Origin: Pseudomonas sp. B21-040
GTDB taxonomy: Bacteria; Pseudomonadota; Gammaproteobacteria; Pseudomonadales; Pseudomonadaceae
DNA length: 64,000 bases
Reading direction: 5' to 3'
Assembly (NCBI RefSeq): GCF_024748695.1
Contig: NZ_CP087176.1
Span: 1,605,501 to 1,669,500 of the forward strand
Every line of letters starts with the position of its first letter. Position 1 is the first letter of the stretch. The notes under the pieces were generated by a model. The model was not told the DNA's origin. It did no database searches and was given only the letters and a program-made list of their open reading frames with translations. The translations under genes were made by a program, and so were the position numbers. Below are positions 1 through 64,000 of this stretch, in pieces.

Positions 1-2631
1 GCCAACGGCACTTACACCTATACGCTCACCTCGGCGCCCAAAACCTCGCCGAACGCCAATGACGGGCCAAACACCCTGAGTGAAAGCTTCACCTACAAAG
101 CCACCGATGCCGCGGGCAACAGCGTCACCAGCACCATCATCGTCAACATTGTCGATGACGTGCCCACAGCGGTGGCCTCGGATCGCTCGGTGGCAGCGGT
201 GGAGATCGACTCCAACATTCTGATCGTGCTCGACATCTCCGGCAGTATGGCCGACGACTCCGGCGTGCCGGGCCTGTCGCGGCTGGAGTTGGCCAAGCAG
301 GCCATCAGCGCCTTGCTCGACAAATACGATGACCTGGGCGATGTGAAAGTGCAGCTTGTCACCTTCAGCAGCACCGCCTCTGACAGGACGTCGGTGTGGG
401 TCGACGTGGCAACCGCCAAGACACTGCTTGCCGGGCTGTCCGCGGGCGGTGGCACCAACTACGATGCTGCCGTGGCAATGCTTCAGACAGCGTTCAATAC
501 GTCCGGCAAACTGACCGGTGCGCAGAACGTCGGGTACTTCTTCTCGGATGGCAAACCGACCACCGGCCAGGACATCGGTGCGTCGGACGAGGCAACGTTG
601 AAAGCCTTCCTCGACGCCAACGGCATCAAGAACTATGCGATCGGCCTGGGCAGCGGCGTGAGCAACGCCAACCTCAACCCGATCGCCTATGACGGCAGCA
701 CCCACACCGACAACAACGCGGTGGTGGTAACCGACCTCAACCAACTCAACTCGGTGCTCTCGGGCACAGTGGTCGGCGCGCCGGTCACCGGTACGCTGCT
801 GGAGGGCGGCACATTCGGCGCTGATGGCGGCTTCATCAAAACCCTTACGGTTGACGGCACCACGTACACCTTCGACCCTAAAGGCAACACCAACCAGGGT
901 TCGCTGACCTTCAGTGGCGGCGTCAACCACGGCACGTTCAACACGGTGAACAACAGCATCAGTATCGCCACCAACAATGGCGGCACGCTGGTGGTTAACC
1001 TCGACACCGGTGAATACACCTACACCTCGCAAAAATTCACGTCGGTGGTGATCACCGAAAACATCGGCTTCACCGTCAGCGACAACGACGGCGACCTGGC
1101 CAGCTCCACGCTGACGGTCAAAGTCATTCCGAACGCGGCACCGGTGGCCGTCGATGACCACATCATCACCAACGTGATGTCGGGCAATATCGTGGTGCCG
1201 GGCGAGTTGCTGCTGGCCAACGACACCGATGCCGACAAGGATCCGCTGACCGCATCGCCCACCAACTTCGCTACCGGTTGGGTGGCCAAGGGCGCGGACT
1301 TCACCGGCACCGGCGCGATCAATTTCAAAGGCACCAATGACACCGCGGCCAACCAGAACCTGGCCGACGTGCGCAATGCCTTTGCGGGCAACACTGCGGC
1401 GATGACGGCATTGCTGGTGGTCAGCGGTTATCTGGGGCAGGTGACTGGCAACAACGCCAACGATGAAGACCTCATCACCGTGAAGCTGAAAGCGGGTGAA
1501 ACCCTCAATCTGGATCACAACCTGGCGGCCGGGCACATCACCATGGAGTACTCCCTCAATGGCGGCGCCTTCATCGGCATCGGGGACGGAGAGACGATCA
1601 CCGCCTCGGCGGATGGGACCTACCGGATCCACATCACCAACATCGAAAACACCAGTGGCGGCAACGCCAAAGGAGACGAAAACTACCAGTTGACCATGTC
1701 CGTCAACTACGCCGGCGCCCATGACAGCACACCGGACGCCCACGGCACCTACACCGCCAGCGACAACCACGGCGGCAGCGACACCGCGGCCGTGACCATC
1801 ACCTACCAGGACGGCCACACCCTCACCGGCACCGCGGGCGACGACGTCATGGTGGCGGGCACCGGCAACAACATCATCAACGCTGGCGACGGCAACGACG
1901 TGCTCACCGCTGGCACCGGCAACAACGAACTGCATGGCGGCGCTGGCAATGACTTGCTGTTCAGCGGCACGGGCAATGACCTGCTCGACGGCGGCACGGG
2001 TATTGACACCGTGAATTACACCCACGCCACTGCCGGGGTCACGGTTGACCTGAGCTTGCTCACCCCGCAAAACACAGGAGGCGCTGGCACTGACACCCTC
2101 ACCGGCATCGAAAACCTGGTCGGCTCCAATTTCAATGATGCCCTCACGGGTGACAACAACAGCAACGTCATCAACGGCGGGTTGGGCGACGACATCCTCA
2201 AGGGTGGCGGTGGTGACGACTTCATGATTGGCGGGTTGGGTAACAACACCCTCACGGGCGGGGCAGGGGCCGACACCTTCCAGTGGCTCAAAGGCAACAG
2301 CGGCCACGACGTCGTCACCGACTTCACCCCAGGCACCGACAAACTCGATTTGTCGCAACTGTTGCAAGGTGAAAACAGCACCACGGCCTCGCTGGATGAC
2401 TACCTGCATTTCAAAGTGGTCGGCAGCGGCGCCTCGGTCATCACCAGCATTGATGTCAGCGCCATGGCCGGCGCCACACCGAACCAGACCATCGACCTGG
2501 CGGGCGTCGACCTCGCCAGCCACTACGGTGTCACGCCGGGGGCGGGCGGTGTGGTGGCCGGGGGGCATGACACGGCGACCATCATCACCGGCATGCTCAA
2601 CGACCATTCGTTGAAGGTGGACACCGTGTGA
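1..2631 (+). CDS. 3' part of a giant LapA-type RTX adhesin with VWA domain
   Basis: The reading frame is open from the first base of the window, so only the last 876 residues are present. The visible order is: end of a cadherin/VCBS-like repeat, a von Willebrand factor A domain (about residues 70-245; metal-site motif DISGS), a further long beta-rich region, then about seven RTX nonapeptides of the GGxGxDxLx type (about residues 600-760), and a C-terminal tail ending in DHSLKVDTV. RTX repeats plus an uncleaved C-terminal tail are the established signature of type I secretion. LapA/MapA adhesins of Pseudomonas have this C-terminal layout and are anchored in the outer membrane by an N-terminal plug, which is outside the window. 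lapG and lapD lie downstream and fit a LapA-class role in biofilm attachment. Whether it is lapA, mapA or another paralogue cannot be decided from this end, so no symbol is given. Confidence 0.9.
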   Translation, partial: ANGTYTYTLTSAPKTSPNANDGPNTLSESFTYKATDAAGNSVTSTIIVNIVDDVPTAVASDRSVAAVEIDSNILIVLDISGSMADDSGVPGLSRLELAKQAISALLDKYDDLGDVKVQLVTFSSTASDRTSVWVDVATAKTLLAGLSAGGGTNYDAAVAMLQTAFNTSGKLTGAQNVGYFFSDGKPTTGQDIGASDEATLKAFLDANGIKNYAIGLGSGVSNANLNPIAYDGSTHTDNNAVVVTDLNQLNSVLSGTVVGAPVTGTLLEGGTFGADGGFIKTLTVDGTTYTFDPKGNTNQGSLTFSGGVNHGTFNTVNNSISIATNNGGTLVVNLDTGEYTYTSQKFTSVVITENIGFTVSDNDGDLASSTLTVKVIPNAAPVAVDDHIITNVMSGNIVVPGELLLANDTDADKDPLTASPTNFATGWVAKGADFTGTGAINFKGTNDTAANQNLADVRNAFAGNTAAMTALLVVSGYLGQVTGNNANDEDLITVKLKAGETLNLDHNLAAGHITMEYSLNGGAFIGIGDGETITASADGTYRIHITNIENTSGGNAKGDENYQLTMSVNYAGAHDSTPDAHGTYTASDNHGGSDTAAVTITYQDGHTLTGTAGDDVMVAGTGNNIINAGDGNDVLTAGTGNNELHGGAGNDLLFSGTGNDLLDGGTGIDTVNYTHATAGVTVDLSLLTPQNTGGAGTDTLTGIENLVGSNFNDALTGDNNSNVINGGLGDDILKGGGGDDFMIGGLGNNTLTGGAGADTFQWLKGNSGHDVVTDFTPGTDKLDLSQLLQGENSTTASLDDYLHFKVVGSGASVITSIDVSAMAGATPNQTIDLAGVDLASHYGVTPGAGGVVAGGHDTATIITGMLNDHSLKVDTV

Positions 2632-2649
2632 CCTGACGTCTGAAACGAC

Positions 2650-2690
2650 AAAACCCGCCATTCCTGGGTAAGGAATGGCGGGTTTTTTGT
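2650..2690. terminator. Bidirectional intrinsic terminator
   Basis: A 12-bp perfect stem (ACCCGCCATTCC / GGAATGGCGGGT) is followed by TTTTTT on the plus strand and by a T-run on the minus strand. It separates the convergent adhesin gene and DUF6124 copy 1 and can end both transcripts. Confidence 0.9.
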
Positions 2691-2714
2691 TGTCCGTTCG
2701 GTACAGAGACTTCG

Positions 2715-3074
2715 TTAGCCTTGCGGGTCGACGTTATCCAGCATCCGGTTCACTGCCAGTTCACCCAACATCACGGAGTGTTGAATGCCGAGCAGGGTGT
2801 GGCGCTGTGTACCGTTCAGTTGCCCGGCGAAATCGCTCAGCATGACGCTGGCGGACGCCAATGACTCACAGGCGTTGACCAGCAAGGTTTCGTCATCGGT
2901 CTCGGGAGCAATGAAGAAAATGGTGCTGGGCTTGCGCGGCGTGTCTTTGGGAATGACCGGTTTGAGGTAGTAATCGAGGGCGCGGTCGACGGCGTTGTTG
3001 AGCTTTTTGGAATCGGTGGATTCGTAGGGGGAAACGTCGTCGGTTTCGGGTGGGTTGGGTGTGATTTTGAACAT
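2715..3074 (-). CDS. DUF6124 family small protein, copy 1
   Basis: A 119-residue protein beginning MFKITPNPPETDD, the typical start of the Pseudomonas DUF6124 family. Its function is unknown. It is predicted soluble and mostly helical, with a conserved middle (LDYYLKPV) and a helical C-terminus (MLGELAVNRMLDN). The start is chosen at the ATG preceded by GTAGGAG at good spacing. The frame stays open further upstream, but that extension lies in a conserved structured leader and is probably not translated. It lies downstream of Ig-like protein D with no terminator between, and upstream of a strong terminator. A second copy of identical length occurs about 5.3 kb away in the same arrangement behind protein C. 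Confidence 0.85.
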   Translation of the reverse strand: MFKITPNPPETDDVSPYESTDSKKLNNAVDRALDYYLKPVIPKDTPRKPSTIFFIAPETDDETLLVNACESLASASVMLSDFAGQLNGTQRHTLLGIQHSVMLGELAVNRMLDNVDPQG

Positions 3075-3079
3075 GGTGA

Positions 3080-3421
3080 AACTCCTACAGAAAATGGAGC
3101 CACCAATACTTGTCGCTAAACAAGTGAGGGTGGCGGCTGCACGCAGGTTAGCGAACCGGGTGTAGGCGCCCGGCAGATCCAAAGATCTCCCGCGCACAGC
3201 CGCCATGACAACAATCGCAAACATGAACTGTCTGCAAGAGTGTTTGGAGCGCTGTTGCGCCTACAAAGGTTCGGGTCGCTAAACCCGATCGCTGATTCGT
3301 CAGCGACCGGGAAACAATAGAGCCCGGCCCTTAGGCGCACAAGCCGGCGGATTCTGGCGCAGTCGTAGGCAGCGGCGCAAGGATGTGTAGCCTGAGAGAG
3401 TGTCTGGAGGTGTCTTTTAAA
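3080..3421 (-). promoter_or_regulatory. Conserved structured leader upstream of DUF6124 copy 1
   Basis: This ~340-nt region has a close homologue before DUF6124 copy 2. The first ~88 nt (3337-3421) differ from copy 2 at about one position. The rest keeps helices rather than sequence: TCGCTG/CAGCGA (3289-3306), CGGGT-N6-ACCCG (3272-3287), a ~15-bp helix (3132-3147 with 3189-3204) enclosing AGATC/GATCT (3175-3188), and ACTTG/CAAGT (3108-3125). Two loops carry TTTAGCGA (minus strand), and TTCGCTAA between them is complementary, so alternative pairing is possible. Compensatory changes against copy 2 support an RNA role. The function is unknown: a cis-regulatory leader or a small RNA. Confidence 0.6.
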
Positions 3422-3520
3422 CACTGGTATTTAATGTTGTCTCAGGTCACGGAGCGGGTGCAGGACGGATAAATAAATACGTCCCCTTTGTCGTTGCCAA
3501 CGCCAGATTCACCGCAACGT

Positions 3521-6500
3521 CTAACGGATACAGACTGCAAAAATGTTCCATCCATGATTACCAGTCTCTACGTACCAACCAGAAAAATCTCTTATCAATA
3601 CAGCTTTCTGCGTAAAAATGGGGGCTGCGCACCAGTAAAAGCCAAAATCGTCGGGGTCGTCGTCGTATATAGTGGTACTAAATTTATCCAGCACCCGGAG
3701 ATGCTGAATGCGGTCAATGGGACTAGCACCTGATACGGATTGAAACCAGGTTGCGACTCCACTGATCTGCATATACGTGGCACTGCGATACAGTCTCTTG
3801 ACATTTGTAACCGTCACATCAAATGAAGCGGATTGGCCGGTTGTATCGCTGACTGTGATTTTAGTCGAGCCGTTCTCCAGGCTACGAACTACTCCATTGC
3901 CATCAACCGAGGCAATTTGAGCATCAGATGATGTGTAAGTGAAGGGAGGAGCGCCACCCGAAGCTGCCCGATTTGCAGTGGTACCAACGGGGTCTATTCC
4001 TGAGAGAACCCAGGGCAGGCCTGAGTCTTTGATTGAGAAGTTCAGCCCGGATAGCGCGAGTGGAGAAGTATCAACAATTAGCCCGGACGCCACAGTCAAG
4101 GTACGCACATTCGAATAGGTTGGTGCGCTGTGATAAAGCGATAGCGCGTACAAGCGACGTGCACCGACCGCTACGCTGATGATGAGTTCCCAGTCGCCGG
4201 TGGTTGGATGGGCGGTTACTTTCCCTTTGGAGACTGCACCTGGATCATCACCCTCAAAAATCTCGACTTGCTGGTCGTTGCTTGCCTTGCCTTTGAGTTT
4301 CAAGGTGGTGCTGGTCGTGGTTCCCGCCTCTGGAATCTCCTTGCCGCTATCGTCTTGCACGTTGGTGAGCGTCGGGACTATCACAGCGACAACGGTAAGG
4401 GTGCGCTCCGCCGAAACCTGGCCCGTGCCGTAAAGCGCCTTGGCGGTAAAACGGTGCTCCGCCACCGCCAGGCCGCTGACGGTCAGGGTCCAGATGCCCG
4501 TTGTCGGATCGGCGATGGGCTGATCTTTGGACACGGTGCCGTCGAGTACATCGACTTTCTGACCTTTACTGGCCGTACCGGTCAGCACCACGCTGGTCTC
4601 GACGGTGTTGCTGCCGTCGGCGATCTCGTCGTTACTGGGCGAGCCTTTCACCGTGGTAATGGTCGGGGCTACAACCGCGACCACCGTGAGGGTGCGCTCC
4701 GCCGAAACCTGGCCCGAGCCGTAAAGCGCCTTGGCGGTAAAACGGTGCTCCGCCACCGCCAGGCCGCTGACGGTCAGGGTCCAGATGCCCGTTGTCGGAT
4801 CGGCGATGGGCTGATCTTTGGACACGGTGCCGTCGAGTACATCGACTTTCTGACCTTTACTGGCCGTACCGGTCAGCACCACGCTGGTCTCGACGGTGTT
4901 GCTGCCGTCGGCGATCTCGTCGTTACTGGGCGAGCCTTTCACCGTGGTAATGGTCGGGGCTACAACCGCGACCACCGTGAGGGTGCGCTCCGCCGAAACC
5001 TGGCCCGAACCGTAAAGTGCCTTCGCGGTAAAACGGTGCGCCGCCACCGCCAGACCCGCGACGGTCAGGGTCCAGATGCCCGTTGTCGGATCGGCGATGG
5101 GCTGATCTTTGGACACGGTGCCGTCGAGTACATCGACTTTCTGACCTTTACTGGCCGTACCGGTCAGCACCACGATGGTCTCGACGGTGTTGCTGCCTTC
5201 TGGAATCTCGTCGTTACTGGGCGAGCCTTTCACCGTGGTAATGATCGGGGCTACAACCGCGACCACCGTGAGGGTTCGCGCTGCTGAAACCTGGCCCGAA
5301 CCGTAAAGTGCCTTCGCGGTAAAACTGTGCGCCGCCACCGCCAGGCCGCTGACGGTCAGGGTCCAGATGCCCGTTGTCGGATCGGCGATGGGCTGATCTT
5401 TGGACACGGTGCCGTCGAGTACATCGACTTTCTGACCTTTACTGGCCGTACCGGTCAGCACCACGATGGTCTCGACGGTGTTGCTGCCTTCTGGAATCTC
5501 GTCGTTGCTGGGCGAGCCTTTCACCGTGGTAATGGTCGGGGCTACAACCGCGACCACCGTGAGGGTGCGCGCTGCTGAAACCTGGCCCGAACCGTAAAGT
5601 GCCTTCGCGGTAAAACTGTGCTCCGCCACCGCCAGGCCGCTGACGGTCAGGGTCCAGATGCCCGTTGTCGGATCGGCGATGGGCTGATCTTTGGACACGG
5701 TGCCGTCGAGTACATCGACTTTCTGACCTTTACTGGCCGTACCGGTCAGCACCACGATGGTCTCGACGGTGTTGCTGCCGTCGGCGATCTCGTCGTTACT
5801 GGGCGAGCCTTTCACCGAGTCAATGGTCGGAGGATCCAGGCTCACCGCTTCACCGACAATGAACTCCAACAGATTCGAATAACTGTATTTTCCTGTCACG
5901 TTCCGCAAGATCCGGTAGCTCGCCGTTATCTTCTTCCCACGATTGGGTTCGATGTGGTCGGTCACGAACTGAACGTTGAGGGCGAAGTTCACGTCCCTGT
6001 CCTTGGAGAGCGCATTGAGGGTAATCGAGTCCTCTTTCTTGCCGGTCACCTCCCCGAGCCAGGTGTAAGTCACGACGTCTCCGGACACGGTCGGGGTCGC
6101 GATCGGCCTCGGCGCGGTCAGTTTTCCGATGCCTCCGGGCAGTTCGTCGGGCTCTAGCGCGCCATCCACTTCACCGAGAACAATCGGTTTGACCAGTTCG
6201 AATTGCGCTTCACCCACGTTCAACAGCGCCGCATGCTGTGAACCACGACGGACGATGGTGCCGTTGTCATCGCTGAGCAGGTTGTAAGAAAGATCCAGGG
6301 TGCCGCCGTCGAGGGTCTTGAGGTGCTTGCCCTCGACAACGATGACGAAACCATCGGGGTCATTGGCTTCATCCGTGCTGGGGACGAACCACTCCAGTTC
6401 GGGGTCGTACGTGGTGAGGTCCTGCCGGGTGCCGAACCATTTGAGTTCTATCCCATTCTCGGCGGTGATCAGCGGGTCATGAGGAATGCGAATGCGGGTG

Positions 6501-7723
6501 CCGGCCAGATCGGGATCGAGTGCTCCACTCGTTGCGTCCAGAGCGATGGGCGCGGCCAGGCGTTTGGCTTCACCGATGATGTTGATGAAGCGGCCCTTGG
6601 AGCGATTGACGATCGTGCCGGAACGCTCCGGTACGTAGGAAAACACCCCTTGGGTTTTTGCCAGCGCACGGGCGCCCGCGTTGTCGAGCAACACTTCGAC
6701 CACGGTCGGTGGTTTCTTCTCGATGGCTTGGCGCACAGTGATGTTGATGGGATCACCGTCAACCGTAGTGCCCTTGAGGCTCATGATAATGACGTCGTTT
6801 TGATTGAACTCGGCTGATGCCGCCCAGACATGGAGCAGCAGCTTCTCCTCGCCCAGCGTGTCAAGGTCGAGCATGTTGCCGTCAGCCTGCTCGAGAATGG
6901 GCGCGTCCAGCAGCGAGTTACCGGTGTCGACGACGATGCGTGTTTCCTTGCACCAGTCCTCAGCCTGGTTGTGCACCCGGTCGCGGACCATAAAGGTCAC
7001 GGCCAGGCCTTCGGTGCCGGAGTCCCCGGCGGCCAGGATCGTGGCTTCATCAATGTGAACCTTGACCGGATTGGTCAGGGGCGCGTCGATTTGCGCCTGG
7101 GTGACTGGCGTGGACAGCACCAGTTGGCCGCCCCAGCTCACCGTGATCACGTCGCCCACCGCGATATTTTCGTAGGGCCGGTCAGTGCCGCTACCGGGTT
7201 TGGCCTGGACGATGACATCCACGCCGTTTTTTGCGCTGTCCTTGTCGACGCCGTCCTGAACGACCTCCGGCGGGAAAAAGGCCATGTATAACCCGGAATG
7301 ACCAAAATCCGGGTCTGTGTCCTGGCCGCCGGGCAGTTCGAATTTGACGTAGAGTTTGAGCGGTGGCGCAAACAGTTCGGGCTGCTGCGACAACCGCGTT
7401 ACGCGGTAGGCCAGTGCCCAGTTGCCCGTTTGCAGGCGGCCGGGGGCGACGAACAGCGTGGTGCGCTCGCGGAGTTCGACGGGGTCACTGATGGTGTGTT
7501 GGTCCACCACATTGTTGTTGAGCAGCAGCTCGACTTTGTCGCCCAGGCTCTTGCTCGACCAGATGGGAATCTGGACTTTCAGGCCCTTGTCAGGAAAGTT
7601 GCCCACCGCCGCCGCGAGGTTGATGCCCCATTCATCAGCGGGTGCCTGGGGCTCGATAGCGCCGGGAATCTCCGGGGTGAGCAGCGCCAGGGGGGCGAGG
7701 TTTTTCAACGGTTGAATGAGCAT
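3521..7723 (-). CDS. Ig-like modular repeat protein D (1400 aa)
   Basis: A large beta-sandwich protein of unknown function. Residues 1-630 are a head shared with protein A (start [15 protein letters not shown]). About 632-1116 hold five near-identical 97-residue Ig-like repeats (each with [17 protein letters not shown]), followed by one diverged repeat (to about 1213), a BIG2-type domain ([12 protein letters not shown]) and a C-terminal domain with WCAAP and FAVCIR, reminiscent of lectin-like folds with a disulfide. No Sec signal, lipobox, RTX repeats or membrane segment is seen, so export is unexplained. The start is set at the ATG behind GGCAGGAG that aligns with protein A; an upstream in-frame ATG adds 13 residues. 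A conserved palindromic element lies 68 bp upstream. A structured leader and DUF6124 copy 1 follow without a terminator. A surface or binding role is inferred from the domains only. Confidence 0.8.
4375..5828 (-). repeat. Five tandem 291-bp coding repeats in protein D
   Basis: Five copies at an exact 291-bp period encode 97-residue Ig-like units. Copies differ at only a few positions (for example ADGS/PEGS, AEHRF/AAHSF), so they are nearly identical in DNA. This suggests recent amplification or gene conversion and makes copy number prone to change by recombination. Confidence 0.9.
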
Positions 7724-7790
7724 TGCGAAAACTCCTGCCGGAGGAATGAGCGACAACGTCATTTATGGTGTGATTCAGGCGTTCTGCCTA

Positions 7791-7832
7791 CTGTCAAATC
7801 TGACAGGTCTTGGCAGGTTTAAGACGAACGGT
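7791..7832 (-). promoter_or_regulatory. Composite upstream element of protein D
   Basis: The palindrome CTGTCAAATCTGACAG (7791-7806) lies 68 bp before the ATG, and 11 bp further upstream is the box TTTAAGACGAACGGT (7818-7832, plus-strand reading). The same two boxes at the same spacing precede proteins A, B and C. A dyad of this size suits a dimeric regulator or a hairpin; the cognate factor is not known. Confidence 0.7.
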
Positions 7833-7903
7833 TGCTCCAACAATCGGCTCGATGAACGATCCCGTATCGCTCTACGGGCCGATGCCACAGAGTTTGAAAC
7901 GAC

Positions 7904-7944
7904 AAAACCCGCCACTTCTGTGTGAGGAGTGGCGGGATTTTTTC
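7904..7944 (-). terminator. Intrinsic terminator after DUF6124 copy 2
   Basis: A 12-bp stem (CCCGCCACTTCT / AGGAGTGGCGGG, one wobble) has T-runs on both sides. It is very similar in sequence to the terminator after DUF6124 copy 1, supporting duplication of the whole module. It ends the C-DUF6124 unit before the upstream element of protein D. Confidence 0.85.
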
Positions 7945-8042
7945 GTCGGTGAAATCGCTATCGTCGGATCGACGCCCGGAGCATGCCCGCGAAGCGGCCC
8001 GATCAAACACCTCACAGATACGCGTTTGACTGTAGATCCGCG

Positions 8043-8402
8043 TCAGCCCTGTGGGTCGACGTTGTCGAGCATCCGGTTCACCGCCAGTTCGCCCAACATG
8101 ACGGAGTTTTGAATGCCGAGCAGGGTGTGGCGCTGTGTACCGTTCAGTTGTCCCGCGAAATCACTCAACATCACGCTCGCTGAGGCCAACGTCTCACAGG
8201 CGTTGACCAGCAGGGTTTCGTGATCGGTGTCGGAGCCGAAGAAGTAGATCGTGCTGGGTTTACGCGGGGTGTCTTTGGGAATGACCGGTTTGAGATAGTA
8301 GTCGAGGGCGCGATCGGCGGCGGTGTTGAGCTTTTTGGAATCGGTGGTTTCGTAGGGGGAGACGTCGTCGGTTTCGGGCGGGTTGGGTGTGATTTTGAAC
8401 AG
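8043..8402 (-). CDS. DUF6124 family small protein, copy 2, with CTG at the start position
   Basis: Closely related to copy 1 and, if started at the equivalent codon, also 119 residues long (xFKITPNPPETDDV...). At the position of copy 1's ATG this gene has CTG. A good ribosome site (AAGGAGC) sits about 8 nt upstream. The frame has no other ATG before the leader; the next in-frame ATG is at 8750, at the 5' end of the leader. It may start at CTG at low efficiency, start elsewhere, or be a recently silenced copy. The body of the frame is intact, with no stop or frameshift. It follows protein C and precedes a terminator. Function unknown. Confidence 0.65.
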   Translation of the reverse strand: MFKITPNPPETDDVSPYETTDSKKLNTAADRALDYYLKPVIPKDTPRKPSTIYFFGSDTDHETLLVNACETLASASVMLSDFAGQLNGTQRHTLLGIQNSVMLGELAVNRMLDNVDPQG

Positions 8403-8407
8403 GGTGA

Positions 8408-8750
8408 AGCTCCTTTGAAAAACAAGACCACCAGAACCTGTCGCTAAACACGTAAGGGTGGCGACTGTATGCAGGTTAGCGAACCGGTCAAAGGTACCCG
8501 GTAGACCCGAAGGTCTCCCGCATACAGCCACCATAACGTTATTGCCGACGTCAAAAGTCTGCAACAAAGTCTGGAGCACTGATGCACTTTGAATAGTCCG
8601 GGTCGCTAAACCCGATCGCTGATTGGCAGCGATGCGGAAACGATAAAGATCAGGGACAAAGCGCACAAGCCGGCGGATTCTGGCGCAGTCGTAGGCAGCG
8701 GCGCAAGGATGTGTAGCCTGAGAGAGTGTCTTGAGGTGTCTTTTAAACAT
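8408..8750 (-). promoter_or_regulatory. Conserved structured leader upstream of DUF6124 copy 2
   Basis: Homologous to the leader of copy 1. Helices visible: ATCGCTG/CAGCGAT (8615-8633), CGGGT-N6-ACCCG (8599-8614), a long helix (8460-8475 with 8517-8532) and AGACC/GGTCT, whose minus-strand loop is TTCG (8503-8516). Relative to copy 1, C-G pairs become T-A in the long helix and T-A becomes C-G in the inner hairpin, so pairing is kept while sequence changes. It begins only 43 nt after the stop of protein C, with no terminator between, so it may be part of a C-DUF6124 transcript. Confidence 0.6.
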
Positions 8751-8793
8751 TTCGTTTTTATTTGCCCAATATCCATAACGCCATGCAGAGGGG

Positions 8794-11241
8794 TTATTGC
8801 TTCAACACCCATGTGGTGACGGTGTAGGGGAGTGGAGTTGAATGAAAGTACCAAACGGGTCGTTCGTTTGTGTTGTACCTAATCGACAGGTGCGAATCTT
8901 GATTACCTTGTGCCGGTACCGGAATGCGAGCGATTCGGATTGTATTAGCCCCAGTGTTATCCAGGTATTCGGATGTTTTTGGCCATTTTCTGTAGATATC
9001 GGTTAACAGGATCTCTCTTAGGCTGACATCCTGGAAATCGACAATTTGGCCGTGGCTCGCTGCCCAGGCGGTGCCTTCGGCATGGTTCATTTTTTTGGGA
9101 CTAACGATCAATCGATACACATTGGATACTTGCACCTGGAAATTGGCGGTAATACCGCTGTTGTCCGTGATCCGTATCGTTGTGCGGCCATTGCCCGTCC
9201 CAACCACCTTGCCATCCATGACTAATGCAATCGTTGGGTTGTCGGAGGTATAGGTGTAAGGAGGGGTTCCCCCCGTTGGAATGCGAGTAGCGGTATTGTT
9301 CGGTGCGTCTAAGCCAGAAAATGTCCAGGTGACATCGGCATGAACTGCGAAGCCGTCCAGAATCATGTCGGATGGGTCGATGATCAGGACAGCGGATTTA
9401 ACGATGTACCCGCGTGACGGAAATGACACTGCTGTTGCATTGTCGGCAACACCCTCAAAATTCACCCTGAAACTGATCGTCAGCGCACTGCCATCCTTCA
9501 GTGTTTTCAACCAATCAAGCGGCACTGGCCGACCCAACCCGGGAAGCGTGCCATGGGGCTCGCCAGTGCGGTCGTCGAAGTAAACCGGGGCGCCATTCAT
9601 ATCGAATCCGTCATACCGCAACCAGACATTTTGCCCCAGCACCTGATGGGGCCACTCAGCCACCCGGAGCTGATCCGTGGCCTGCAGTTTGCTCACATCC
9701 AGTGTCGTACCCGGTGAACCGTCGACGTGCGGTGTCGGTAAACCGGGATGGCTATCCGGGATCCGGCCAATGGACGCGTTCAACACTGGCGACACATAGG
9801 ACTTGCCGTCACGAAACAGCAGGTAACTGAGCTTGACCGGTTTACCCATGTTCGCCGCAACGAACGCCTTGTCCAGCGGGAAGTTGGCGCGGCTATTGGC
9901 GTTCAGAGGCTGGGCGGTGAAGGTGGGAGAGCCCGCACCGGGGGCGCCCTCCACAATGAGCTGGACTGTGTCGCCCACGCGGTGGCCAAGCACTTCAACC
10001 TGGCCGTTGGCGCCTTGCAGGTTGGCGACGTCCAGCGGATCGAGCACGGCATTGACGGATTTCTGCAGCCTTGGCGCGAACAGGTCCGGCAAGCCTTCGC
10101 CGATGACCCGGGCCGAGGCCACTCGGGAGGTGCCGATCGGCGTGCCGTTTCTGAACAACTGATACGTTGCCGTCACCAGGCTGCCGGCAATGACGCTGTC
10201 GTTGGGCACTTGCAACACGCAAGGTTTTTTCTGCCCGAACTCGTCCGCGTCGACGACGCCATTTGCCGTCACCACCACGTCTGGCTGGCCGGTGACTTTG
10301 GCGGTGTAGGTCGCACTGAGAGTATCGCCGGGCAGGAAGCGCGGATCGTTGGTCAGCACAATCAGCAGCAGCGGATTCTTGCCCAGTTTTTCCAGGTCGA
10401 TGAGGCTGGGGTCGTCTGCCGCGTCGCTCTGGATTTCCCGCAGGATGGGCATCGGCAAGCGGCTGCCGGCCAGGTCCACATCCACGATCTGCGTCGCCGA
10501 CCAGGGGGAATCGGTATCGGGCCCATTACCGAGCTGGTCGGTGACCGTGTAGGAAAACTTGAATTGCGGATGGTCCCTGGCAGTCTCCAGATCGGCGCGG
10601 CTCACAGTGAAACACACGGTGACAGGCTCGTCGGAACCGGGACTGGGCGCTTGCAGTTCCGTGACCTTGTGAAACACATCGTGGCCATTGCAGTTCAGGC
10701 GGATGAGGTCGTGGGCCCGGCAAAACGGGTAGGAGACGCACACTTGAGCGCCCGTTGCGGGAAAGTCCGGGCCGACACCATTTTTAATGGCATCCGGCAA
10801 AATCAGCTCCAGCCGGGAGTGGCCATCCTCGCCGGGATCCGTGTCCTGATTGCCGGGCCGAATGGCGTTGTACAGTAGCTCCAGCGGTGGCTCGGAAGTG
10901 CCCATGTTCTGGCTGCTGCGCGTGACGGTATAGGTCAGGCGATTGATGATGTCGGCGAATAGCAACTTTTTCGGAATGTAGAGGGTGACGGTGTCGTCCT
11001 CGGCCTGAGTGAGTTGACTGTCGATGCCGGGCTGACCGTTCAGATTGAGGGAGACGGTATCGCCCGGTTCTTGACCCAGGTAGGGGTCAACCAAAACAGT
11101 AGCGCCCATGGGGGCCAGGTCATAAATACGCAGGGGTACGCCAACATCTGCGCCCACGACCGGCTCGGTGGCTTCGGGCACTCTGGGGGCATAGAGCACC
11201 AAAACCGTGTTATCGAAAGCGTCGGCTTGAACGCTGGTCAT
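8794..11241 (-). CDS. Ig-like modular protein C (815 aa)
   Basis: Member of the four-protein family. It has a beta-rich head with the family pattern G-H-S-x-L followed by an inserted GV and a GD/W segment (about residues 1-620), a BIG2-type domain (about 625-710; GGTPPYTYTSDN) and a unique C-terminal domain (about 711-815, aromatic-rich, ending TTWVLKQ). It has no tandem repeat array, signal peptide or membrane segment. The start is set at the ATG with TCAGGAG at good spacing; an ORF extension of 15 residues upstream has no such site. The conserved palindrome lies 67 bp upstream. The lapD gene is transcribed toward it. The DUF6124 leader follows closely. A role as surface or ligand-binding protein is inferred from the fold types alone. 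Confidence 0.78.
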   Translation of the reverse strand: MTSVQADAFDNTVLVLYAPRVPEATEPVVGADVGVPLRIYDLAPMGATVLVDPYLGQEPGDTVSLNLNGQPGIDSQLTQAEDDTVTLYIPKKLLFADIINRLTYTVTRSSQNMGTSEPPLELLYNAIRPGNQDTDPGEDGHSRLELILPDAIKNGVGPDFPATGAQVCVSYPFCRAHDLIRLNCNGHDVFHKVTELQAPSPGSDEPVTVCFTVSRADLETARDHPQFKFSYTVTDQLGNGPDTDSPWSATQIVDVDLAGSRLPMPILREIQSDAADDPSLIDLEKLGKNPLLLIVLTNDPRFLPGDTLSATYTAKVTGQPDVVVTANGVVDADEFGQKKPCVLQVPNDSVIAGSLVTATYQLFRNGTPIGTSRVASARVIGEGLPDLFAPRLQKSVNAVLDPLDVANLQGANGQVEVLGHRVGDTVQLIVEGAPGAGSPTFTAQPLNANSRANFPLDKAFVAANMGKPVKLSYLLFRDGKSYVSPVLNASIGRIPDSHPGLPTPHVDGSPGTTLDVSKLQATDQLRVAEWPHQVLGQNVWLRYDGFDMNGAPVYFDDRTGEPHGTLPGLGRPVPLDWLKTLKDGSALTISFRVNFEGVADNATAVSFPSRGYIVKSAVLIIDPSDMILDGFAVHADVTWTFSGLDAPNNTATRIPTGGTPPYTYTSDNPTIALVMDGKVVGTGNGRTTIRITDNSGITANFQVQVSNVYRLIVSPKKMNHAEGTAWAASHGQIVDFQDVSLREILLTDIYRKWPKTSEYLDNTGANTIRIARIPVPAQGNQDSHLSIRYNTNERPVWYFHSTPLPYTVTTWVLKQ

Positions 11242-11307
11242 GGGGTAACTCCTGAAGGATAGGATGGGCTGATGGGTATCAGACACCCGGTCCGGAGCAG
11301 CCGGCTA

Positions 11308-11349
11308 CTGTCAGATCTGACAGGTACACACAGATTTAAGACGAGCGGT
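11308..11349 (-). promoter_or_regulatory. Composite upstream element of protein C
   Basis: This is the most perfect copy: CTGTCAGATCTGACAG (11308-11323) is a complete 16-bp palindrome, followed after 11 bp by TTTAAGACGAGCGGT (11335-11349). Same arrangement as at proteins A, B and D. It lies only 8 bp beyond the 3' end of lapD. Confidence 0.7.
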
Positions 11350-11357
11350 CATACCAC

Positions 11358-13298
11358 TCACATCGGCTCCGGCGGCCCGATCAACCGCCCCATCACCCCA
11401 AACAACCCCAGTTCCCGAATCACCTCCAACTCCCCCTGCGTCTCCACCATCTCCGCAATCAATGGCAGATCAATGCTGTTGGTCGCCCGATAAATCGCAT
11501 CGATAAACAGCCGCTTGTCAGGCTGCACATCAATGCTGCGGAGGTACGCGCCATCGATTTTCAAATACGCCAACCCGAGCTGCGTCAGGTTGCCGATCTG
11601 GCTGAAGCTGCCACCAAAGTGCTGCAAGCCGATGCGGTAGCCGGTATCGAGCAGGCTATGGCTCAGGCGCTGCAACTCTTCCGGCGGCGGTAATTGGCGT
11701 TCGTCGATCTCCAGGGTCAGCAGGGGTGCCAGTTCCGGCAGTGAATCAAGCAGGTCGATGATTTGTCGCAGCTGCGCCGGGTCACGCAGGGTGCTACCGG
11801 ACAGGCTCAACGCCAGGGGCCAGCGGTTGACGACAAGATAGTCGAGGGTTGCTTCGAGCATCGTCAGGTCGAACCGCGCGGACCAGCCGAGACGCTCGAT
11901 CCACGGCAGGAAATGCCCGGCCGCAATCGCCTCGCCCTGCGGGTCGAGCAGACGCGCGAGGACTTTGTGGTGCAGCACCTGGCTGGTGTCGGCGCATTGC
12001 ACGACAGGTTGGAAGTACAGTTGCAGTTTGCCGTGGGTCAGGGCGTCGTCGATCCAACTGCGCCAGTCATGCTGGGAGTGGTTGTTCGCGGTGTCGGTGT
12101 CGGCCAGATGGACCCACGGCCGCTCGGGATGTTGCCGGGCTTGCGTCAGTGCTTGGTCGAGGCGCAGCAGCACGTCGCTGGCCGGTTCGCCGGGGTGGTA
12201 GGGGACGATGCCCAAATGCGCCACCGGCATGCAATCGCTGGCGCCGGTCAGGCGCAGGTTTTCCAGGGTCGCACTGATTTCCGAGGCCAGGCGTTCGGCG
12301 TCGGCGCCATCCAGGCCCGGCGTCAGCAGGCTGAACTCCCCGCCGCGATTGCGTGCCGCCAACCAGGTGCGACGTTCCGGCAAATGCGTCAGACGCTTGA
12401 GCAGTTCGCCGACAGCGCTGATCAATGCATCGGTGCGTTGACCACCCAGGCGCTGGTTGAGGCCGATCAGGTCGTTGACCCGCAACATCAGTAAATGGCC
12501 GGCGCTGCTCTGTTCGCTGATCAGCAGCTGATCGGCCAATTGTTCATCCAGCAAACGGCGATTGGCGAGGCCCGTGAGGCTGTCCTGATAGGACTCGGCC
12601 CGCAGTTTTTCACTGCGGGTGGCTTCTTCGGCGAACAGCGCCTTGAGTTTCTCGACCATCTGGTTCATCGCCAGCACCACGCGCCGCAATTCCGGTGTGC
12701 GTGGCAGTTTCGGCAGGCTCAGGAACTCGCGTTTGCTGATGGCTTCGGCCTGTTTGACCATTTTGTCGAGCGGGCGCAATTGCCGGCGTAACAACCAGCC
12801 ACCGAACACCGCACTGAGCAATCCACAGAGCAGCAGCCAGATCAGACTGCCGAGCGTACTGTCCCAGAGTTTGGCCAGGGCGAACTGCGGATTGCTCAAC
12901 ACTTCGACCCGCGCTACCTGTTCCCAGCCACGCATGATCAGCGCGTCGCCCCCTTCCGGGCTCAGGTTGACGAGGCGGACAAACCAGCGCGGAACGCCGT
13001 CGATTTTTGCGGAGGCATTGCGCTCCACCAACACCTTTTCATCGACGATGTTGACCACGCGAATGCTGCGGAAATAGCCGCTGTCGAAAATCGAACTGAC
13101 CATCAGTTCGGTCATGGCCGGGTCGTCGATTTGTGCGGTCAGCGACAAACCCAGCGCGGTGGCGGCGTCCTGGGCGTGGGAGCGCAACTGGCTGAGTGTT
13201 TGTTCGCGGGAGCTTTCCAGGCTGACAAAAAAACTGCCACTGAAGGCCACCAGCAGGAACAGGCAAATGGCGAGAAACAACTGTTTGCGCAGTGACAT
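11358..13298 (-). CDS. lapD: LapD, inner-membrane c-di-GMP receptor
   Basis: LapD senses cytoplasmic c-di-GMP and, when bound, sequesters the periplasmic protease LapG so that the adhesin stays on the cell surface. Visible layout over 646 residues: N-terminal membrane helix (about 6-25), periplasmic LapD/MoxY-type domain (about 26-150), second helix (about 152-172), HAMP (about 172-225), degenerate GGDEF domain (RGGEF in place of GGDEF) and degenerate EAL domain (KVLAR in place of EAL). The degeneracy is expected of LapD, a receptor rather than an enzyme. The start codon has AAGGAG upstream. It lies 22 bp after lapG and is probably co-transcribed. Confidence 0.95.
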   Translation of the reverse strand: MSLRKQLFLAICLFLLVAFSGSFFVSLESSREQTLSQLRSHAQDAATALGLSLTAQIDDPAMTELMVSSIFDSGYFRSIRVVNIVDEKVLVERNASAKIDGVPRWFVRLVNLSPEGGDALIMRGWEQVARVEVLSNPQFALAKLWDSTLGSLIWLLLCGLLSAVFGGWLLRRQLRPLDKMVKQAEAISKREFLSLPKLPRTPELRRVVLAMNQMVEKLKALFAEEATRSEKLRAESYQDSLTGLANRRLLDEQLADQLLISEQSSAGHLLMLRVNDLIGLNQRLGGQRTDALISAVGELLKRLTHLPERRTWLAARNRGGEFSLLTPGLDGADAERLASEISATLENLRLTGASDCMPVAHLGIVPYHPGEPASDVLLRLDQALTQARQHPERPWVHLADTDTANNHSQHDWRSWIDDALTHGKLQLYFQPVVQCADTSQVLHHKVLARLLDPQGEAIAAGHFLPWIERLGWSARFDLTMLEATLDYLVVNRWPLALSLSGSTLRDPAQLRQIIDLLDSLPELAPLLTLEIDERQLPPPEELQRLSHSLLDTGYRIGLQHFGGSFSQIGNLTQLGLAYLKIDGAYLRSIDVQPDKRLFIDAIYRATNSIDLPLIAEMVETQGELEVIRELGLFGVMGRLIGPPEPM

Positions 13299-13320
13299 AA
13301 ATCGCTCCTTGCTGTGACGG

Positions 13321-14028
13321 CTAGCCTTCGCCTACGGCGAATCCTTCGGCTTGCATCTTTTTCAACACGTCTTGCCAGCGCGACAGTTTTTTAGTGTCGC
13401 CGCTGCGTTTACCGCCATTGGCCCCCGGCAAGTACAGGCCTTCGGCGTTGAAGGCGTACACCGGCAACAGGTCTTTGCGCTGGGACGCGGGGCGGATTTC
13501 GCTGATCAGGTTGTCCAGCACCAGCGGTTCGGCCGTTGGGGTGCTGTAGAAGGTCAACACCATGTGCGCCTGATTCTGGGCCAGCGCCTTGACGTAAGTA
13601 ATGCGCAGTTTTTCGCTGGGAATCCCGAGGTAGCGCAGGCTGAAATATTTCGCCAGCGCGTAGTCTTCACAGTCGCCGGCACCCTTGATCAGCGACTCTA
13701 CTGGCGTGGCCCAGTAATCGGTCTGACGCCAGATGCGCGTGTCGTCCTGAAAATTCAGCTGCTGATTGAAGAACCGATTGACCGCGTTCAGTTGCTCGCG
13801 CTCGGGCTGCTGCTGTTCGCTTTTGAGCATTTGACTCCAGGCCTCGATTCTTCCCTGGGCCGGGCCGAGGGGGCCATAGCGCTTTTCGGCGGTTTGCAGG
13901 ATCTGCGTAAAGTCCCAGTCGGCCAGGACTGTGCCCAGCCCCGCCAGCAGAAAACTGGCCAGCAGTAGCCACCCGCCGAGCCGAAGTCGGAGCGTTGACC
14001 ATCCTGGACTTCGCGGACGACGGGACAT
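13321..14028 (-). CDS. lapG: LapG, periplasmic cysteine protease for adhesin release
   Basis: LapG is a calcium-dependent bacterial transglutaminase-like cysteine protease (BTLCP) that cleaves the N-terminus of LapA-type adhesins when c-di-GMP is low. The 235-residue protein has an N-terminal signal/anchor helix (about 14-36) and the expected catalytic set: Cys120 in GDCEDYALAK, His155 in QAHMVL, Asp172 in VLDNL. The spacing agrees with known LapG proteins. The start ATG has only a weak ribosome site. First gene of the lapG-lapD pair; the likely substrate class is represented by the adhesin at the left end of the window. Confidence 0.94.
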   Translation of the reverse strand: MSRRPRSPGWSTLRLRLGGWLLLASFLLAGLGTVLADWDFTQILQTAEKRYGPLGPAQGRIEAWSQMLKSEQQQPEREQLNAVNRFFNQQLNFQDDTRIWRQTDYWATPVESLIKGAGDCEDYALAKYFSLRYLGIPSEKLRITYVKALAQNQAHMVLTFYSTPTAEPLVLDNLISEIRPASQRKDLLPVYAFNAEGLYLPGANGGKRSGDTKKLSRWQDVLKKMQAEGFAVGEG

Positions 14029-14183
14029 GTCTGGCTGCTCGCGTGCAGATGCCTGAAGTCTAGGCGGTGTTTTTTGAAAGGTGAGGTAGATCGTCGGGTT
14101 GCGGCGCTTTTTGAATCGAGGGTTTTGTGGGGGAGGTCGGGGTGGTTTTGGAACCTTCGTTGAGGGGAGGCAGTAACCTGAAA

Positions 14184-14228
14184 TGAAAAAAAACCGCCCT
14201 CTCGTCTAAACGGGGGGGCGGGTTTCTA
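14184..14228 (-). terminator. Intrinsic terminator after protein B
   Basis: On the minus strand CCGCCC pairs with GGGCGG and is followed by a run of eight T. It sits about 50 bp after the stop of protein B, so B is probably monocistronic and separated from lapG. Confidence 0.7.
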
Positions 14229-14274
14229 TCCTGCTGGATGGTTAGGGTTGTGCGGTGCGGTTGTAGCTCTGCGA

Positions 14275-17200
14275 CTATTGGATTGCGACCCCCAGGGCGG
14301 CGTTGATTTGTGGCGCGGCAGCGTTTGCTCCTGTTACAAGATTAAAGGTTTTTCTTGCTGGAATTGGCCACCACGCATTGCTGGGGTCTGTCGACCAATA
14401 AAGGTCATTGCCCATTGGCCAGAGCGCACCGTAGGCCTGATGAATTTCGATCAGCTCGCCATAGCTGGGGATCCGCGCGCCTTGTTGGGAGGCCTGCGAG
14501 TTGGCATTCGCCCAGGTGGGTTTCCCCAATCCCAAGCAGTGGATTACCCCCGTAACGGTCACCGTGTAACTCAAGGATTGATTAGCCGCGTCTCTGGCCG
14601 TAATGCTGGCGGTGCCACGCCCTCTGACGGTCACCAGTCCGGTGGTGTCAACGGCAGCCACCGCAGGATTACTGGAGGTGTAGAGGTATCCCGGTTGTCC
14701 ACCGGTGGCTTGATGATGCACCGAGGTTCCCGGGCCGAAGGCGGGAAGCACAGCGGGATAGTCTCGCAACAGGTAAATCTTGCCGCTCAACGTCACGGGG
14801 CTTGTGTTGAAGTTCAAGGGGGGTGTCGGTGAAATCACGGTAAAGCTGCGAGTATTTGAATCCTGCCCGGTGGTGACTGCTTTCGCCTTCACCGCGTGAC
14901 TACCCAGGACCACGGTAAGTGACGTGGTCCAGTTCGCTCCGACAGCGGTTACTGTGTGTTTTCCGACGCCATTGTCGAAAATCTGCACCTGGTGGCCGGG
15001 CGTCACGGTGCCCTGCAGGGTGACCGTGCTGCTTGTTGTCTGTCCGCCGTTTTGCACTTCGCTGCTGGCATCTCTCACCGAGTTTAGTGTTGGGGCGGTA
15101 TGAGCTGCGACGGTAAAGGCGCGCCCCGCCGATTCCGGCTGTGTGCCATACAGCGCTTTTGCCTTGATCGTATGCGCCGCGACACTCAGGCCGGTAAGTG
15201 TCTGACTCCAGTCGCCATTACCATTGACCGATGTGACAGGACCTTTCGGTGTGCCGTTGTCATACAGCTGCAGGGACAGATTGGCGTTAGCCTTGCCGGA
15301 GACGGTCACGCTGGTGTCGAAGGTGGTGCCATTGGGTATGACTACTATTCCCTTGGAATCGCTGACACCCGTGATGGTTGGCGTCGCCGTTTGCAAGACG
15401 GTAAAGGTGCGACCTGTGGATTCCGGCTGTGTGCCATACAGCGCTTTTGCCTTGATCGTATGCGCCGCGACACTCAGGCCGGTAAGTGGCTGACTCCAGT
15501 CGCCATTACCATTGACCTGTGTGACAGAGGGGGTCGGTGTGCTGCCGTCATACAACCGCAGGGCCTGGTTGGGGCTCGCCCTGCCGGAGACCCTCACGCT
15601 GGTGTCGAAGGTGGTGCCGTTGGGTGGTACTTCTCCCTTGGAATCGGTGGCCCCTGTGATGGTTGGCGTCACCGTTTGGTAAACGGTAAAGGTGCGACCT
15701 GTGGATTCCGGCTGTGTGCCATACAGCGCTTTTGCCTTGATCGTGTGCGACGCGACGCTCAAGCCGCTGATTGGTTGACTCCAGTCGCCATTGCCATTGA
15801 CCTGTGTGACAGAGGGGGTCGGTGTGCTGCCGTCATACAGCCGCAGGGTCTGGTTGGGGCTCGCCTTGCCGGAGACGATCACGCTGGTGTCGAAGGTGGT
15901 GCCGTTGTGCTGGACATCTGCCCCCATGGAGTCCCTGACGAAGGCAATCGTCGGCGCCGATTCCACGGCGACGGTGAACGCCCGAACCGCCGATTCCGGC
16001 TGCGTGCCGTACAGCGCTTTTGCCTTGATCATGTACGACGCGACGCTCAGGTTGGGGAGTGCTTGACTCCAGTCGCCATTGCCACTGACCGATGTGACAG
16101 GGCCTATCGGTGTATTGCCGTTATGCAGCTGCAGGGTCTGATTGGCGTTCGCCTTGCCGGAGACGATCACGCTGGTGTCGAAGGTGGTGCCGTTGTGCAG
16201 GACTTCTGCTCCCTTGGAGTCCTTGACGAAGACAATTGTCGGCGCCGATGCCACGGCGACGGTGAACGCCCGAACAGTAGACTCCGGCAGTGTGCCGTAC
16301 CGCGCTTTTGCCTTGATCGTGTGCGCCGCGACGCTCAGGCCGGGGAGTAATTGACTCCAGTCGCCATTGCCATTGACCTGTGTGACAGAGGGGAACGGTG
16401 TGCTGCCGTCATACAACTGCACGGCCTGGTTAGGGCTCGCGTTGCCGGAGACAGTCACGCTGGTGTCGAAGGTGGTGCCGTTGGGTGGTACTTCTCCCTT
16501 GGAATCGCTGACCCCCGTGATGGTTGGCGTCACCGTTTGCAAGACGGTGAAGGTGCGAGCAGTGGATTCGGGTTCCGTACCGTACAGCGCTTTTGCCTTG
16601 ATCGTGTGCGACGCGGTGCTCAGGTCGGTAAATGTCTTGCTCCAGTTGCCATTGCTATCAACCGGTGTGACGGGAGTGATCGGTGTGCTGCCGTCATACA
16701 ACTGCACGGTCTGGTCAGGGCTCGCCTTGCCGGAGACGATCACGCTGGTGTCGAAGGTGGTGCCGTTGGGTGGTACTTCTCCCTTGGTGTCGCTGACCCC
16801 CGTGATGGTTGGCGTCACCGTTTGCAAGACGGTGAAGGTGCGAGCAGTGGATTCGGGTTCCGTACCGTACCGCGCTTTTGCCTTGATCGTGTGCGCCGCG
16901 ACGCTCAGGCCGGTAAATGTCTTACTCCAGTCGCCATTGCTATCAACCGGTGTGACGGGAGCGATCGGTGTGCTGCCGTCATACAACTGCACGGCCTGGT
17001 CAGGGCTCGCCTTGCCGGTGACGGTGACACTGGTATCGAAGGTGGCGCCGTTGAGTGGGACGTCTGCTCCCTTGGAGTCTTTGACAGAGTCAATCGTCGG
17101 GGTGATCGCCGCTTCTACCGTAAAGGCCCGAAGCAGGCTGGACACGGGATCGGCATCATAAAGAGCGTGGGCGGTGATGTGATAATTCTTCACCGTCAAA

Positions 17201-19929
17201 TTGGTCAGTAATCTTTCCCACGTGCCATTGGTGCCAACGTCAGCAGATCCTAATGATGTGGAACCATCGTAAAGCTCGACTTTTTCACCTCGCGTTGCCG
17301 TTCCTTTGAGTGTCACTTCCTTATCGAAGGTCAAGCCGCCCTCGGCAACCTCGCCTCGTGAATCACTGACTTGGGTAATGACTGGGGTGACGTAGTCATA
17401 GCGGGTCCGGACAGTTAACGGCAACAACGGAAACGCGATGGCGCTCGATTCATCGTTGGCACCGTCGAATGCCACTTTGCACAAGACAGTCGCCGCCGAT
17501 GCATGCGCCAGTTTCAGCAGCTCGGTGCGTGACAGGATTTCCTTGAGCCCGTTGCTGACTTGCCCGGCCGTGACAAGTACGCCATCGAGTAACACGATGC
17601 GGTAATCCGCTCCGGCGATTGTCTTGCCTTCCAATCGCAGCCAGAGGCGTTGCCCAAGGGCAATGAACGGCCACTTTTGTACAACGACATCGGGGTTGCC
17701 AGAGAACGCCATCAGATCAAGGACGCCTGCAATAGCCTGTGGCACCTCGGGGCGTGGCAGTTGAGTTTCTGGATTCTGAAACCTCAGCACATTCAGCGTC
17801 AGCAGTTCGGATGTGTTCCAGAAGTTGTAGCGCTTGACGTCGTAGCTCACCGCAACAGATTTGCCGATATTGGGACCGATAAGCGTGGCCGGGAGACGGA
17901 ATTGCACCTGACCACTGGCATGCGCCGGCAGTTCCAGGTCGTCGGAGGTCCCTGGCCCCGGGGTTCCACGCCATTTCAGGGCAATGGTGTCCAGGGCCGG
18001 ATCCATGTTGTCGTACTTGACGATCACGTCGACACCGTTGGTTGCGACCATGGGATCAAGACTGCCATTGGCCGCTTGAACCACTTCTGGTGGGGGAAGA
18101 TCTCCCACCCGTTGTCCGATTTGCAGGTTCAACGTAGCGGAATAACTCAGCAGTTGGGTGCTGGCATGTTTGAGGGTGTAGCGGATCTTGACGTATTGGC
18201 CGATGCTTGGCGTGACGTAGCTTGCATCGACACGGAAATTGACCGGTTTACCCGCCGAGACGGTGGTGATGGGAAGCCAGTCGCTGGTACTGATGGCCGA
18301 ACTGATAGCGGTCCAGTAGTAAGTCAGAAAGTCGTCCTTCACCGTTCCTGTGTAGTCGATCCGCACCGTAACCTTGTCGAATACTTTTGACGGATCAAGC
18401 ACTCCGTCTGGCGCTTCCGGTACTTGCGGCGCGGGTAATGTCGCAGCAATCGCCTGCACTTTCACCAGCAAGCGCTCGGACTCGCTCACGCCGTACGCAG
18501 CATTGTCATTGGACACGCGATACCAAAGCGTGAGGCGGCCATTGGCAAGCACACTGATGTGCTCGTCGAGTATGTAGATCGTTATGAGCTTGTCTGCGGC
18601 TTCATTTCTGCTGACGGTATGTTGCTCCGTATGTAAATACGGCGCTCCGCTGGACAAGGAACCGTCCCACATCAGTTCGATGACGTCACCGTCGGTCATG
18701 CCAAGGTACGAAATGTCCACGGTGGCATACATCACGTCCGGCTCAAGGACCTCACCCACCACTTCGCGAATGGTCGGTGCGGGATGCGCGTACACGTCTC
18801 CGATCACATCGGCAAAGGTACGTTTGGAGGAGAGCGGGGGGCCACCGTTTTTCTTGGTCAGCACATACGAGGCATCGGCCGAGCCCATGGCAATGGCGCG
18901 GACTTCTTCGTAAGGCACTTTCAGTTCGAGGATGCTCGGTACGTTGGTAATGTCGCGCGATTGGGTGTGGATCAACGGCTTGCCGATTTGTGGCGTGCCT
19001 ATCCAGGTCATCGTGATCGTATCGCCGAGTTCGAAATCCTCGGTGCGGACATGGATCTGCACCGTGACGTCTTGCTGGTTCAATCCCTTGAGGTCGATAA
19101 CGCCATTGACCGATTCCTTGATGATGGGTTGTTCCAGGCGCCAGGCTCCGGCATCGACGTTGACCGTGGTGGGGATCGACCATTTTTCCGAATAATTCCA
19201 GACTTCGTCGTACACCTCGTACTGAATCAGTAGGGCCGCGCTGTCACCACCCGCCAGGATTTCGCCCTGGTCGGCAGTGATCACAATGGGCTGCGTGCCG
19301 TCGACATGCGCTTGTGTGAGCACCAGAGGCTTGAGAAAAACGCTGCCCCACTTCACCTGTACCGTGTCGCGCAAGGCGATGTTGGGGTAGGGCTGGAGGG
19401 TCATCGGCACACCCTTGGCCGCCCACTCGGCATCAACCCCCTGCCTGATGACCTCTTCGGGCAACTGGACGATCTTGAGCTCCGAATGCCCCGGTTTGTG
19501 TGGCTCCCTGTCGGGGCCTGCGGGGCGGTCAAGCTTGACCCGCAGTCGCAGCGCTACCGAAGGATCATCGGGCGCTGTTTCACCTTTGCGAAGTAACAGG
19601 TAATAACACTGCTCGATCCAGCCGGGTACGAATCGCACAGCCTCAACGTAGAAGAACAGGCGCTGATCGACCTCCGTTGCCGTCACTACGTGGTGGTACA
19701 CGATTTGCGCATCGAGGAAAACGTCAATCGTGTCGCCTTCCAGCATGGAAACCCATGGGTCAATGACAAACAGCGCCCCTTGGGCATGGTCGTTGACTAC
19801 GGCAATGCTGATGCCGCCATCACCCCCCACTATCGGCCTGGTCATGCCGGTGACGAACAGAGGATGCAGGGCCAGGAGACCGGCACGCGGCGCGACAACG
19901 AGAGGCAGGTAGCGGGTGTAAGAGGTCAT
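14275..19929 (-). CDS. Ig-like modular repeat protein B (1884 aa)
   Basis: The largest family member. Head of several beta domains (about 1-845), then nine Ig-like repeats of 95-97 residues (about 847-1700; core GTTFDTSVTVSGKAS and LYDGSTP), a BIG2-type domain (about 1701-1795; GGQPGYLYTSSNP) and a C-terminal domain (about 1796-1884) with PTWANAN, GARIPSYGELIEI and LYWST. That pattern resembles the C-type-lectin-like tips of invasin/intimin-type adhesins and related fGly-sulfatase-like folds. No Sec signal, lipobox, beta-barrel or RTX region is visible. The start is the ATG behind AAAGGAA; the upstream extension of six residues was rejected. The conserved palindrome, one half degenerate, lies 85 bp upstream. 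Binding or adhesion is inferred from the domains. Confidence 0.8.
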   Translation of the reverse strand: MTSYTRYLPLVVAPRAGLLALHPLFVTGMTRPIVGGDGGISIAVVNDHAQGALFVIDPWVSMLEGDTIDVFLDAQIVYHHVVTATEVDQRLFFYVEAVRFVPGWIEQCYYLLLRKGETAPDDPSVALRLRVKLDRPAGPDREPHKPGHSELKIVQLPEEVIRQGVDAEWAAKGVPMTLQPYPNIALRDTVQVKWGSVFLKPLVLTQAHVDGTQPIVITADQGEILAGGDSAALLIQYEVYDEVWNYSEKWSIPTTVNVDAGAWRLEQPIIKESVNGVIDLKGLNQQDVTVQIHVRTEDFELGDTITMTWIGTPQIGKPLIHTQSRDITNVPSILELKVPYEEVRAIAMGSADASYVLTKKNGGPPLSSKRTFADVIGDVYAHPAPTIREVVGEVLEPDVMYATVDISYLGMTDGDVIELMWDGSLSSGAPYLHTEQHTVSRNEAADKLITIYILDEHISVLANGRLTLWYRVSNDNAAYGVSESERLLVKVQAIAATLPAPQVPEAPDGVLDPSKVFDKVTVRIDYTGTVKDDFLTYYWTAISSAISTSDWLPITTVSAGKPVNFRVDASYVTPSIGQYVKIRYTLKHASTQLLSYSATLNLQIGQRVGDLPPPEVVQAANGSLDPMVATNGVDVIVKYDNMDPALDTIALKWRGTPGPGTSDDLELPAHASGQVQFRLPATLIGPNIGKSVAVSYDVKRYNFWNTSELLTLNVLRFQNPETQLPRPEVPQAIAGVLDLMAFSGNPDVVVQKWPFIALGQRLWLRLEGKTIAGADYRIVLLDGVLVTAGQVSNGLKEILSRTELLKLAHASAATVLCKVAFDGANDESSAIAFPLLPLTVRTRYDYVTPVITQVSDSRGEVAEGGLTFDKEVTLKGTATRGEKVELYDGSTSLGSADVGTNGTWERLLTNLTVKNYHITAHALYDADPVSSLLRAFTVEAAITPTIDSVKDSKGADVPLNGATFDTSVTVTGKASPDQAVQLYDGSTPIAPVTPVDSNGDWSKTFTGLSVAAHTIKAKARYGTEPESTARTFTVLQTVTPTITGVSDTKGEVPPNGTTFDTSVIVSGKASPDQTVQLYDGSTPITPVTPVDSNGNWSKTFTDLSTASHTIKAKALYGTEPESTARTFTVLQTVTPTITGVSDSKGEVPPNGTTFDTSVTVSGNASPNQAVQLYDGSTPFPSVTQVNGNGDWSQLLPGLSVAAHTIKAKARYGTLPESTVRAFTVAVASAPTIVFVKDSKGAEVLHNGTTFDTSVIVSGKANANQTLQLHNGNTPIGPVTSVSGNGDWSQALPNLSVASYMIKAKALYGTQPESAVRAFTVAVESAPTIAFVRDSMGADVQHNGTTFDTSVIVSGKASPNQTLRLYDGSTPTPSVTQVNGNGDWSQPISGLSVASHTIKAKALYGTQPESTGRTFTVYQTVTPTITGATDSKGEVPPNGTTFDTSVRVSGRASPNQALRLYDGSTPTPSVTQVNGNGDWSQPLTGLSVAAHTIKAKALYGTQPESTGRTFTVLQTATPTITGVSDSKGIVVIPNGTTFDTSVTVSGKANANLSLQLYDNGTPKGPVTSVNGNGDWSQTLTGLSVAAHTIKAKALYGTQPESAGRAFTVAAHTAPTLNSVRDASSEVQNGGQTTSSTVTLQGTVTPGHQVQIFDNGVGKHTVTAVGANWTTSLTVVLGSHAVKAKAVTTGQDSNTRSFTVISPTPPLNFNTSPVTLSGKIYLLRDYPAVLPAFGPGTSVHHQATGGQPGYLYTSSNPAVAAVDTTGLVTVRGRGTASITARDAANQSLSYTVTVTGVIHCLGLGKPTWANANSQASQQGARIPSYGELIEIHQAYGALWPMGNDLYWSTDPSNAWWPIPARKTFNLVTGANAAAPQINAALGVAIQ
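14830..17388 (-). repeat. Nine tandem ~285-bp coding repeats in protein B
   Basis: The repeats encode 95-97-residue Ig-like units. The central seven are close relatives, while the first (TRGEKVELYDG) and last (TPGHQVQIFDN) are diverged. They are less homogeneous than the array in protein D, suggesting an older expansion with mosaic exchange between copies. Confidence 0.85.
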
Positions 19930-20013
19930 GGTCAATTCCTTTCCCAATACGTTCGGCTATTTCGTTACGAAGGTAATGAGGAGGATTTGGAACCTTGAAA
20001 GTGGATCTGGCTA

Positions 20014-20055
20014 CTGTCAGAAGTAACAGGTTAGGCTGGCTTTTCGACGAACGGT
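20014..20055 (-). promoter_or_regulatory. Composite upstream element of protein B (degenerate)
   Basis: CTGTCAGAAGTAACAG (20014-20029) keeps one perfect half and one mismatch in the other, and TTTTCGACGAACGGT (20041-20055) follows after the same 11-bp gap. Its distance to the ATG is 17-18 bp longer than for the other three genes. Confidence 0.6.
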
Positions 20056-20145
20056 TGGCGAAGGCTGATCCGTGTGAAACGTGCCTGACGCGGTTCGGGA
20101 TCTGATTTAAATCGGTGTCAGTGGGCCAGGGGACGTAAGTTCAAC

Positions 20146-20190
20146 GAAAAAATCCGCCATCCTTGAAGTAAGGTGGCGGATTTTCTTTTT
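20146..20190 (-). terminator. Intrinsic terminator after protein A
   Basis: A ~12-bp stem (ATCCGCCATCCTT / AAGGTGGCGGAT, one bulge) is followed on the minus strand by TTTTTT. It lies directly after protein A, so A is a single-gene unit without a DUF6124 partner. Confidence 0.85.
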
Positions 20191-20202
20191 ACCGATAGCG
20201 GT

Positions 20203-22515
20203 CTAGATTATTTTTACTTCGATATCGTCAATTACGTAATCGTTGCCCTGTCCTGATGCTACATGACTGACTATGGTCAATGTCGTTTCCGGAGACGAGG
20301 CAACGAACGTTCCCGAAAGCGATTTCCAGGTCAGACTGTCGACCATAACAGGCCCGGCAATCTGTACTCCATTTGCGCTTAGCGAAATCGATGGGACAGC
20401 TTGGGATTCAACAAGTCTGCGGTAATTGATCGTAAATGAATAAGAGCTGTTTGCTTGCAGGTTCAAAAATTGTTTCTGCAGGACAGTGCCGGCAGAGTCG
20501 TTGCTGTAGGTATAGTTTCTGGCAACCGAATTACCGTCCACTAGGATGATCGACCAGTCCGATGGATGAGTTGCTTCCCCTCTTGCCCACTCGTTCCAGT
20601 TTCCATTGTCAAATGTGGTCAGATCAAGCCCAATCCCTCCAATGAGGAACGTCAATGGGTTTGAATAACTGGTCCTGCCTGTTTCAAAACGCAGGATGTT
20701 GTAACTGACACTCAGTTTTTCATGACGTCGCGCTTCGAAGTGTTGCTGCACAAACGCTGCGTTGAGGGGGAAATCCACGTCCTTGCCGGCGCTCAGTGCA
20801 TTGAGCGTTTTTGAGTCTTCTGCGATCAGCGCGCCTGCGGCGTCCCGTAACTGCCAGGTCACCACGTCCTTGGCCTTGCTCGGATTGGAGACCGGGTTGG
20901 GGCAGGTCACCTTGCTGATGCCGTTAGAAAGCTCGTTGGGTTCCAGGATGCCGTCTGCTTCACCGAGGACGATCGGCTTGACCAGTTCCAATTGCGCTTC
21001 GCCGACATTCAGCAACGCCGCATGCCGTGACGCTCGGCGGACAATCTCGCCGTCCTCGTCGCTCAGCAGGTTGTACGAAAGGTCCAGCGTGCCACCTTCC
21101 AGGGTCTTGAGGTGCCGGCCCTCCACGGTGATGAAAAAATCTTCCTTGGCGTCGACGTCGCCATGGCTGATTTGGTGCCAGTCCAACTCTGGGTCATAGG
21201 TGCTCAGGTCAGGTCGGGTACCGAGCCATTTCAATTCGATTGCCATGCCTTCTTCGAAGATTTCGTCGAAGGGGATCTGTACCCGGGTGCTCGGCAGGTC
21301 GGGGTCGATGCTGCCGTTCAGTGCATCTTCGGCGCTGGGCGCCGCCAGACGTCTGGGTTCACCGATGATGTTGATGAACCGGCCCTTCGAGCGCTGGATG
21401 ACCGAGCCGCCACGCTCCAGCTCATAGGAAAATATCGCCTGGGTCTTGGCCAGCTTGCGTGCGGCGCTGTTGGGCAGGAAAACATCGACTACGACGGGTG
21501 GATTCTTCTCGATGGGTTGGCGAACACTGGCATGGACCTGCTCACCCTCAAGGGTGGTGCCCTTGACGTGCATGATGATGACATCGTCGAGCATGAAATC
21601 GACGGGGGAGGCGGCCCAAACCTGCAGGTCGAGGTCCTCGTCGCCGAGGCTGTCCAGATTGAGTACGCTGCCATTAGCCTGCTCGAGAATCGGCGCCTCC
21701 AGCCGTGAGTTGCCGGTGTCGACCATGATGCGGGTTTCTTCACACCAGTCTTCGGCGACGTTGTTCACCTTGTCATGGATCAGGAACGTCACGGCCAGAC
21801 CATCGGGCCCTGAATCCGCGGCGTCAAGAATCACCGCTTCGGTCACGTGGATCACAATGGGATTGTTGGCCGGGTCATCGACCTGCTCTTGGGTGACCGG
21901 GTCGGACAGCACCATGATGCCGCCCCAACTGAGCGTGATCACGTCGCCCTCGAAGACATTCGGGTAGGGCGATTTTTCGGGACTACCGGGTTTGGCCTGG
22001 ATGGTGATGTCCACGCCGTCCTTGGCGACGTCCTTGTCCACACCGTCGGCGATCAGTGCCGGGTCGATGTACATGAACAGCTCGGAGTGGGCTCCCGGTT
22101 CCGGGTTCAGATCCTGACCGCCAGGCAATTCGAGTTTGATGTAGAGCTTGGTGGCGGGCGTAGAGGTTTCGGGGGCCTGGCTGAGACGAGTCACGCGGTA
22201 GGCGAGTGAATAAGTACCGGTTTGCAGGCGACCCGGCGCGATCCACAACGTAACGCGTTGGCCCACTTCGGTGTCTTCGGAGAGTGTGTGTTGATCCACT
22301 ACGTTGCCATTGAGCAAGAGTTCAACCTTGTCGCCTTTGCTCATGTTCGCCCAGTCGGGAAGATGAACTTTCAAACCCTTGTCGGGAAAGTTGTCGAGCG
22401 CGGCGGCTCGGTTAATACCCCATTCCCCGGACGGAAGTTGCGGCTCGGTACGGCCGGGGATTTCCGGTTCGCGCAGCGCCAGGGGTGCAACGTCTCTCGG
22501 CGGTTGGATGAGCAT
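20203..22515 (-). CDS. Ig-like modular protein A (770 aa) with CBM-like tail
   Basis: Residues 1-624 align closely with the head of protein D (both begin MLIQP and share [40 protein letters not shown] and LVKPIVLGE). After the shared YSN segment the tails are unrelated: A ends in a ~145-residue beta-sandwich (FDNGNWNEW ... YVIDDIEVKII) resembling carbohydrate-binding modules of the CBM4/9 type. No signal peptide or membrane anchor. The start ATG has GGAG upstream. The conserved palindrome lies 68 bp upstream and a terminator follows. A glycan-binding role is inferred from the tail and is unproven. Confidence 0.78.
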   Translation of the reverse strand: MLIQPPRDVAPLALREPEIPGRTEPQLPSGEWGINRAAALDNFPDKGLKVHLPDWANMSKGDKVELLLNGNVVDQHTLSEDTEVGQRVTLWIAPGRLQTGTYSLAYRVTRLSQAPETSTPATKLYIKLELPGGQDLNPEPGAHSELFMYIDPALIADGVDKDVAKDGVDITIQAKPGSPEKSPYPNVFEGDVITLSWGGIMVLSDPVTQEQVDDPANNPIVIHVTEAVILDAADSGPDGLAVTFLIHDKVNNVAEDWCEETRIMVDTGNSRLEAPILEQANGSVLNLDSLGDEDLDLQVWAASPVDFMLDDVIIMHVKGTTLEGEQVHASVRQPIEKNPPVVVDVFLPNSAARKLAKTQAIFSYELERGGSVIQRSKGRFINIIGEPRRLAAPSAEDALNGSIDPDLPSTRVQIPFDEIFEEGMAIELKWLGTRPDLSTYDPELDWHQISHGDVDAKEDFFITVEGRHLKTLEGGTLDLSYNLLSDEDGEIVRRASRHAALLNVGEAQLELVKPIVLGEADGILEPNELSNGISKVTCPNPVSNPSKAKDVVTWQLRDAAGALIAEDSKTLNALSAGKDVDFPLNAAFVQQHFEARRHEKLSVSYNILRFETGRTSYSNPLTFLIGGIGLDLTTFDNGNWNEWARGEATHPSDWSIILVDGNSVARNYTYSNDSAGTVLQKQFLNLQANSSYSFTINYRRLVESQAVPSISLSANGVQIAGPVMVDSLTWKSLSGTFVASSPETTLTIVSHVASGQGNDYVIDDIEVKII

Positions 22516-22582
22516 GGTGATAACTCCGGTCGAAGGAATGGGCGACGGAGTTATTTATGGTCTGGGAGGGGGATCCTGGCTA

Positions 22583-22624
22583 CTGTCAAATCTGACAGGT
22601 TACGGCTGGTTTTAGACGAGCGGT
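22583..22624 (-). promoter_or_regulatory. Composite upstream element of protein A
   Basis: CTGTCAAATCTGACAG (22583-22598) and TTTTAGACGAGCGGT (22610-22624) are separated by 11 bp. Distance to the ATG (68 bp) is identical to that of protein D. Confidence 0.7.
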
Positions 22625-22664
22625 CACCGGCGGAGTTGTGACGGTTGCCTCGGGCTGAAGCCTC

Positions 22665-23060
22665 TCATAGCTTGTGCAAGGTCTTCTGTCGCAGGATATA
22701 AATCGTGACGAGCACGGCGCTGGTCAGCATGAACCCGCGCGCCCACGGCAGGGGCACCAGATAGCAGGAGAACAGGATGCTCGCCCACATCAGCCCGATG
22801 GCGTAGACCTTGCCCTTGAGCGGGATGCCGTTGCCGTCGAGATAGTCGCGAATCCACGGGCCGAGCCGTGGATGCTCCACCAGCCACTGATAAAAACGCG
22901 GCGAACTGCGGGCGAAGCACGCGGCGGCCAGCAACAGGAAGGGGGTGGTGGGCAAAACTGGCAGGAAAATCCCGATCACCCCCAGCGCTACGCTCAGCCA
23001 GCCGATGGCCAGCAGCACATAGCGCAACATCAGGGGGCGGTTGCCTATGGGGTTGTCCAT
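22665..23060 (-). CDS. DUF454 (YbaN family) inner-membrane protein
   Basis: A 131-residue protein with three to four hydrophobic helices and the DUF454 signature (IGIFLPVLPTTPFLLLAA followed by CFARSSPRF). The family is membrane-embedded and of unknown biochemical role. The start is the ATG with AAGG 8 nt upstream; a TTG two codons earlier is less likely. It follows the UPF0149 gene by 10 bp and is probably co-transcribed. Downstream is the upstream element of protein A, which marks the right edge of the surface-protein island. Confidence 0.85.
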   Translation of the reverse strand: MDNPIGNRPLMLRYVLLAIGWLSVALGVIGIFLPVLPTTPFLLLAAACFARSSPRFYQWLVEHPRLGPWIRDYLDGNGIPLKGKVYAIGLMWASILFSCYLVPLPWARGFMLTSAVLVTIYILRQKTLHKL

Positions 23061-23070
23061 AGGCAAGACC

Positions 23071-23658
23071 TTAGTGGTGACGTGGCTTGAGGATCGCCGG
23101 TTTTTCGTCTGGTGCGTTGCACAGCAGGTACAGCGCAGTCAGGGCTTCCGGGATCTGAACGATCATGTCGTCCATCAGGTTGGCATCCTTGGCGATGTCT
23201 TCGAACTCTGGCTGTTCGTCGAACAGGCCCGAGCCGACCATGATCGGCAGCAGCATTTCGCTGACTTCGTCTTCGGCACTTTCGAACCAGGCTGCTTCGC
23301 GCAGGAACACACCTTCCATGAAACCGATGCACCAGCCGCGCAGGTCGGAATCATCCGGCTCTTCGCCCAGGTCCAGGTCGCATGGCAGTTCGAATTCTTC
23401 ATCGGACGCCAGTTGGCGGGCAATGTGAGCCTTGAGGCCGATCAGTGTGGCTTCGATCTCTTCGCGCTGCGCTTCGCTGCTGTAATGCGGTTCTTCGGCG
23501 AAGAGGGCGTCGATCCACTCACGGTCAGGAACGGTTTCGGAACAGATCGACAGCGCGGTGAGGTAGCCGTGAGCGGCCACATAGTCCAGCGCCTCGTCAT
23601 GCAGTTCGTCGGCGTCGAGGAAGACTTGCAAACGGGTTAGTTGCTCAGCGAAGGACAT
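23071..23658 (-). CDS. UPF0149/YecA family protein
   Basis: A 195-residue acidic protein of the UPF0149 family (YgfB/YecA group), with the family core LRGWCIGFMEGVF and a C-terminal region rich in acidic residues. No SEC-C zinc motif is present at the end, only HH. Function unknown. The start is MSFAEQLTRL, preceded by AAGG; the longer open frame upstream reaches into a REP-containing spacer and is rejected. Likely first gene of a two-gene unit with the DUF454 gene. Confidence 0.8.
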   Translation of the reverse strand: MSFAEQLTRLQVFLDADELHDEALDYVAAHGYLTALSICSETVPDREWIDALFAEEPHYSSEAQREEIEATLIGLKAHIARQLASDEEFELPCDLDLGEEPDDSDLRGWCIGFMEGVFLREAAWFESAEDEVSEMLLPIMVGSGLFDEQPEFEDIAKDANLMDDMIVQIPEALTALYLLCNAPDEKPAILKPRHH

Positions 23659-23768
23659 TAAAGGGCTACCTTGGGGAATGTTCGATGCGGGAATTCTAGG
23701 CCTTCTTGAGCGCTCAGGCCAGCCGCGCGGCATATTTGCACCCTCGTAAGAACAGGCAACCCCGCAAT

Positions 23769-23864
23769 CCCTGTAGGAGTGAGCCTGCTCGCGAAAGCGG
23801 TGCCACATTCAAAATCAATGTTGACTGGCCCACCGCCATCGCGAGCAAGCTCGCTCCCACAGGG
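23769..23864. repeat. REP-type inverted pair
   Basis: Two inverted copies of the CTGTAGGAG...GAGCCTGCTCGCGA / TCGCGAGCAAGCTCGCTCCCACAG type with a ~45-bp centre. A typical Pseudomonas REP doublet in the 412-bp spacer between the UPF0149 gene and recQ. The rest of that spacer holds only a possible recQ promoter. Confidence 0.8.
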
Positions 23865-23926
23865 TTCTTCATTGGATTTGCTTCATGTGTCTTATCAGCG
23901 GTGCCCTGTGCGAGGGAGGCCTCGGG

Positions 23927-23932
23927 TATACT
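23927..23932 (+). promoter_or_regulatory. Possible -10 box for recQ
   Basis: TATACT in GGGTATACTCGCGC, about 140 bp before recQ. No convincing -35 is seen at standard spacing, so this is tentative. Confidence 0.3.
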
Positions 23933-24070
23933 CGCGCGTTTTGTGATGCCCTGCTGGCGTCCCGGCTGAAATGTGAAGCGTCATGCAACGCGCCCTTACG
24001 ATTTGTCGGTGCAGCGTGCGTGGTTCTGAACCAGCCTTGCAGGGATGTTTTTGTGATTTTTGGAGTTTTT

Positions 24071-26197
24071 ATGCTCGAACAGGCTCAACGCGTCCTCAAG
24101 GACATCTTCGGCTACGACAGTTTTCGTGGCCGTCAGGGTGCAATCATTGAGCGCGTGGCCAGTGGCGGCGACGCCCTGGTACTGATGCCTACCGGTGGCG
24201 GCAAATCCTTGTGTTTCCAGGTCCCGGCACTGCTGCGTGAAGGCCTGGCGGTGGTGGTTTCGCCGCTGATCGCACTGATGGACGACCAGGTCGCCACCCT
24301 CGAAGAGCTGGGTGTCGCGGCGGCTGCATTGAACTCCACGCTGAGCGCTGAACAACAGCGCGACCTGGCGGCCCGCATCAAGCGTGGCGAAGTGAAAATG
24401 CTCTACCTGGCGCCCGAGCGTCTGGTCCAGCCGCGCATGCTGGCGTTCCTGCAAAGCCTTGAAATTGCCCTGTTCGCCATCGACGAAGCGCACTGTGTAT
24501 CGCAGTGGGGTCACGACTTCCGCCGTGAATACCTGCAACTGGGCCAATTGGCGGAATTGTTCCCGAACGTCCCGCGTATCGCCCTGACGGCCACCGCCGA
24601 TAAACGTACCCGCGAAGAAATCGTCGATCGCCTGCACTTGCACAATGCGGAACGTTTTCTGTCGAGTTTCGACCGTCCAAACATCTTCTACCGCATCGTG
24701 CCCAAGGAGCAGCCGCGCAAGCAGTTGCTGGCGTTCCTGGCCGAGCGGCGCAGCGATGCCGGCATTGTTTACTGCCTGTCGCGCAAAAAGGTCGACGAAG
24801 TGGCGGTGTTCCTCAGCGAACAAGGTTTCCCGGCGCTGCCGTATCACGCAGGTTTGCCCAACGAAACCCGGGCCCATCACCAGAAACGCTTCCTCAACGA
24901 GGAAGGCCTGATCATGGTCGCCACCGTGGCGTTCGGCATGGGCATCGACAAGCCCAACGTGCGGTTTGTCGCTCACCTCGATTTGCCGAAGTCCCTTGAG
25001 GCCTATTACCAGGAAACCGGTCGCGGCGGTCGTGACGGTCTGCCGGCGGATGCCTGGATGGCGTACGGCCTGCAAGACGTGGTGATGCTCAAGCAAATGC
25101 TGCAAAACTCCGAAGGCGATGAGCGCCACAAGCGTCTGGAGCAGCACAAGCTCGACGCCATGCTCTCGCTGTGCGAAGAAACCCGCTGCCGTCGCCAGAC
25201 GTTGCTGGCCTACTTCGATGAAGACATGCCCGAACCATGCGGCCATTGCGACAACTGTGTCGATGGCGTGCAGACCTGGGACGCCACTGAACCTGCGCGT
25301 CAGGCGCTGTCGGCGATTTATCGCACCGGCCAGCGTTATGGCGTCGGGCACCTGGTGGACGTGTTGCTGGGCAAGGACAACGAAAAGGTCCGCAGCTTTG
25401 GTCATCAGCATCTGTCAGTGTTTGGTGTTGGCAAGGCAATGGGCGAGAGTGAGTGGCGGTCGCTGTTCCGACAGCTGGTTGCCCGTGGCCTGGCCGACAT
25501 CGACCTCGAAGGCTACGGTGGCCTGCGCCTGAGCGACACCTGCCGGCCGCTGCTCAAGGGCGAAGTGACCCTGGAACTGCGCCGCGACCTCAAGCCGCAA
25601 ACCACCGCCAAAAGCAGCAAGAGCCAGGCGAGCCAACTGGTCCGGGGCGAAGAGCGCGAGCAGTGGGAAGCCTTGCGCGCTCTGCGCCGCAAACTCGCCG
25701 AAGAACATGGCGTGCCGCCGTATGTCATTTTCCCCGATTCGACATTGTTGGAAATGCTCCGCAGCCAGCCCACCTCACTCTCGGAAATGGCCACGGTCAG
25801 CGGCGTCGGTGCACGCAAGCTGGAGCGTTACGGCGAAGCGTTCCTCGAAGTGCTCGGCGGTCAGGTCGAAGCGCCGAAAGTCGTGGCCGACGTGCGCCAC
25901 GAACTGATCACCCTGGCCCGAGCCGGCATGACGCCGCTGCAAATCGCCGGTCAGTTGCAGTGTTCGGAGAAGAACGTCTACACCATGCTCGCCGAGGCCA
26001 TCGGCAAGCAACAGTTGTCGCTGGAGCAGGCGCTGGATTTGCCTGAAGAGCTGATGGGCGAAGTCCAGGATGCCTTCCTCGACGGCGAAGGTGAGTTGCC
26101 GGCGGTTTCGGAGATTGCCGCGCTGTTTGCCGGGCGAGTGCCAGAAGGGGTTTTGTATTGCGTGCGTGCGGCCCTGCAATCGGAGTTTGAGGTTTAA
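24071..26197 (+). CDS. recQ: ATP-dependent DNA helicase RecQ
   Basis: RecQ unwinds DNA 3' to 5' in recombination and fork repair. The 708-residue protein shows the Walker A motif PTGGGKS (40-46), a DEAH box ([15 protein letters not shown]), the helicase C motifs with ETGRGGRDG, the RecQ zinc site (four Cys, including CGHCDNC), an RQC winged helix, an HRDC domain, and a C-terminal HTH_40-like extension common in Pseudomonas. The start is the ATG preceded by TTTGGAG; the longer frame upstream is in the spacer. Followed by a separately promoted MarR gene. Confidence 0.96.
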
Positions 26198-26271
26198 GCG
26201 GTTTTGTAGGTTGATGTAACGATTCACTACAGACCGAGCCTTGCCTCAAGCCAAGGGGCATGCTTAGCTGG

Positions 26272-26282
26272 CTAATAATTAG
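26272..26282. promoter_or_regulatory. Possible MarR operator
   Basis: CTAATAATTAG is an 11-bp palindrome in an AT-rich promoter-like stretch 34 bp before the MarR gene. Members of this family often bind such sites and autoregulate; binding here is inferred. Confidence 0.4.
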
Positions 26283-26315
26283 TTTTTATTACTTCAGTCT
26301 AATCATGAGTGTTTT

Positions 26316-26750
26316 ATGCCGTTAACCGATCAACACCGCTTTGGCATGCAATTGGCCCAGATGTCGCGAGGCTGGCGTGCCGAATTGGACCGTCGACTGG
26401 CGGGGCTGGGATTGTCCCAGGCTCGCTGGCTAGTGCTGCTGCACCTGGCACGCTTCGAACAAGCCCCCACCCAGCGTGAACTGGCGCAAAGCGTCGGTGT
26501 TGAAGGGCCGACCCTGGCCCGATTGCTCGACAGCCTGGAAACCCAGGGACTGGTGCAGCGCCAAGCGGTGCTGGAAGACCGCCGGGCGAAAAAAATCGCT
26601 CTCTGCGCGCCGGCCCTTCCCCTGATCGAACAAATTGAAACCATTGCCACCCAACTGCGCCAAGAGCTGTTCGCAGGCGTCGACGAGGCCGATCTAAAGG
26701 TCTGCATGCGGGTTCACGGGCACATTCTGGCCAACCTGGAAAAATCTTGA
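26316..26750 (+). CDS. MarR/SlyA-family transcriptional regulator
   Basis: A 144-residue winged-helix regulator of the MarR family. The DNA-binding core is visible at about residues 50-90 (TQRELAQSVGVEGPTLARLLDSLE, partly quoted: ELAQSVGVEGPTLARLL) followed by the wing residues DRRAKK. The family acts as dimers that release DNA on binding small phenolic or oxidant ligands. The position between recQ and a FimV-like gene matches the order recalled for P. aeruginosa PA3344-PA3340. A palindrome just upstream suggests autoregulation. The ligand is unknown. Confidence 0.88.
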   Translation: MPLTDQHRFGMQLAQMSRGWRAELDRRLAGLGLSQARWLVLLHLARFEQAPTQRELAQSVGVEGPTLARLLDSLETQGLVQRQAVLEDRRAKKIALCAPALPLIEQIETIATQLRQELFAGVDEADLKVCMRVHGHILANLEKS

Positions 26751-26878
26751 CGCATAACCCCTCGCCAGACTTTTGAGATACCCCCGCTGGGCAGACTATA
26801 AAGAACTACTACGCAATATCGTGTTCGTAACGGATGTGCGAACACGCATAGGTTGGTTCTGTTATCTAAGGGATGCTC

Positions 26879-28582
26879 ATGCTTGAGAGTTGGCCATTGG
26901 TTTTACGGTGTGGCGCCAGGTTGTTTCTGGTCGGTGGTGCGATCACTTACTCGGCATTGGCGCCCGCGCTGGGCTTGGGGGATATCACGCTTCACTCCGC
27001 GCTGAATCAGCCATTGAGTGCCGACATCGCCCTGGTGGATGTCGGCGGGCTGGAGGAGGGCGAGTTGTCTGTCAGTCTGGCGACGGCAGATGAATTCAGT
27101 CGCGCTGGCGTGGAGCGGTTGTTCTTCCTCAACACCCTGAAGTTCACCCCGATCCTGCGGGGCAATCGAAGCCTGATCCGGGTCACCTCCAGCAAAGCGG
27201 TCAGCGAACCTTTCCTGAATTTTGTGGTGCAGCTCAATCAGCCCAACGGGCGCGTGCTGCGTGAGTACACGGTACTGATTGATCCACCAGGTACTCCGGG
27301 TGTCGAACCCGTCGCGGATGAGCCGGTCACCACGCCTCAGTCTTCTGCCTTCCCCGTCGTCAAACCCAGCGCGCCATCAAACCCGGTGAAGACATCCGCC
27401 GCAGTGCCGGTAGCGGTGCAACCTGCCACCGTCCCCGTGAATGATCCCGTTGTTGCCGAACAACTGGCCGCCAGCGTGCTGCACAACCAGCAGCTGCAAA
27501 CCACTGTCGACGAGTTGAATTCAAAGCTTCAAGCGCAGAACGAGCAGATCACCGGTCAGAAAAAACAGGTGACCGAATTGCAAACCCGATTGGCTGAAGT
27601 CACTCACGCGGCCGCCGAGCCCGTGACGCCAGTGCCTGTCGCGCCCACACCCGTCGTTGTCGAGGAGCAGGGAGCGACCCACTGGCAGTTGATCATTGGA
27701 TTGCTGGCGCTGGTGGCGTTGGCACTGCTGGGGTGGTTCGTTCGTCATCGACGCCAGCAAGTTCTGGTGTTGCCCGAGGCTTTCACCGATTTGCCGTCAC
27801 CGCAGGAGCCGGTACACGATCGTCCAGCACAACCATTGGCACACACCGCCATGCTTAAACCGGCCACCGATCACCGTGAAGCAACGTCAGCAGGCGATGT
27901 GCTGGAAGGTGTCGGCATCTACCTGACCTATGGTCGTTTTTCCGAAGCCGCAGCCTTGTTGCGAGAGGCGCTGAGCAAAGAGCCTCAACGCTCGGACCTG
28001 GCCGTGCAACTGCTGGAGGTGCTCGGTAAACAAGGTGATGTGCCCGCCTATGAGGCACAGGAAAACAGCCTGCGACAAGCCGGGTTTGACCGACAAAAAC
28101 TTCAGGACATCCGCACCCGTCACCCGAAACTGAACAGTGCGGTACCTGCGGTCGCGGCACCGGTCGTCGCCCCTGAGCAAGCCTCACCCAACGACGGTTT
28201 CCAGTTGAACCTGGATGATTTGTCGATGGATTCCAGTTGGGATCTCGTCAGTCCCTTCGACAGTTCGACGCCCGACGTGCACCCATTGCCCGACGCGTCA
28301 TTGCTGCCGGAACCCGAGCTGGAGTGGGACCCGGTACCTGATTTGCCGTTGCAGGCTGTCGATTTTCTCGATGAATTCAGCGACGTCAGTCAGTCATTGC
28401 AACATGAACCGCTGAGCCTTGCGCCGCTGGAGCCGAGCAACGCCGGTAAACTCGAGCAGGCCCAGACCTGCATTGACGATGGTGATCACGACAACGCCAT
28501 CGCGCTGCTGAATGAATTGCTCAAGGACGGCGACGAGCCACTTCGCCAGACCGCCCGCAGTCTGTTGGCCGGTATCCGCTGA
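26879..28582 (+). CDS. FimV/HubP-like inner-membrane protein
   Basis: A 567-residue protein with the FimV N-terminal domain (LGDITLHSALNQPLSADI), the periplasmic FimV peptidoglycan-binding-like region, Pro/Val-rich linker, a short coiled coil (about 195-235), one membrane helix (WQLIIGLLALVALALLGWF), an acidic cytoplasmic stretch with TPR-like content and the FimV C-terminal motif (LEQAQTCIDDGDHDNAIALL). FimV/HubP proteins organise the cell pole and type IV pili. This is the short paralogue found beside the MarR gene, not the full-length FimV. The start is set six nt after AAGGG; an ATG two codons earlier would overlap that site. Confidence 0.85.
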   Translation: MLESWPLVLRCGARLFLVGGAITYSALAPALGLGDITLHSALNQPLSADIALVDVGGLEEGELSVSLATADEFSRAGVERLFFLNTLKFTPILRGNRSLIRVTSSKAVSEPFLNFVVQLNQPNGRVLREYTVLIDPPGTPGVEPVADEPVTTPQSSAFPVVKPSAPSNPVKTSAAVPVAVQPATVPVNDPVVAEQLAASVLHNQQLQTTVDELNSKLQAQNEQITGQKKQVTELQTRLAEVTHAAAEPVTPVPVAPTPVVVEEQGATHWQLIIGLLALVALALLGWFVRHRRQQVLVLPEAFTDLPSPQEPVHDRPAQPLAHTAMLKPATDHREATSAGDVLEGVGIYLTYGRFSEAAALLREALSKEPQRSDLAVQLLEVLGKQGDVPAYEAQENSLRQAGFDRQKLQDIRTRHPKLNSAVPAVAAPVVAPEQASPNDGFQLNLDDLSMDSSWDLVSPFDSSTPDVHPLPDASLLPEPELEWDPVPDLPLQAVDFLDEFSDVSQSLQHEPLSLAPLEPSNAGKLEQAQTCIDDGDHDNAIALLNELLKDGDEPLRQTARSLLAGIR

Positions 28583-28626
28583 GGCTCTATGATAGCGACG
28601 CCCTCAGATTCAGAGACTCGCCCGTC

Positions 28627-28914
28627 ATGACCGCGCACAAACCGGAAATCGTCATCACCTACTGCACGCAATGCCAATGGCTATTGCGTGCCGCCTGGCT
28701 GGCTCAGGAACTGCTCAGTACCTTTGGCGATGACTTGGGCAAAGTGTCGCTGGTGCCCGGCACCGGCGGGGTGTTCCATATTTTCTGTGACGAGGTGCAG
28801 CTTTGGGAGCGCAAAGCCGATGGCGGTTTCCCGGAGGCCAAGGTGCTCAAGCAGCGGGTCCGCGATCAGATTGACCCGGACCGCGACCTGGGCCACAACG
28901 ACCGGACTCAGTGA
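28627..28914 (+). CDS. SelT/SelW/SelH (Rdx) family thioredoxin-like protein
   Basis: A 95-residue protein with the redox motif CTQC (Cys13-Cys16), here with cysteine in place of the selenocysteine of animal SelW. The family has a thioredoxin-like fold and a presumed role in thiol redox control. It overlaps the 3' end of the convergent EamA gene by 7 bp. Confidence 0.9.
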   Translation: MTAHKPEIVITYCTQCQWLLRAAWLAQELLSTFGDDLGKVSLVPGTGGVFHIFCDEVQLWERKADGGFPEAKVLKQRVRDQIDPDRDLGHNDRTQ

Positions 28915-29801
28915 GACGCCGCTTCAGCGACCACGGTCTTTTTGCTTGAGCCACCCGACAGCCTGCTGGACACCACGATCGCGACGATGATCAACGCGCC
29001 GCCGACCAGCATGCCCAGCGTCGGGTTTTCATTGAACAGCAGCCAGGCCATGGTGATCCCGTAAACCGGTTCCAGGGCGAACACCACCGCCGCAGTGCGT
29101 GCCTTGATCACCGCCAGGCTGGCGACGAACAGGCTGTGTGCAACGCCGGTGCAGAACACCCCGAGCAGACCGATCCACAGCCAGTCGATGCCGCGCACTT
29201 CGCTCAATTGCGGTGCCGCCACGGGCAGCAGGCACACCGCGACCACCACGTTCTGGCACAGCGCGGCCTGCACCGGCGGGATTCGCCCGGAGCTGGCCCG
29301 GTTGGTCAGTGACAGCAAGGCAAACAACAGCCCGGAACCGACGGCCCAAAGCAGGCCGGTGGTAGCGCCGCTGGCCAGATCGAAGTCCGGGGTGACCAGC
29401 ACCAACCCGACACTCACCAGCACGACCAGCAGGATTTCGTTGGCGCGAATCCGCTCGCGGAAAACCAGCCCTTCGAGCATGACGGTAAACGCCGGGAAAC
29501 TGGCAAAACCCAGGGTCGCAATCGCCACACCCGCCACCTTCACCGCAATGAAGAAACTCACCCAGTGCCCGGCCAGCAACAAACCGCTGAGCAGCAGACG
29601 GCGCCAGTCCACGGCTTCAAGCTGTTGCCAGCGGGTGTTGCTGGCGAAGCGCGCAAACACCGCCAGGGCCAGGACCGCAAACGCGGCACGGCCAAAGACG
29701 ATGACAGCGGGGGAGGCGGCAGCGAGCTTGCCGAACACACCGGTCAGGCCGAACATCAGTGCGCCGATATGCAAAGCGCCAAGGGCGGTACGGGGAGTCA
29801 T
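28908..29801 (-). CDS. EamA/DMT-family metabolite exporter
   Basis: A 297-residue protein with ten predicted membrane helices in two EamA halves (first half to about residue 140, second from about 150). The drug/metabolite transporter superfamily exports amino acids and other metabolites; the substrate cannot be read from the sequence. An AraC-family regulator gene lies upstream on the same strand beyond a long inverted repeat and could control it. Confidence 0.88.
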   Translation of the reverse strand: MTPRTALGALHIGALMFGLTGVFGKLAAASPAVIVFGRAAFAVLALAVFARFASNTRWQQLEAVDWRRLLLSGLLLAGHWVSFFIAVKVAGVAIATLGFASFPAFTVMLEGLVFRERIRANEILLVVLVSVGLVLVTPDFDLASGATTGLLWAVGSGLLFALLSLTNRASSGRIPPVQAALCQNVVVAVCLLPVAAPQLSEVRGIDWLWIGLLGVFCTGVAHSLFVASLAVIKARTAAVVFALEPVYGITMAWLLFNENPTLGMLVGGALIIVAIVVSSRLSGGSSKKTVVAEAASH

Positions 29802-29851
29802 TACAATCCTTGATTAACGTAGTAAGCCAAACCGACAGAGTCCACGGACTT

Positions 29852-30010
29852 GTAGCAGCTGGCGAAGCCTGCGTCAGACTCGGGCCGCGTTCGGACGAAG
29901 CGGTCGTAAAACCGGAAAACGCGGTGCATCAGACACATCGCATTTGTCCCGATTGCGACCGCTTCGTCCGAACGCAGCCCGAGTCTGACGCAGGCTTCGC
30001 CAGCGGCTAC
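29852..30010. repeat. Long inverted repeat (~55-bp arms)
   Basis: The arm GTAGCAGCTGGCGAAGCCTG... (29852-29906) is matched by a nearly perfect inverted copy at 29955-30010 around a ~48-bp centre. The arm is related to repeats at 36237 and 38393. It fills most of the spacer between the AraC and EamA genes and may act as a transcript-end hairpin; it looks like a non-autonomous REP/MITE-type element. Confidence 0.8.
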
Positions 30011-30053
30011 ATTAAATCGCGTGAGGCTTGGCGTGTCTGTCGTCAGACTCGCG

Positions 30054-30812
30054 TCATTTATCGCCAGCCTCGCGCCGCAGTTTGCCGGGGGAAGCGCCAA
30101 ACTCACGCAATACCGCCGCGGCGAAAGCACTCTGGGAGCTATAGCCGACCCGGCTGGCAATCTCGCCGATGGGCAATGGTGAATCGCGCAGCAATCCCAC
30201 CGCCAGATGAAGCCGCCGGCTGCGGATGTAGTCCATTGGCGTCTGCCCGCATTCGGCGATAAACCGTGCGTGCAAGCGAGCGCTGGACAGCCCGGCCACC
30301 TGGGCCAGATCTGCCACTTGCAGCGGATAAGCCGCGTATTGATCGATGTGCGCATTCATCGCCGCATACGGCAGGCGCCGTCCGCCGACGCTGTCAGGTT
30401 TGGCGTTATTAAGGCTGGCCAGCAACAGCACTGCGCCTTGTTGCGCGATCAACGGATCGTTGACCTGACTGCCTGCCAGCCAATTGACCAATTGGCTTTG
30501 CCCGGCATCCAGCGGCAGGCGCCCGGCGTTGTCGAGCAGGCGGCGACTGGCTTCGGCGTGGTCACCCAGAGACTGTGAAATCCATTGATCGCTCGGCACA
30601 TCCAGCACCAGGCAACGGCTGCCATTGCTACTGCCGCACGCGTGATGGAAACCGGACGGGACGACCACGAAACTCTGCTGCACCACCTGGCTGCCATGGC
30701 CATCGACTTCGAAGTCCAGCGCACCCGACAAGCCGAACACCAGTTGAGCGTGGTCGTGGCTGTGGACGATCAAGTCTTCGGTGTACTGGCGTAGTGTGAG
30801 GATCGGTCTCAT
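30054..30812 (-). CDS. AraC-family transcriptional regulator
   Basis: A 252-residue regulator with an N-terminal cupin sensor (HSHDHAQLVFGLSG; conserved HxHxxxQ) and a C-terminal double helix-turn-helix (LQVADLAQVAGLSSARLHARF and the AraC motif IGEIASRVGYSSQSAFAAA, each partly quoted). The start is the ATG 7 nt after AGGAG; a GTG one codon earlier is in frame. The small cupin type commonly regulates an adjacent transporter, here the EamA exporter downstream (inferred). Confidence 0.88.
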   Translation of the reverse strand: MRPILTLRQYTEDLIVHSHDHAQLVFGLSGALDFEVDGHGSQVVQQSFVVVPSGFHHACGSSNGSRCLVLDVPSDQWISQSLGDHAEASRRLLDNAGRLPLDAGQSQLVNWLAGSQVNDPLIAQQGAVLLLASLNNAKPDSVGGRRLPYAAMNAHIDQYAAYPLQVADLAQVAGLSSARLHARFIAECGQTPMDYIRSRRLHLAVGLLRDSPLPIGEIASRVGYSSQSAFAAAVLREFGASPGKLRREAGDK

Positions 30813-30940
30813 CACAGGTCTCCTGGCATGATGGGGCCAGTCTACACCGGCCTGCCGCTGTCACAGGAATGACTCGCCACTGTCATGCTCAATTAACCCG
30901 ATCGGCGCAACCTTGGAAAAACCATCGCAGAGGGTTGCCC

Positions 30941-31756
30941 ATGACCAGCGCCGAGCTCGCCAAACCCAGTCGTAAGCAACGTGTGCGCACCTTATGGATT
31001 TCCGATGTGCACCTGGGCACTCGGGATTGCCAGGCCGAACACCTGTCGCAGTTTCTCAAGGGCTACCACGCGGACAAGATTTACCTGGTCGGCGACATCA
31101 TCGACGGCTGGAAACTGCGCGGCGGCATGTATTGGCCGCAGGCGCACACCAACGTGATCCGGCGCTTGCTGACCATGAGCAAGCGCGGCACCGAAGTCAT
31201 CTATGTGACCGGCAATCACGACGAATTCCTGCGTCGCTATTCCAAGCTGATTCTGGGCAACATCCAACTGGTGGATGAAGCCGTGCACGTGACCGCCGAT
31301 GGCCGTCACCTGCTGGTTATCCATGGCGATCAGTTCGATGTCATCACCCGGTATCACCGCTGGCTGGCCTTTCTCGGCGACTCGGCCTACGAATTCACCC
31401 TGACCCTCAACCGCTGGCTCAACCATTGGCGCGCCCGTTATGGCTATGGTTATTGGTCGTTGTCGGCGTACCTCAAGCACAAGGTGAAAACCGCGGTCAG
31501 CTTCATCAGCGACTTCGAGGAAGCTATCGCTCACGAATGCCTGAAGCGCGAGTTGCATGGCGTGGTGTGCGGGCACATTCACCACGCCGAGATTCGCAAG
31601 GTCGGCGAGGTGGATTACCTCAATTGCGGGGACTGGGTGGAGTCGTGCACGGCGCTGATCGAGCATTGGGACGGGACGATCGAGCTGTATCGCCTGGCGG
31701 ATGCTCAGGCGCGGGAAGCTGAATTGAGGGCCATCAAGGTCGCCGAACCGGCCTAG
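30941..31756 (+). CDS. UDP-2,3-diacylglucosamine diphosphatase-like metallophosphoesterase
   Basis: A 271-residue calcineurin-like phosphoesterase with the full metal-binding set: DVHLGT, GDIIDGW, GNHDEF, HGDQFD and GHIHHAE. The family includes LpxH-type enzymes that cleave UDP-2,3-diacylglucosamine in lipid A synthesis. This longer form with RYHRWLAFLG and CGDWVESCTA is the LpxH-related paralogue often annotated by that name in Pseudomonas; the true substrate is not proven. The start is the ATG preceded by AGAGGG; the upstream in-frame ATG at 30869 has no such site. Confidence 0.82.
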   Translation: MTSAELAKPSRKQRVRTLWISDVHLGTRDCQAEHLSQFLKGYHADKIYLVGDIIDGWKLRGGMYWPQAHTNVIRRLLTMSKRGTEVIYVTGNHDEFLRRYSKLILGNIQLVDEAVHVTADGRHLLVIHGDQFDVITRYHRWLAFLGDSAYEFTLTLNRWLNHWRARYGYGYWSLSAYLKHKVKTAVSFISDFEEAIAHECLKRELHGVVCGHIHHAEIRKVGEVDYLNCGDWVESCTALIEHWDGTIELYRLADAQAREAELRAIKVAEPA

Positions 31757-31779
31757 GAATACGGTGTCTGGGCAGGCCT

Positions 31780-31872
31780 CATCGCGGGCAAGCCCGCTCC
31801 CACATTGAGCAAGGTGAACACTAGATTTGTGACTGCTAGAAAAGCCTGTGGGAGCGGGCTTGCCCGCGATGG
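31780..31872. repeat. REP-type inverted pair
   Basis: ATCGCGGGCAAGCCCGCTCC and its inverted partner flank a ~50-bp centre in the spacer between convergent genes. Confidence 0.8.
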
Positions 31873-31898
31873 ACCGCGCAGCGGTCCCCTGAGGTCTA

Positions 31899-32489
31899 TC
31901 AGGCCGGCGAATGTTGTTCCATCGCCGCTGTATAAATCGAGTTCTTCGGTTGGGCGAACACCCGCTCCATCATCGGCTCAAAGAAGCTCAGTGGCAGCGT
32001 CTCATACTCAGGGTCGAACGCCGCCGCATCGTACTTGGCACAGAACTCGATGGTCGCCTGATATTGCGGGTGTCCGCTGAATTGCTCGCGCAGGTGCCGA
32101 TCCATCCCCAGGTGATGGAAGAAGTAGTAACCCTGGAAAATCCCGTGTTTCTCCACCATCCATAAGTTGTCGGCGCTGACGAACGGCTTGAGGATCGCCG
32201 CTGCAATGTCCGGGTGGTTGTAGGAGCCAAGGGTGTCGCCGATGTCGTGCAGCAGCGCACAGACCACGTATTCTTCATCACGGCCATCGCGCCAGGCGCG
32301 GCTGGCGGTTTGCAGCGAATGGGTCAGGCGATCTACCGGGAAGCCGCCAAAATCACCCGCCAGCAACTTCAGGTGCGCCACAATCCGTGCCGGTAATTGT
32401 TTGGCGTAGGCACTGAAGTCCGCGGCGATGATCGCCCAGTCTTCCTGCGTGCCATCCTGCATGTGCGTGAATCGGGCATGGGCATTCAT
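31899..32489 (-). CDS. HD-domain phosphohydrolase
   Basis: A 196-residue HD-superfamily protein: a distal His in THSLQTASRA, the HD dyad in LLHDIGDTLG, a His in YNHPD and a downstream Asp region. Such proteins are metal-dependent phosphohydrolases on nucleotides or related compounds. The closest recognisable relatives are stand-alone HD proteins with no fixed substrate. Followed by a REP pair. Confidence 0.85.
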   Translation of the reverse strand: MNAHARFTHMQDGTQEDWAIIAADFSAYAKQLPARIVAHLKLLAGDFGGFPVDRLTHSLQTASRAWRDGRDEEYVVCALLHDIGDTLGSYNHPDIAAAILKPFVSADNLWMVEKHGIFQGYYFFHHLGMDRHLREQFSGHPQYQATIEFCAKYDAAAFDPEYETLPLSFFEPMMERVFAQPKNSIYTAAMEQHSPA

Positions 32490-32588
32490 CAGCTATCCTC
32501 TTGTTCTAATCGAATGGGATGTCTTGAGTGTAGAACTTGGATCCAATATTACATTGGCCACGCAGGTCGCTTTTATGGCCAGTGGAGC

Positions 32589-32900
32589 CTAGAAGGGCAC
32601 ACGACCCAGAATCATGTCGCGGTACATGACAAAGTCGCCAAGCAGGCTATAAAGAGGATGTTGGAAGGTTGCAGGTCGATTCTTCTCAAAGAAGAAATGC
32701 CCGACCCAGGCGAAGCTGTAACCGGCCAGCGGAAGGGCCCAAAGCAACAGCCATGCGCCTTTGCCGATGGTCAGGGCCAGGATGAAAATGACCAGCGTCG
32801 TGCCGATAAAGTGCAGTCGTCGGCAAGTACTGTCGCTGTGTTCGCTGAGGTAATACGGGTAGAACTCAGCAAAACTGTTGAAACGTTTGATGTTTTCCAC
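32589..32900 (-). CDS. Mpo1-like (DUF962) membrane protein
   Basis: A 103-residue protein with the DUF962/Mpo1 pattern: FYPYYLSEHSD, CRRLHFIGT, two membrane helices and WVGHFFFEKNRPATFQHP. Yeast Mpo1 is an iron-dependent dioxygenase acting on 2-hydroxy fatty acids; the bacterial role is not established. The usual family start corresponds to GTG here (VENIKRFNSF). An in-frame ATG at 32981 would add 27 residues that do not fit the family, so GTG is preferred; neither has a strong ribosome site. Confidence 0.78.
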   Translation of the reverse strand: MENIKRFNSFAEFYPYYLSEHSDSTCRRLHFIGTTLVIFILALTIGKGAWLLLWALPLAGYSFAWVGHFFFEKNRPATFQHPLYSLLGDFVMYRDMILGRVPF

Positions 32901-33063
32901 GACTGCGATCTCTGTGGTTATTGTTCTGATTGCAAGTTGTTCTGCGGGTAGCTTATTTGAGTCTAGAGTGATCAATGGCATCAGCCAGTGACAATAGGCG
33001 CCACTTTAGTATCCTTTGGAAATCAGCCGCGTCAGACGGCTCACCGAACGTGAAGTAAACGCC

Positions 33064-34125
33064 ATGAGCGAACGAACGACTTCTGCAAGCTGGGCGATGG
33101 GGATTGTCAAGGCACTGGAGATGGACGGTCTGGATTGCCGGGCTCTGTTCAAGCAGCTAGGGCTCGACTACGCATCGCTGGATGATCCGGATGCGCGCTT
33201 CACGCAAGATTCCATGACGCGTCTGTGGCAGCGCGCGGTCGAGCTGTCCGGCAACCCGGCGATAGGCCTGAACATGGGCAAAGTGGTGCGACCGGCCTCC
33301 TTCCATGTGGCGGGTTACGCCTTGATGTCCAGCCAGACCCTGGCCGAAGGCTTTCAGCGACTGGTGCGCTATCAGCGGATCATTGCCGAAAGTGCCGACT
33401 TGAGTTTCCGCCTGCTGGATGAGGGTTATGCGCTGATTCTGACGGTGCATGGCGACCACTTGCCACCCACCCGGCAAAGTGCCGAAGCGTCGCTGGCCTG
33501 TGCGTTGGCGTTGTGCGGCTGGTTGACCGGGCGCACGCTGCAACCGCGCAAGGTGCTGGTGCAGGGCGATCAACCCGTCGACCTCGAACCGTATAAACAA
33601 GCCTTTCATGCGCCGTTGGTGTTCAACGCGGCTTACGATGCGTTGATCTTTGAACGTGCCGACATGGAAGCCCCCCTGCCAACTGCCAACGAAGCGATGG
33701 CGCTGCTGCATGACCGGTTTGCCGGCGAGTACCTGGCACGGTTCTCCGAGAGCCGCGTGACGCACAATGCGCGTCAAGTGTTGTGTCGTCTGCTGCCGCA
33801 GGGCGAACCCAAGCGCGATACCGTGGCGCAAACGCTGCACTTGTCACAGCGCACCTTGCAGCGGCGCTTGCAGGAGGAGGGCACCAGTTTTCAGGCGTTG
33901 CTCGATGACACGCGACGTGAATTGGCCGAGCAATACCTTGCCCAGCCCACCATGACCCTGCTGGAAATTGCCTACTTGCTGGGGTTCGCCGATCCGAGCA
34001 ACTTCTTCCGCGCCTTCCGCCGCTGGTTTGACGCCACGCCCGGCGAGTACCGGGCGCATCTGACGGACGCGGCAGGGCTGGTCAGTGCCGCCAGAACGCA
34101 GGAATGCACAGAACAAACACCGTAA
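33064..34125 (+). CDS. OruR-like AraC-family regulator
   Basis: A 353-residue regulator with an N-terminal arabinose-binding-like domain of the OruR/GlxA-type group (SFHVAGYALMSSQTLAEGF) and a C-terminal AraC helix-turn-helix pair (HLSQRTLQRRLQEEGTSF; IAYLLGFADPSNFFRAFRRW). OruR of P. aeruginosa acts in ornithine use, but this large family has many specificities, so the effector is open. The start is MSERTTSASW; a longer frame upstream is less supported. Its 3' end overlaps trkH by 44 bp tail-to-tail. Confidence 0.85.
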   Translation: MSERTTSASWAMGIVKALEMDGLDCRALFKQLGLDYASLDDPDARFTQDSMTRLWQRAVELSGNPAIGLNMGKVVRPASFHVAGYALMSSQTLAEGFQRLVRYQRIIAESADLSFRLLDEGYALILTVHGDHLPPTRQSAEASLACALALCGWLTGRTLQPRKVLVQGDQPVDLEPYKQAFHAPLVFNAAYDALIFERADMEAPLPTANEAMALLHDRFAGEYLARFSESRVTHNARQVLCRLLPQGEPKRDTVAQTLHLSQRTLQRRLQEEGTSFQALLDDTRRELAEQYLAQPTMTLLEIAYLLGFADPSNFFRAFRRWFDATPGEYRAHLTDAAGLVSAARTQECTEQTP

Positions 34126-35536
34126 TGATCTCCAGTCGGCCGAGCAGCATGCCGAACGACAGAATCCACTTGGCGGCGTCCGGCAACGATGAAAAGTTAC
34201 CCGACGGCCCGATGGTCGGACCCAACCCCGGCCCGACACCGGACACGGTACTGGCCGCACCGGTCAGGGCGGTCATCCAGTCCACGCCGAGCAGTGAGAG
34301 CAGCAACGCGATGACGCAGATGGTGATGGCAAAGAAGAACGAAAACGTCAGGATCGAACGCACGATTTCTTCGTCGAGACGGTGACCGTTGTACTTCTGC
34401 TTGATCACCGCGCGCGGGTGAATCAACTGGTTAAGGTTGGCCTTGAGCAGGATATAGGCGACCTGGAAGCGGAATATCTTGATCCCGCCGGCCGTCGAGC
34501 CGGAGCAGCCGCCGACAAAGCCCAGGTAGAAGAACAGCATCAGCGAGAAATTGCCCCACAGGCTGTAATCCCCCAGCGCAAAACCGGTGGTGGTGACCAC
34601 CGACGTCACGTTAAACGCCACGTGCCGCAAGGCTTCGAGCCAATGCAGTTGGGTGGTCCACCAGTACCAGGTGCCGAGCACCAGCCAGGTCACCAGCAGC
34701 ATGCCGAGCATCCCTTGAACCTGCTGATCCCTGAATAACGCCCAGCGGTTGCCGCGCAAGGTCGCCACATACAGGGTGAAGGGCAGGCTGCCGAGAATCA
34801 TGATGACGATCGCCACCCAGTGCACCGCCGGTTGTGTCCACTTGGCCAGTGACTGGTCCGACGTGGAAAACCCTCCGGTCGAGATCGCGGACATCGCATG
34901 GTTGATCGCATCAAACAGACTCATTCCGGCCCACCACAGCGCGAGGCTGCCGACAATGGTGATGCCGACGTAGGCGGCCACGATCAAGCGCGCCACCATG
35001 TGCGAGCGAGGCATGATTTTTTCGGAGCGGTCCGACGATTCGGTCTGAAACAGGCGCATGCCACCGATACGCAACAGCGGCAAAATGGCGACTGCCATGC
35101 CGATAAAGCCGATGCCGCCGAGCCAGTGCAGCAGCGAGCGCCACATCAGAATGCCGGGTGACATGGTGTCCAGGCCACTGAGTACTGTGGAGCCGGTGGC
35201 GGTGATGCCGGACATGCTTTCGAAGAAGGAGTCGGTGTAGCTGATGTGCTGGGTCAGCAAAAATGGCAGCGCGGCGAAGATGCACACCACCAGCCAACTG
35301 CTGACGGTCAACAAATACATGTCCCGTGGACGCAGGTGAACATGCTCGGGACGTCCGGGGATGACCAGCGCCAGGCCAGCCACAAACGTAATCATGCTCG
35401 ACCACAGGAACGACGGCAGGTCGTTGGTGCGGTCGAAGATCACCAGGGTTGCCATGGGCACGATCATGGAGATCGCCAGCGTGATCAGGAAGATGCCGAT
35501 GATAAAACCAATAATCCGTAAGGTCGGCAACGCCAT
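34082..35536 (-). CDS. trkH: Trk/Ktr-type potassium uptake protein TrkH
   Basis: A 484-residue potassium-channel-like transporter subunit with four pore-loop repeats; visible filter-like segments include SGITATGSTVLSG, AISTGGFSTSD, VVTTTGFALGDY and ASTVSGVGPGLG, between many membrane helices. It works with the NAD-binding TrkA subunit, not in this window. The start MALPTLRIIGF gives the usual family length; the frame is open for another 123 residues upstream, which overlaps a divergent gene and is rejected. Confidence 0.93.
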   Translation of the reverse strand: MALPTLRIIGFIIGIFLITLAISMIVPMATLVIFDRTNDLPSFLWSSMITFVAGLALVIPGRPEHVHLRPRDMYLLTVSSWLVVCIFAALPFLLTQHISYTDSFFESMSGITATGSTVLSGLDTMSPGILMWRSLLHWLGGIGFIGMAVAILPLLRIGGMRLFQTESSDRSEKIMPRSHMVARLIVAAYVGITIVGSLALWWAGMSLFDAINHAMSAISTGGFSTSDQSLAKWTQPAVHWVAIVIMILGSLPFTLYVATLRGNRWALFRDQQVQGMLGMLLVTWLVLGTWYWWTTQLHWLEALRHVAFNVTSVVTTTGFALGDYSLWGNFSLMLFFYLGFVGGCSGSTAGGIKIFRFQVAYILLKANLNQLIHPRAVIKQKYNGHRLDEEIVRSILTFSFFFAITICVIALLLSLLGVDWMTALTGAASTVSGVGPGLGPTIGPSGNFSSLPDAAKWILSFGMLLGRLEIITVFVLCIPAFWRH

Positions 35537-35657
35537 GAAATCCGCTCGGGCTGTTGTGGAGGAGGGCGCCATTCTACCTGCGGGGCAGGGCATGTAAACC
35601 GACGCCGCTTGCGCACTTGCAGCTAGAATAGCCAAACATTTTTTCAGGAGGTGGCCG

Positions 35658-36224
35658 ATGCAGGCTCTCGACGCTTTGCTCAACCGTGTTTCCGTTCCAC
35701 GACTGCTTGACCCGGCACCGACCGCAGCGCAGCGCGAAGTTCTGTTTGGCGCCGCCATGCGTGCACCGGACCATGGCCATTTGCAGCCGTGGCGCTTCCT
35801 GACGGTCGAGGGTGCGGCGCGTGAGCAGATGGGCGAGTTGCTGGCTGAAGCCGCCAGGCTACAAGACGCCGAGGTGTCCGAGGCCGCGCTGGACAAGGCG
35901 CGCAACGGCCCACTCCGGGCGCCACTGGTTGTGGTGGTGATCGCGCGGTTACAGGATCACGTCAAATATCCGAAATCCGAACAACTGCTGGCAGCGGGCT
36001 GCGCGGCACACGGGATTTTGCTGGCGGCGTATGCGCAGGGGATTGGCGCGGTATGGCGCACCGGTGAACTGGCGTATTCCGCACATGTGGCCAATGGGTT
36101 GGGGTTGGCGCAAGGGGAGGAGGTGATTGCGTTCCTCTACCTGGGCACGCCGCAGAAAGAACCGCGAGTGGCGGAGAAAGTCGATTTGGCCGAATTTGTC
36201 AGCGCCTGGCCCGCTAAATCCTGA
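35658..36224 (+). CDS. Nitroreductase family protein (YdjA-like)
   Basis: A 188-residue FMN-dependent nitroreductase-fold protein of the small YdjA type: MRAPDHGHLQPWRFL near the N-terminus, and GCAAHGILLAAYAQGIGAVWRTG in the core (partly quoted: AAHGILLAAYAQGIGAVW). Acts as an NAD(P)H-dependent oxidoreductase on unknown substrates. An excellent ribosome site (TCAGGAGG) precedes the ATG. Divergent from trkH. Confidence 0.88.
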   Translation: MQALDALLNRVSVPRLLDPAPTAAQREVLFGAAMRAPDHGHLQPWRFLTVEGAAREQMGELLAEAARLQDAEVSEAALDKARNGPLRAPLVVVVIARLQDHVKYPKSEQLLAAGCAAHGILLAAYAQGIGAVWRTGELAYSAHVANGLGLAQGEEVIAFLYLGTPQKEPRVAEKVDLAEFVSAWPAKS

Positions 36225-36236
36225 CGTTCAAAAAAT

Positions 36237-36314
36237 CGCAGCCTCGTTTCACTCGACAGCTGCTACAGAGATATGTGTACACCTGTAGCAGCTGTCGAGT
36301 GAAACGAGGCTGCG
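36237..36314. repeat. Inverted repeat, probable bidirectional terminator
   Basis: Perfect ~31-bp arms (GCAGCCTCGTTTCACTCGAC...) around a ~15-bp loop lie between the convergent nitroreductase and cpxA genes. The sequence belongs to the same family as repeats at 29852 and 38393. Confidence 0.75.
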
Positions 36315-36337
36315 TGCTTTTTGCATCCTCACTGCAT

Positions 36338-37678
36338 TTATGGCTGGACGACAGCACCCGGCACCAACGGCAGTTCCAGGCTGGCAATAAACCCGCCCTG
36401 CGGATGATTGGCCAGCACCAGGCTCCCGCCGTGCCGTTCTGCCGCGCGGCGCGCAATGGCCAATCCAAGGCCATGCCCGGCGGCTGTCTGCCCCGGAGCC
36501 CGATAAAACGGCTCACCCAACTGGTTCAAATACTCGGCGCTTACACCCGGCCCATGGTCACGCACGCTGACCACAATCCGCTCGCCCTGACGCACGGCCT
36601 GCATTTCAATCGACTGCCCAACCGGGTTAAAACGCTGAGCATTGCGCAGCAGATTGTCGACGGCACGCTCGATCATCGTCGGCCAGCCTTTGAGGTTCAG
36701 TTGCGGCTCAGCTTCAAGTCGCACGCTCTGCTCCGGCGAGCCCAGTTGCGCATCTTTGTGTAGCGTATTGAGTAGCGCGCTGAGGTCGACCTCTTCGGCG
36801 CTGGCGTTGTCGGCGTCGACCCGCGCCAGCACCAGAATTTCGCTGATCAACGCTTCAAGCCGGTCACATTCTCGGGTCAGGCGCGGCCAGAGTTTCTCCC
36901 GTTCTTCAGGGGTGGCCCGTTCAGCCAGCGCCAGTGCAATGCGCAGCCGGGCGAGCGGAGAGCGCAATTCGTGCGATACATCGCGAAGGAGTTGCCGTTG
37001 GCTACCGATCAGACTTTGCAGGCGTGAGCCCATGCGATTGAAGTCGTTGGCCAGTACGCCGAATTCATCGCGGCGATTGGCCAGTTTCACCAGGCTGTTC
37101 TGCTGATAGGTGGTTTGCCCCAGGTCATGCACTGCGCCGCGCAGACGACTGAGCGGGCGGGTGATCGACAGCGTGACGAACAAGCTGAACAAGGTCAGCA
37201 CCACCAGAGCAATGCCCAGGGCACTCAACGGCCACAACAGGCTTTCGCGGTGCCATGAATCCAGTTCGGGGTGCGGGATGCGATAGATCAGCAGGTAGGT
37301 ATCGCCGGTCTTTTCGCTGGTGTATTCCGCGGTCAAACGACGCCATGGCAGGCGCCGGTCATCGTTGTTCTGCCGCGCTTCGAACGCCGCAGCACGACGA
37401 GGGAAGGTGCCTCGAACTACCGGGTCACCGCTCTCGTTCAGCACCTGAACGTCAATGTGATATTGACGTTTGCGCTGTTCCAGAATGTCCTGAGCGGCTT
37501 CTTCACCCTGGGATTCGTAGGTTTGCGTCCATTGTTCGGCCAAGGTATTGAGGCCCGGATGGCGACTGAGAATCCACGCATCCTGGTTGAGCATATGCCC
37601 CAGCAGAATGGAAAGCCCTGCCACCAGAGCGATGGCCAGCCAGAAACTGGCCAGGATACGCCAGAACAATGAGCGCAC
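36338..37678 (-). CDS. cpxA: CpxA-like sensor histidine kinase
   Basis: A 446-residue membrane kinase: helix 1 (about 8-28), periplasmic sensor (about 29-145), helix 2 (about 148-172), HAMP, a phospho-acceptor histidine at residue 236 in DVSHELRSPLARLR, and ATPase N/G boxes (DNLLRNAQRF, DHGPGVS, GHGLGLAIA). CpxA senses envelope stress and phosphorylates CpxR. In P. aeruginosa the same order cpxR - LTXXQ protein - cpxA occurs, which supports the name. It follows the Spy-like gene on the same strand. Confidence 0.85.
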   Translation of the reverse strand: MRSLFWRILASFWLAIALVAGLSILLGHMLNQDAWILSRHPGLNTLAEQWTQTYESQGEEAAQDILEQRKRQYHIDVQVLNESGDPVVRGTFPRRAAAFEARQNNDDRRLPWRRLTAEYTSEKTGDTYLLIYRIPHPELDSWHRESLLWPLSALGIALVVLTLFSLFVTLSITRPLSRLRGAVHDLGQTTYQQNSLVKLANRRDEFGVLANDFNRMGSRLQSLIGSQRQLLRDVSHELRSPLARLRIALALAERATPEEREKLWPRLTRECDRLEALISEILVLARVDADNASAEEVDLSALLNTLHKDAQLGSPEQSVRLEAEPQLNLKGWPTMIERAVDNLLRNAQRFNPVGQSIEMQAVRQGERIVVSVRDHGPGVSAEYLNQLGEPFYRAPGQTAAGHGLGLAIARRAAERHGGSLVLANHPQGGFIASLELPLVPGAVVQP

Positions 37679-37791
37679 AGAAAATCCTCAAACAAACGCA
37701 AATCCATGTGGGAGCGAGCAAGCCCGTTCTCACATTTGGCTCAATGGAGCAGACCCAGCGGGGTTGAGCCGTTGGGTCCGGGGTTAGCGCA

Positions 37792-38241
37792 TTATTGCGC
37801 TTTTTGCGGTTGTTGCGCTTTCCAGGCCTTGAATTCGGCCCATTCGGCGCGACGCTCAGCCTGCTTTTTCTGGATCTCGTCGAATTTCTTCTGTTGATCC
37901 GGCTTCAGTACGGCGCGCACATCGGCTTCGGCTTTCTGATGCTTGGCGGTCATTTCGTCTTTCAAGGCTTTCTGGTCAGCCGGGGAGAGTTTCTCCAGGT
38001 ATTTGTCGACCAGTTGCTTACGCTCGTGCATCTGTTCGCCCATGATCTTGCGGATCTGCTCGCGCTGTTCGCGGCTCAGGTCCAGCTGGCTGTACGGGCC
38101 TTTACCGTGCATGCCGTGCATCTGACCGCCGTGGCGCGAGCCGTCCATCGAGCCATCCATCGGGCCGGTGCCTTCAGGCATGGCCATGGCAACAGTCGGC
38201 AGGGCGGCAGCAAACATCAGAGCGATAAGAGTCTTGCGCAT
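37792..38241 (-). CDS. Spy/CpxP-like periplasmic stress protein
   Basis: A 149-residue protein with a clear signal peptide (MRKTLIALMFAAALPTVAMA), then a Met/Gly/His-rich stretch (HGGQMHGMHGKG) and a helical LTXXQ-type domain (LDLSREQREQIRKIM; LSPADQKALKDEM). Spy acts as a periplasmic chaperone and CpxP as an inhibitor of CpxA; which role applies is open. AAGGAG precedes the ATG. It sits between cpxR and cpxA, and a tandem GTAAA site lies upstream. Confidence 0.87.
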   Translation of the reverse strand: MRKTLIALMFAAALPTVAMAMPEGTGPMDGSMDGSRHGGQMHGMHGKGPYSQLDLSREQREQIRKIMGEQMHERKQLVDKYLEKLSPADQKALKDEMTAKHQKAEADVRAVLKPDQQKKFDEIQKKQAERRAEWAEFKAWKAQQPQKAQ

Positions 38242-38323
38242 GGTGAATCTCCTTGTCTCGTTCCCGGTACGTTCCGGATGAGTACAGATTACGCAGATCA
38301 AGGTCAGCGGCGGTCAGCGGAAC

Positions 38324-38339
38324 GTAAAGCTTGGGTAAA
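38324..38339. promoter_or_regulatory. Candidate CpxR box
   Basis: GTAAAGCTTGGGTAAA is a tandem GTAAA with six bases between, matching the known CpxR site pattern GTAAA-N(4-8)-GTAAA. It lies 83 bp upstream of the Spy-like gene. An adjacent direct repeat GGTCAGCGG (twice, at about 38301-38320) is also visible. Confidence 0.55.
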
Positions 38340-38392
38340 GACGGGGTTGTACTGACCTGACAACTCCACCACCTTTTGCACACGCACGCCCC

Positions 38393-38539
38393 GTGTAGCA
38401 GCTGTCGAGCCTGCGAGGCTGCGTTCGGTGGCGTAGCCGTCGTGAAATCAGGCGCTACATTTTTCAGGTAAACCGCGTTGTCGGGTTTACGACTGCTGCG
38501 CAGCCGAACGCAGCCTCGCAGGCTCGGCAGCTGCTACAC
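38393..38539. repeat. Long inverted repeat
   Basis: Arms GTGTAGCAGCTGTCGAGCCT... and their inverted copy enclose a ~55-bp centre between cpxR and the Spy-like gene. Together with the CpxR box, this accounts for the 301-bp spacer. Related to the elements at 29852 and 36237. Confidence 0.78.
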
Positions 38540-38542
38540 GCT

Positions 38543-39220
38543 TCAGAGGCTGTAGTAGTAGCCGCGGCTACGCAGGGCAACGATGCGAGGACGGCCGTCG
38601 GGGTGTGGGCCGATTTTTTTACGCAGGTTACTGACGTGCATGTCCAGACTGCGGTCGTACAGGGTCAGCTTGCGGCCCAGGGCAATCTGCGCCAGCTCCT
38701 GTTTGTCCAGCGGCTCGCCGGGTTGCTTGAGCAGGGCTTCAAGCAGGCGGCTTTCGGAGACGGTGAGGGTGAACTCCTGTTCATCGATGCTGACCACGCC
38801 ACGCACCGGGCTGAAACACAGATCTCCCAGTTCCATCTGGCTGGACACGGCCGCCGGATGGCTGCGGCGCAACACGGCGCGCAGACGGGCTGTCAGTTCT
38901 CGTGGGTCGCAGGGTTTGGCCAGATAATCATCGGCGCCCAGTTCCAGGCCGAGAATGCGGTCCAGTGGCTCACCGCGTGCTGAAAGCATCAGCACCGGCA
39001 AGTCCGGGTGATCGCTGCGCAATTGCTTGAGCAATTCCAGACCGCTGCCGTCCGGCAGCATGACGTCCAGCACCACGGCGGCCGGGGAGGTTTCGGCCAG
39101 CGCGCGGCGGGCACTATGGCCATCGTGGCAAGCGCGGACCTGAAAGCCTTCCTGGCTCAACCAACTGACCAGGAGCTCGCACAGTTCCTGGTCATCATCA
39201 ATTAGTAACAGCTCGCTCAT
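38543..39220 (-). CDS. cpxR: CpxR-like response regulator
   Basis: A 225-residue OmpR-type regulator: acidic pocket DDD (8-10), phospho-acceptor Asp52 in LDVMLPDGSG, conserved Lys in AKPCDP, and a C-terminal winged helix with RSLDMHVSNLRKKIG. Partner of the downstream CpxA-like kinase. In Pseudomonas CpxR controls envelope and efflux genes. A long inverted repeat separates it from the Spy-like gene, so it may be transcribed separately. Confidence 0.87.
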   Translation of the reverse strand: MSELLLIDDDQELCELLVSWLSQEGFQVRACHDGHSARRALAETSPAAVVLDVMLPDGSGLELLKQLRSDHPDLPVLMLSARGEPLDRILGLELGADDYLAKPCDPRELTARLRAVLRRSHPAAVSSQMELGDLCFSPVRGVVSIDEQEFTLTVSESRLLEALLKQPGEPLDKQELAQIALGRKLTLYDRSLDMHVSNLRKKIGPHPDGRPRIVALRSRGYYYSL

Positions 39221-39227
39221 GAATCAC

Positions 39228-39641
39228 TCAATTCAGCCATTGCCGACGTTTTCTGGTGGCACCACTGGCGAAGATACCGCAGAGCAGGGCCAATAGCGCT
39301 ACTCCACCGCCGATAACAAACCACTGCTGCTGATCAGACAGAAAGCGTGGCAGCGGACTGCTGGCCTGCGCTTCCTTGAGTTGCAGCTTGAGGCGCTGAT
39401 TCTCTTGGCGCAACCGGCTCAGTTGAGCGCTTTCGCGTTCGCCATCGGTAGTTTGCAATTGTTTGCTCAGTTCTTCTCGTTGTTGTTCGCTTGCCTTCAA
39501 GCGCTGCTGCAACTCGCTGATCTGGCTGCCGGCGCTCAGGGACAGCGGCGTCGAATTACCGCCCTCGACGCCTTCTTCACCATGAGCCGGGGCCATGATC
39601 GACAACGTCACCAACAACAGACACAACGGACCCTTGCGCAT
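39228..39641 (-). CDS. Exported coiled-coil protein with C-terminal membrane anchor
   Basis: A 137-residue protein with a signal peptide (MRKGPLCLLLVTLSIMAPAHG), a coiled coil of about 60 residues (SQISELQQRLKASEQQREEL onward) and one C-terminal membrane helix (WFVIGGGVALLALLCGIFAS) followed by a basic tail. It resembles the C-terminal half of the TIGR04211-type SH3 proteins but lacks the SH3 domain. Role unknown. The start has CAGGAG at good spacing; an upstream extension of 32 residues is rejected. It is 7 bp upstream of cpxR and may be co-transcribed. Confidence 0.75.
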   Translation of the reverse strand: MRKGPLCLLLVTLSIMAPAHGEEGVEGGNSTPLSLSAGSQISELQQRLKASEQQREELSKQLQTTDGERESAQLSRLRQENQRLKLQLKEAQASSPLPRFLSDQQQWFVIGGGVALLALLCGIFASGATRKRRQWLN

Positions 39642-39763
39642 CGCGACTCCTGATTCCAATCGAGTAATTGGGCAGGTTATCGGCAGGCAAACGAGAATAA
39701 TGAGCGATTGAGAGCGCGATGAACCGACAAGGTTCACCGCGCGGGGGCATTTGTGGGGGAAAG

Positions 39764-40063
39764 TTACGGCAGGACTTGCTTGAACGGCTTGACCAGAACG
39801 TTGGCGTAGACGCCTGCCGCGATGTACGGATCTGCGTCGGCCCAGGCCTGTGCGGCGCTCAGGGAATCGAATTCGGCAACGATCAGGCTGCCGGTAAAAC
39901 CCGCCGCGCCCGGATCATTGCTGTCGACCGCCGGGTGTGGACCGGCCAATACGATGCGGCCTTCGCCCTTGAGCACTTGCAGGCGCTCAAGGTGGGCAGG
40001 GCGCGCGGCCAGTCGGGCTTCCAGGGAGTTGGCGACGTCTGTGGCAATGATTGCGTAAAGCAT
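39764..40063 (-). CDS. yciI: YciI family protein
   Basis: A 99-residue ferredoxin-like-fold protein of the YciI family ([13 protein letters not shown]; conserved His in RPAHLERL and [16 protein letters not shown]). The exact enzymatic role is not established. Its ATG lies one base before the stop of yciB, so the two are translationally coupled, an arrangement shared by many gammaproteobacteria. Confidence 0.9.
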
Positions 40064-40064
40064 G

Positions 40065-40661
40065 TCAGTCCTCGGTTTTTGGCGTTGTGGTATCGGCGTC
40101 GTGCAGGTGGCGGGACAGGTAAATGCCCTGGCCGACCAGGAACAGCAGCGTCATGCCCAGGCTGCCGAAGACTTTGAAGTCGACCCAGTAGTCCTGATAG
40201 GTAAACGCGACGAACAGGTTGGCGGCACCGCAAAACAGGAAAAAGGCGATCCAGGCGATGTTCAGACGCGTCCAGACCGGTTCCGGCAGGGTCAGCGCGT
40301 GGCCCATGATGCGTTTGATCAACAGGCTGTCACCGATGAAATGGCTGCCAATGAATGCCAGGGCAAACAACCAGTTCACCACCGGCGCTTTCCACTTCAG
40401 GAAGGTTTCGCTGTGGAACGCCAGGGTCAGGCTACCGAAGACCAGGCAGGCGATGAGCGTCAGCCACTGGCTCTTTTCAAGCTTGCGCTGCTTGATGAAC
40501 AGCGTGCCGTAAACCACCAGGGAGCTGATGATCAGCATCGCGGTGGCGCTGTAAATACCGCCTACAGTCAATTCATGACCGCCGATGTCGACGACCCGTG
40601 GATCGAGTTTGAAGACGATGAAAAACAGAAGAAGCGGGATGAAATCGATGAATTGTTTCAC
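40065..40661 (-). CDS. yciB: Inner-membrane septation protein YciB
   Basis: A 198-residue protein with five to six membrane helices, starting [14 protein letters not shown] as in other YciB/IspA-type septation proteins and carrying [11 protein letters not shown]. YciB contributes to cell-envelope synthesis and septation. The start is a GTG; the frame extends far upstream over the divergent PHP gene, which is rejected by homology. Confidence 0.92.
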
Positions 40662-40748
40662 AGTGGCAGCCAGAAGCAGGATGTGGCGGCATAATAACAA
40701 ACATATGGGCGCGCGATAGCGCCAGCTGATTTGAGGTAACAAAGTCCT

Positions 40749-41612
40749 GTGAATGTTGATTTGCACTGCCATAGCACGGCCTCCGATGGCGCCCTGGCGC
40801 CTGCGGTACTGGTTGCGCGTGCGTTCGAGAAAGGCGTGCGAGTCCTGGCCTTGACCGATCACGATACCCTCGAGGGCCTTGATGAGGCCCGCACCGCGGC
40901 AACGGCGCTGGGGATGCTGCTGGTCAACGGCGTCGAATTGTCCTGCACCTGGGGCGGCGCGACCATTCACGTATTGGGTTACGGGTTTGATGTAAACGCG
41001 CCGGCGTTGGTCGAGGCCATTGCAAAGTTGCACGATGGCCGATGGCTGCGATCCGAGGAAATTGGCCGAAAACTCGCATTGAAAGGCATGCCGGGCGCGC
41101 TGGACGGTGCCCGGGCCATACAGCAGGAACTGGGCGACAGCGGCAACGCGCCGGCCCGCCCGCACTTCGCCGACTGGATGGTGCGTGAAGGGTATGTAAA
41201 GGATCGCGCCGAAGCCTTCCGCAAATGGTTGGGCGCCGGCAAGCTGGGCGACGTCAAGCAACACTGGCCGACCCTGGAAGAGACCGTCGAAACCCTGCGC
41301 GCGGCAAAGGCCTGGGTCAGCCTGGCGCATCCCTGGCATTACGATTTCACACGCAGCAAGCGTCGTCGGCTAATTTCTGACTATATTCAAGCCGGGGGCC
41401 ATGCGATTGAAGTGGTCAATGGCCATCAGCCCGCCGAGCAAGTGGGCAGCCTGGCGATTCTTGCTCGCGAGTTCGGTCTGCTGGTCAGCGCCGGCAGTGA
41501 TTTTCATGGCCCTGGAGGCTGGTCCGAGATCGGTGAATACCGACCTCTGCCGGAGGATCTGCCACCACTGTGGTGTCGATTCAAACATGACCCAAATATT
41601 GCCGCCGTCTGA
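40749..41612 (+). CDS. PHP-domain RNase AM-like phosphoesterase (YciV/TrpH)
   Basis: A 287-residue PHP-family metalloenzyme: [36 protein letters not shown] and SAGSDFHGP are the metal-binding motifs. The E. coli homologue (RNase AM, formerly YciV/TrpH) is a 5'-3' exonuclease on short RNAs and matures rRNA 5' ends. It starts with GTG. Divergent from yciB and directly upstream of yciO, the same neighbourhood as in E. coli. Confidence 0.88.
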
Positions 41613-41625
41613 ACAGGTAGAGAAT

Positions 41626-42255
41626 GTGAGTCAATTTTTCCAGATTCATCCGGAAAATCCGCAAGTGCGCCTGATCAAACAGGCGGTCGAGATCATCCGC
41701 AAGGGCGGGGTGGTGGTTTATCCCACGGACTCTTCCTACGCCATTGGTTGCCAGATCGGCGACAAGGTGGCCGTAGAGCGCGTGCGCCGTTTACGCGGGC
41801 TGGATGAAAAGCACAATTTCGCGCTGATTTGCTGCGACCTGTCGCAACTGGGCCTGTTTGCCAAAATCGATACCGGCACGTTCCGCCTGCTAAAGGCTCA
41901 TTTGCCAGGGCCGTACACCTTTATTCTCAACGCCACCCGCGAAGTCCCGCGGCTGTTGTTGCACCCGAAAAAACGCACCATCGGCCTGCGTGTGCCAAGC
42001 CATCCGATTGCCCTGGCGCTGCTGGAGGAGCTCGGTGAGCCGTTGATGAGTGTGAGCCTGATCATGCCCGGTGAAACCGACCCGATGTTTGATCCCTATG
42101 AAATGCGCCAACTGCTTGAACATCAGGTCGACCTGATCATTGACGGCGGTTTCGGCGGGATCAAGGCGTCCACCGTGATCAATCTCGCCGACGGCGAGCC
42201 GGAAGTGATCCGCGTCGGTTGCGGCGACCCTGTGCCGTTCATGGCCGAGGCGTAG
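41626..42255 (+). CDS. yciO: YciO, TsaC/YrdC-family protein
   Basis: A 209-residue protein aligning end to end with E. coli YciO (SQFFQIHPENPQVRLI; GGVVVYPTDSSYAIGC; LPGPYTFIL). The fold is that of threonylcarbamoyl-AMP synthase, an early step in t6A tRNA modification; YciO itself is a related paralogue with weaker evidence of that activity. The start is a GTG matching the E. coli ATG; an ATG 13 codons upstream is possible. Its stop directly abuts the scpA ATG. Confidence 0.88.
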   Translation: MSQFFQIHPENPQVRLIKQAVEIIRKGGVVVYPTDSSYAIGCQIGDKVAVERVRRLRGLDEKHNFALICCDLSQLGLFAKIDTGTFRLLKAHLPGPYTFILNATREVPRLLLHPKKRTIGLRVPSHPIALALLEELGEPLMSVSLIMPGETDPMFDPYEMRQLLEHQVDLIIDGGFGGIKASTVINLADGEPEVIRVGCGDPVPFMAEA

Positions 42256-43077
42256 ATGTCTGCAGTAGAACCTGTTGTCGACAGTCAAGCCGGAGCCCAG
42301 CAAGAGCTGCCCTTCGCGATGGTCTATGGCCAGGCAGTTCTGGAAATGCCGCTGGACCTGTACATCCCGCCGGATGCGCTCGAAGTGTTTCTCGAAGCCT
42401 TCGAAGGCCCGCTCGACCTGTTGCTGTACCTGATCCGTAAACAGAACATCAACATCCTCGACATCCCGGTGGCGGAAATTACCCGTCAGTACATGGGGTA
42501 TGTCGAGTTGATGCAGTCGGTGCGCCTGGAACTGGCCGCCGAATACCTGGTGATGGCCGCGATGCTGGCCGAAATCAAGTCGCGGATGCTCTTGCCCCGC
42601 GCCGAAACCATTGAAGACGAAGAAGACGACCCGCGCGCCGAGCTGATCCGTCGCTTGCAGGAATACGAGCGCTTCAAGGCGGCCGCCGAAGGCATCGATG
42701 GTCTGACCCGCGTCGGACGCGATGTCGTCGTGCCCAAGCTGGATGCCCCCGAAGCCCGGGCGCGCAAGCTCTTGCCGGACGTGCGTCTGTCGGAGTTGCT
42801 GTTGTCCATGGCCGAGGTCCTGCGCCGGGGCGACATGTTCGAAAGCCACCAGGTCAGCCGCGAGGCGTTGTCTACCCGCGAGCGCATGAGCGATGTGCTG
42901 GACCGGCTCAAGGGCGGTGGTTTCGTGCCCTTTGTCGAGCTGTTCACGGCGGAGGAAGGGCGGCTCGGGGTAGTGGTGACCTTTATGGCAATCCTCGAAC
43001 TGGTCAAGGAATCCTTGGTCGAGCTGGTGCAGAATGAGCCGTTCGCAGCGATCCATGTGCGGGCCCGAGCCGAATAA
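42256..43077 (+). CDS. scpA: Segregation and condensation protein ScpA
   Basis: A 273-residue kleisin subunit of the SMC-ScpAB condensin-like complex. N-terminal motif FEGPLDLLLYLIRKQNINIL and C-terminal winged helix (FVPFVELFTAE) are clear. The ATG follows the yciO stop with no gap, and scpB follows by 11 bp, indicating one operon. Many Pseudomonas also encode MksB/MukB-like systems elsewhere. Confidence 0.95.
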   Translation: MSAVEPVVDSQAGAQQELPFAMVYGQAVLEMPLDLYIPPDALEVFLEAFEGPLDLLLYLIRKQNINILDIPVAEITRQYMGYVELMQSVRLELAAEYLVMAAMLAEIKSRMLLPRAETIEDEEDDPRAELIRRLQEYERFKAAAEGIDGLTRVGRDVVVPKLDAPEARARKLLPDVRLSELLLSMAEVLRRGDMFESHQVSREALSTRERMSDVLDRLKGGGFVPFVELFTAEEGRLGVVVTFMAILELVKESLVELVQNEPFAAIHVRARAE

Positions 43078-43088
43078 CGAGTTGAATC

Positions 43089-44066
43089 ATGAACCTGACT
43101 GAACCCCGCGAGCTGGCGCCACTGCTTGAAGCCTTTCTGTTGGCCTCGGGAAAACCGCAATCGCTTGAACGACTGTTCGAACTCTTCGAAGAGGGCGAGC
43201 GACCAGAGCCGCCGGTCTTCAAGAAAGCGCTGACGATTTTGGCCAAATCCTGCGACGGCCGCGCTTTCGAGCTGAAGGAAGTGGCTTCGGGCTACCGTCT
43301 GCAAATCCGCGAGAAATTTTCGCCGTGGGTCGGGCGCTTGTGGGAGGAGCGCCCGCAGCGTTATTCCCGCGCCATGCTCGAAACCATTGCCCTGATTGCC
43401 TATCGCCAGCCGATCACCCGGGGCGAAATCGAAGACGTGCGGGGCGTGGCGGTCAACAGCCAAATCGTCAAGACGCTGCTGGAACGTGAGTGGATTCGCA
43501 TTGTTGGCTACCGCGATGTGCCCGGCAAACCGGCGATGTTTGCCACCACCAAGGCATTTCTCGACCACTTCAACCTGAAAAACCTCGACGATCTGCCGCC
43601 GCTGGCCGAACTGCGCGAACTTGAACCGGACCCGGTTCTCGATTTCGACGACGCACCCGTGCCTGCCAGCCTGCAGGAATTGGCGGACGCCAGCGCCGAG
43701 CCGGAAGAACCCAAGGAAGAAACCAGTTTCCACACGTTGTTGCTGGAACTGGACACCATGGAGGAGGGGCTCAAGACTGATTTCGATGATTTGTTGCGTG
43801 ACGGCGAGATGACCGCGGTTGAGCCGCTAATCGACAATGAACTTCAGGTAGGGCCAGAAGCCACAGTCGAAGAAGAGCCGGAGCCGGAGCCAGAGCTTGA
43901 AGACGACGTGCTAGGCGTCGCCGAAGCTCGCGAAAAACTCCTGGCTGCCGTCGCGGCCCTTGAACAGCCGAAACCCGAGCCTGAGCCCGAGTTGAGCGAC
44001 GAAGAAGCCGAAGCCCGGGCACTCGCCGAAGCCATCGAAGCCGAACGCCGCGAATTCGACGACTGA
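43089..44066 (+). CDS. scpB: Segregation and condensation protein ScpB with acidic tail
   Basis: A 325-residue protein with two winged-helix domains in the first ~180 residues (AMLETIALIAYRQPITRGEI; VGYRDVPGKPAMFATT). The remaining ~145 residues are an acidic, low-complexity extension (for example EEEPEPEPELEDD) that is absent from the shortest ScpB proteins but common in Pseudomonas. Partner of ScpA. Ends just before a REP pair. Confidence 0.94.
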   Translation: MNLTEPRELAPLLEAFLLASGKPQSLERLFELFEEGERPEPPVFKKALTILAKSCDGRAFELKEVASGYRLQIREKFSPWVGRLWEERPQRYSRAMLETIALIAYRQPITRGEIEDVRGVAVNSQIVKTLLEREWIRIVGYRDVPGKPAMFATTKAFLDHFNLKNLDDLPPLAELRELEPDPVLDFDDAPVPASLQELADASAEPEEPKEETSFHTLLLELDTMEEGLKTDFDDLLRDGEMTAVEPLIDNELQVGPEATVEEEPEPEPELEDDVLGVAEAREKLLAAVAALEQPKPEPEPELSDEEAEARALAEAIEAERREFDD

Positions 44067-44074
44067 CCCCAGTC

Positions 44075-44167
44075 CTGTAGGAGCCGAGCTTGCTCGCGAT
44101 GACGTCAGCACATTCAACATCAAAGTGAATGGACGTCCGCTATCGCGAGCAAGCTCGGCTTCTACAC
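44075..44167. repeat. REP-type inverted pair
   Basis: CTGTAGGAGCCGAGCTTGCT and its inverted partner enclose a ~40-bp centre after scpB. Confidence 0.8.
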
Positions 44168-44358
44168 AAGCTCAATACGCGTACGGTGCCACCGGTCGGC
44201 GGAAAAACCAGTAACGCTGTGATCATCAGCTAGTCTCTGATGCGAAATCGCCCACATGAGCGTATGATTCGCGACCCTTCGGCGATCCCTTCGCCCAAGT
44301 GCACAGATTTACATCGCTTCAGGCAACGCCTGAACAGACCACACCGGGAGGTGCCCAG

Positions 44359-45624
44359 ATGAGTATCAACGACCAGAAAGACGACCAGGAAATCGGCCCA
44401 GCAGGCGAAAAACTGCAGAAAGTCCTCGCCCGTATCGGCGTCGGCTCGCGCCGTGACGTAGAAGCCTGGATCAGCCACGGCCGCATCAAGGTCAACGGCA
44501 AAGACGCCACGCTCGGTCAGCGTGTCGACATGCATGACGCCATCACCATTGATGGCAAGGTGATCAAGCGCGAAGAAGCGGCCGAATCGGTACGCCGCGT
44601 GATCATGTACAACAAGCCCGACGGTGAAATCTGCACCCGTGTCGACCCCGAAGGCCGTCCGACCGTATTCGACAAGATGCCGCGCCCGAAAGAAGGTCGC
44701 TGGATCAACATCGGTCGTCTGGACATCAACACCACCGGCTTGCTGATGTTCACCACCGACGGTGAATTGGCCAACCGCCTGATGCACCCTTCCTACGAAA
44801 TGGACCGTGAATACGCGGTACGTGTACGTGGCGAAGTTGATGACGAGATGATCGAGCGTCTGAAAGCAGGCGTTGTCCTCGAAGACGGCCCGGCCAAGTT
44901 CACCGACATCAAGCAAGCGCCAGGTGGTGAGGGTTTCAACCACTGGTACCACTGCGTGGTGATGGAAGGTCGCAACCGCGAAGTACGTCGCCTGTGGGAA
45001 TCCCAGGGCCTGGTGGTCAGCCGTCTGAAGCGCGTGCGCTTCGGTCCGGTGTTCCTCAACTCCGACCTGCCGATGGGCCGCTGGCGCGAAATGAGCCAGT
45101 ACGAAGTCGACATTCTGAGTGCCGAGGTTGGCCTGACGCCGGTCGCGATGCCACAGTTGAACGCCAAGAGCAAAGACAAGCTCGATCGTATGCAGCGTAA
45201 ATCGTCGCGTCCGATGGGCAAGACCGAGCGCGTGCGTACGTTGCGTCCAGCGGCGGGTGCCCCGGCCACGGCGCGTGATTCTCGCGAGCCGCAGATCGAA
45301 GGCGAGCGCCCGGCCCGCAAACCTGCTGCACCTCGTGCAGACGGCGAGCGCGGTCCACGCACTCCACGCCCGGCCAACGGCCGCACTGAACGTGGCGAAG
45401 GCCGTGGTGCGCCAAGCGGCGGCCGCAGCGATCGCGGTGCTCCAGCCGGTCGCGGAACGCCAGTGGCAGACCGTCCTGCTGACACCAAGCGCCCGGCCAA
45501 GCCTGCGCCGAAGAAACGCCCGGGCATCGTCCTGGTCGACAAGGACGCACCATCGGGCAAGCGCCGCGGCGCGCCAGCCGGTTCGGGCCAGCGTCCGGGT
45601 TTCGGTCGTCGCAAACCTGAGTAA
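44359..45624 (+). CDS. rluB: 23S rRNA pseudouridine(2605) synthase RluB
   Basis: A 421-residue enzyme with an S4 RNA-binding domain (about 15-65; LQKVLARIGVGSRR) and an RsuA-type catalytic domain with Asp122 in GRLDINTTGLL. From about residue 270 the protein is a basic, Arg/Pro/Gly-rich low-complexity tail, longer than in E. coli RluB but usual in Pseudomonas. GGGAGGT precedes the ATG; an upstream ATG in frame is not preferred. Followed by a strong terminator. Confidence 0.93.
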   Translation: MSINDQKDDQEIGPAGEKLQKVLARIGVGSRRDVEAWISHGRIKVNGKDATLGQRVDMHDAITIDGKVIKREEAAESVRRVIMYNKPDGEICTRVDPEGRPTVFDKMPRPKEGRWINIGRLDINTTGLLMFTTDGELANRLMHPSYEMDREYAVRVRGEVDDEMIERLKAGVVLEDGPAKFTDIKQAPGGEGFNHWYHCVVMEGRNREVRRLWESQGLVVSRLKRVRFGPVFLNSDLPMGRWREMSQYEVDILSAEVGLTPVAMPQLNAKSKDKLDRMQRKSSRPMGKTERVRTLRPAAGAPATARDSREPQIEGERPARKPAAPRADGERGPRTPRPANGRTERGEGRGAPSGGRSDRGAPAGRGTPVADRPADTKRPAKPAPKKRPGIVLVDKDAPSGKRRGAPAGSGQRPGFGRRKPE

Positions 45625-45640
45625 TCGGTAAGCGCTGCAT

Positions 45641-45675
45641 AAAAACGCCATCCCTCGGGATGGCGTTTTTTTTTT
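45641..45675 (+). terminator. Intrinsic terminator of rluB
   Basis: AACGCCATCCC / GGGATGGCGTT with a three-base loop and a run of ten or more T. Confidence 0.95.
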
Positions 45676-45682
45676 GGCTGAC

Positions 45683-45780
45683 TGATCGTTCCCACGTTCC
45701 GCGTGGGAATGCAGCCCGTCCCTTCAAAGCCGAACGCGGAGCCTCCGGTGAGCCATTCCCACGCGGAGCATGGGAACGAT
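45683..45780. repeat. GATCGTTCCCACG-type inverted repeat
   Basis: Outer arms GATCGTTCCCACG / TGGGAACGATC with inner CGCGTGGGAATG / CATTCCCACGCG. A second element of this family lies at 50320. It is distinct from the GAGC-type REP pairs. The 787-bp spacer rluB-aroP also holds a terminator, a TyrR-like box and a small ORF. Confidence 0.8.
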
Positions 45781-45865
45781 CGCGCCAATGGTGGGAGCGG
45801 GCTTGCCCGCGAAGGCGTCAACTCAGGCTCCGCCATTTCCAGAATGGAAAACCGTCGTTACGCCC

Positions 45866-45883
45866 TGTAACGAATACTTTACG
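45866..45883. promoter_or_regulatory. Candidate PhhR/TyrR box far upstream of aroP
   Basis: TGTAACGAATACTTTACG matches the TyrR/PhhR consensus TGTAAA-N6-TTTACA at 10 of 12 fixed positions. aroP of E. coli is a known TyrR target, and phhR is encoded in this window. The site is about 530 bp from the aroP ATG, implying a long leader. Confidence 0.5.
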
Positions 45884-46059
45884 AAAACCACCCATTAACC
45901 CCATGAAACTCCCATCTCCCGGGAACTGTAAGAAAATTCTTCCATTTCGTGACCGCTCCATTCTCGCTCCAAGGCTCTCCCCCGCTTGTTTCAGCACGCC
46001 ATGCAGGGTCAGATGCGCCGCATGCCTGTCGTGCAGGTGCATAACAAGAAGGAGGCGCA

Positions 46060-46206
46060 ATGTACGCCGTGATTCATCTCCATCTCTCCCCGTGGGGCGA
46101 TTTTTCAATCGTTCCCGTCGATGGCCCGCAAGGGTCTGACTCTCTATTTGCAGCCGCCCGGGACACTCGGGGCGGACACAGGCAATCCCGGCTTACAACA
46201 CGCTGA
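46060..46206 (+). CDS. Possible 48-residue leader ORF upstream of aroP
   Basis: An ATG with an excellent ribosome site (AGAAGGAGGCGCA) opens a frame MYAVIHLHLSPWGDFS... of 48 codons ending at TGA, about 200 bp before aroP. No family is recognised. Position between a TyrR-like box and aroP suggests either a leader peptide or an unrelated small gene. It is short and the call rests mainly on the ribosome site. Confidence 0.4.
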   Translation: MYAVIHLHLSPWGDFSIVPVDGPQGSDSLFAAARDTRGGHRQSRLTTR

Positions 46207-46411
46207 TCCAGCGGGTCTGGCAGCAGGGGGTTACGGGTGTACAATGCGCCGCGTTTTAACTGTGACCTCCTGCGCAAATGCGCAAACCTCAAGGCTACCC
46301 GTCTTGTTCACTCCGCCACGCCACGAGTGTGTCGGGTTCGATTTCGTCACAGATAAAAACAAACAGGTGACGCATGACCGTTGTAACTATGCAGAACGTG
46401 AGAGCCTTTTC

Positions 46412-47824
46412 ATGAGTGGACAAAACTCGAATTCAGGCGAGCTGAAGCGCGGCCTGAAAAACCGCCACATTCAATTGATTGCCCTCGGTGGCGCGATCGG
46501 CACCGGTTTGTTCCTCGGCTCGGCCGGGGTGCTGAAGTCCGCCGGCCCGTCGATGATCCTCGGCTACGCCATCTGCGGCTTCATTGCCTTCATGATCATG
46601 CGCCAGCTCGGCGAAATGATCGTCGAAGAGCCCGTGGCCGGATCCTTCAGCCACTTCGCGCACAAATACTGGGGTGGTTTCGCCGGCTTCCTGTCGGGCT
46701 GGAACTGCTGGATCCTGTACATCCTGGTGGGCATGTCGGAGCTGACCGCAGTCGGCAAATACATCCACTACTGGGCACCGGACATCCCGACCTGGGTTTC
46801 GGCAGCCGGGTTCTTCGTCCTGATCAACCTGATTAACCTGGCTAACGTCAAAGTCTTTGGCGAGGCCGAATTCTGGTTCGCGATCATCAAGGTTGTGGCC
46901 ATCGTGGGCATGATTGCCCTGGGCAGCTACTTGCTGGTCAGCGGTAACGGCGGCCCGCAAGCGTCGGTCAGCAACCTGTGGTCCCACGGTGGTTTCTTCC
47001 CGAACGGTGTCAGCGGTCTGGTGATGGCCATGGCGATCATCATGTTCTCCTTCGGTGGCCTGGAAATGCTCGGTTTCACCGCAGCAGAAGCGGACAAGCC
47101 GAAAACCGTGATCCCGAAAGCCATCAACCAGGTGATCTACCGGATTCTGATTTTCTACATCGGCGCGTTGGTCATTCTGTTGTCCCTGACGCCATGGGAC
47201 GCCCTGCTGACCACCCTGAATGCATCAGGTGATTCCTACAGCGGCAGCCCGTTCGTACAAGTGTTCTCGATGCTCGGCAGCAACACCGCCGCGCACATCC
47301 TCAACTTCGTGGTATTGACCGCGGCGTTGTCGGTGTACAACAGCGGCACCTATTGCAACAGCCGCATGCTGCTGGGCATGGCCGAGCAGGGCGATGCGCC
47401 GAAAGCCTTGTCGAAGATCGACAAGCGCGGCGTGCCTGTGCGTTCGATCCTCGCTTCGGCCGCGGTGACGCTGATTGCGGTGTTGCTGAACTACCTGATC
47501 CCGCAAAATGCGCTGGAACTGTTGATGTCACTGGTTGTCGCGACCCTGGTCATCAACTGGGCGATGATCAGTTTCTCGCACTTCAAATTCCGCCAGCACA
47601 TGAACAAGACCAAACAAACGCCGCTGTTCAAGGCGCTGTGGTACCCGTACGGGAACTACATCTGCCTGGCGTTCGTGGTGTTTATCCTGTGCGTGATGCT
47701 GCTGATTCCGGGGATCCAGATCTCGGTGTACGCGATTCCGGTGTGGGTCGTGTTCATGTGGATCTGCTACGGCATCAAGAACAAGCGCAGTGCGCAGCAT
47801 GCGCTCCAGGCTTCAGTGAAATAA
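46412..47824 (+). CDS. aroP: Aromatic amino acid permease AroP
   Basis: A 470-residue APC-family transporter with twelve membrane helices. It matches E. coli AroP over its length (GLKNRHIQLIALGGAIGTGL, EEPVAGSFSHFA, SGNGGPQASVSNLW, AALSVYNSGTYCNSRML). AroP imports phenylalanine, tyrosine and tryptophan by proton symport. The start is the ATG that gives the usual AroP N-terminus. It has its own terminator. Import of Phe/Tyr fits the phhABC catabolic operon about 5 kb downstream. Confidence 0.88.
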   Translation: MSGQNSNSGELKRGLKNRHIQLIALGGAIGTGLFLGSAGVLKSAGPSMILGYAICGFIAFMIMRQLGEMIVEEPVAGSFSHFAHKYWGGFAGFLSGWNCWILYILVGMSELTAVGKYIHYWAPDIPTWVSAAGFFVLINLINLANVKVFGEAEFWFAIIKVVAIVGMIALGSYLLVSGNGGPQASVSNLWSHGGFFPNGVSGLVMAMAIIMFSFGGLEMLGFTAAEADKPKTVIPKAINQVIYRILIFYIGALVILLSLTPWDALLTTLNASGDSYSGSPFVQVFSMLGSNTAAHILNFVVLTAALSVYNSGTYCNSRMLLGMAEQGDAPKALSKIDKRGVPVRSILASAAVTLIAVLLNYLIPQNALELLMSLVVATLVINWAMISFSHFKFRQHMNKTKQTPLFKALWYPYGNYICLAFVVFILCVMLLIPGIQISVYAIPVWVVFMWICYGIKNKRSAQHALQASVK

Positions 47825-47842
47825 CGCCGTACGCAAAAACAA

Positions 47843-47875
47843 TAAACCCGGCCAATGTGCCGGGTTTGTTGTTTT
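47843..47875 (+). terminator. Intrinsic terminator of aroP
   Basis: AAACCCGGC / GCCGGGTTT around a six-base loop, followed by TGTTGTTTT. Confidence 0.85.
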
Positions 47876-47891
47876 CAGGGTTCACACAAAA

Positions 47892-47989
47892 CCCCTGTAG
47901 GAGCATGGCTTGCCCGCGATTCAGGCACCGCGGTTTACCAGGTACACCGCGTTTTCGTTCATCGCGGGCAAGCCATGCTCCTACAGGGG
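47892..47989. repeat. REP-type inverted pair
   Basis: CCCCTGTAGGAGCATGGCTT... and its inverted partner flank a ~40-bp centre between aroP and arfB. Confidence 0.8.
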
Positions 47990-48046
47990 CGCGTTGCACC
48001 GGTCTATTCGCGGTATCCTGCGCACTCTGAACCCGGACGCTTTTAC

Positions 48047-48460
48047 ATGCTGGTAATTTCCAACAACGTGCATCTGCCGGATGCCGAGATCGAGTTGACG
48101 GCCATTCGCGCTCAGGGTGCCGGCGGGCAGAACGTCAACAAGGTTTCCAGCGCCGTGCATCTGCGTTTCGACATTCCGGCCTCGTCCTTGCCCGAGTTCT
48201 ACAAGGAGCGGTTGCTGGCACTGCGCGACAGTCGCATCACCAGCGAAGGTGTGTTGATCATCAAGGCCCAGCAATACCGCACGCAGGAGGCCAATCGCGC
48301 CGATGCGCTGGAACGGCTGACCGAACTGATCCTCAGCGCGACCAAAGTCGAAAAGAAGCGCCGCCCGACCAAACCGACGCTGGGTTCAAAAAAGCGTCGG
48401 CTCGAATCGAAGAGCCAGCGCGGGAGTATCAAGGCCGGACGCGGCAAGGTCGATTTTTAA
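48047..48460 (+). CDS. arfB: Alternative ribosome-rescue factor ArfB
   Basis: A 137-residue peptidyl-tRNA hydrolase of the class I release-factor family with the catalytic GGQ motif (Gly26-Gly27-Gln28, in [12 protein letters not shown]) and a basic C-terminal tail ([13 protein letters not shown]) that inserts in the empty mRNA channel of stalled ribosomes. Formerly YaeJ. Overlaps the convergent MFS gene by 4 bp. Confidence 0.95.
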
Positions 48461-49656
48461 CGCGACTCACGCGCTTCGCGTTGCTTCGGTGCTTGCCGGT
48501 ACAAGTAAATGCTCAGCATCAAACCGCTCAACGCGGCGAGGGCGGCGAACAGGAAGATCGAGGCAAAACCAAATCCGGCCGCAATGGCCCCCGCCAGCGG
48601 TCCGGTAATCCCCAGCGACAAATCAATGAACAACGAATAAGCACCGACGGCCGCGCCACGGCTGGAGGCCGGCACCAGGTTGACCGCTTCCACGCCCAGC
48701 GCTGGAAACACCAGCGAGAACCCGAAACCGCTCAGCGCCGCGCCAGCCAACGCCCAATGGGCGTCCGGTGCCAACCACAGTAGCAACAAGCCCAGGGTTT
48801 CCACGGACAGGCAGGCAATCGCCACGCGAAAGCCGCCGAGGCGGTTGATCAAGTTGCCGAACAGCAAGCGTGCACCAATGAAGCTGGCGCCAAACAAACT
48901 CAGGCACAACACCGCGTTGTCCCAGTGTTGCGTGGCGTAATACAAGGTGATGAAGGTGGCGATGGTGCCGAAGCCAATCGAGCCCAGCGCCAGGCCGCAA
49001 CCATGCGGCAACACGCGCCCCAGCACATGCATGAACGGCAGGCGTTCGCCGACCACGATCGGCGCAGCGGTTTTTGGCCAGGCCAGTGCCAGGCCAAGAA
49101 TGGCCAGCAGCACAATGCTCACGCCCATGCTCCACAAGCCCAATTGATGGACCAACAGCACACCCAACGGCGCGCCGACGGCCAATGCGCCGTAGCTGGC
49201 GATGCCGTTCCAGGAAATCACCTTGGCGGTGTTCGCCGCGCCAACCCGGCCGATGCCCCAGCCAATCGAGCCTGAACCGACCAGGCTTTCCGCGCTGCCG
49301 AGTACCAGGCGGCCGATCAGCAGGCTGATCAGGCTCAGGGTCGGCAAGCTCTGGGTCCAGGCCGAAATCAACATGAACACGCCGCTCAAGCCGCAACCGG
49401 CGAGGCCGTACATCACCGCCAGTTTGCTGCCCTTGTTGTCGATGATTTTCCCGGCGTAAGGGCGGCTGAGCAGGGTGGCCAGGTATTGCACGCTGATTAC
49501 CAGGCCGGCGATGACTGCGCCGAAACCCAGGTCGCTGTGGACGTAGCCGGGCAATACGGCCAAGGGGATGCCGATATTCAGGTAGCCGATGAAGGTAAAC
49601 AGAACGATGGAAACGACTTGCAGCGTGACCGCCAGGGGGCGCTGGTTTTCAGACAT
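48457..49656 (-). CDS. YhhS-like MFS transporter
   Basis: A 399-residue major facilitator with twelve predicted helices and the MFS motif A region ([15 protein letters not shown]). Similar to the YhhS/UPF0226 arabinose-efflux-like group, implicated in export of sugars or toxic compounds. The substrate is unknown. Single gene by spacing. Confidence 0.86.
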
Positions 49657-49761
49657 GGGTAAAGGTCCACGGGGAAAGCAGGATAGATAGGCTGCTTATG
49701 ATAGCGGCGCGAGCGGCTGCGGGTCGTGGAAAAAGTAAAACTATTTGCCGGGCGGGGTGAA

Positions 49762-49944
49762 TCAGGGCTTGGCGGGGGCAACCAGTTGCGTCGTGACCAG
49801 GGCGGCCAAGGCGTTTTCTTCGCTGCCGAAACGGGCGAGCAACGCGGCTTGTTTCTCGGGGGAAAGGCGATTCCAGATCTCGATCATCTTCTCGGCGGTG
49901 CCGATCAGGACGCTGGCTTGGGTCTCGCTGAATTCATCGGTCAT
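49762..49944 (-). CDS. Small hypothetical protein (60 aa)
   Basis: A 60-residue, mostly helical soluble protein (MTDEFSETQASVLIGTAEKM...). No motif is recognised. Codon use and an intact frame favour a real gene, but the ribosome site is weak. It lies downstream of the 44-residue ORF on the same strand with a perfect hairpin between. Confidence 0.6.
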   Translation of the reverse strand: MTDEFSETQASVLIGTAEKMIEIWNRLSPEKQAALLARFGSEENALAALVTTQLVAPAKP

Positions 49945-49969
49945 GGTGTGTAGCTCAAGGGTTCAGGCG

Positions 49970-50001
49970 GTGTGGAAAGCGCATGTTAGCGCTTTCCACA
50001 C
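49970..50001. repeat. Perfect 13-bp hairpin
   Basis: GTGTGGAAAGCGC and its exact inverted copy flank a six-base loop between two small minus-strand ORFs. There is no T-run on either side, so it is not a classical terminator. Confidence 0.7.
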
Positions 50002-50021
50002 GGTCTGGCATTGCAGGTGTT

Positions 50022-50156
50022 TCAGTCTTCGCTGTCGGCCTGGCGGCGTTCAGTGGCTTCTTTTTTTGGCTCGGGCTGTTGGGCGCCGGCTTGTTGCGTG
50101 GTTGTCTGCTCAGTTTCGTGCAGGCTTGGGAAGGGGAGATTAGGAATCTCGTGCAT
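50022..50156 (-). CDS. Small acidic/Gln-rich ORF (44 aa)
   Basis: A very short gene with a strong ribosome site (GCGAGGAGC, about 8 nt before ATG). The product starts MHEIPNLPFPSLHETEQ and ends ERRQADSED; it is polar and probably disordered. No family recognised. Called from the ribosome site, coding-like composition and position in a gap otherwise empty. Confidence 0.55.
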   Translation of the reverse strand: MHEIPNLPFPSLHETEQTTTQQAGAQQPEPKKEATERRQADSED

Positions 50157-50319
50157 GTTTCGCGCTCCTCGCAAAGTCTGTTGATAGATCTGGTAGATCC
50201 GCGCTTTTAAAAAGCTTGGGCAGAATACAGCAGTAAAAATGACAATCGGACTTTTATATCCAATTGTTGCGACGGAAGGGGTTGTCTAGACAGGTCTGTG
50301 TAGGAGTTGGCGCAGCCTG

Positions 50320-50438
50320 CGCTGATCGTTCCCACGCCCTGCGTGGGAATGCCTCAACGGACGCTCCGCGTTCGGCTCTGGAAGGGACGCCGAGCGTCCC
50401 GGGCTGCATTCCCACGCAGAGCGCGGGAACGATCAGCG
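50320..50438. repeat. GATCGTTCCCACG-type inverted repeat
   Basis: Arms GCTGATCGTTCCCACGC / GCGGGAACGATCAGC with inner GCGTGGGAATG / CATTCCCACGC. Immediately downstream of phhC, where it could serve as the transcript-end hairpin. Same family as 45683. Confidence 0.8.
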
Positions 50439-50449
50439 TAAGGCGGGGG

Positions 50450-51643
50450 TTATTTGCAAACCTTGGCGATTGCCTCGGCCAACAGATCCAGACGCGTAGC
50501 ATCGATGCCCGCCACGTTCGCCCGGCCCGAGTTGACCATGTACACGCTGTGATGGTCCCGCAGGTTTTTTACTTGCTCCGGCGACAGCCCGGTGTAGGAA
50601 AACATCCCGCGTTGCACGCCGATGTGGGCAAAGCGCTCGCGCAAGCCATGTGGCTCCAGCGCTTCGACCAGGCCGCTGCGCAATTGGGCGATGCGCAAAC
50701 GCATGGCTTCCACTTCGTCGGCCCAGAGGCTTTTCAGCTCCGGATCGCCAAGGATGGTTGCGACTACGGCCGCGCCGTGATCCGGTGGCGTCGACCACAG
50801 GTTACGCGCGATGTTGGCCAGCTGGCTGCGGATGTCCACGAGCTTGTCTGCGGTTTTTGCACAGACAATCAGTGCGCCGGTGCGGTCGCGGTACAAACCG
50901 AAGTTCTTCGAGCAGGAACTGGTGATCAGCACTTCCGGCAACGCCGCGGCGAACAACCGGGTCGACCAGGCATCCTGCTCCAGGCCATCGCCGAAGCCCT
51001 GGTAAGCGAAGTCGATCAACGGCAACAGGTCTCGACTGCGCACCACGTCCAGCACTCGGTGCCAGTCGTCGTGGGACAAGTCGAAACCGGTCGGGTTGTG
51101 GCAACAGGCGTGCAGCAACACCACGTCGCCCTTCGGCGCTTCGCTGAGTACCGCGAGCATAGCGTCGACGTCGAGGCGGTTGTCGCTGCCCACGTACGGG
51201 TAGTGACTGACCTTGACCCCGGCCGCCGCGAAAATCGTTTCGTGGATCGGCCAGGTCGGGTTGCTCAGCCACACGCCACGGCCCGGCAGGCACTGGGCGA
51301 TGAAGTCGGCGCTCAAGCGCAATGCACCGGTGCCGCCCGGGGTCTGGGTCGCCCCGGCCCGTTGCCCGGCGATCAAGGCGGAATCGGCACCCAACACCAG
51401 CTCATTGATGGCTTTGCCGAAGGCCGGTTCGCCGTGACCGCCAATGTAGGTCTTGGTGGTTTGACGATCCACCAGACGCTGCTCGGCAAGCTTCACCGAC
51501 TGCGGAATCGGCGTCAGGCCCTGGGCATCTTTATAGACGCCCACGCCGAGGTCGAATTTGCGCGGGTTGGGGTCCTGCGCATAAGCCTCCATCAAGCCGA
51601 GAATCGGGTCGCCGGGGACTCGACCTATGGCGTCGAAATGCAT
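50450..51643 (-). CDS. phhC: Aromatic amino acid aminotransferase PhhC
   Basis: A 397-residue class I PLP aminotransferase converting tyrosine (and phenylalanine) to the 2-oxo acid, the step after PhhA. Lys246 in SSCSKNFGLYRDR is the PLP lysine; HNPTG (about 182-186) is conserved. Its start codon overlaps the stop of phhB by one base, giving translational coupling. Last gene of phhABC. Confidence 0.95.
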   Translation of the reverse strand: MHFDAIGRVPGDPILGLMEAYAQDPNPRKFDLGVGVYKDAQGLTPIPQSVKLAEQRLVDRQTTKTYIGGHGEPAFGKAINELVLGADSALIAGQRAGATQTPGGTGALRLSADFIAQCLPGRGVWLSNPTWPIHETIFAAAGVKVSHYPYVGSDNRLDVDAMLAVLSEAPKGDVVLLHACCHNPTGFDLSHDDWHRVLDVVRSRDLLPLIDFAYQGFGDGLEQDAWSTRLFAAALPEVLITSSCSKNFGLYRDRTGALIVCAKTADKLVDIRSQLANIARNLWSTPPDHGAAVVATILGDPELKSLWADEVEAMRLRIAQLRSGLVEALEPHGLRERFAHIGVQRGMFSYTGLSPEQVKNLRDHHSVYMVNSGRANVAGIDATRLDLLAEAIAKVCK

Positions 51644-51999
51644 TATTTGCGGCCCTCGGCGTCCTTGGCCACTTCGTCAGTGCGCGCAGCCATGATGAAG
51701 TCGTTGCGGTGCAGGCCCTTGATGGAGTGGCTCCACCAGGTGACGGTGACTTTGCCCCATTCGGTCAGCAGGCCCGGGTGGTGACCTTCGGCCTCGGAGA
51801 TCTCGCCAACGGCATTGGTGAACGCCAGCGCGTGTTTGAAGTTTTTGAACAGGAACAGCTTTTCCAGCTGCATCACGCCGTCGCGTACTTCGATGTTCCA
51901 GTCTGGGATCTGCTTGATCAGTACCGGCAACTCTTCGTCGCTGACCTGAGGGGCACCGGCTTGGCAGGCTTCGCAGTGGGCTTGGTTCAATGTGGACAT
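51643..51999 (-). CDS. phhB: Pterin-4a-carbinolamine dehydratase PhhB
   Basis: A 118-residue enzyme that regenerates the pterin cofactor of PhhA. The active-site signature [11 protein letters not shown] (His73-His74-Pro75) is intact. Second gene of the operon. Confidence 0.96.
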
Positions 52000-52105
52000 G
52001 ATGAATTCCTGAAATCGAATGATTGGACATCGGCCGTCAGTGTCACACCACGCTAAACCAAAGCGTCGGTTCCTGACAGGCTCACTTGTTTCTAAAAGCA
52101 GCGGA

Positions 52106-52891
52106 TCACGCAGCCTTTGGCGGAAATTTCGGGGTGTGCAAGCCCAGCTGCATGCCTTGTTTGACCATGCTCATGATGTCTTCATGAGCCACATCAAACA
52201 GACGCTTGAGGTTCGGCAGGACAAAGTACAGCGGTTGCAGGATGTCGATGCGATACGGCGTGCGCATGCATTCCAGCGGATCGAACGCCTGATGCTCAGG
52301 TTCGTTCGACAGGCAGTAAACGGTTTCTTTTGGAGAAGAAAGAATGCCGCCGCCGTAAATGCGCAGGCCTTCAGCGGTATCGACCAGACCGAATTCGATG
52401 GTCATCCAGTACAGGCGCGCCAGGTAAACGCGTTCTTCCTTGGTCGCTTGCAGGCCCAGTTTGCCGTAGGTGTGGGTGAATTCGGCAAACCAAGGGTTGG
52501 TCAGCAGCGGGCAGTGCCCGAAAATCTCGTGGAAAATGTCCGGCTCTTGCAGGTAATCCAGCTCTTCGCGGGTACGAATAAACGTCGCCACCGGAAACTG
52601 CTTGTTGGCCAGCAACTCGAAAAAAGTCTGGAAGGGGATCAGCGCCGGAACCCGGGCCACTTGCCAGCCGGTGGTTTCACCGAGGACTTTGTTGATCTCG
52701 CCCAGTTGCGGAATGCGGTCGTGGGGCAGGCCGAGTTTTTCGATACCGTCCAGGTACTCCTGGCACGCACGACCCTCGATCACTTTCAGTTGACGAGTAA
52801 TCAGCGTGTTCCACACCGCATGCTCTTCAGCGGGGTAGTCGATAAAACCTTGCGCATCGGGCTCGCGAGCCACGTATTGCGTCTGCTTCAT
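52106..52891 (-). CDS. phhA: Phenylalanine-4-hydroxylase PhhA
   Basis: A 261-residue iron- and tetrahydropterin-dependent monooxygenase converting phenylalanine to tyrosine. The iron ligands are His121 and His126 (FHEIFGHCP) and Glu166 (WMTIEFGL). First gene of phhABC, with CAGGAGA before the ATG and a PhhR-like site about 120 bp upstream. Confidence 0.97.
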
Positions 52892-53011
52892 GCTGCTCTC
52901 CTGCGAGGGGATTCGTTCTTGTTATGTACTGCTATGGACCTAGAAATACCCCAAGGATTGCGGCGTTGCAGCAGGGTGACGGCTTGTTGCGTAGGAAAAT
53001 TCGCCATTTTT

Positions 53012-53029
53012 CGTAAAGAATTCGTTACG
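53012..53029. promoter_or_regulatory. Candidate PhhR box between phhA and phhR
   Basis: CGTAAAGAATTCGTTACG matches TGTAAA-N6-TTTACA at 9 of 12 positions and is itself a near palindrome. The 415-bp divergent spacer holds this site near phhA and a REP pair nearer phhR. Confidence 0.5.
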
Positions 53030-53160
53030 GATTGGCGGCTATGGCCTAGCTGTTGAGATTCGCGGGTTTGAAATGGTGCAAAGGTGTCACATAATCTTGA
53101 CGACTATCTTCACGCTCGACAGAAAAATTCTGCCGGCACGTTCAGTTGAGCGCTGCGATT

Positions 53161-53258
53161 CCCCTGTAGGCGCTGAGCTTGCTCGCGATGAGGGGGCCAC
53201 ATTCAGCATGGATGTCGGCTGGTACACCGCTATCGCGAGCAAGCTCGGCTCCCACAGG
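53161..53258. repeat. REP-type inverted pair
   Basis: CCCCTGTAGGCGCTGAGCTT... and its inverted partner between the divergent phhA and phhR genes. Confidence 0.78.
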
Positions 53259-53306
53259 GAATGTGTGCAGGCACTGACCTCATTTATCGTTTTTCGGGCC
53301 ATTTAT

Positions 53307-54866
53307 ATGCGTATCAAAGTCCACTGCCAGAACCGTATCGGTATCCTGCGCGACATTCTCAACTTGCTGGTTGAGTACGGGATCAACGTCGCCCGCGGTG
53401 AGGTCGGCGGCGAACATGGCAACGCGATCTACCTGCATTGCCCGAACCTGATCAACATTCAGTTCCAGGCGCTGCGTCCGAAATTTGAATCGATTGCCGG
53501 CGTATTTGGCGTCAAGCGCGTAGGGCTGATGCCCAGCGAGCGTCGGCACATGGAACTCAATGCGTTGCTCGGTGCCCTGGAGTTTCCGGTGTTGTCGATC
53601 GACATGGGCGGTTCCATCGTTGCGGCCAACCGCGCGGCGGCGCAGTTGCTCGGGGTGCGGGTGGATGAAGTGCCGGGGATTCCGCTGTCGCGTTATGCCG
53701 AGGATTTCGATTTGCCGGAACTGGTGCGCGCCAACAAATCGCGAATCAACGGGCTGCGGGTCAAGGTTAAGGGCGACGTGTTTCTGGCTGATATCGCGCC
53801 GCTGCAATCGGAACATGACGACAGCGAAGCCATGGCCGGCGCGGTCCTGACGCTGCACCGCGCGGACCGGGTAGGGGAGCGCATCTATAACGTGCGCAAG
53901 CAGGAACTGCGTGGGTTCGACAGCATCTTCCAAAGCTCGAAAGTCATGGCGGCCGTGGTGCGCGAAGCCCGGCGCATGGCGCCGCTGGATGCGCCGCTTT
54001 TGATAGAAGGCGAGACCGGCACCGGCAAGGAATTGTTGGCCCGGGCCTGTCATTTGGCCAGCCCGCGCGGGCAATCACCCTTGATGGCACTCAACTGCGC
54101 CGGGCTGCCGGAGTCGATGGCCGAGACCGAATTGTTCGGCTATGGCCCCGGTGCCTTCGAAGGCGCACGCGCCGAAGGCAAGCTCGGGCTGCTGGAACTG
54201 ACGGCGGGCGGTACGCTGTTTCTCGATGGCGTGGGAGAAATGAGCCCGCGCTTGCAGGTGAAATTGCTGCGCTTCCTGCAGGACGGTTGCTTCCGTCGTG
54301 TGGGCAGTGATGAAGAGGTCTACCTCGATGTGCGCGTGATCTGCGCGACCCAGGTGGATTTGTCCGAACTGTGCGCGCGGGGCGAGTTTCGCCAGGACCT
54401 TTATCACCGCTTGAATGTGTTGTCGCTGCACATCCCGCCACTGCGTGAATGCCTTGATGGTTTGACGCCGCTGGTGGAGCACTTCCTCGATCAGGCCAGC
54501 CGGCAAATCGGATGCCCGCTGCCGAAACTGGCACCGGCCGCGATGGAGCGGCTCAGTCATTACCACTGGCCGGGTAACGTCCGGCAATTGGAAAACGTGT
54601 TGTTCCAGGCGGTTTCGTTGTGTGAGGGCGGGACGGTCAAGGCCGAACATATTCGTCTGCCGGATTACGGTGTGCGTCAGCCGCTTGGCGATTTTTCGCT
54701 GGAGGGCGGGCTTGACGAGATCGTCGGGCGTTTCGAGAAAGCGGTGTTGGAGCGACTTTATTCGGAGCATTCCAGCAGCCGGCAATTGGGCAAGCGCCTG
54801 GGTGTTTCTCATACAACCATTGCCAATAAGTTGCGTGATTATGAAATTGGCAAACTTGAGCGTTAA
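53307..54866 (+). CDS. phhR: PhhR, TyrR-type activator of aromatic amino acid catabolism
   Basis: A 519-residue regulator: ACT domain (about 1-75), PAS domain (about 80-190), AAA+ domain (about 205-435; Walker A GETGTGKE at 235-242; Walker B GGTLFLDGVGEM) and a C-terminal Fis-like HTH (RQLGKRLGVSHTTIANKL). At the sigma-54 contact loop it has GAFEGA (282-287) in place of GAFTGA. It activates phhABC in response to Phe/Tyr. The start is MRIKVHCQNR; the frame is open upstream through the REP pair, which is rejected. Confidence 0.95.
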   Translation: MRIKVHCQNRIGILRDILNLLVEYGINVARGEVGGEHGNAIYLHCPNLINIQFQALRPKFESIAGVFGVKRVGLMPSERRHMELNALLGALEFPVLSIDMGGSIVAANRAAAQLLGVRVDEVPGIPLSRYAEDFDLPELVRANKSRINGLRVKVKGDVFLADIAPLQSEHDDSEAMAGAVLTLHRADRVGERIYNVRKQELRGFDSIFQSSKVMAAVVREARRMAPLDAPLLIEGETGTGKELLARACHLASPRGQSPLMALNCAGLPESMAETELFGYGPGAFEGARAEGKLGLLELTAGGTLFLDGVGEMSPRLQVKLLRFLQDGCFRRVGSDEEVYLDVRVICATQVDLSELCARGEFRQDLYHRLNVLSLHIPPLRECLDGLTPLVEHFLDQASRQIGCPLPKLAPAAMERLSHYHWPGNVRQLENVLFQAVSLCEGGTVKAEHIRLPDYGVRQPLGDFSLEGGLDEIVGRFEKAVLERLYSEHSSSRQLGKRLGVSHTTIANKLRDYEIGKLER

Positions 54867-54961
54867 CGTTATTCGGCGAGCAGCCAAGACAAGAATAATT
54901 ATCGGCTGTTAGTTGTTCTCTAGCGCCTCTAAATCGCATTGGAAGCGCTTTACCCTTACCG

Positions 54962-54975
54962 TTGATCCGAATCGT
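54962..54975 (+). promoter_or_regulatory. Candidate ANR/DNR (FNR-type) site before nap
   Basis: TTGATCCGAATCGT has one perfect half of TTGAT-N4-ATCAA and three of five bases in the other. It is about 60 bp upstream of napE. The spacer phhR-napE otherwise shows nothing clear. Confidence 0.4.
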
Positions 54976-55032
54976 AGAGCTTCCCAGGCAGGCCATCTAG
55001 GCTCAATTCAAAGTTTGGCAGGAGCGATCACC

Positions 55033-55200
55033 ATGCCATCAGCGGATGACTCTACCCAGCAAGTGCGCAAAGAAACTCGCCTGTTCTTTTTTCTGATTGT
55101 TGTTCTTTTTCCAGTGCTGTCGGTGGCGATAGTGGGTGGTTACGGTTTCTTTGTCTGGTTTCTGCAAATGCTGCTTGGCCCTCCCGGACCACCCAATTGA
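55033..55200 (+). CDS. napE: NapE, small membrane protein of periplasmic nitrate reductase
   Basis: A 55-residue single-span membrane protein (FFFLIVVLFPVLSVAIVGGY; GFFVWFLQMLLGPPG) typical of NapE. Its function is unclear. AGGAG precedes the ATG. First gene of napEDABC. Confidence 0.9.
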   Translation: MPSADDSTQQVRKETRLFFFLIVVLFPVLSVAIVGGYGFFVWFLQMLLGPPGPPN

Positions 55201-55239
55201 TTGTTGTCCCTCTTAGTGGCATGACGGGGAGTACTGATC

Positions 55240-55506
55240 ATGGAAAAGACGCTGCATATTGCCAGTCTGGTAGTGCTTGCTCGTCCTGAGTTGTTCAAGG
55301 CGGTGAAGGCCAATTTACGTTTGCTCAATGGCGTTGAACTGCATCAGGAAAGTCCCGCCGGCAAACTGGTGGTGGTGCTGGAGATGGAAAAAGAAAGCGA
55401 GATTTCCCAGCGCATAAACCAGATCAACAACTTGCCGGGTGTGCTCAATGCCTCCCTCGTTTATCACGAGATTCTCGATGTGACGGGAGAAAGCACATGC
55501 CTATGA
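55240..55506 (+). CDS. napD: NapD, NapA-specific Tat chaperone
   Basis: An 88-residue cytoplasmic protein ([27 protein letters not shown]) that binds the NapA twin-arginine signal until cofactor insertion is complete. Overlaps napA by 10 bp. Confidence 0.93.
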
Positions 55507-58001
55507 CGCGGCGAGAATTTGTCAAAGCCCAGGCTGCGGGGATTGCTGCGGCGGCTGCGGGACTTCCGGTATTTACCTCTGCCAGCAATCTCATCACCGA
55601 AGAAGATCGGGTGGCCCTGGACTGGAACAAGGCACCCTGCCGTTTTTGCGGTACCGGGTGCAGCGTGATGGTGGCGACCAAGGACAATCGGGTGGTCGCC
55701 ACTCACGGTGATGTGAAAGCCGAGGTCAATCGCGGGCTGAACTGCGTCAAAGGCTACTTCTTGTCAAAGATCATGTACGGCGTTGATCGCCTGACTCAGC
55801 CACTGTTGCGCATGACCAACGGGCAGTATGACAAGCAGGGCGAGTTTCAGCCGGTGTCCTGGGATCAAGCGTTTGATGTGATGGAATTGAAGTTTAAGGA
55901 GGCGATAAAAAACAAAGGGGCCGAATCAATCGCCATGTTCGGTTCGGGTCAGTGGACCGTCTGGGAAGGGTATGCGGCCAACAAGTTGATGAAGGCCGGG
56001 TTTCGCTCAAATAACATTGATCCCAATGCACGTCATTGCATGGCGTCTGCGGTCATGGGGTTTATGCGTACGTTCGGTATCGATGAGCCGATGGGCTGTT
56101 ATGACGATATCGAAGTCACCGACGCGTTCGTGTTGTGGGGTTCAAACATGGCGGAGATGCATCCGATTCTTTGGAGTCGGGTGACGGATCGCCGATTGAG
56201 CCAGCCCAACGTCAAGGTCGCGGTGCTTTCTACCTTCGAGCATCGCAGTTTTGAGTTGGCCGACATTCCCATGGTGTTCAAGCCACAGACTGACCTGTTT
56301 ATCCTCAACTACATTGCCAATCACATTATTGAAAGCGGCTCGGTCAATAAGGACTTTGTCAGTAAGCACACTAAGTTCGCCAAAGGTACGGATGACATCG
56401 GCTACGGCCTGCGTGCCGATAATCCGCTGGAGATGAAGGCGCGCAATGCCGCCAAGGCGAATACCTGGACCGATATCGATTTTGAGCAATTCGCGGCGTT
56501 CGTAAAACCTTACACGCTTGAGCGCACGGCCAAGGAAACCGGCGTGCCGGCCGAGCGCCTCAAGGCGTTGGCCGAACTGTATGCCGACCCCAAGCGCAAA
56601 GTGGTTTCGTTCTGGACCATGGGCTTCAACCAGCACACGCGTGGCGTGTGGGCCAATAACCTGATTTACAACATCCACCTGTTGACCGGAAAGATCAGCG
56701 AGCCGGGCAACAGTCCATTCTCCCTGACGGGCCAGCCTTCGGCCTGCGGGACGGCGCGCGAAGTGGGCACGTTCTCCCATCGCTTGCCCGCCGACCTGGT
56801 GGTCACCAACCCGGCGCATCGCGCCAAGGCCGAGCAGATCTGGAAAGTGCCGCCGGGCACCATCAATGAAAAGGTCGGGTTTCACGCCGTGCAGCAGAGC
56901 CGCATGCTCAAGGACGGTGTGCTCAACGTGTATTGGACGATGGCCAGCAACAACATGCAGGCCGGCCCCAACATCATGCAGGAAGTGTTGCCGGGCTGGC
57001 GCAACCCCGAGAACTTTGTGGTGGTCTCGGACGTGTACCCCACGGTCTCCGCCCAAGCGGCCGATCTGATTCTGCCCACCGCGATGTGGGTCGAGAAAGA
57101 GGGCGCTTATGGCAATGCGGAGCGGCGTACGCAGTTCTGGCATCAGTTGGTTTCGGCGCCGGGTGAGGCCAAGTCTGATCTGTGGCAACTGGTCGAGTTT
57201 TCCAAGCGCTTTAAAACCGATGAGGTCTGGTCGGCAGAGGTGTTGACCACGTCACCGCAGTACAAGGGCAAGACCCTGTATGAGGTGCTGTTCAAGAACG
57301 GTCAGGTCGATCAGTTCCCACTGGATCAGATGGCGGCGGGTTATCAAAACGACGAGGCCCGGGATTTTGGCTTTTACCTGCAAAAAGGGCTGTTCGAAGA
57401 ATATGCCCAGTTCGGCCGTGGCCACGGTCATGACCTTGCCCCGTTTGATCGCTATCACACCGAACGTGGATTGCGCTGGCCCGTCGTCGAGGGCAAGGAA
57501 ACACTCTGGCGTTTCCGGGAGGGGTATGACCCTTACGTGGAGAAGGGCAGCGGTGTGCAGTTTTATGGCTATCCCGACAAGAAAGCGATCATCTTCGCGC
57601 TTCCTTACGAGCCGCCAGCAGAGTCCCCGGACGCGGACTTCCCGTTCTGGCTCAGCACCGGCCGGGTCCTTGAGCACTGGCACACCGGGACCATGACGCA
57701 GCGCGTAGAGGAACTCTATAAAGCGGTCCCCGACGCCTTGGTCTACATGCATCCGGCGGATGCGAAAGCCCTGAATGCCCGCCGTGGCAGCGAAGTGAAA
57801 CTGATCAGTCGGCGCGGTGAGATGCGTGCGCGCATCGAAACCCGAGGGCGTAACAAGCCACCCGAAGGCCTGGTGTTTGTACCGTTCTTCGATGCCAACA
57901 GGCTGATCAACAAAGTCACGCTCGATGCGACGGACCCTATCTCCAAACAAACTGATTACAAAAAATGCGCGATCAGGATTGAAGTGATCAAGACGGCATA
58001 A
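55497..58001 (+). CDS. napA: NapA, periplasmic nitrate reductase catalytic subunit
   Basis: An 834-residue Mo-bis-MGD enzyme reducing nitrate to nitrite. Tat signal ([12 protein letters not shown]) at the N-terminus, [4Fe-4S] cysteines 48, 51, 55 and 83 ([11 protein letters not shown]), and the Mo ligand Cys181 (ARHCMAS). Takes electrons from NapB/NapC. No napF, napG or napH is present. Confidence 0.97.
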
Positions 58002-58012
58002 GGAGAGCTCTG

Positions 58013-58504
58013 ATGAATTGTCGTTCGCTGTCCTTGCTTGCTGCTCTGCTGGTTGGGTTGCCAGCGGCATTCGCGGCGCAGCCGGGTTACCCGCTGGACG
58101 CCCCGGCGCCGGATGGTCGGCGACCCGGAGGGACCTTGACGCAGGAGTTCCCGGCCCCGCCGATAGCTGAAGACGAGAACAAGGACCTCAAGCGCGAGCG
58201 CAATTATCCCGAGCAACCGCCCACCATCCCGCACAGCACTCGGGGATACCGCATCGACAAGAACAGCAACAAGTGCCTGTCTTGTCATAGCCGCGCCAAT
58301 AGCGCTCGCACTCAGGCGCCGATGATCAGCATCACCCACTACATGGACCGTGATGGTCAGGCGCTGGCCGCGGTATCGCCACGCCGGTATTTCTGCAATC
58401 AGTGCCATGTGCCGCAAAAAGACGTGAAACCTCTGGTGAACAACAGCTTCAAGAACATTGACCAGGTGCTGCAAGACGAAATCAACGGCCAGTCGAAACC
58501 CTGA
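58013..58504 (+). CDS. napB: NapB, diheme c-type cytochrome subunit
   Basis: A 163-residue periplasmic electron-transfer subunit with a signal peptide (to about residue 21) and two heme sites, CLSCH (88-92) and CNQCH (128-132). Confidence 0.96.
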   Translation: MNCRSLSLLAALLVGLPAAFAAQPGYPLDAPAPDGRRPGGTLTQEFPAPPIAEDENKDLKRERNYPEQPPTIPHSTRGYRIDKNSNKCLSCHSRANSARTQAPMISITHYMDRDGQALAAVSPRRYFCNQCHVPQKDVKPLVNNSFKNIDQVLQDEINGQSKP

Positions 58505-58513
58505 GGAGAGGAC

Positions 58514-59110
58514 ATGAAATCGTTGCTTGCCCTGCTCAAGGATTATTGGGGTGTTCTGCGTCGGCCCAGCGTGCATTACAGCCTGGGCTTCCTGACGCTT
58601 GGCGGGTTTATTGCCGGGGTGATTTTCTGGGGCGGTTTCAACACCGCGCTGGAAGCGACCAATACCGAGAAGTTCTGTATTTCCTGCCATGAAATGCGCG
58701 ACAACGTTTTTGTCGAGTTGCAGGAAACCATTCACTACACCAATCGCTCCGGCGTTCGAGCCACGTGCCCGGACTGCCATGTTCCCCATGAATGGACGCA
58801 CAAGATTGCCCGCAAGATGCAGGCCTCCAAGGAAGTGTGGGGCAAGGTGTTCGGCACGATCGATACCCGTGAAAAGTTTCTTGATATGCGGCGTGAGTTG
58901 GCCGAACACGAGTGGGGGCGGCTCAAGGCCAACGACTCCCGGGAGTGCCGCAATTGCCATAACTTCGAATTCATGGATTTCACCCGTCAGGGCAAACGCG
59001 CCGCCAATATGCACTCCACGTCACTGGCCAGCGGCCAGGCGACCTGTATCGACTGCCACAAAGGCATTGCCCACCAGTTGCCCGACATGAGCGGAGTCAA
59101 AGGCTGGTAG
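58514..59110 (+). CDS. napC: NapC, membrane-anchored tetraheme quinol dehydrogenase
   Basis: A 198-residue NapC/NirT protein: one N-terminal membrane helix (about 22-42) and four heme motifs, CISCH (55), CPDCH (85), CRNCH (145) and CIDCH (178). Passes electrons from quinol to NapB. Last gene of the operon. Confidence 0.96.
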
Positions 59111-59115
59111 CAAAT

Positions 59116-59170
59116 CCGGCCGAGGGCTTTCACCGTATTGCCGCGAAGCGGCATATCCGCGCCGGTTTTT
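59116..59170 (+). terminator. Possible terminator after napC
   Basis: CCGGC pairs with GCCGG across a 40-bp centre that holds GCCGC/GCGGC, and five T follow. Short base of stem; tentative. Confidence 0.35.
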
Positions 59171-59252
59171 CGACTTTGACACAATCCGTCAGCCTCCCCT
59201 GATAACCCTCAAGCCCAGTGTTTTAAAGGGCTTTGAGCCTCTGCGTGCAAGT

Positions 59253-59268
59253 TGGTCTGCAAATTGCT
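59253..59268 (+). promoter_or_regulatory. Sigma-54 (RpoN) type promoter of flgF
   Basis: TGGTCTGCAAATTGCT keeps the invariant GG and GC 12 bp apart and the TTGCT of the -12 box. flgFGHIJKL genes are RpoN/FleQ-class in P. aeruginosa. About 57 bp from the flgF start. Confidence 0.6.
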
Positions 59269-59324
59269 ACAGCCTGCGAAGTACAGCGGTGGGCGGCAAA
59301 CGTCCGGCATGCAGAGGAAAGAGT

Positions 59325-60065
59325 GTGGACAAGTACCTTTATGTGGCAATGACCGGCGCCAGCCAGAATGCACTGGCGCAGAAGGCTCATGCCAACAACC
59401 TGGCAAACATCTCCACCAACGGTTTTCAGAAGGACCTGGAACAGGCCCGTTCGATGCCGGTGTTTGGTGACAGCTTTCCGGCGCGTGCGTTTGCCATGAC
59501 CGAACGCCCGGCCACCGACTTCTCCCCTGGCTCGCTGGTCGAGACCGGCCGCGACCTCGATGTCGCCGTGCAAGGCAATGGCTGGATCGCCGTGCAGAAC
59601 CCTGGGGGTCAAGAAACCTACGTGCGCACTGGCAGCCTGAACGTGGACGCCCTGGGCGTGCTGCGGGCTGGCAACGGTATGCCGGTGATGGGCAATGGCG
59701 GACCGATCGCCGTGCCGCCCGAGCAGCAAATCGAGGTGGGCGAGGACGGCACCATCAGCATCCGTGCGATGGGCGAAGGCCCGCGCGTGATGGCTGAAGT
59801 CGACCGCATCAAGCTGGTCAACCCGGACATGAAGAACATGACCAAAGGCCTGGATGGTTCGATCCACACCAAGGACGGCAAGCCGGCGCAAGCCGACTCC
59901 GGCGTCAAACTGGTGTCCGGGTTCCTCGAGTCGAGCAACGTCAACGCCGTGGAAGAAATGACCTCGGTGTTGGCTTTGTCCAAGCAGTTCGAGCTGCACA
60001 TCAAGATGATGAACACCGCCAAAGACGATGACCAGGCCATGGCTCGGGTCTTGCAGATCAGCTAA
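59325..60065 (+). CDS. flgF: Flagellar proximal rod protein FlgF
   Basis: A 246-residue rod protein with the flagellar N-terminal motif (NALAQKAHANNLANISTNGF) and the C-terminal helix region (VNAVEEMTSVLALSKQFELH). It starts with GTG (VDKYLYVAM) behind AGAGGAAA. flgBCDE are not directly upstream; the nap operon is. Confidence 0.95.
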   Translation: MDKYLYVAMTGASQNALAQKAHANNLANISTNGFQKDLEQARSMPVFGDSFPARAFAMTERPATDFSPGSLVETGRDLDVAVQGNGWIAVQNPGGQETYVRTGSLNVDALGVLRAGNGMPVMGNGGPIAVPPEQQIEVGEDGTISIRAMGEGPRVMAEVDRIKLVNPDMKNMTKGLDGSIHTKDGKPAQADSGVKLVSGFLESSNVNAVEEMTSVLALSKQFELHIKMMNTAKDDDQAMARVLQIS

Positions 60066-60110
60066 TTATCAGAACGTCGCGCCGTAAAACAGGCGCACGA
60101 GGAGAATCGA

Positions 60111-60896
60111 ATGCTTCCGGCTCTATGGGTTGCCAAAACAGGTCTGTCCGCCCAGGACACCAACCTGACCACCATTTCCAACAACCTGGCCAACGTGTCG
60201 ACCACGGGTTTCAAACGTGATCGTGCCGAATTCCAGGACTTGCTCTATCAGATCAAGCGCCAGCCAGGCGCCCAGTCGACCCAGGACAGCGAACTGCCGT
60301 CGGGTCTGCAAGTGGGTACCGGTGTGCGCATCGTCGGCACCCAGAAAAACTTCACCGCCGGCAGCCTGCAAACCACCGAGCAGCCACTTGACCTGGCGGT
60401 CGACGGTCGCGGTTTCTTCCAGATCCTGCAGCCGGACGGCACCACGTCTTACACCCGCGACGGTACGTTCCACCTCGACTCCAACGGTCAGGTTGTGAAC
60501 GCCAGCGGCTTCGCCCTTGAGCCAGCCATTGTCATTCCCAGCAACGCGCAGACCTTCACGGTCGGTCGCGACGGCACCGTGTCCATCACCGTTCCGGGTA
60601 ACCCGGCCAACCAGGTGATCGGCAACCTGCAAACCGCCGACTTCATCAACCCGGCCGGTCTGCAAGCAGTGGGCAACAACCTGTTCCTGGAAACCGCGGC
60701 CAGCGGAGCACCGCAAGTCGGTACCCCGGGCCTGAACGGTTTCGGTACCACGCTGCAGAACACCCTGGAAACGTCCAACGTCAGCACCGTTGAAGAGATG
60801 GTCAACATGATCACCACTCAGCGTGCTTACGAGATGAACTCCAAGGTGATCTCCACCGCCGACCAGATGCTCTCGTTCGTAACGCAGAATCTGTAA
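60111..60896 (+). CDS. flgG: Flagellar distal rod protein FlgG
   Basis: A 261-residue distal rod subunit: N-terminal SAQDTNLTTISNNLANVST and C-terminal ETSNVSTVEEMVNMITTQRA motifs are intact. CGAGGAGA precedes the ATG. Confidence 0.97.
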   Translation: MLPALWVAKTGLSAQDTNLTTISNNLANVSTTGFKRDRAEFQDLLYQIKRQPGAQSTQDSELPSGLQVGTGVRIVGTQKNFTAGSLQTTEQPLDLAVDGRGFFQILQPDGTTSYTRDGTFHLDSNGQVVNASGFALEPAIVIPSNAQTFTVGRDGTVSITVPGNPANQVIGNLQTADFINPAGLQAVGNNLFLETAASGAPQVGTPGLNGFGTTLQNTLETSNVSTVEEMVNMITTQRAYEMNSKVISTADQMLSFVTQNL

Positions 60897-60948
60897 TCAA
60901 GTCTATGAGGCGGCCATGAGGTCGCCTGCAACACCGTGAGGTAGGGTC

Positions 60949-61644
60949 ATGAATCGCTTTGTATCTGTTCTGGCACTGAGTGGGGCTGTTGTGCTCGCGG
61001 GCTGCGTCCCAACGACGCCCAAGCCCAATGACCCTTATTACGCCCCGGTGTTGCCGCGCACACCGTTGCCGGCGGCCGCGAACAATGGCTCGATTTATCA
61101 GGCCGGTTTCGAACAGAACCTGTACAGCGACCGCAAGGCGTTCCGGGTGGGTGACATCATCACCATCACGCTGAACGAGAAGACCCAGGCCAGCAAAAAC
61201 GCCAACTCGCAAATTGGCAAGAACAGCAAAACCAGCATCGGCCTGAGTTCGCTGTTCGGCTCTACCCCCAACACCAACAACCCGTTTGGCAGTGGTGACT
61301 TGAGCCTGGACGCCAGCTATGAAGGCGACCGCGCGACCAAGGGTGACAGCAAGGCGGCGCAGGGCAACACCCTGACCGGCTCGATCACCGTCACCGTTGC
61401 CGACGTGTTGCCTAACGGCATCATCGCCGTACGTGGCGAGAAGTGGATGACCCTTAACACGGGCGATGAGCTGGTGCGGATTGCCGGACTGGTGCGCGCC
61501 GATGACATCTCGACCGATAACACCGTGTCGTCGACCCGTGTCGCCGATGCACGCATCACCTACTCGGGCACCGGTTCGTTTGCCGATGCGAGTCAGCCAG
61601 GCTGGTTCGACCGTTTCTTCCTCAGCCCGCTGTTCCCTTTCTAG
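60949..61644 (+). CDS. flgH: Flagellar L-ring lipoprotein FlgH
   Basis: A 231-residue outer-membrane ring lipoprotein with lipobox LAGC (Cys19) and the FlgH core ([30 protein letters not shown]). Its stop directly abuts the flgI start. Confidence 0.97.
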
Positions 61645-62760
61645 GTGGCTACGTTGAATTTCAAAAGCCTTATGGTGGCTGCGTTTTTGCTGTCGGCAGC
61701 CTTCAACGTTCAAGCCGAGCGGCTGAAGGACATCGCCAGTATTTCCGGCGTACGCTCCAACCAATTGATCGGTTACGGTCTGGTGGTGGGGCTTAACGGC
61801 ACCGGTGACCAGACAACGCAAACCCCGTTCACCCTGCAGACCTTCAACAACATGCTCTCTCAGTTCGGCATCAAGGTGCCGCCGGGTTCGGGCAACGTGC
61901 AGTTGAAGAACGTGGCCGCGGTATCGATCAGCGCGGACCTGCCGCCGTTTGCCAAGCCGGGTCAGCAAGTCGATATCACCGTGTCGTCCATCGGTAACTC
62001 CAAGAGTCTGCGCGGCGGTACCCTGTTGCTGACGCCGCTCAAGGGTATCGACGGCAACGTCTATGCCATCGCCCAGGGCAACCTGGTGGTGGGCGGTTTT
62101 GATGCCGAAGGCCGTGACGGTTCGAAGATCACCGTCAACGTTCCGTCGGCCGGTCGTATCCCTGGTGGTGCGTCGGTCGAGCGTTCAGTGCCGAGCGGTT
62201 TCAACCAGGGCAACAGCCTGACGCTGAACCTCAACCGTTCGGACTTCACCACCGCCAAGCGCATCGTCGACAAGATCAACAACATGCTCGGCCCGGGCGT
62301 TGCCCAGGCCATCGACGGCGGTTCGATCCGCGTCAGCGCACCGCTTGATCCAAGTCAGCGGGTCGACTACCTGTCGCTCCTGGAAAACCTTGAAGTCGAT
62401 CCGGGGCAGGCGGTGGCGAAAGTCATCATCAACTCGCGTACCGGCACCATCGTGATCGGCCAGAACGTCAAGGTTTCACCGGCCGCCGTGACGCACGGCA
62501 GCCTGACCGTGACCATTACCGAAGACCCGATTGTCAGCCAGCCCGGCCCTCTGTCCAATGGTCAGACGGCGGTTGTGCCGCGCTCGCGGGTTAACGCACA
62601 GCAAGAAGCCAAGCCGATGTTCAAGTTCGGCCCGGGCACCACTCTCGACGAAATCGTGCGTGCGGTGAACCAGGTCGGCGCGGCACCGGGCGACTTGATG
62701 GCGATCCTCGAAGCACTGAAACAGGCTGGCGCATTGCAAGCCGACCTGATCGTGATCTAA
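61645..62760 (+). CDS. flgI: Flagellar P-ring protein FlgI
   Basis: A 371-residue periplasmic ring protein. It starts with GTG immediately after the flgH stop; signal peptide to FNVQA, mature start [20 protein letters not shown]. An ATG nine codons later would shorten the signal peptide. Confidence 0.96.
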
Positions 62761-62772
62761 GGGACCGTCGTC

Positions 62773-64000
62773 ATGGATATGCGCAAGAGCGGTCTGGTCA
62801 GCAGTAGCGACTCCGGTTCCTATTCGGACTTGAATCGCTTGAACCAGCTCAAGGTGGGCGACAAGAACAGTGACGGCAACATGCGCAAGGTTGCGCAGGA
62901 ATTCGAGTCGCTGTTCCTTGGTGAAATGCTCAAGTCCATGCGCTCGGCCACCGAAGCGTTGGGCAAGGACAACCCGCTCAACACGCCGGCGGCCAAGCAG
63001 TATCAGGAAATGTACGACCAGCAGTTGGCCATTTCCATGTCCCGTGAGGGCGGTGGTATTGGTCTGGCGGACGTGCTGATGCGTCAGATGTCGAAGAACA
63101 AACCACTGGCGCCGGGTGAGGCGGCAGCGGCATCCGCGGCCAAGCAGGAAGCGGCGAAAGCCGCCGTGCCGACGCCGATTGCAGCGGGCACCGTGGCCAC
63201 CGACGGTCCGCTGTCGCGGCTCAATGGTCAGCGTCCGTTGTGGGCTTCGCGCTCGGTGAAAGCGCCGGCAGGCGAGGGCACGCATCGCAATGACATGGAG
63301 CTGATCAATCAGCGTCGTCTGGCCTTGCCACCGAAACTGGCGGATCGCTTGCTCGCCGGTCTGGTGCCTTCGGCAACGACTGCTGCGACCGCCAACAAAC
63401 CGTTGTTGCCTGAGCGTGGCGTCGCGACGCCTGCGGCAGCGACCGGTGCCGGTCCGCTGTTCAATGGTGACTGGCTGGCCTCGCAAACGGACACGAAATC
63501 GAGCGGACGCCTGCAGATTTACGGCCGTGCCATGGCGCAGATTCCCCTGGCACCGCCGAAGAAAGCCTTCAGTTCCGCCGACGAATTCGTCAACACCATG
63601 CTGCCGATGGCCAAGGAAGCCGCCGAGCGCATTGGCGTCGATCCGCGTTACCTGGTGGCCCAGGCGGCGCTGGAAACCGGTTGGGGTAAATCGGTCATGC
63701 GCGCCCAGGATGGCAGCAGTAGCCACAACCTGTTCGGCATCAAGGCCGGCACCAGTTGGAAGGGCGATTCGGCGCGGGCCATCACCAGCGAATTCAGGAA
63801 TGGCGAGATGGTCAAGGAGACGGCCGAGTTCCGTTCCTACGACTCGTACAAAGACAGCTTCCATGACCTTGTGACTTTGCTGCAAACCAACAATCGCTAT
63901 CAAGATGTTGTGAAGTCGGCCGATAACCCAGAACAGTTTGTACGCGAGTTGCAGAAAGCCGGGTATGCAACCGACCCGGATTACGCAAGCAAGATCTCGC
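62773..64000 (+). CDS. flgJ: Flagellar rod cap / peptidoglycan hydrolase FlgJ (5' part)
   Basis: 409 codons are present before the window ends. The N-terminal rod-assembly domain (FESLFLGEMLKSMRSA; LADVLMRQM) is followed by an Ala/Pro-rich linker and the C-terminal glucosaminidase domain (VAQAALETGWGKS with the catalytic Glu; HNLFGIKAG). The start ATG lies 12 bp after flgI. Confidence 0.95.
   Translation, partial: MDMRKSGLVSSSDSGSYSDLNRLNQLKVGDKNSDGNMRKVAQEFESLFLGEMLKSMRSATEALGKDNPLNTPAAKQYQEMYDQQLAISMSREGGGIGLADVLMRQMSKNKPLAPGEAAAASAAKQEAAKAAVPTPIAAGTVATDGPLSRLNGQRPLWASRSVKAPAGEGTHRNDMELINQRRLALPPKLADRLLAGLVPSATTAATANKPLLPERGVATPAAATGAGPLFNGDWLASQTDTKSSGRLQIYGRAMAQIPLAPPKKAFSSADEFVNTMLPMAKEAAERIGVDPRYLVAQAALETGWGKSVMRAQDGSSSHNLFGIKAGTSWKGDSARAITSEFRNGEMVKETAEFRSYDSYKDSFHDLVTLLQTNNRYQDVVKSADNPEQFVRELQKAGYATDPDYASKIS

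What the first reader, a model, noticed from the sequence alone, without database searches (positions are those of the whole stretch)
3080..8750. Structured leader RNA before both DUF6124 genes, with compensatory base changes
The two ~340-nt leaders keep at least four helices. In the long helix a C-G pair is T-A in the other copy, and in its inner hairpin T-A becomes C-G with a TTCG loop. Two TTTAGCGA loops and one complementary TTCGCTAA segment per leader would permit alternative folds, as in riboswitches or attenuators. I do not recall a named RNA family with this pattern.
Basis: partly seen in the sequence, partly recalled or inferred. Interest (0 to 1): 0.8.

Follow-up and report, generated by a model that had tools for sequence, protein, structure and literature searches.

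The report
Forty-three C4 antisense RNA leaders
The structured leader in front of both genes is a known phage-type antisense RNA called C4, and this bacterium carries at least 43 of them, most with their own pairing code for the start site of the small gene they precede.

Summary
Each leader holds the parts of a phage P1-type C4 antisense operon: target hairpin c4-a1b1 (RF03163; 56 and 55 bits) and C4 antisense RNA (RF01695; 73 and 79 bits), followed by a second target pair (a2, b2) ending on the Shine-Dalgarno of the DUF6124 gene. The "two TTTAGCGA loops and one TTCGCTAA" are a1, a2 and antisense loop a'. The order matches annotated P1 c4-icd. All 43 b' loops differ, and a'/b' fit their own a2/b2 far better than other copies' (0 of 20000 permutations); stem windows and a coding control show no such advantage. 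The unit is a ~0.7-kb single-gene cassette. C4 occurs in 184 of 199 same-genus genomes but 17 of 273 others in the class. Likely mechanism: RNase P-processed C4 blocks translation of its own gene. What the small proteins do remains unknown.

The parts
3337..3342 (-). copy 1 promoter -35 (TTGTGC), 17-nt spacer
   Evidence: read; TTG-N19..21-TANNNT just before the a1b1 hairpin in 30 of 37 anchored copies vs 0.5% of shuffles (pattern chosen after looking at the sequences, 6 of 43 copies not anchored)
3314..3319 (-). copy 1 promoter -10 (TATTGT)
3268..3320 (-). copy 1 c4-a1b1 target element (RF03163)
   Evidence: 56.4 bits, cutoff 46.7
3276..3282 (-). a1, upstream copy of the a' target (TTAGCGA)
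3257..3265 (-). b1, upstream copy of the b' target (TGTAGGCGC), 9 of 9 complementary to b'
3126..3210 (-). copy 1 C4 antisense RNA (RF01695)
   Evidence: 72.7 bits, cutoff 45
3161..3169 (-). b' antisense loop
3148..3154 (-). a' antisense loop (TCGCTAA)
3113..3119 (-). a2 target (TTAGCGA)
3084..3089 (-). b2 target (TGTAGG), overlapping the Shine-Dalgarno AGGAG (3082-3086)
2715..3074 (-). copy 1 DUF6124 gene, ATG start, 119 aa
   Evidence: PF19619 81.9 bits
2650..2686 (.). hairpin with U run after copy 1 gene (likely terminator)
   Evidence: 16-nt perfect inverted repeat
8663..8668 (-). copy 2 promoter -35 (TTGTGC), 17-nt spacer
   Evidence: read; for the family
8640..8645 (-). copy 2 promoter -10 (TATCGT)
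   Evidence: read
8595..8646 (-). copy 2 c4-a1b1 target element (RF03163)
   Evidence: 54.7 bits
8603..8609 (-). a1
8587..8592 (-). b1 (TCAAAG, 6 nt)
8454..8538 (-). copy 2 C4 antisense RNA (RF01695)
   Evidence: 78.7 bits
8488..8494 (-). b' antisense loop (CCTTTGA)
8476..8482 (-). a' antisense loop (TCGCTAA, same as copy 1)
8441..8447 (-). a2 target
8412..8418 (-). b2 target (TCAAAGG), overlapping the Shine-Dalgarno (8410-8414)
8043..8402 (-). copy 2 DUF6124 gene; CTG at the aligned start codon
   Evidence: PF19619 77.2 bits (on 8043-8408); start read
7904..7940 (.). hairpin after copy 2 gene (likely terminator)
   Evidence: 16-nt arms, 88% complementary

Best explanation
Each leader is a C4 antisense operon leader like the one in front of icd-ant in phage P1. 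One promoter makes a transcript a1b1 - C4 - a2b2 - DUF6124. RNase P (inferred from the conserved GG(C/T) and CCACC ends) frees a ~77-nt C4 RNA. Its loops a' and b' pair with a2 and with b2 over the Shine-Dalgarno, so the small gene is translated little while C4 accumulates and expressed in a burst when C4 is scarce. Most cassettes carry their own a'/b' code, so most C4s should act mainly on their own gene. Shown here: family membership, anatomy, private complementarity, covariation. Inferred: transcription, processing, repression, and action in trans as well as in cis.
For: Both Rfam families over gathering cutoff, in P1 order. In annotated P1 the order is a1, b1, C4, a2, b2, icd, and the same helix score gives a2 -11.8 and b2 -14.1 kcal/mol there (target windows placed from the annotation), against means of -12.9 and -14.3 for the 43 copies. 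Non-cognate means are -8.1 and -7.9; 0 of 20000 permutations reach the cognate mean. Combined, the own target is best for 33 of 43 and in the top two for 42 of 43. Only 9-nt windows over a' and b' show a clear cognate advantage; stem windows and a coding control do not. a'/a2 helix: 92.3% of cells paired, 87 cells changed on both sides vs 19.6 shuffled and 4-16 slid. The b2 helix overlaps a Shine-Dalgarno triplet in 39 of 43. GG(C/T) in 43 of 43, CCACC in 40 of 43. Replicated in two more genomes and in 83 C4s of named genomes.
Against: No RNA or protein data. With wide segments that include the constant CCGG stem, RNAduplex put the own target first for only 2 of 43 (b') and 2 of 43 (a'). With the loops alone it is first for 24 and 17 of 43; only the sum gives 33. 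The upstream sites a1/b1 are less private: own copy best for 10 and 9 of 43. Some cassettes have weak b' pairing (5028767-: rank 15, 647221-: rank 10; L206, L222, L252 of G160 and L249 of G010: -4 to -7 kcal/mol). 4 of 33 DUF6124 genes have no C4 hit. Copy 2 in the window lacks an ATG. In-cis attenuation would leave the same covariation.
Confidence: 0.86

Rival explanations
1. Cis-acting attenuator: within one transcript C4's a'/b' folds onto a2/b2 (or a1/b1), and the switch between folds controls the gene; no free C4 acts in trans.
For: a'/a2 and b'/b2 lie close together on the same transcript and covary; private codes fit cis action equally well.
Against: The RNase P-type GG(C/T) and CCACC ends are conserved in 43 and 40 of 43 copies. 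P1 C4 is annotated as a separate RNA with binding sites, and Acinetobacter C4-like RNAs appear processed from longer transcripts (PMC5320573).
Confidence: 0.12
2. Remnants of C4-type prophages: decaying copies of a phage immunity operon without present function.
For: C4 is a phage element; 4 of 43 copies lack an ATG 30-65 nt after C4; 11 DUF6124 and 10 DUF3077 loci were found in IMG/VR viral contigs.
Against: Homology between copies is largely confined to ~-200..+500 of C4. dN/dS is 0.098 between the two window genes, median 0.228 over 77 usable pairs. Pairing is mostly kept through code changes at syntenic loci. DUF6124 is found in 1 of 50,697 phage records (E<=0.01), near the record's edge, and in no PLSDB plasmid (E<=0.001).
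Confidence: 0.04
3. Ligand riboswitch or protein-responsive leader of a new kind.
For: Conserved multi-helix leader before a gene family of unknown function.
Against: The conserved core is C4 plus its targets; the most variable parts are the loops that match the target, opposite to a ligand pocket.
Confidence: 0.02

Closest known systems
C4 antisense RNA of phages P1 and P7 (Rfam RF01695), immI operon c4-icd-ant
   Same: Fold, order a1-b1-C4-a2-b2-gene, similar spacings, b2 near the ribosome-binding site
   Different: Here it precedes a small gene (DUF6124, DUF3077 or other), sits in ~0.7-kb chromosomal cassettes, and occurs at least 43 times in one genome with 43 different b' loops
Group 1 C4-like sRNAs of Acinetobacter baumannii AB5075 (PMC5320573; section 16 read, other passages seen)
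   Same: Many C4-like RNAs in one bacterial chromosome (21 in the group there), variable a' loop, apparent processing at GGW
   Different: The paper proposes varied unidentified RNA targets and, in what I read, names no linked target gene. Here most C4s have a matching a2/b2 target just downstream, b' is different in every copy while some a' are shared, and two of the controlled gene families have names
isrK of Salmonella prophage Gifsy-1 (RF01394)
   Same: Sub-threshold matches (32.1 and 30.9 bits, cutoff 50) over the a1b1 hairpins and adjoining sequence in both leaders
   Different: Below the gathering score; membership not claimed
c4-a1b1 (RF03163)
   Same: Over cutoff in both leaders
   Different: No difference found in structure; here it sits at the predicted 5' end of a DUF6124 transcript

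Membership tests
C4 antisense RNA (RF01695) | covariance-model score over curated cutoff | tested here: met
   72.7 and 78.7 bits vs 45
C4 antisense RNA (RF01695) | loop a' complementary to a target a2 just downstream of C4 | tested here: met
   7-nt match at +7 in both window copies
C4 antisense RNA (RF01695) | loop b' complementary to a target b2 on the ribosome-binding site | tested here: met
   6- and 7-nt matches covering AGG of the Shine-Dalgarno in the window copies; 39 of 43 in the genome
C4 antisense RNA (RF01695) | second target pair a1/b1 upstream of C4 | tested here: met
   RF03163 over cutoff in both leaders; in the genome 44 hits at E<=0.001, 21 of the 44 over cutoff
C4 antisense RNA (RF01695) | RNase P processing to ~77 nt | not testable with these tools
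   only sequence signs: GG(C/T) in 43 of 43, CCACC in 40 of 43
C4 antisense RNA (RF01695) | translational repression in trans | not testable with these tools
   needs reporter fusions
phage immI operon (c4-icd-ant) | downstream icd and ant genes | tested here: inconclusive
   first genes after the 43 C4s are DUF6124 (29), DUF3077 (5, three of them behind a short ORF), QslA-like (1), other small ORFs (8, one unresolved); icd and ant were not searched for as families
ligand riboswitch | match to a curated riboswitch family | tested here: not met
   no riboswitch among Rfam hits at gathering over the window, or at E<=1 over 2600-8900

The most novel reading that the evidence does not exclude
This genus has domesticated a phage immunity switch into a dispersed gene family: dozens of solitary cassettes per genome, each a small protein silenced by its own antisense RNA with a private, fast-changing code. 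Because the silencer is made by the same transcript, a cassette is quiet in a cell that already holds it and opens only when it arrives, by transfer or duplication, in a cell without the matching C4: a self/non-self test at the RNA level that marks newcomers with a burst of DUF6124-type protein.
Probability: 0.22. Interest if true: 0.85.

Novelty: new variant of a known kind. Interest (0 to 1): 0.62.

Why it matters
It gives two gene families of unknown function (DUF6124, DUF3077) a shared regulator: 29 of 33 DUF6124 hits and 5 of 6 DUF3077 hits of this genome follow a C4. It also supplies 110 natural antisense-target pairs in three genomes whose specificity can be compared and measured. At syntenic loci the b' code changes while pairing is mostly kept, a ready-made system for the evolution of RNA specificity.

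Tried and rejected
Wide-segment RNAduplex matrix: weak, because the segments included the constant CCGG stem; replaced by loop-only ungapped helices and controlled by the sliding-window scan. Leader as coding sequence: rejected. Common flanking gene or mobile element: flanking ORFs are diverse (a simple ORF caller that also picks antisense ORFs, no family search, so weak) and homology largely ends at the cassette. Phage or plasmid cargo: 1 of 50,697 phage records, in a tailocin-type cluster, no PLSDB plasmid, 11 + 10 IMG/VR loci. Selection against cross-talk: not supported; strong non-cognate b' pairs are about as common within as between genomes (171 of 3988 vs 414 of 8002), and G010 holds two pairs and G160 one pair with identical b'. 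Function of the small proteins: no PADLOC or NCBIfam hit for the DUF6124, DUF3077 and one other protein tested; of five tested in PHROGs only the DUF3077 one hits, a family of unknown function. DUF6124 model: confident two-helix hairpin (residues 61-83 and 89-114), low confidence before it (pLDDT 75, pTM 0.47); Foldseek gave no hit at E<=0.001, no entry named QslA among the 50 shown. DUF6124-DUF3077 homology: hhalign of small alignments did not support it (4% probability), but one gene (4436224) passes both Pfam cutoffs; left open. Sequence searches of the PDB with DUF6124 and DUF3077 profiles gave no hit below E 0.4. The DUF3077 structure job was never accepted.
Full report
WHAT IS THERE. On the minus strand of the window, two DUF6124 genes (2715-3074 and 8043-8402; PF19619) are each preceded by a homologous leader. 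A scan of all 64 kb against Rfam found four hits over cutoff, all in these leaders: c4-a1b1 (RF03163) at 3320-3268 and 8646-8595, and C4 antisense RNA (RF01695) at 3210-3126 and 8538-8454. Both copies share a' but differ in b', and b1 and b2 have changed with it.

POSITIVE CONTROL. The annotated immI operon of phage P1 (AF234172) has a1, b1, the 77-nt C4, a2, b2 and then icd. With target windows placed from that annotation, my script finds the annotated sites and gives a2 -11.8 and b2 -14.1 kcal/mol, like the means for the 43 copies (-12.9 and -14.3). Counted from the end of the 87-nt Rfam model, P1 has a2 at -1, b2 at +28 and the icd ATG at +46; the 43 copies have a2 at +2 to +9 and b2 at +31 to +45 in 41 of 43, with the start codon about +45 to +60. 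So the order is the same and the spacing close, not identical.

GENOME SCALE. The genome (one 6.75-Mb contig, unnamed) has 43 C4 hits, all over cutoff; the tool scored 150 of 1811 candidates, so 43 is a lower bound. It has 44 c4-a1b1 hits, 21 over cutoff, 33 DUF6124 hits, 6 DUF3077 hits, one of which is also a DUF6124 hit, and 2 QslA-like hits. Of the 43 C4s, 29 have a DUF6124 gene within 1.2 kb downstream. The other 14 precede DUF3077 (5; three of them 135-162 nt away, behind what looks like a short ORF), a QslA-like gene (1) or other small ORFs (8). Of these eight, five were searched in Pfam and had no accepted family, two are 91% identical to one of those, and one (1399047-) was not resolved. 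Four of 33 DUF6124 genes lack a C4; one of these keeps an a1b1-like hairpin. Homology between copies covers about -200 to +500 nt around C4; outside it the mean number of matching copies falls below 1 of 42, the exceptions including tandem and closely related copies. The unit is a cassette of ~0.7 kb: promoter, targets, antisense RNA, usually one small gene.

PRIVATE CODES. For each of 43 C4s I took the a' and b' loops and scored the best ungapped helix with every copy's downstream leader. Own pairs average -14.3 (b') and -12.9 (a') kcal/mol; other pairs -7.9 and -8.1. None of 20000 label permutations reaches the own-pair mean. All 43 b' loops differ; a' loops repeat in some copies. The upstream sites are less private: own means -12.5 (b1) and -13.4 (a1) against -9.7 and -10.6, own copy best for 9 and 10 of 43. 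Summed over a2 and b2, the own target is best for 33 of 43 and in the top two for 42 of 43. A sliding 9-nt control shows a strong own-pair advantage at a' (z -12) and b' (z -18.5) and at windows overlapping them; windows in the stems and the same windows against coding sequence stay within about z -2. An earlier version with wide segments was much weaker (own target first in 2 of 43 for each loop), because the constant stem dominated. In two more genomes, G010 (35 C4s over cutoff; a 36th, below cutoff, was left out) and G160 (32), own targets are best in 28 and 25. In 83 distinct C4s from named Pseudomonas genomes own pairs average -26.8 against -16.5 (50 of 83 best); these loci were picked by DUF6124 similarity and include close relatives, which lowers the rank. 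In 17 C4s of IMG/VR loci the own target is best in 11. Weak cases exist: 5028767- and 647221- in this genome, L129, L206, L222, L249, L252 and others.

COVARIATION. On a MAFFT alignment of the 43 copies, the C4 stems plus the a'/a2 helix have 94.6% of cells paired and 190 cells changed on both sides (48.8 in shuffles, 0 of 500 as high). The a'/a2 helix alone has 92.3% and 87 (19.6 shuffled; 4 to 16 when slid). For a'/a2 alone, the two measures that count pairs or pair types did not exceed shuffles (129 and 420 of 500 as high). b'/b2 was not tested this way because its length varies too much to align.

CODE TURNOVER AT ONE PLACE. Five loci share a syntenic tandem DUF6124 locus (L137 from P. chlororaphis; L172, L174, L177, L178 from the IMG/VR collection; shared flanks 78-96% identical). 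Their a' code is the same but three b' codes occur. Pairing with b2 is 9 and 8 Watson-Crick pairs for two codes; the third has 7 in L172 and a G-U-rich helix in L174. Among loci of the three genomes, 45 pairs share some flank (many of them short, probably repeats) and 2 of 45 have the same b'. Three pairs share both flanks and b' had changed in all 3; in one of them (L249) the own b' pairing is weak. I tested whether cross-talk is avoided within a genome: strong non-cognate b' pairs are nearly as common within (171 of 3988) as between genomes (414 of 8002), so drift or gene conversion suffices.

SPREAD. DUF6124 is in 158 of 199, 156 over cutoff. In the class-wide sample C4 is in 18 of 274 including this genome, the others with 1 to 6 hits. 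None of the 14 control genomes has either. Of 21 IMG/VR loci, 10 have a C4 within 450 nt, 7 have the tandem form and 4 show none, two of these near a contig end. That the window itself is Pseudomonas is inferred from the 92% best protein match.

PROMOTER AND PROTEIN. A TTG-N19..21-TANNNT promoter ends just before the a1b1 hairpin in 30 of 37 copies that could be anchored (shuffles 0.5%; the pattern was chosen after viewing the sequences), so the transcript should begin near the a1b1 hairpin. dN/dS is 0.098 between the two window genes and 0.228 at the median of 77 usable of 78 pairs: the protein is under purifying selection. AlphaFold2 gives a confident helical hairpin for residues 61-114 and low confidence before, without a significant PDB match. 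No function can be assigned.

WHAT IS KNOWN. Weinberg et al. 2010 list c4 antisense RNA and c4-a1b1 (PMC2864571, passages). The P1 mechanism and RNase P processing are taken from PMC5320573 (passages and section 16), PMC8198154 (passages) and PMC12197685 (passages); the original P1 papers were not read. PMC5320573 reports a group of 21 C4-like sRNAs in Acinetobacter baumannii, so many C4s in one chromosome is not new. In the library held (openly licensed PubMed Central papers only), no paper has the word DUF6124 or the Pfam accessions; one has DUF3077, in a passage that does not mention C4. I found no description of the Pseudomonas expansion in searches; of the papers listed there I opened only the four named above and saw the rest as listings.

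VERDICT. The leader is a genuine C4 antisense module. Its deployment, dozens of chromosomal cassettes mostly with private codes, is a variant that I did not find described. Repression by C4 is very likely by anatomy; why a genome keeps at least 43 of them is open.

Noticed in passing
window 3521-7762 and 8794-11286 (minus): Each C4-DUF6124 cassette follows a large gene on the same strand (1413 aa with five 291-bp repeats; 830 aa with a weak intimin-model match, 19.5 bits against a cutoff of 1400), and a large gene with glycine/aspartate-rich repeats (160-2631, plus strand; my reading, not searched) converges on copy 1.
   Followed up: partly
G000:C1:829628-830335 (L044): A C4 leader precedes a QslA-like gene (LasR antiactivator family; 34.7 bits, 36.3, cutoff 25); a locus sharing both flanks in G010 (L203) has a different b' code.
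   Followed up: partly
L137, L172, L174, L175, L177, L178; L190 (EU982300): A C4 operon with two tandem DUF6124 genes recurs at a syntenic locus; a DUF6124 gene lies at the edge of phage record EU982300, next to prtR of a tailocin-type cluster. That the two are the same locus was not tested.
   Followed up: partly
window 8563-8633 and 3219-3307 (minus): Sub-threshold isrK matches (32.1 and 30.9 bits) over the a1b1 hairpins and the adjoining nucleotides, suggesting that the 5' part of isrK and c4-a1b1 are related.
   Followed up: no
window 8400-8402; also G000 5028767-, 6515299+, 3939101-: Four of 43 cassettes lack an ATG 30-65 nt after C4 (CTG in the window copy).
   Followed up: no
G000:C1:925541 and 926569: Two cassettes about 1 kb apart in tandem; G010 has an adjacent pair (741014, 741736) with identical b' loops, likely recent duplicates.
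   Followed up: no
G000:C1:248392 and 1147218: Two c4-a1b1 hits below cutoff (41.3 and 30.6 bits) without a C4 hit nearby.
   Followed up: no
literature, PMC9630843 (one passage): A DUF3077 gene annotated as a pseudogene in P. putida was reported as reopened by a single-base insertion in a furfural-tolerant evolved strain.
   Followed up: no
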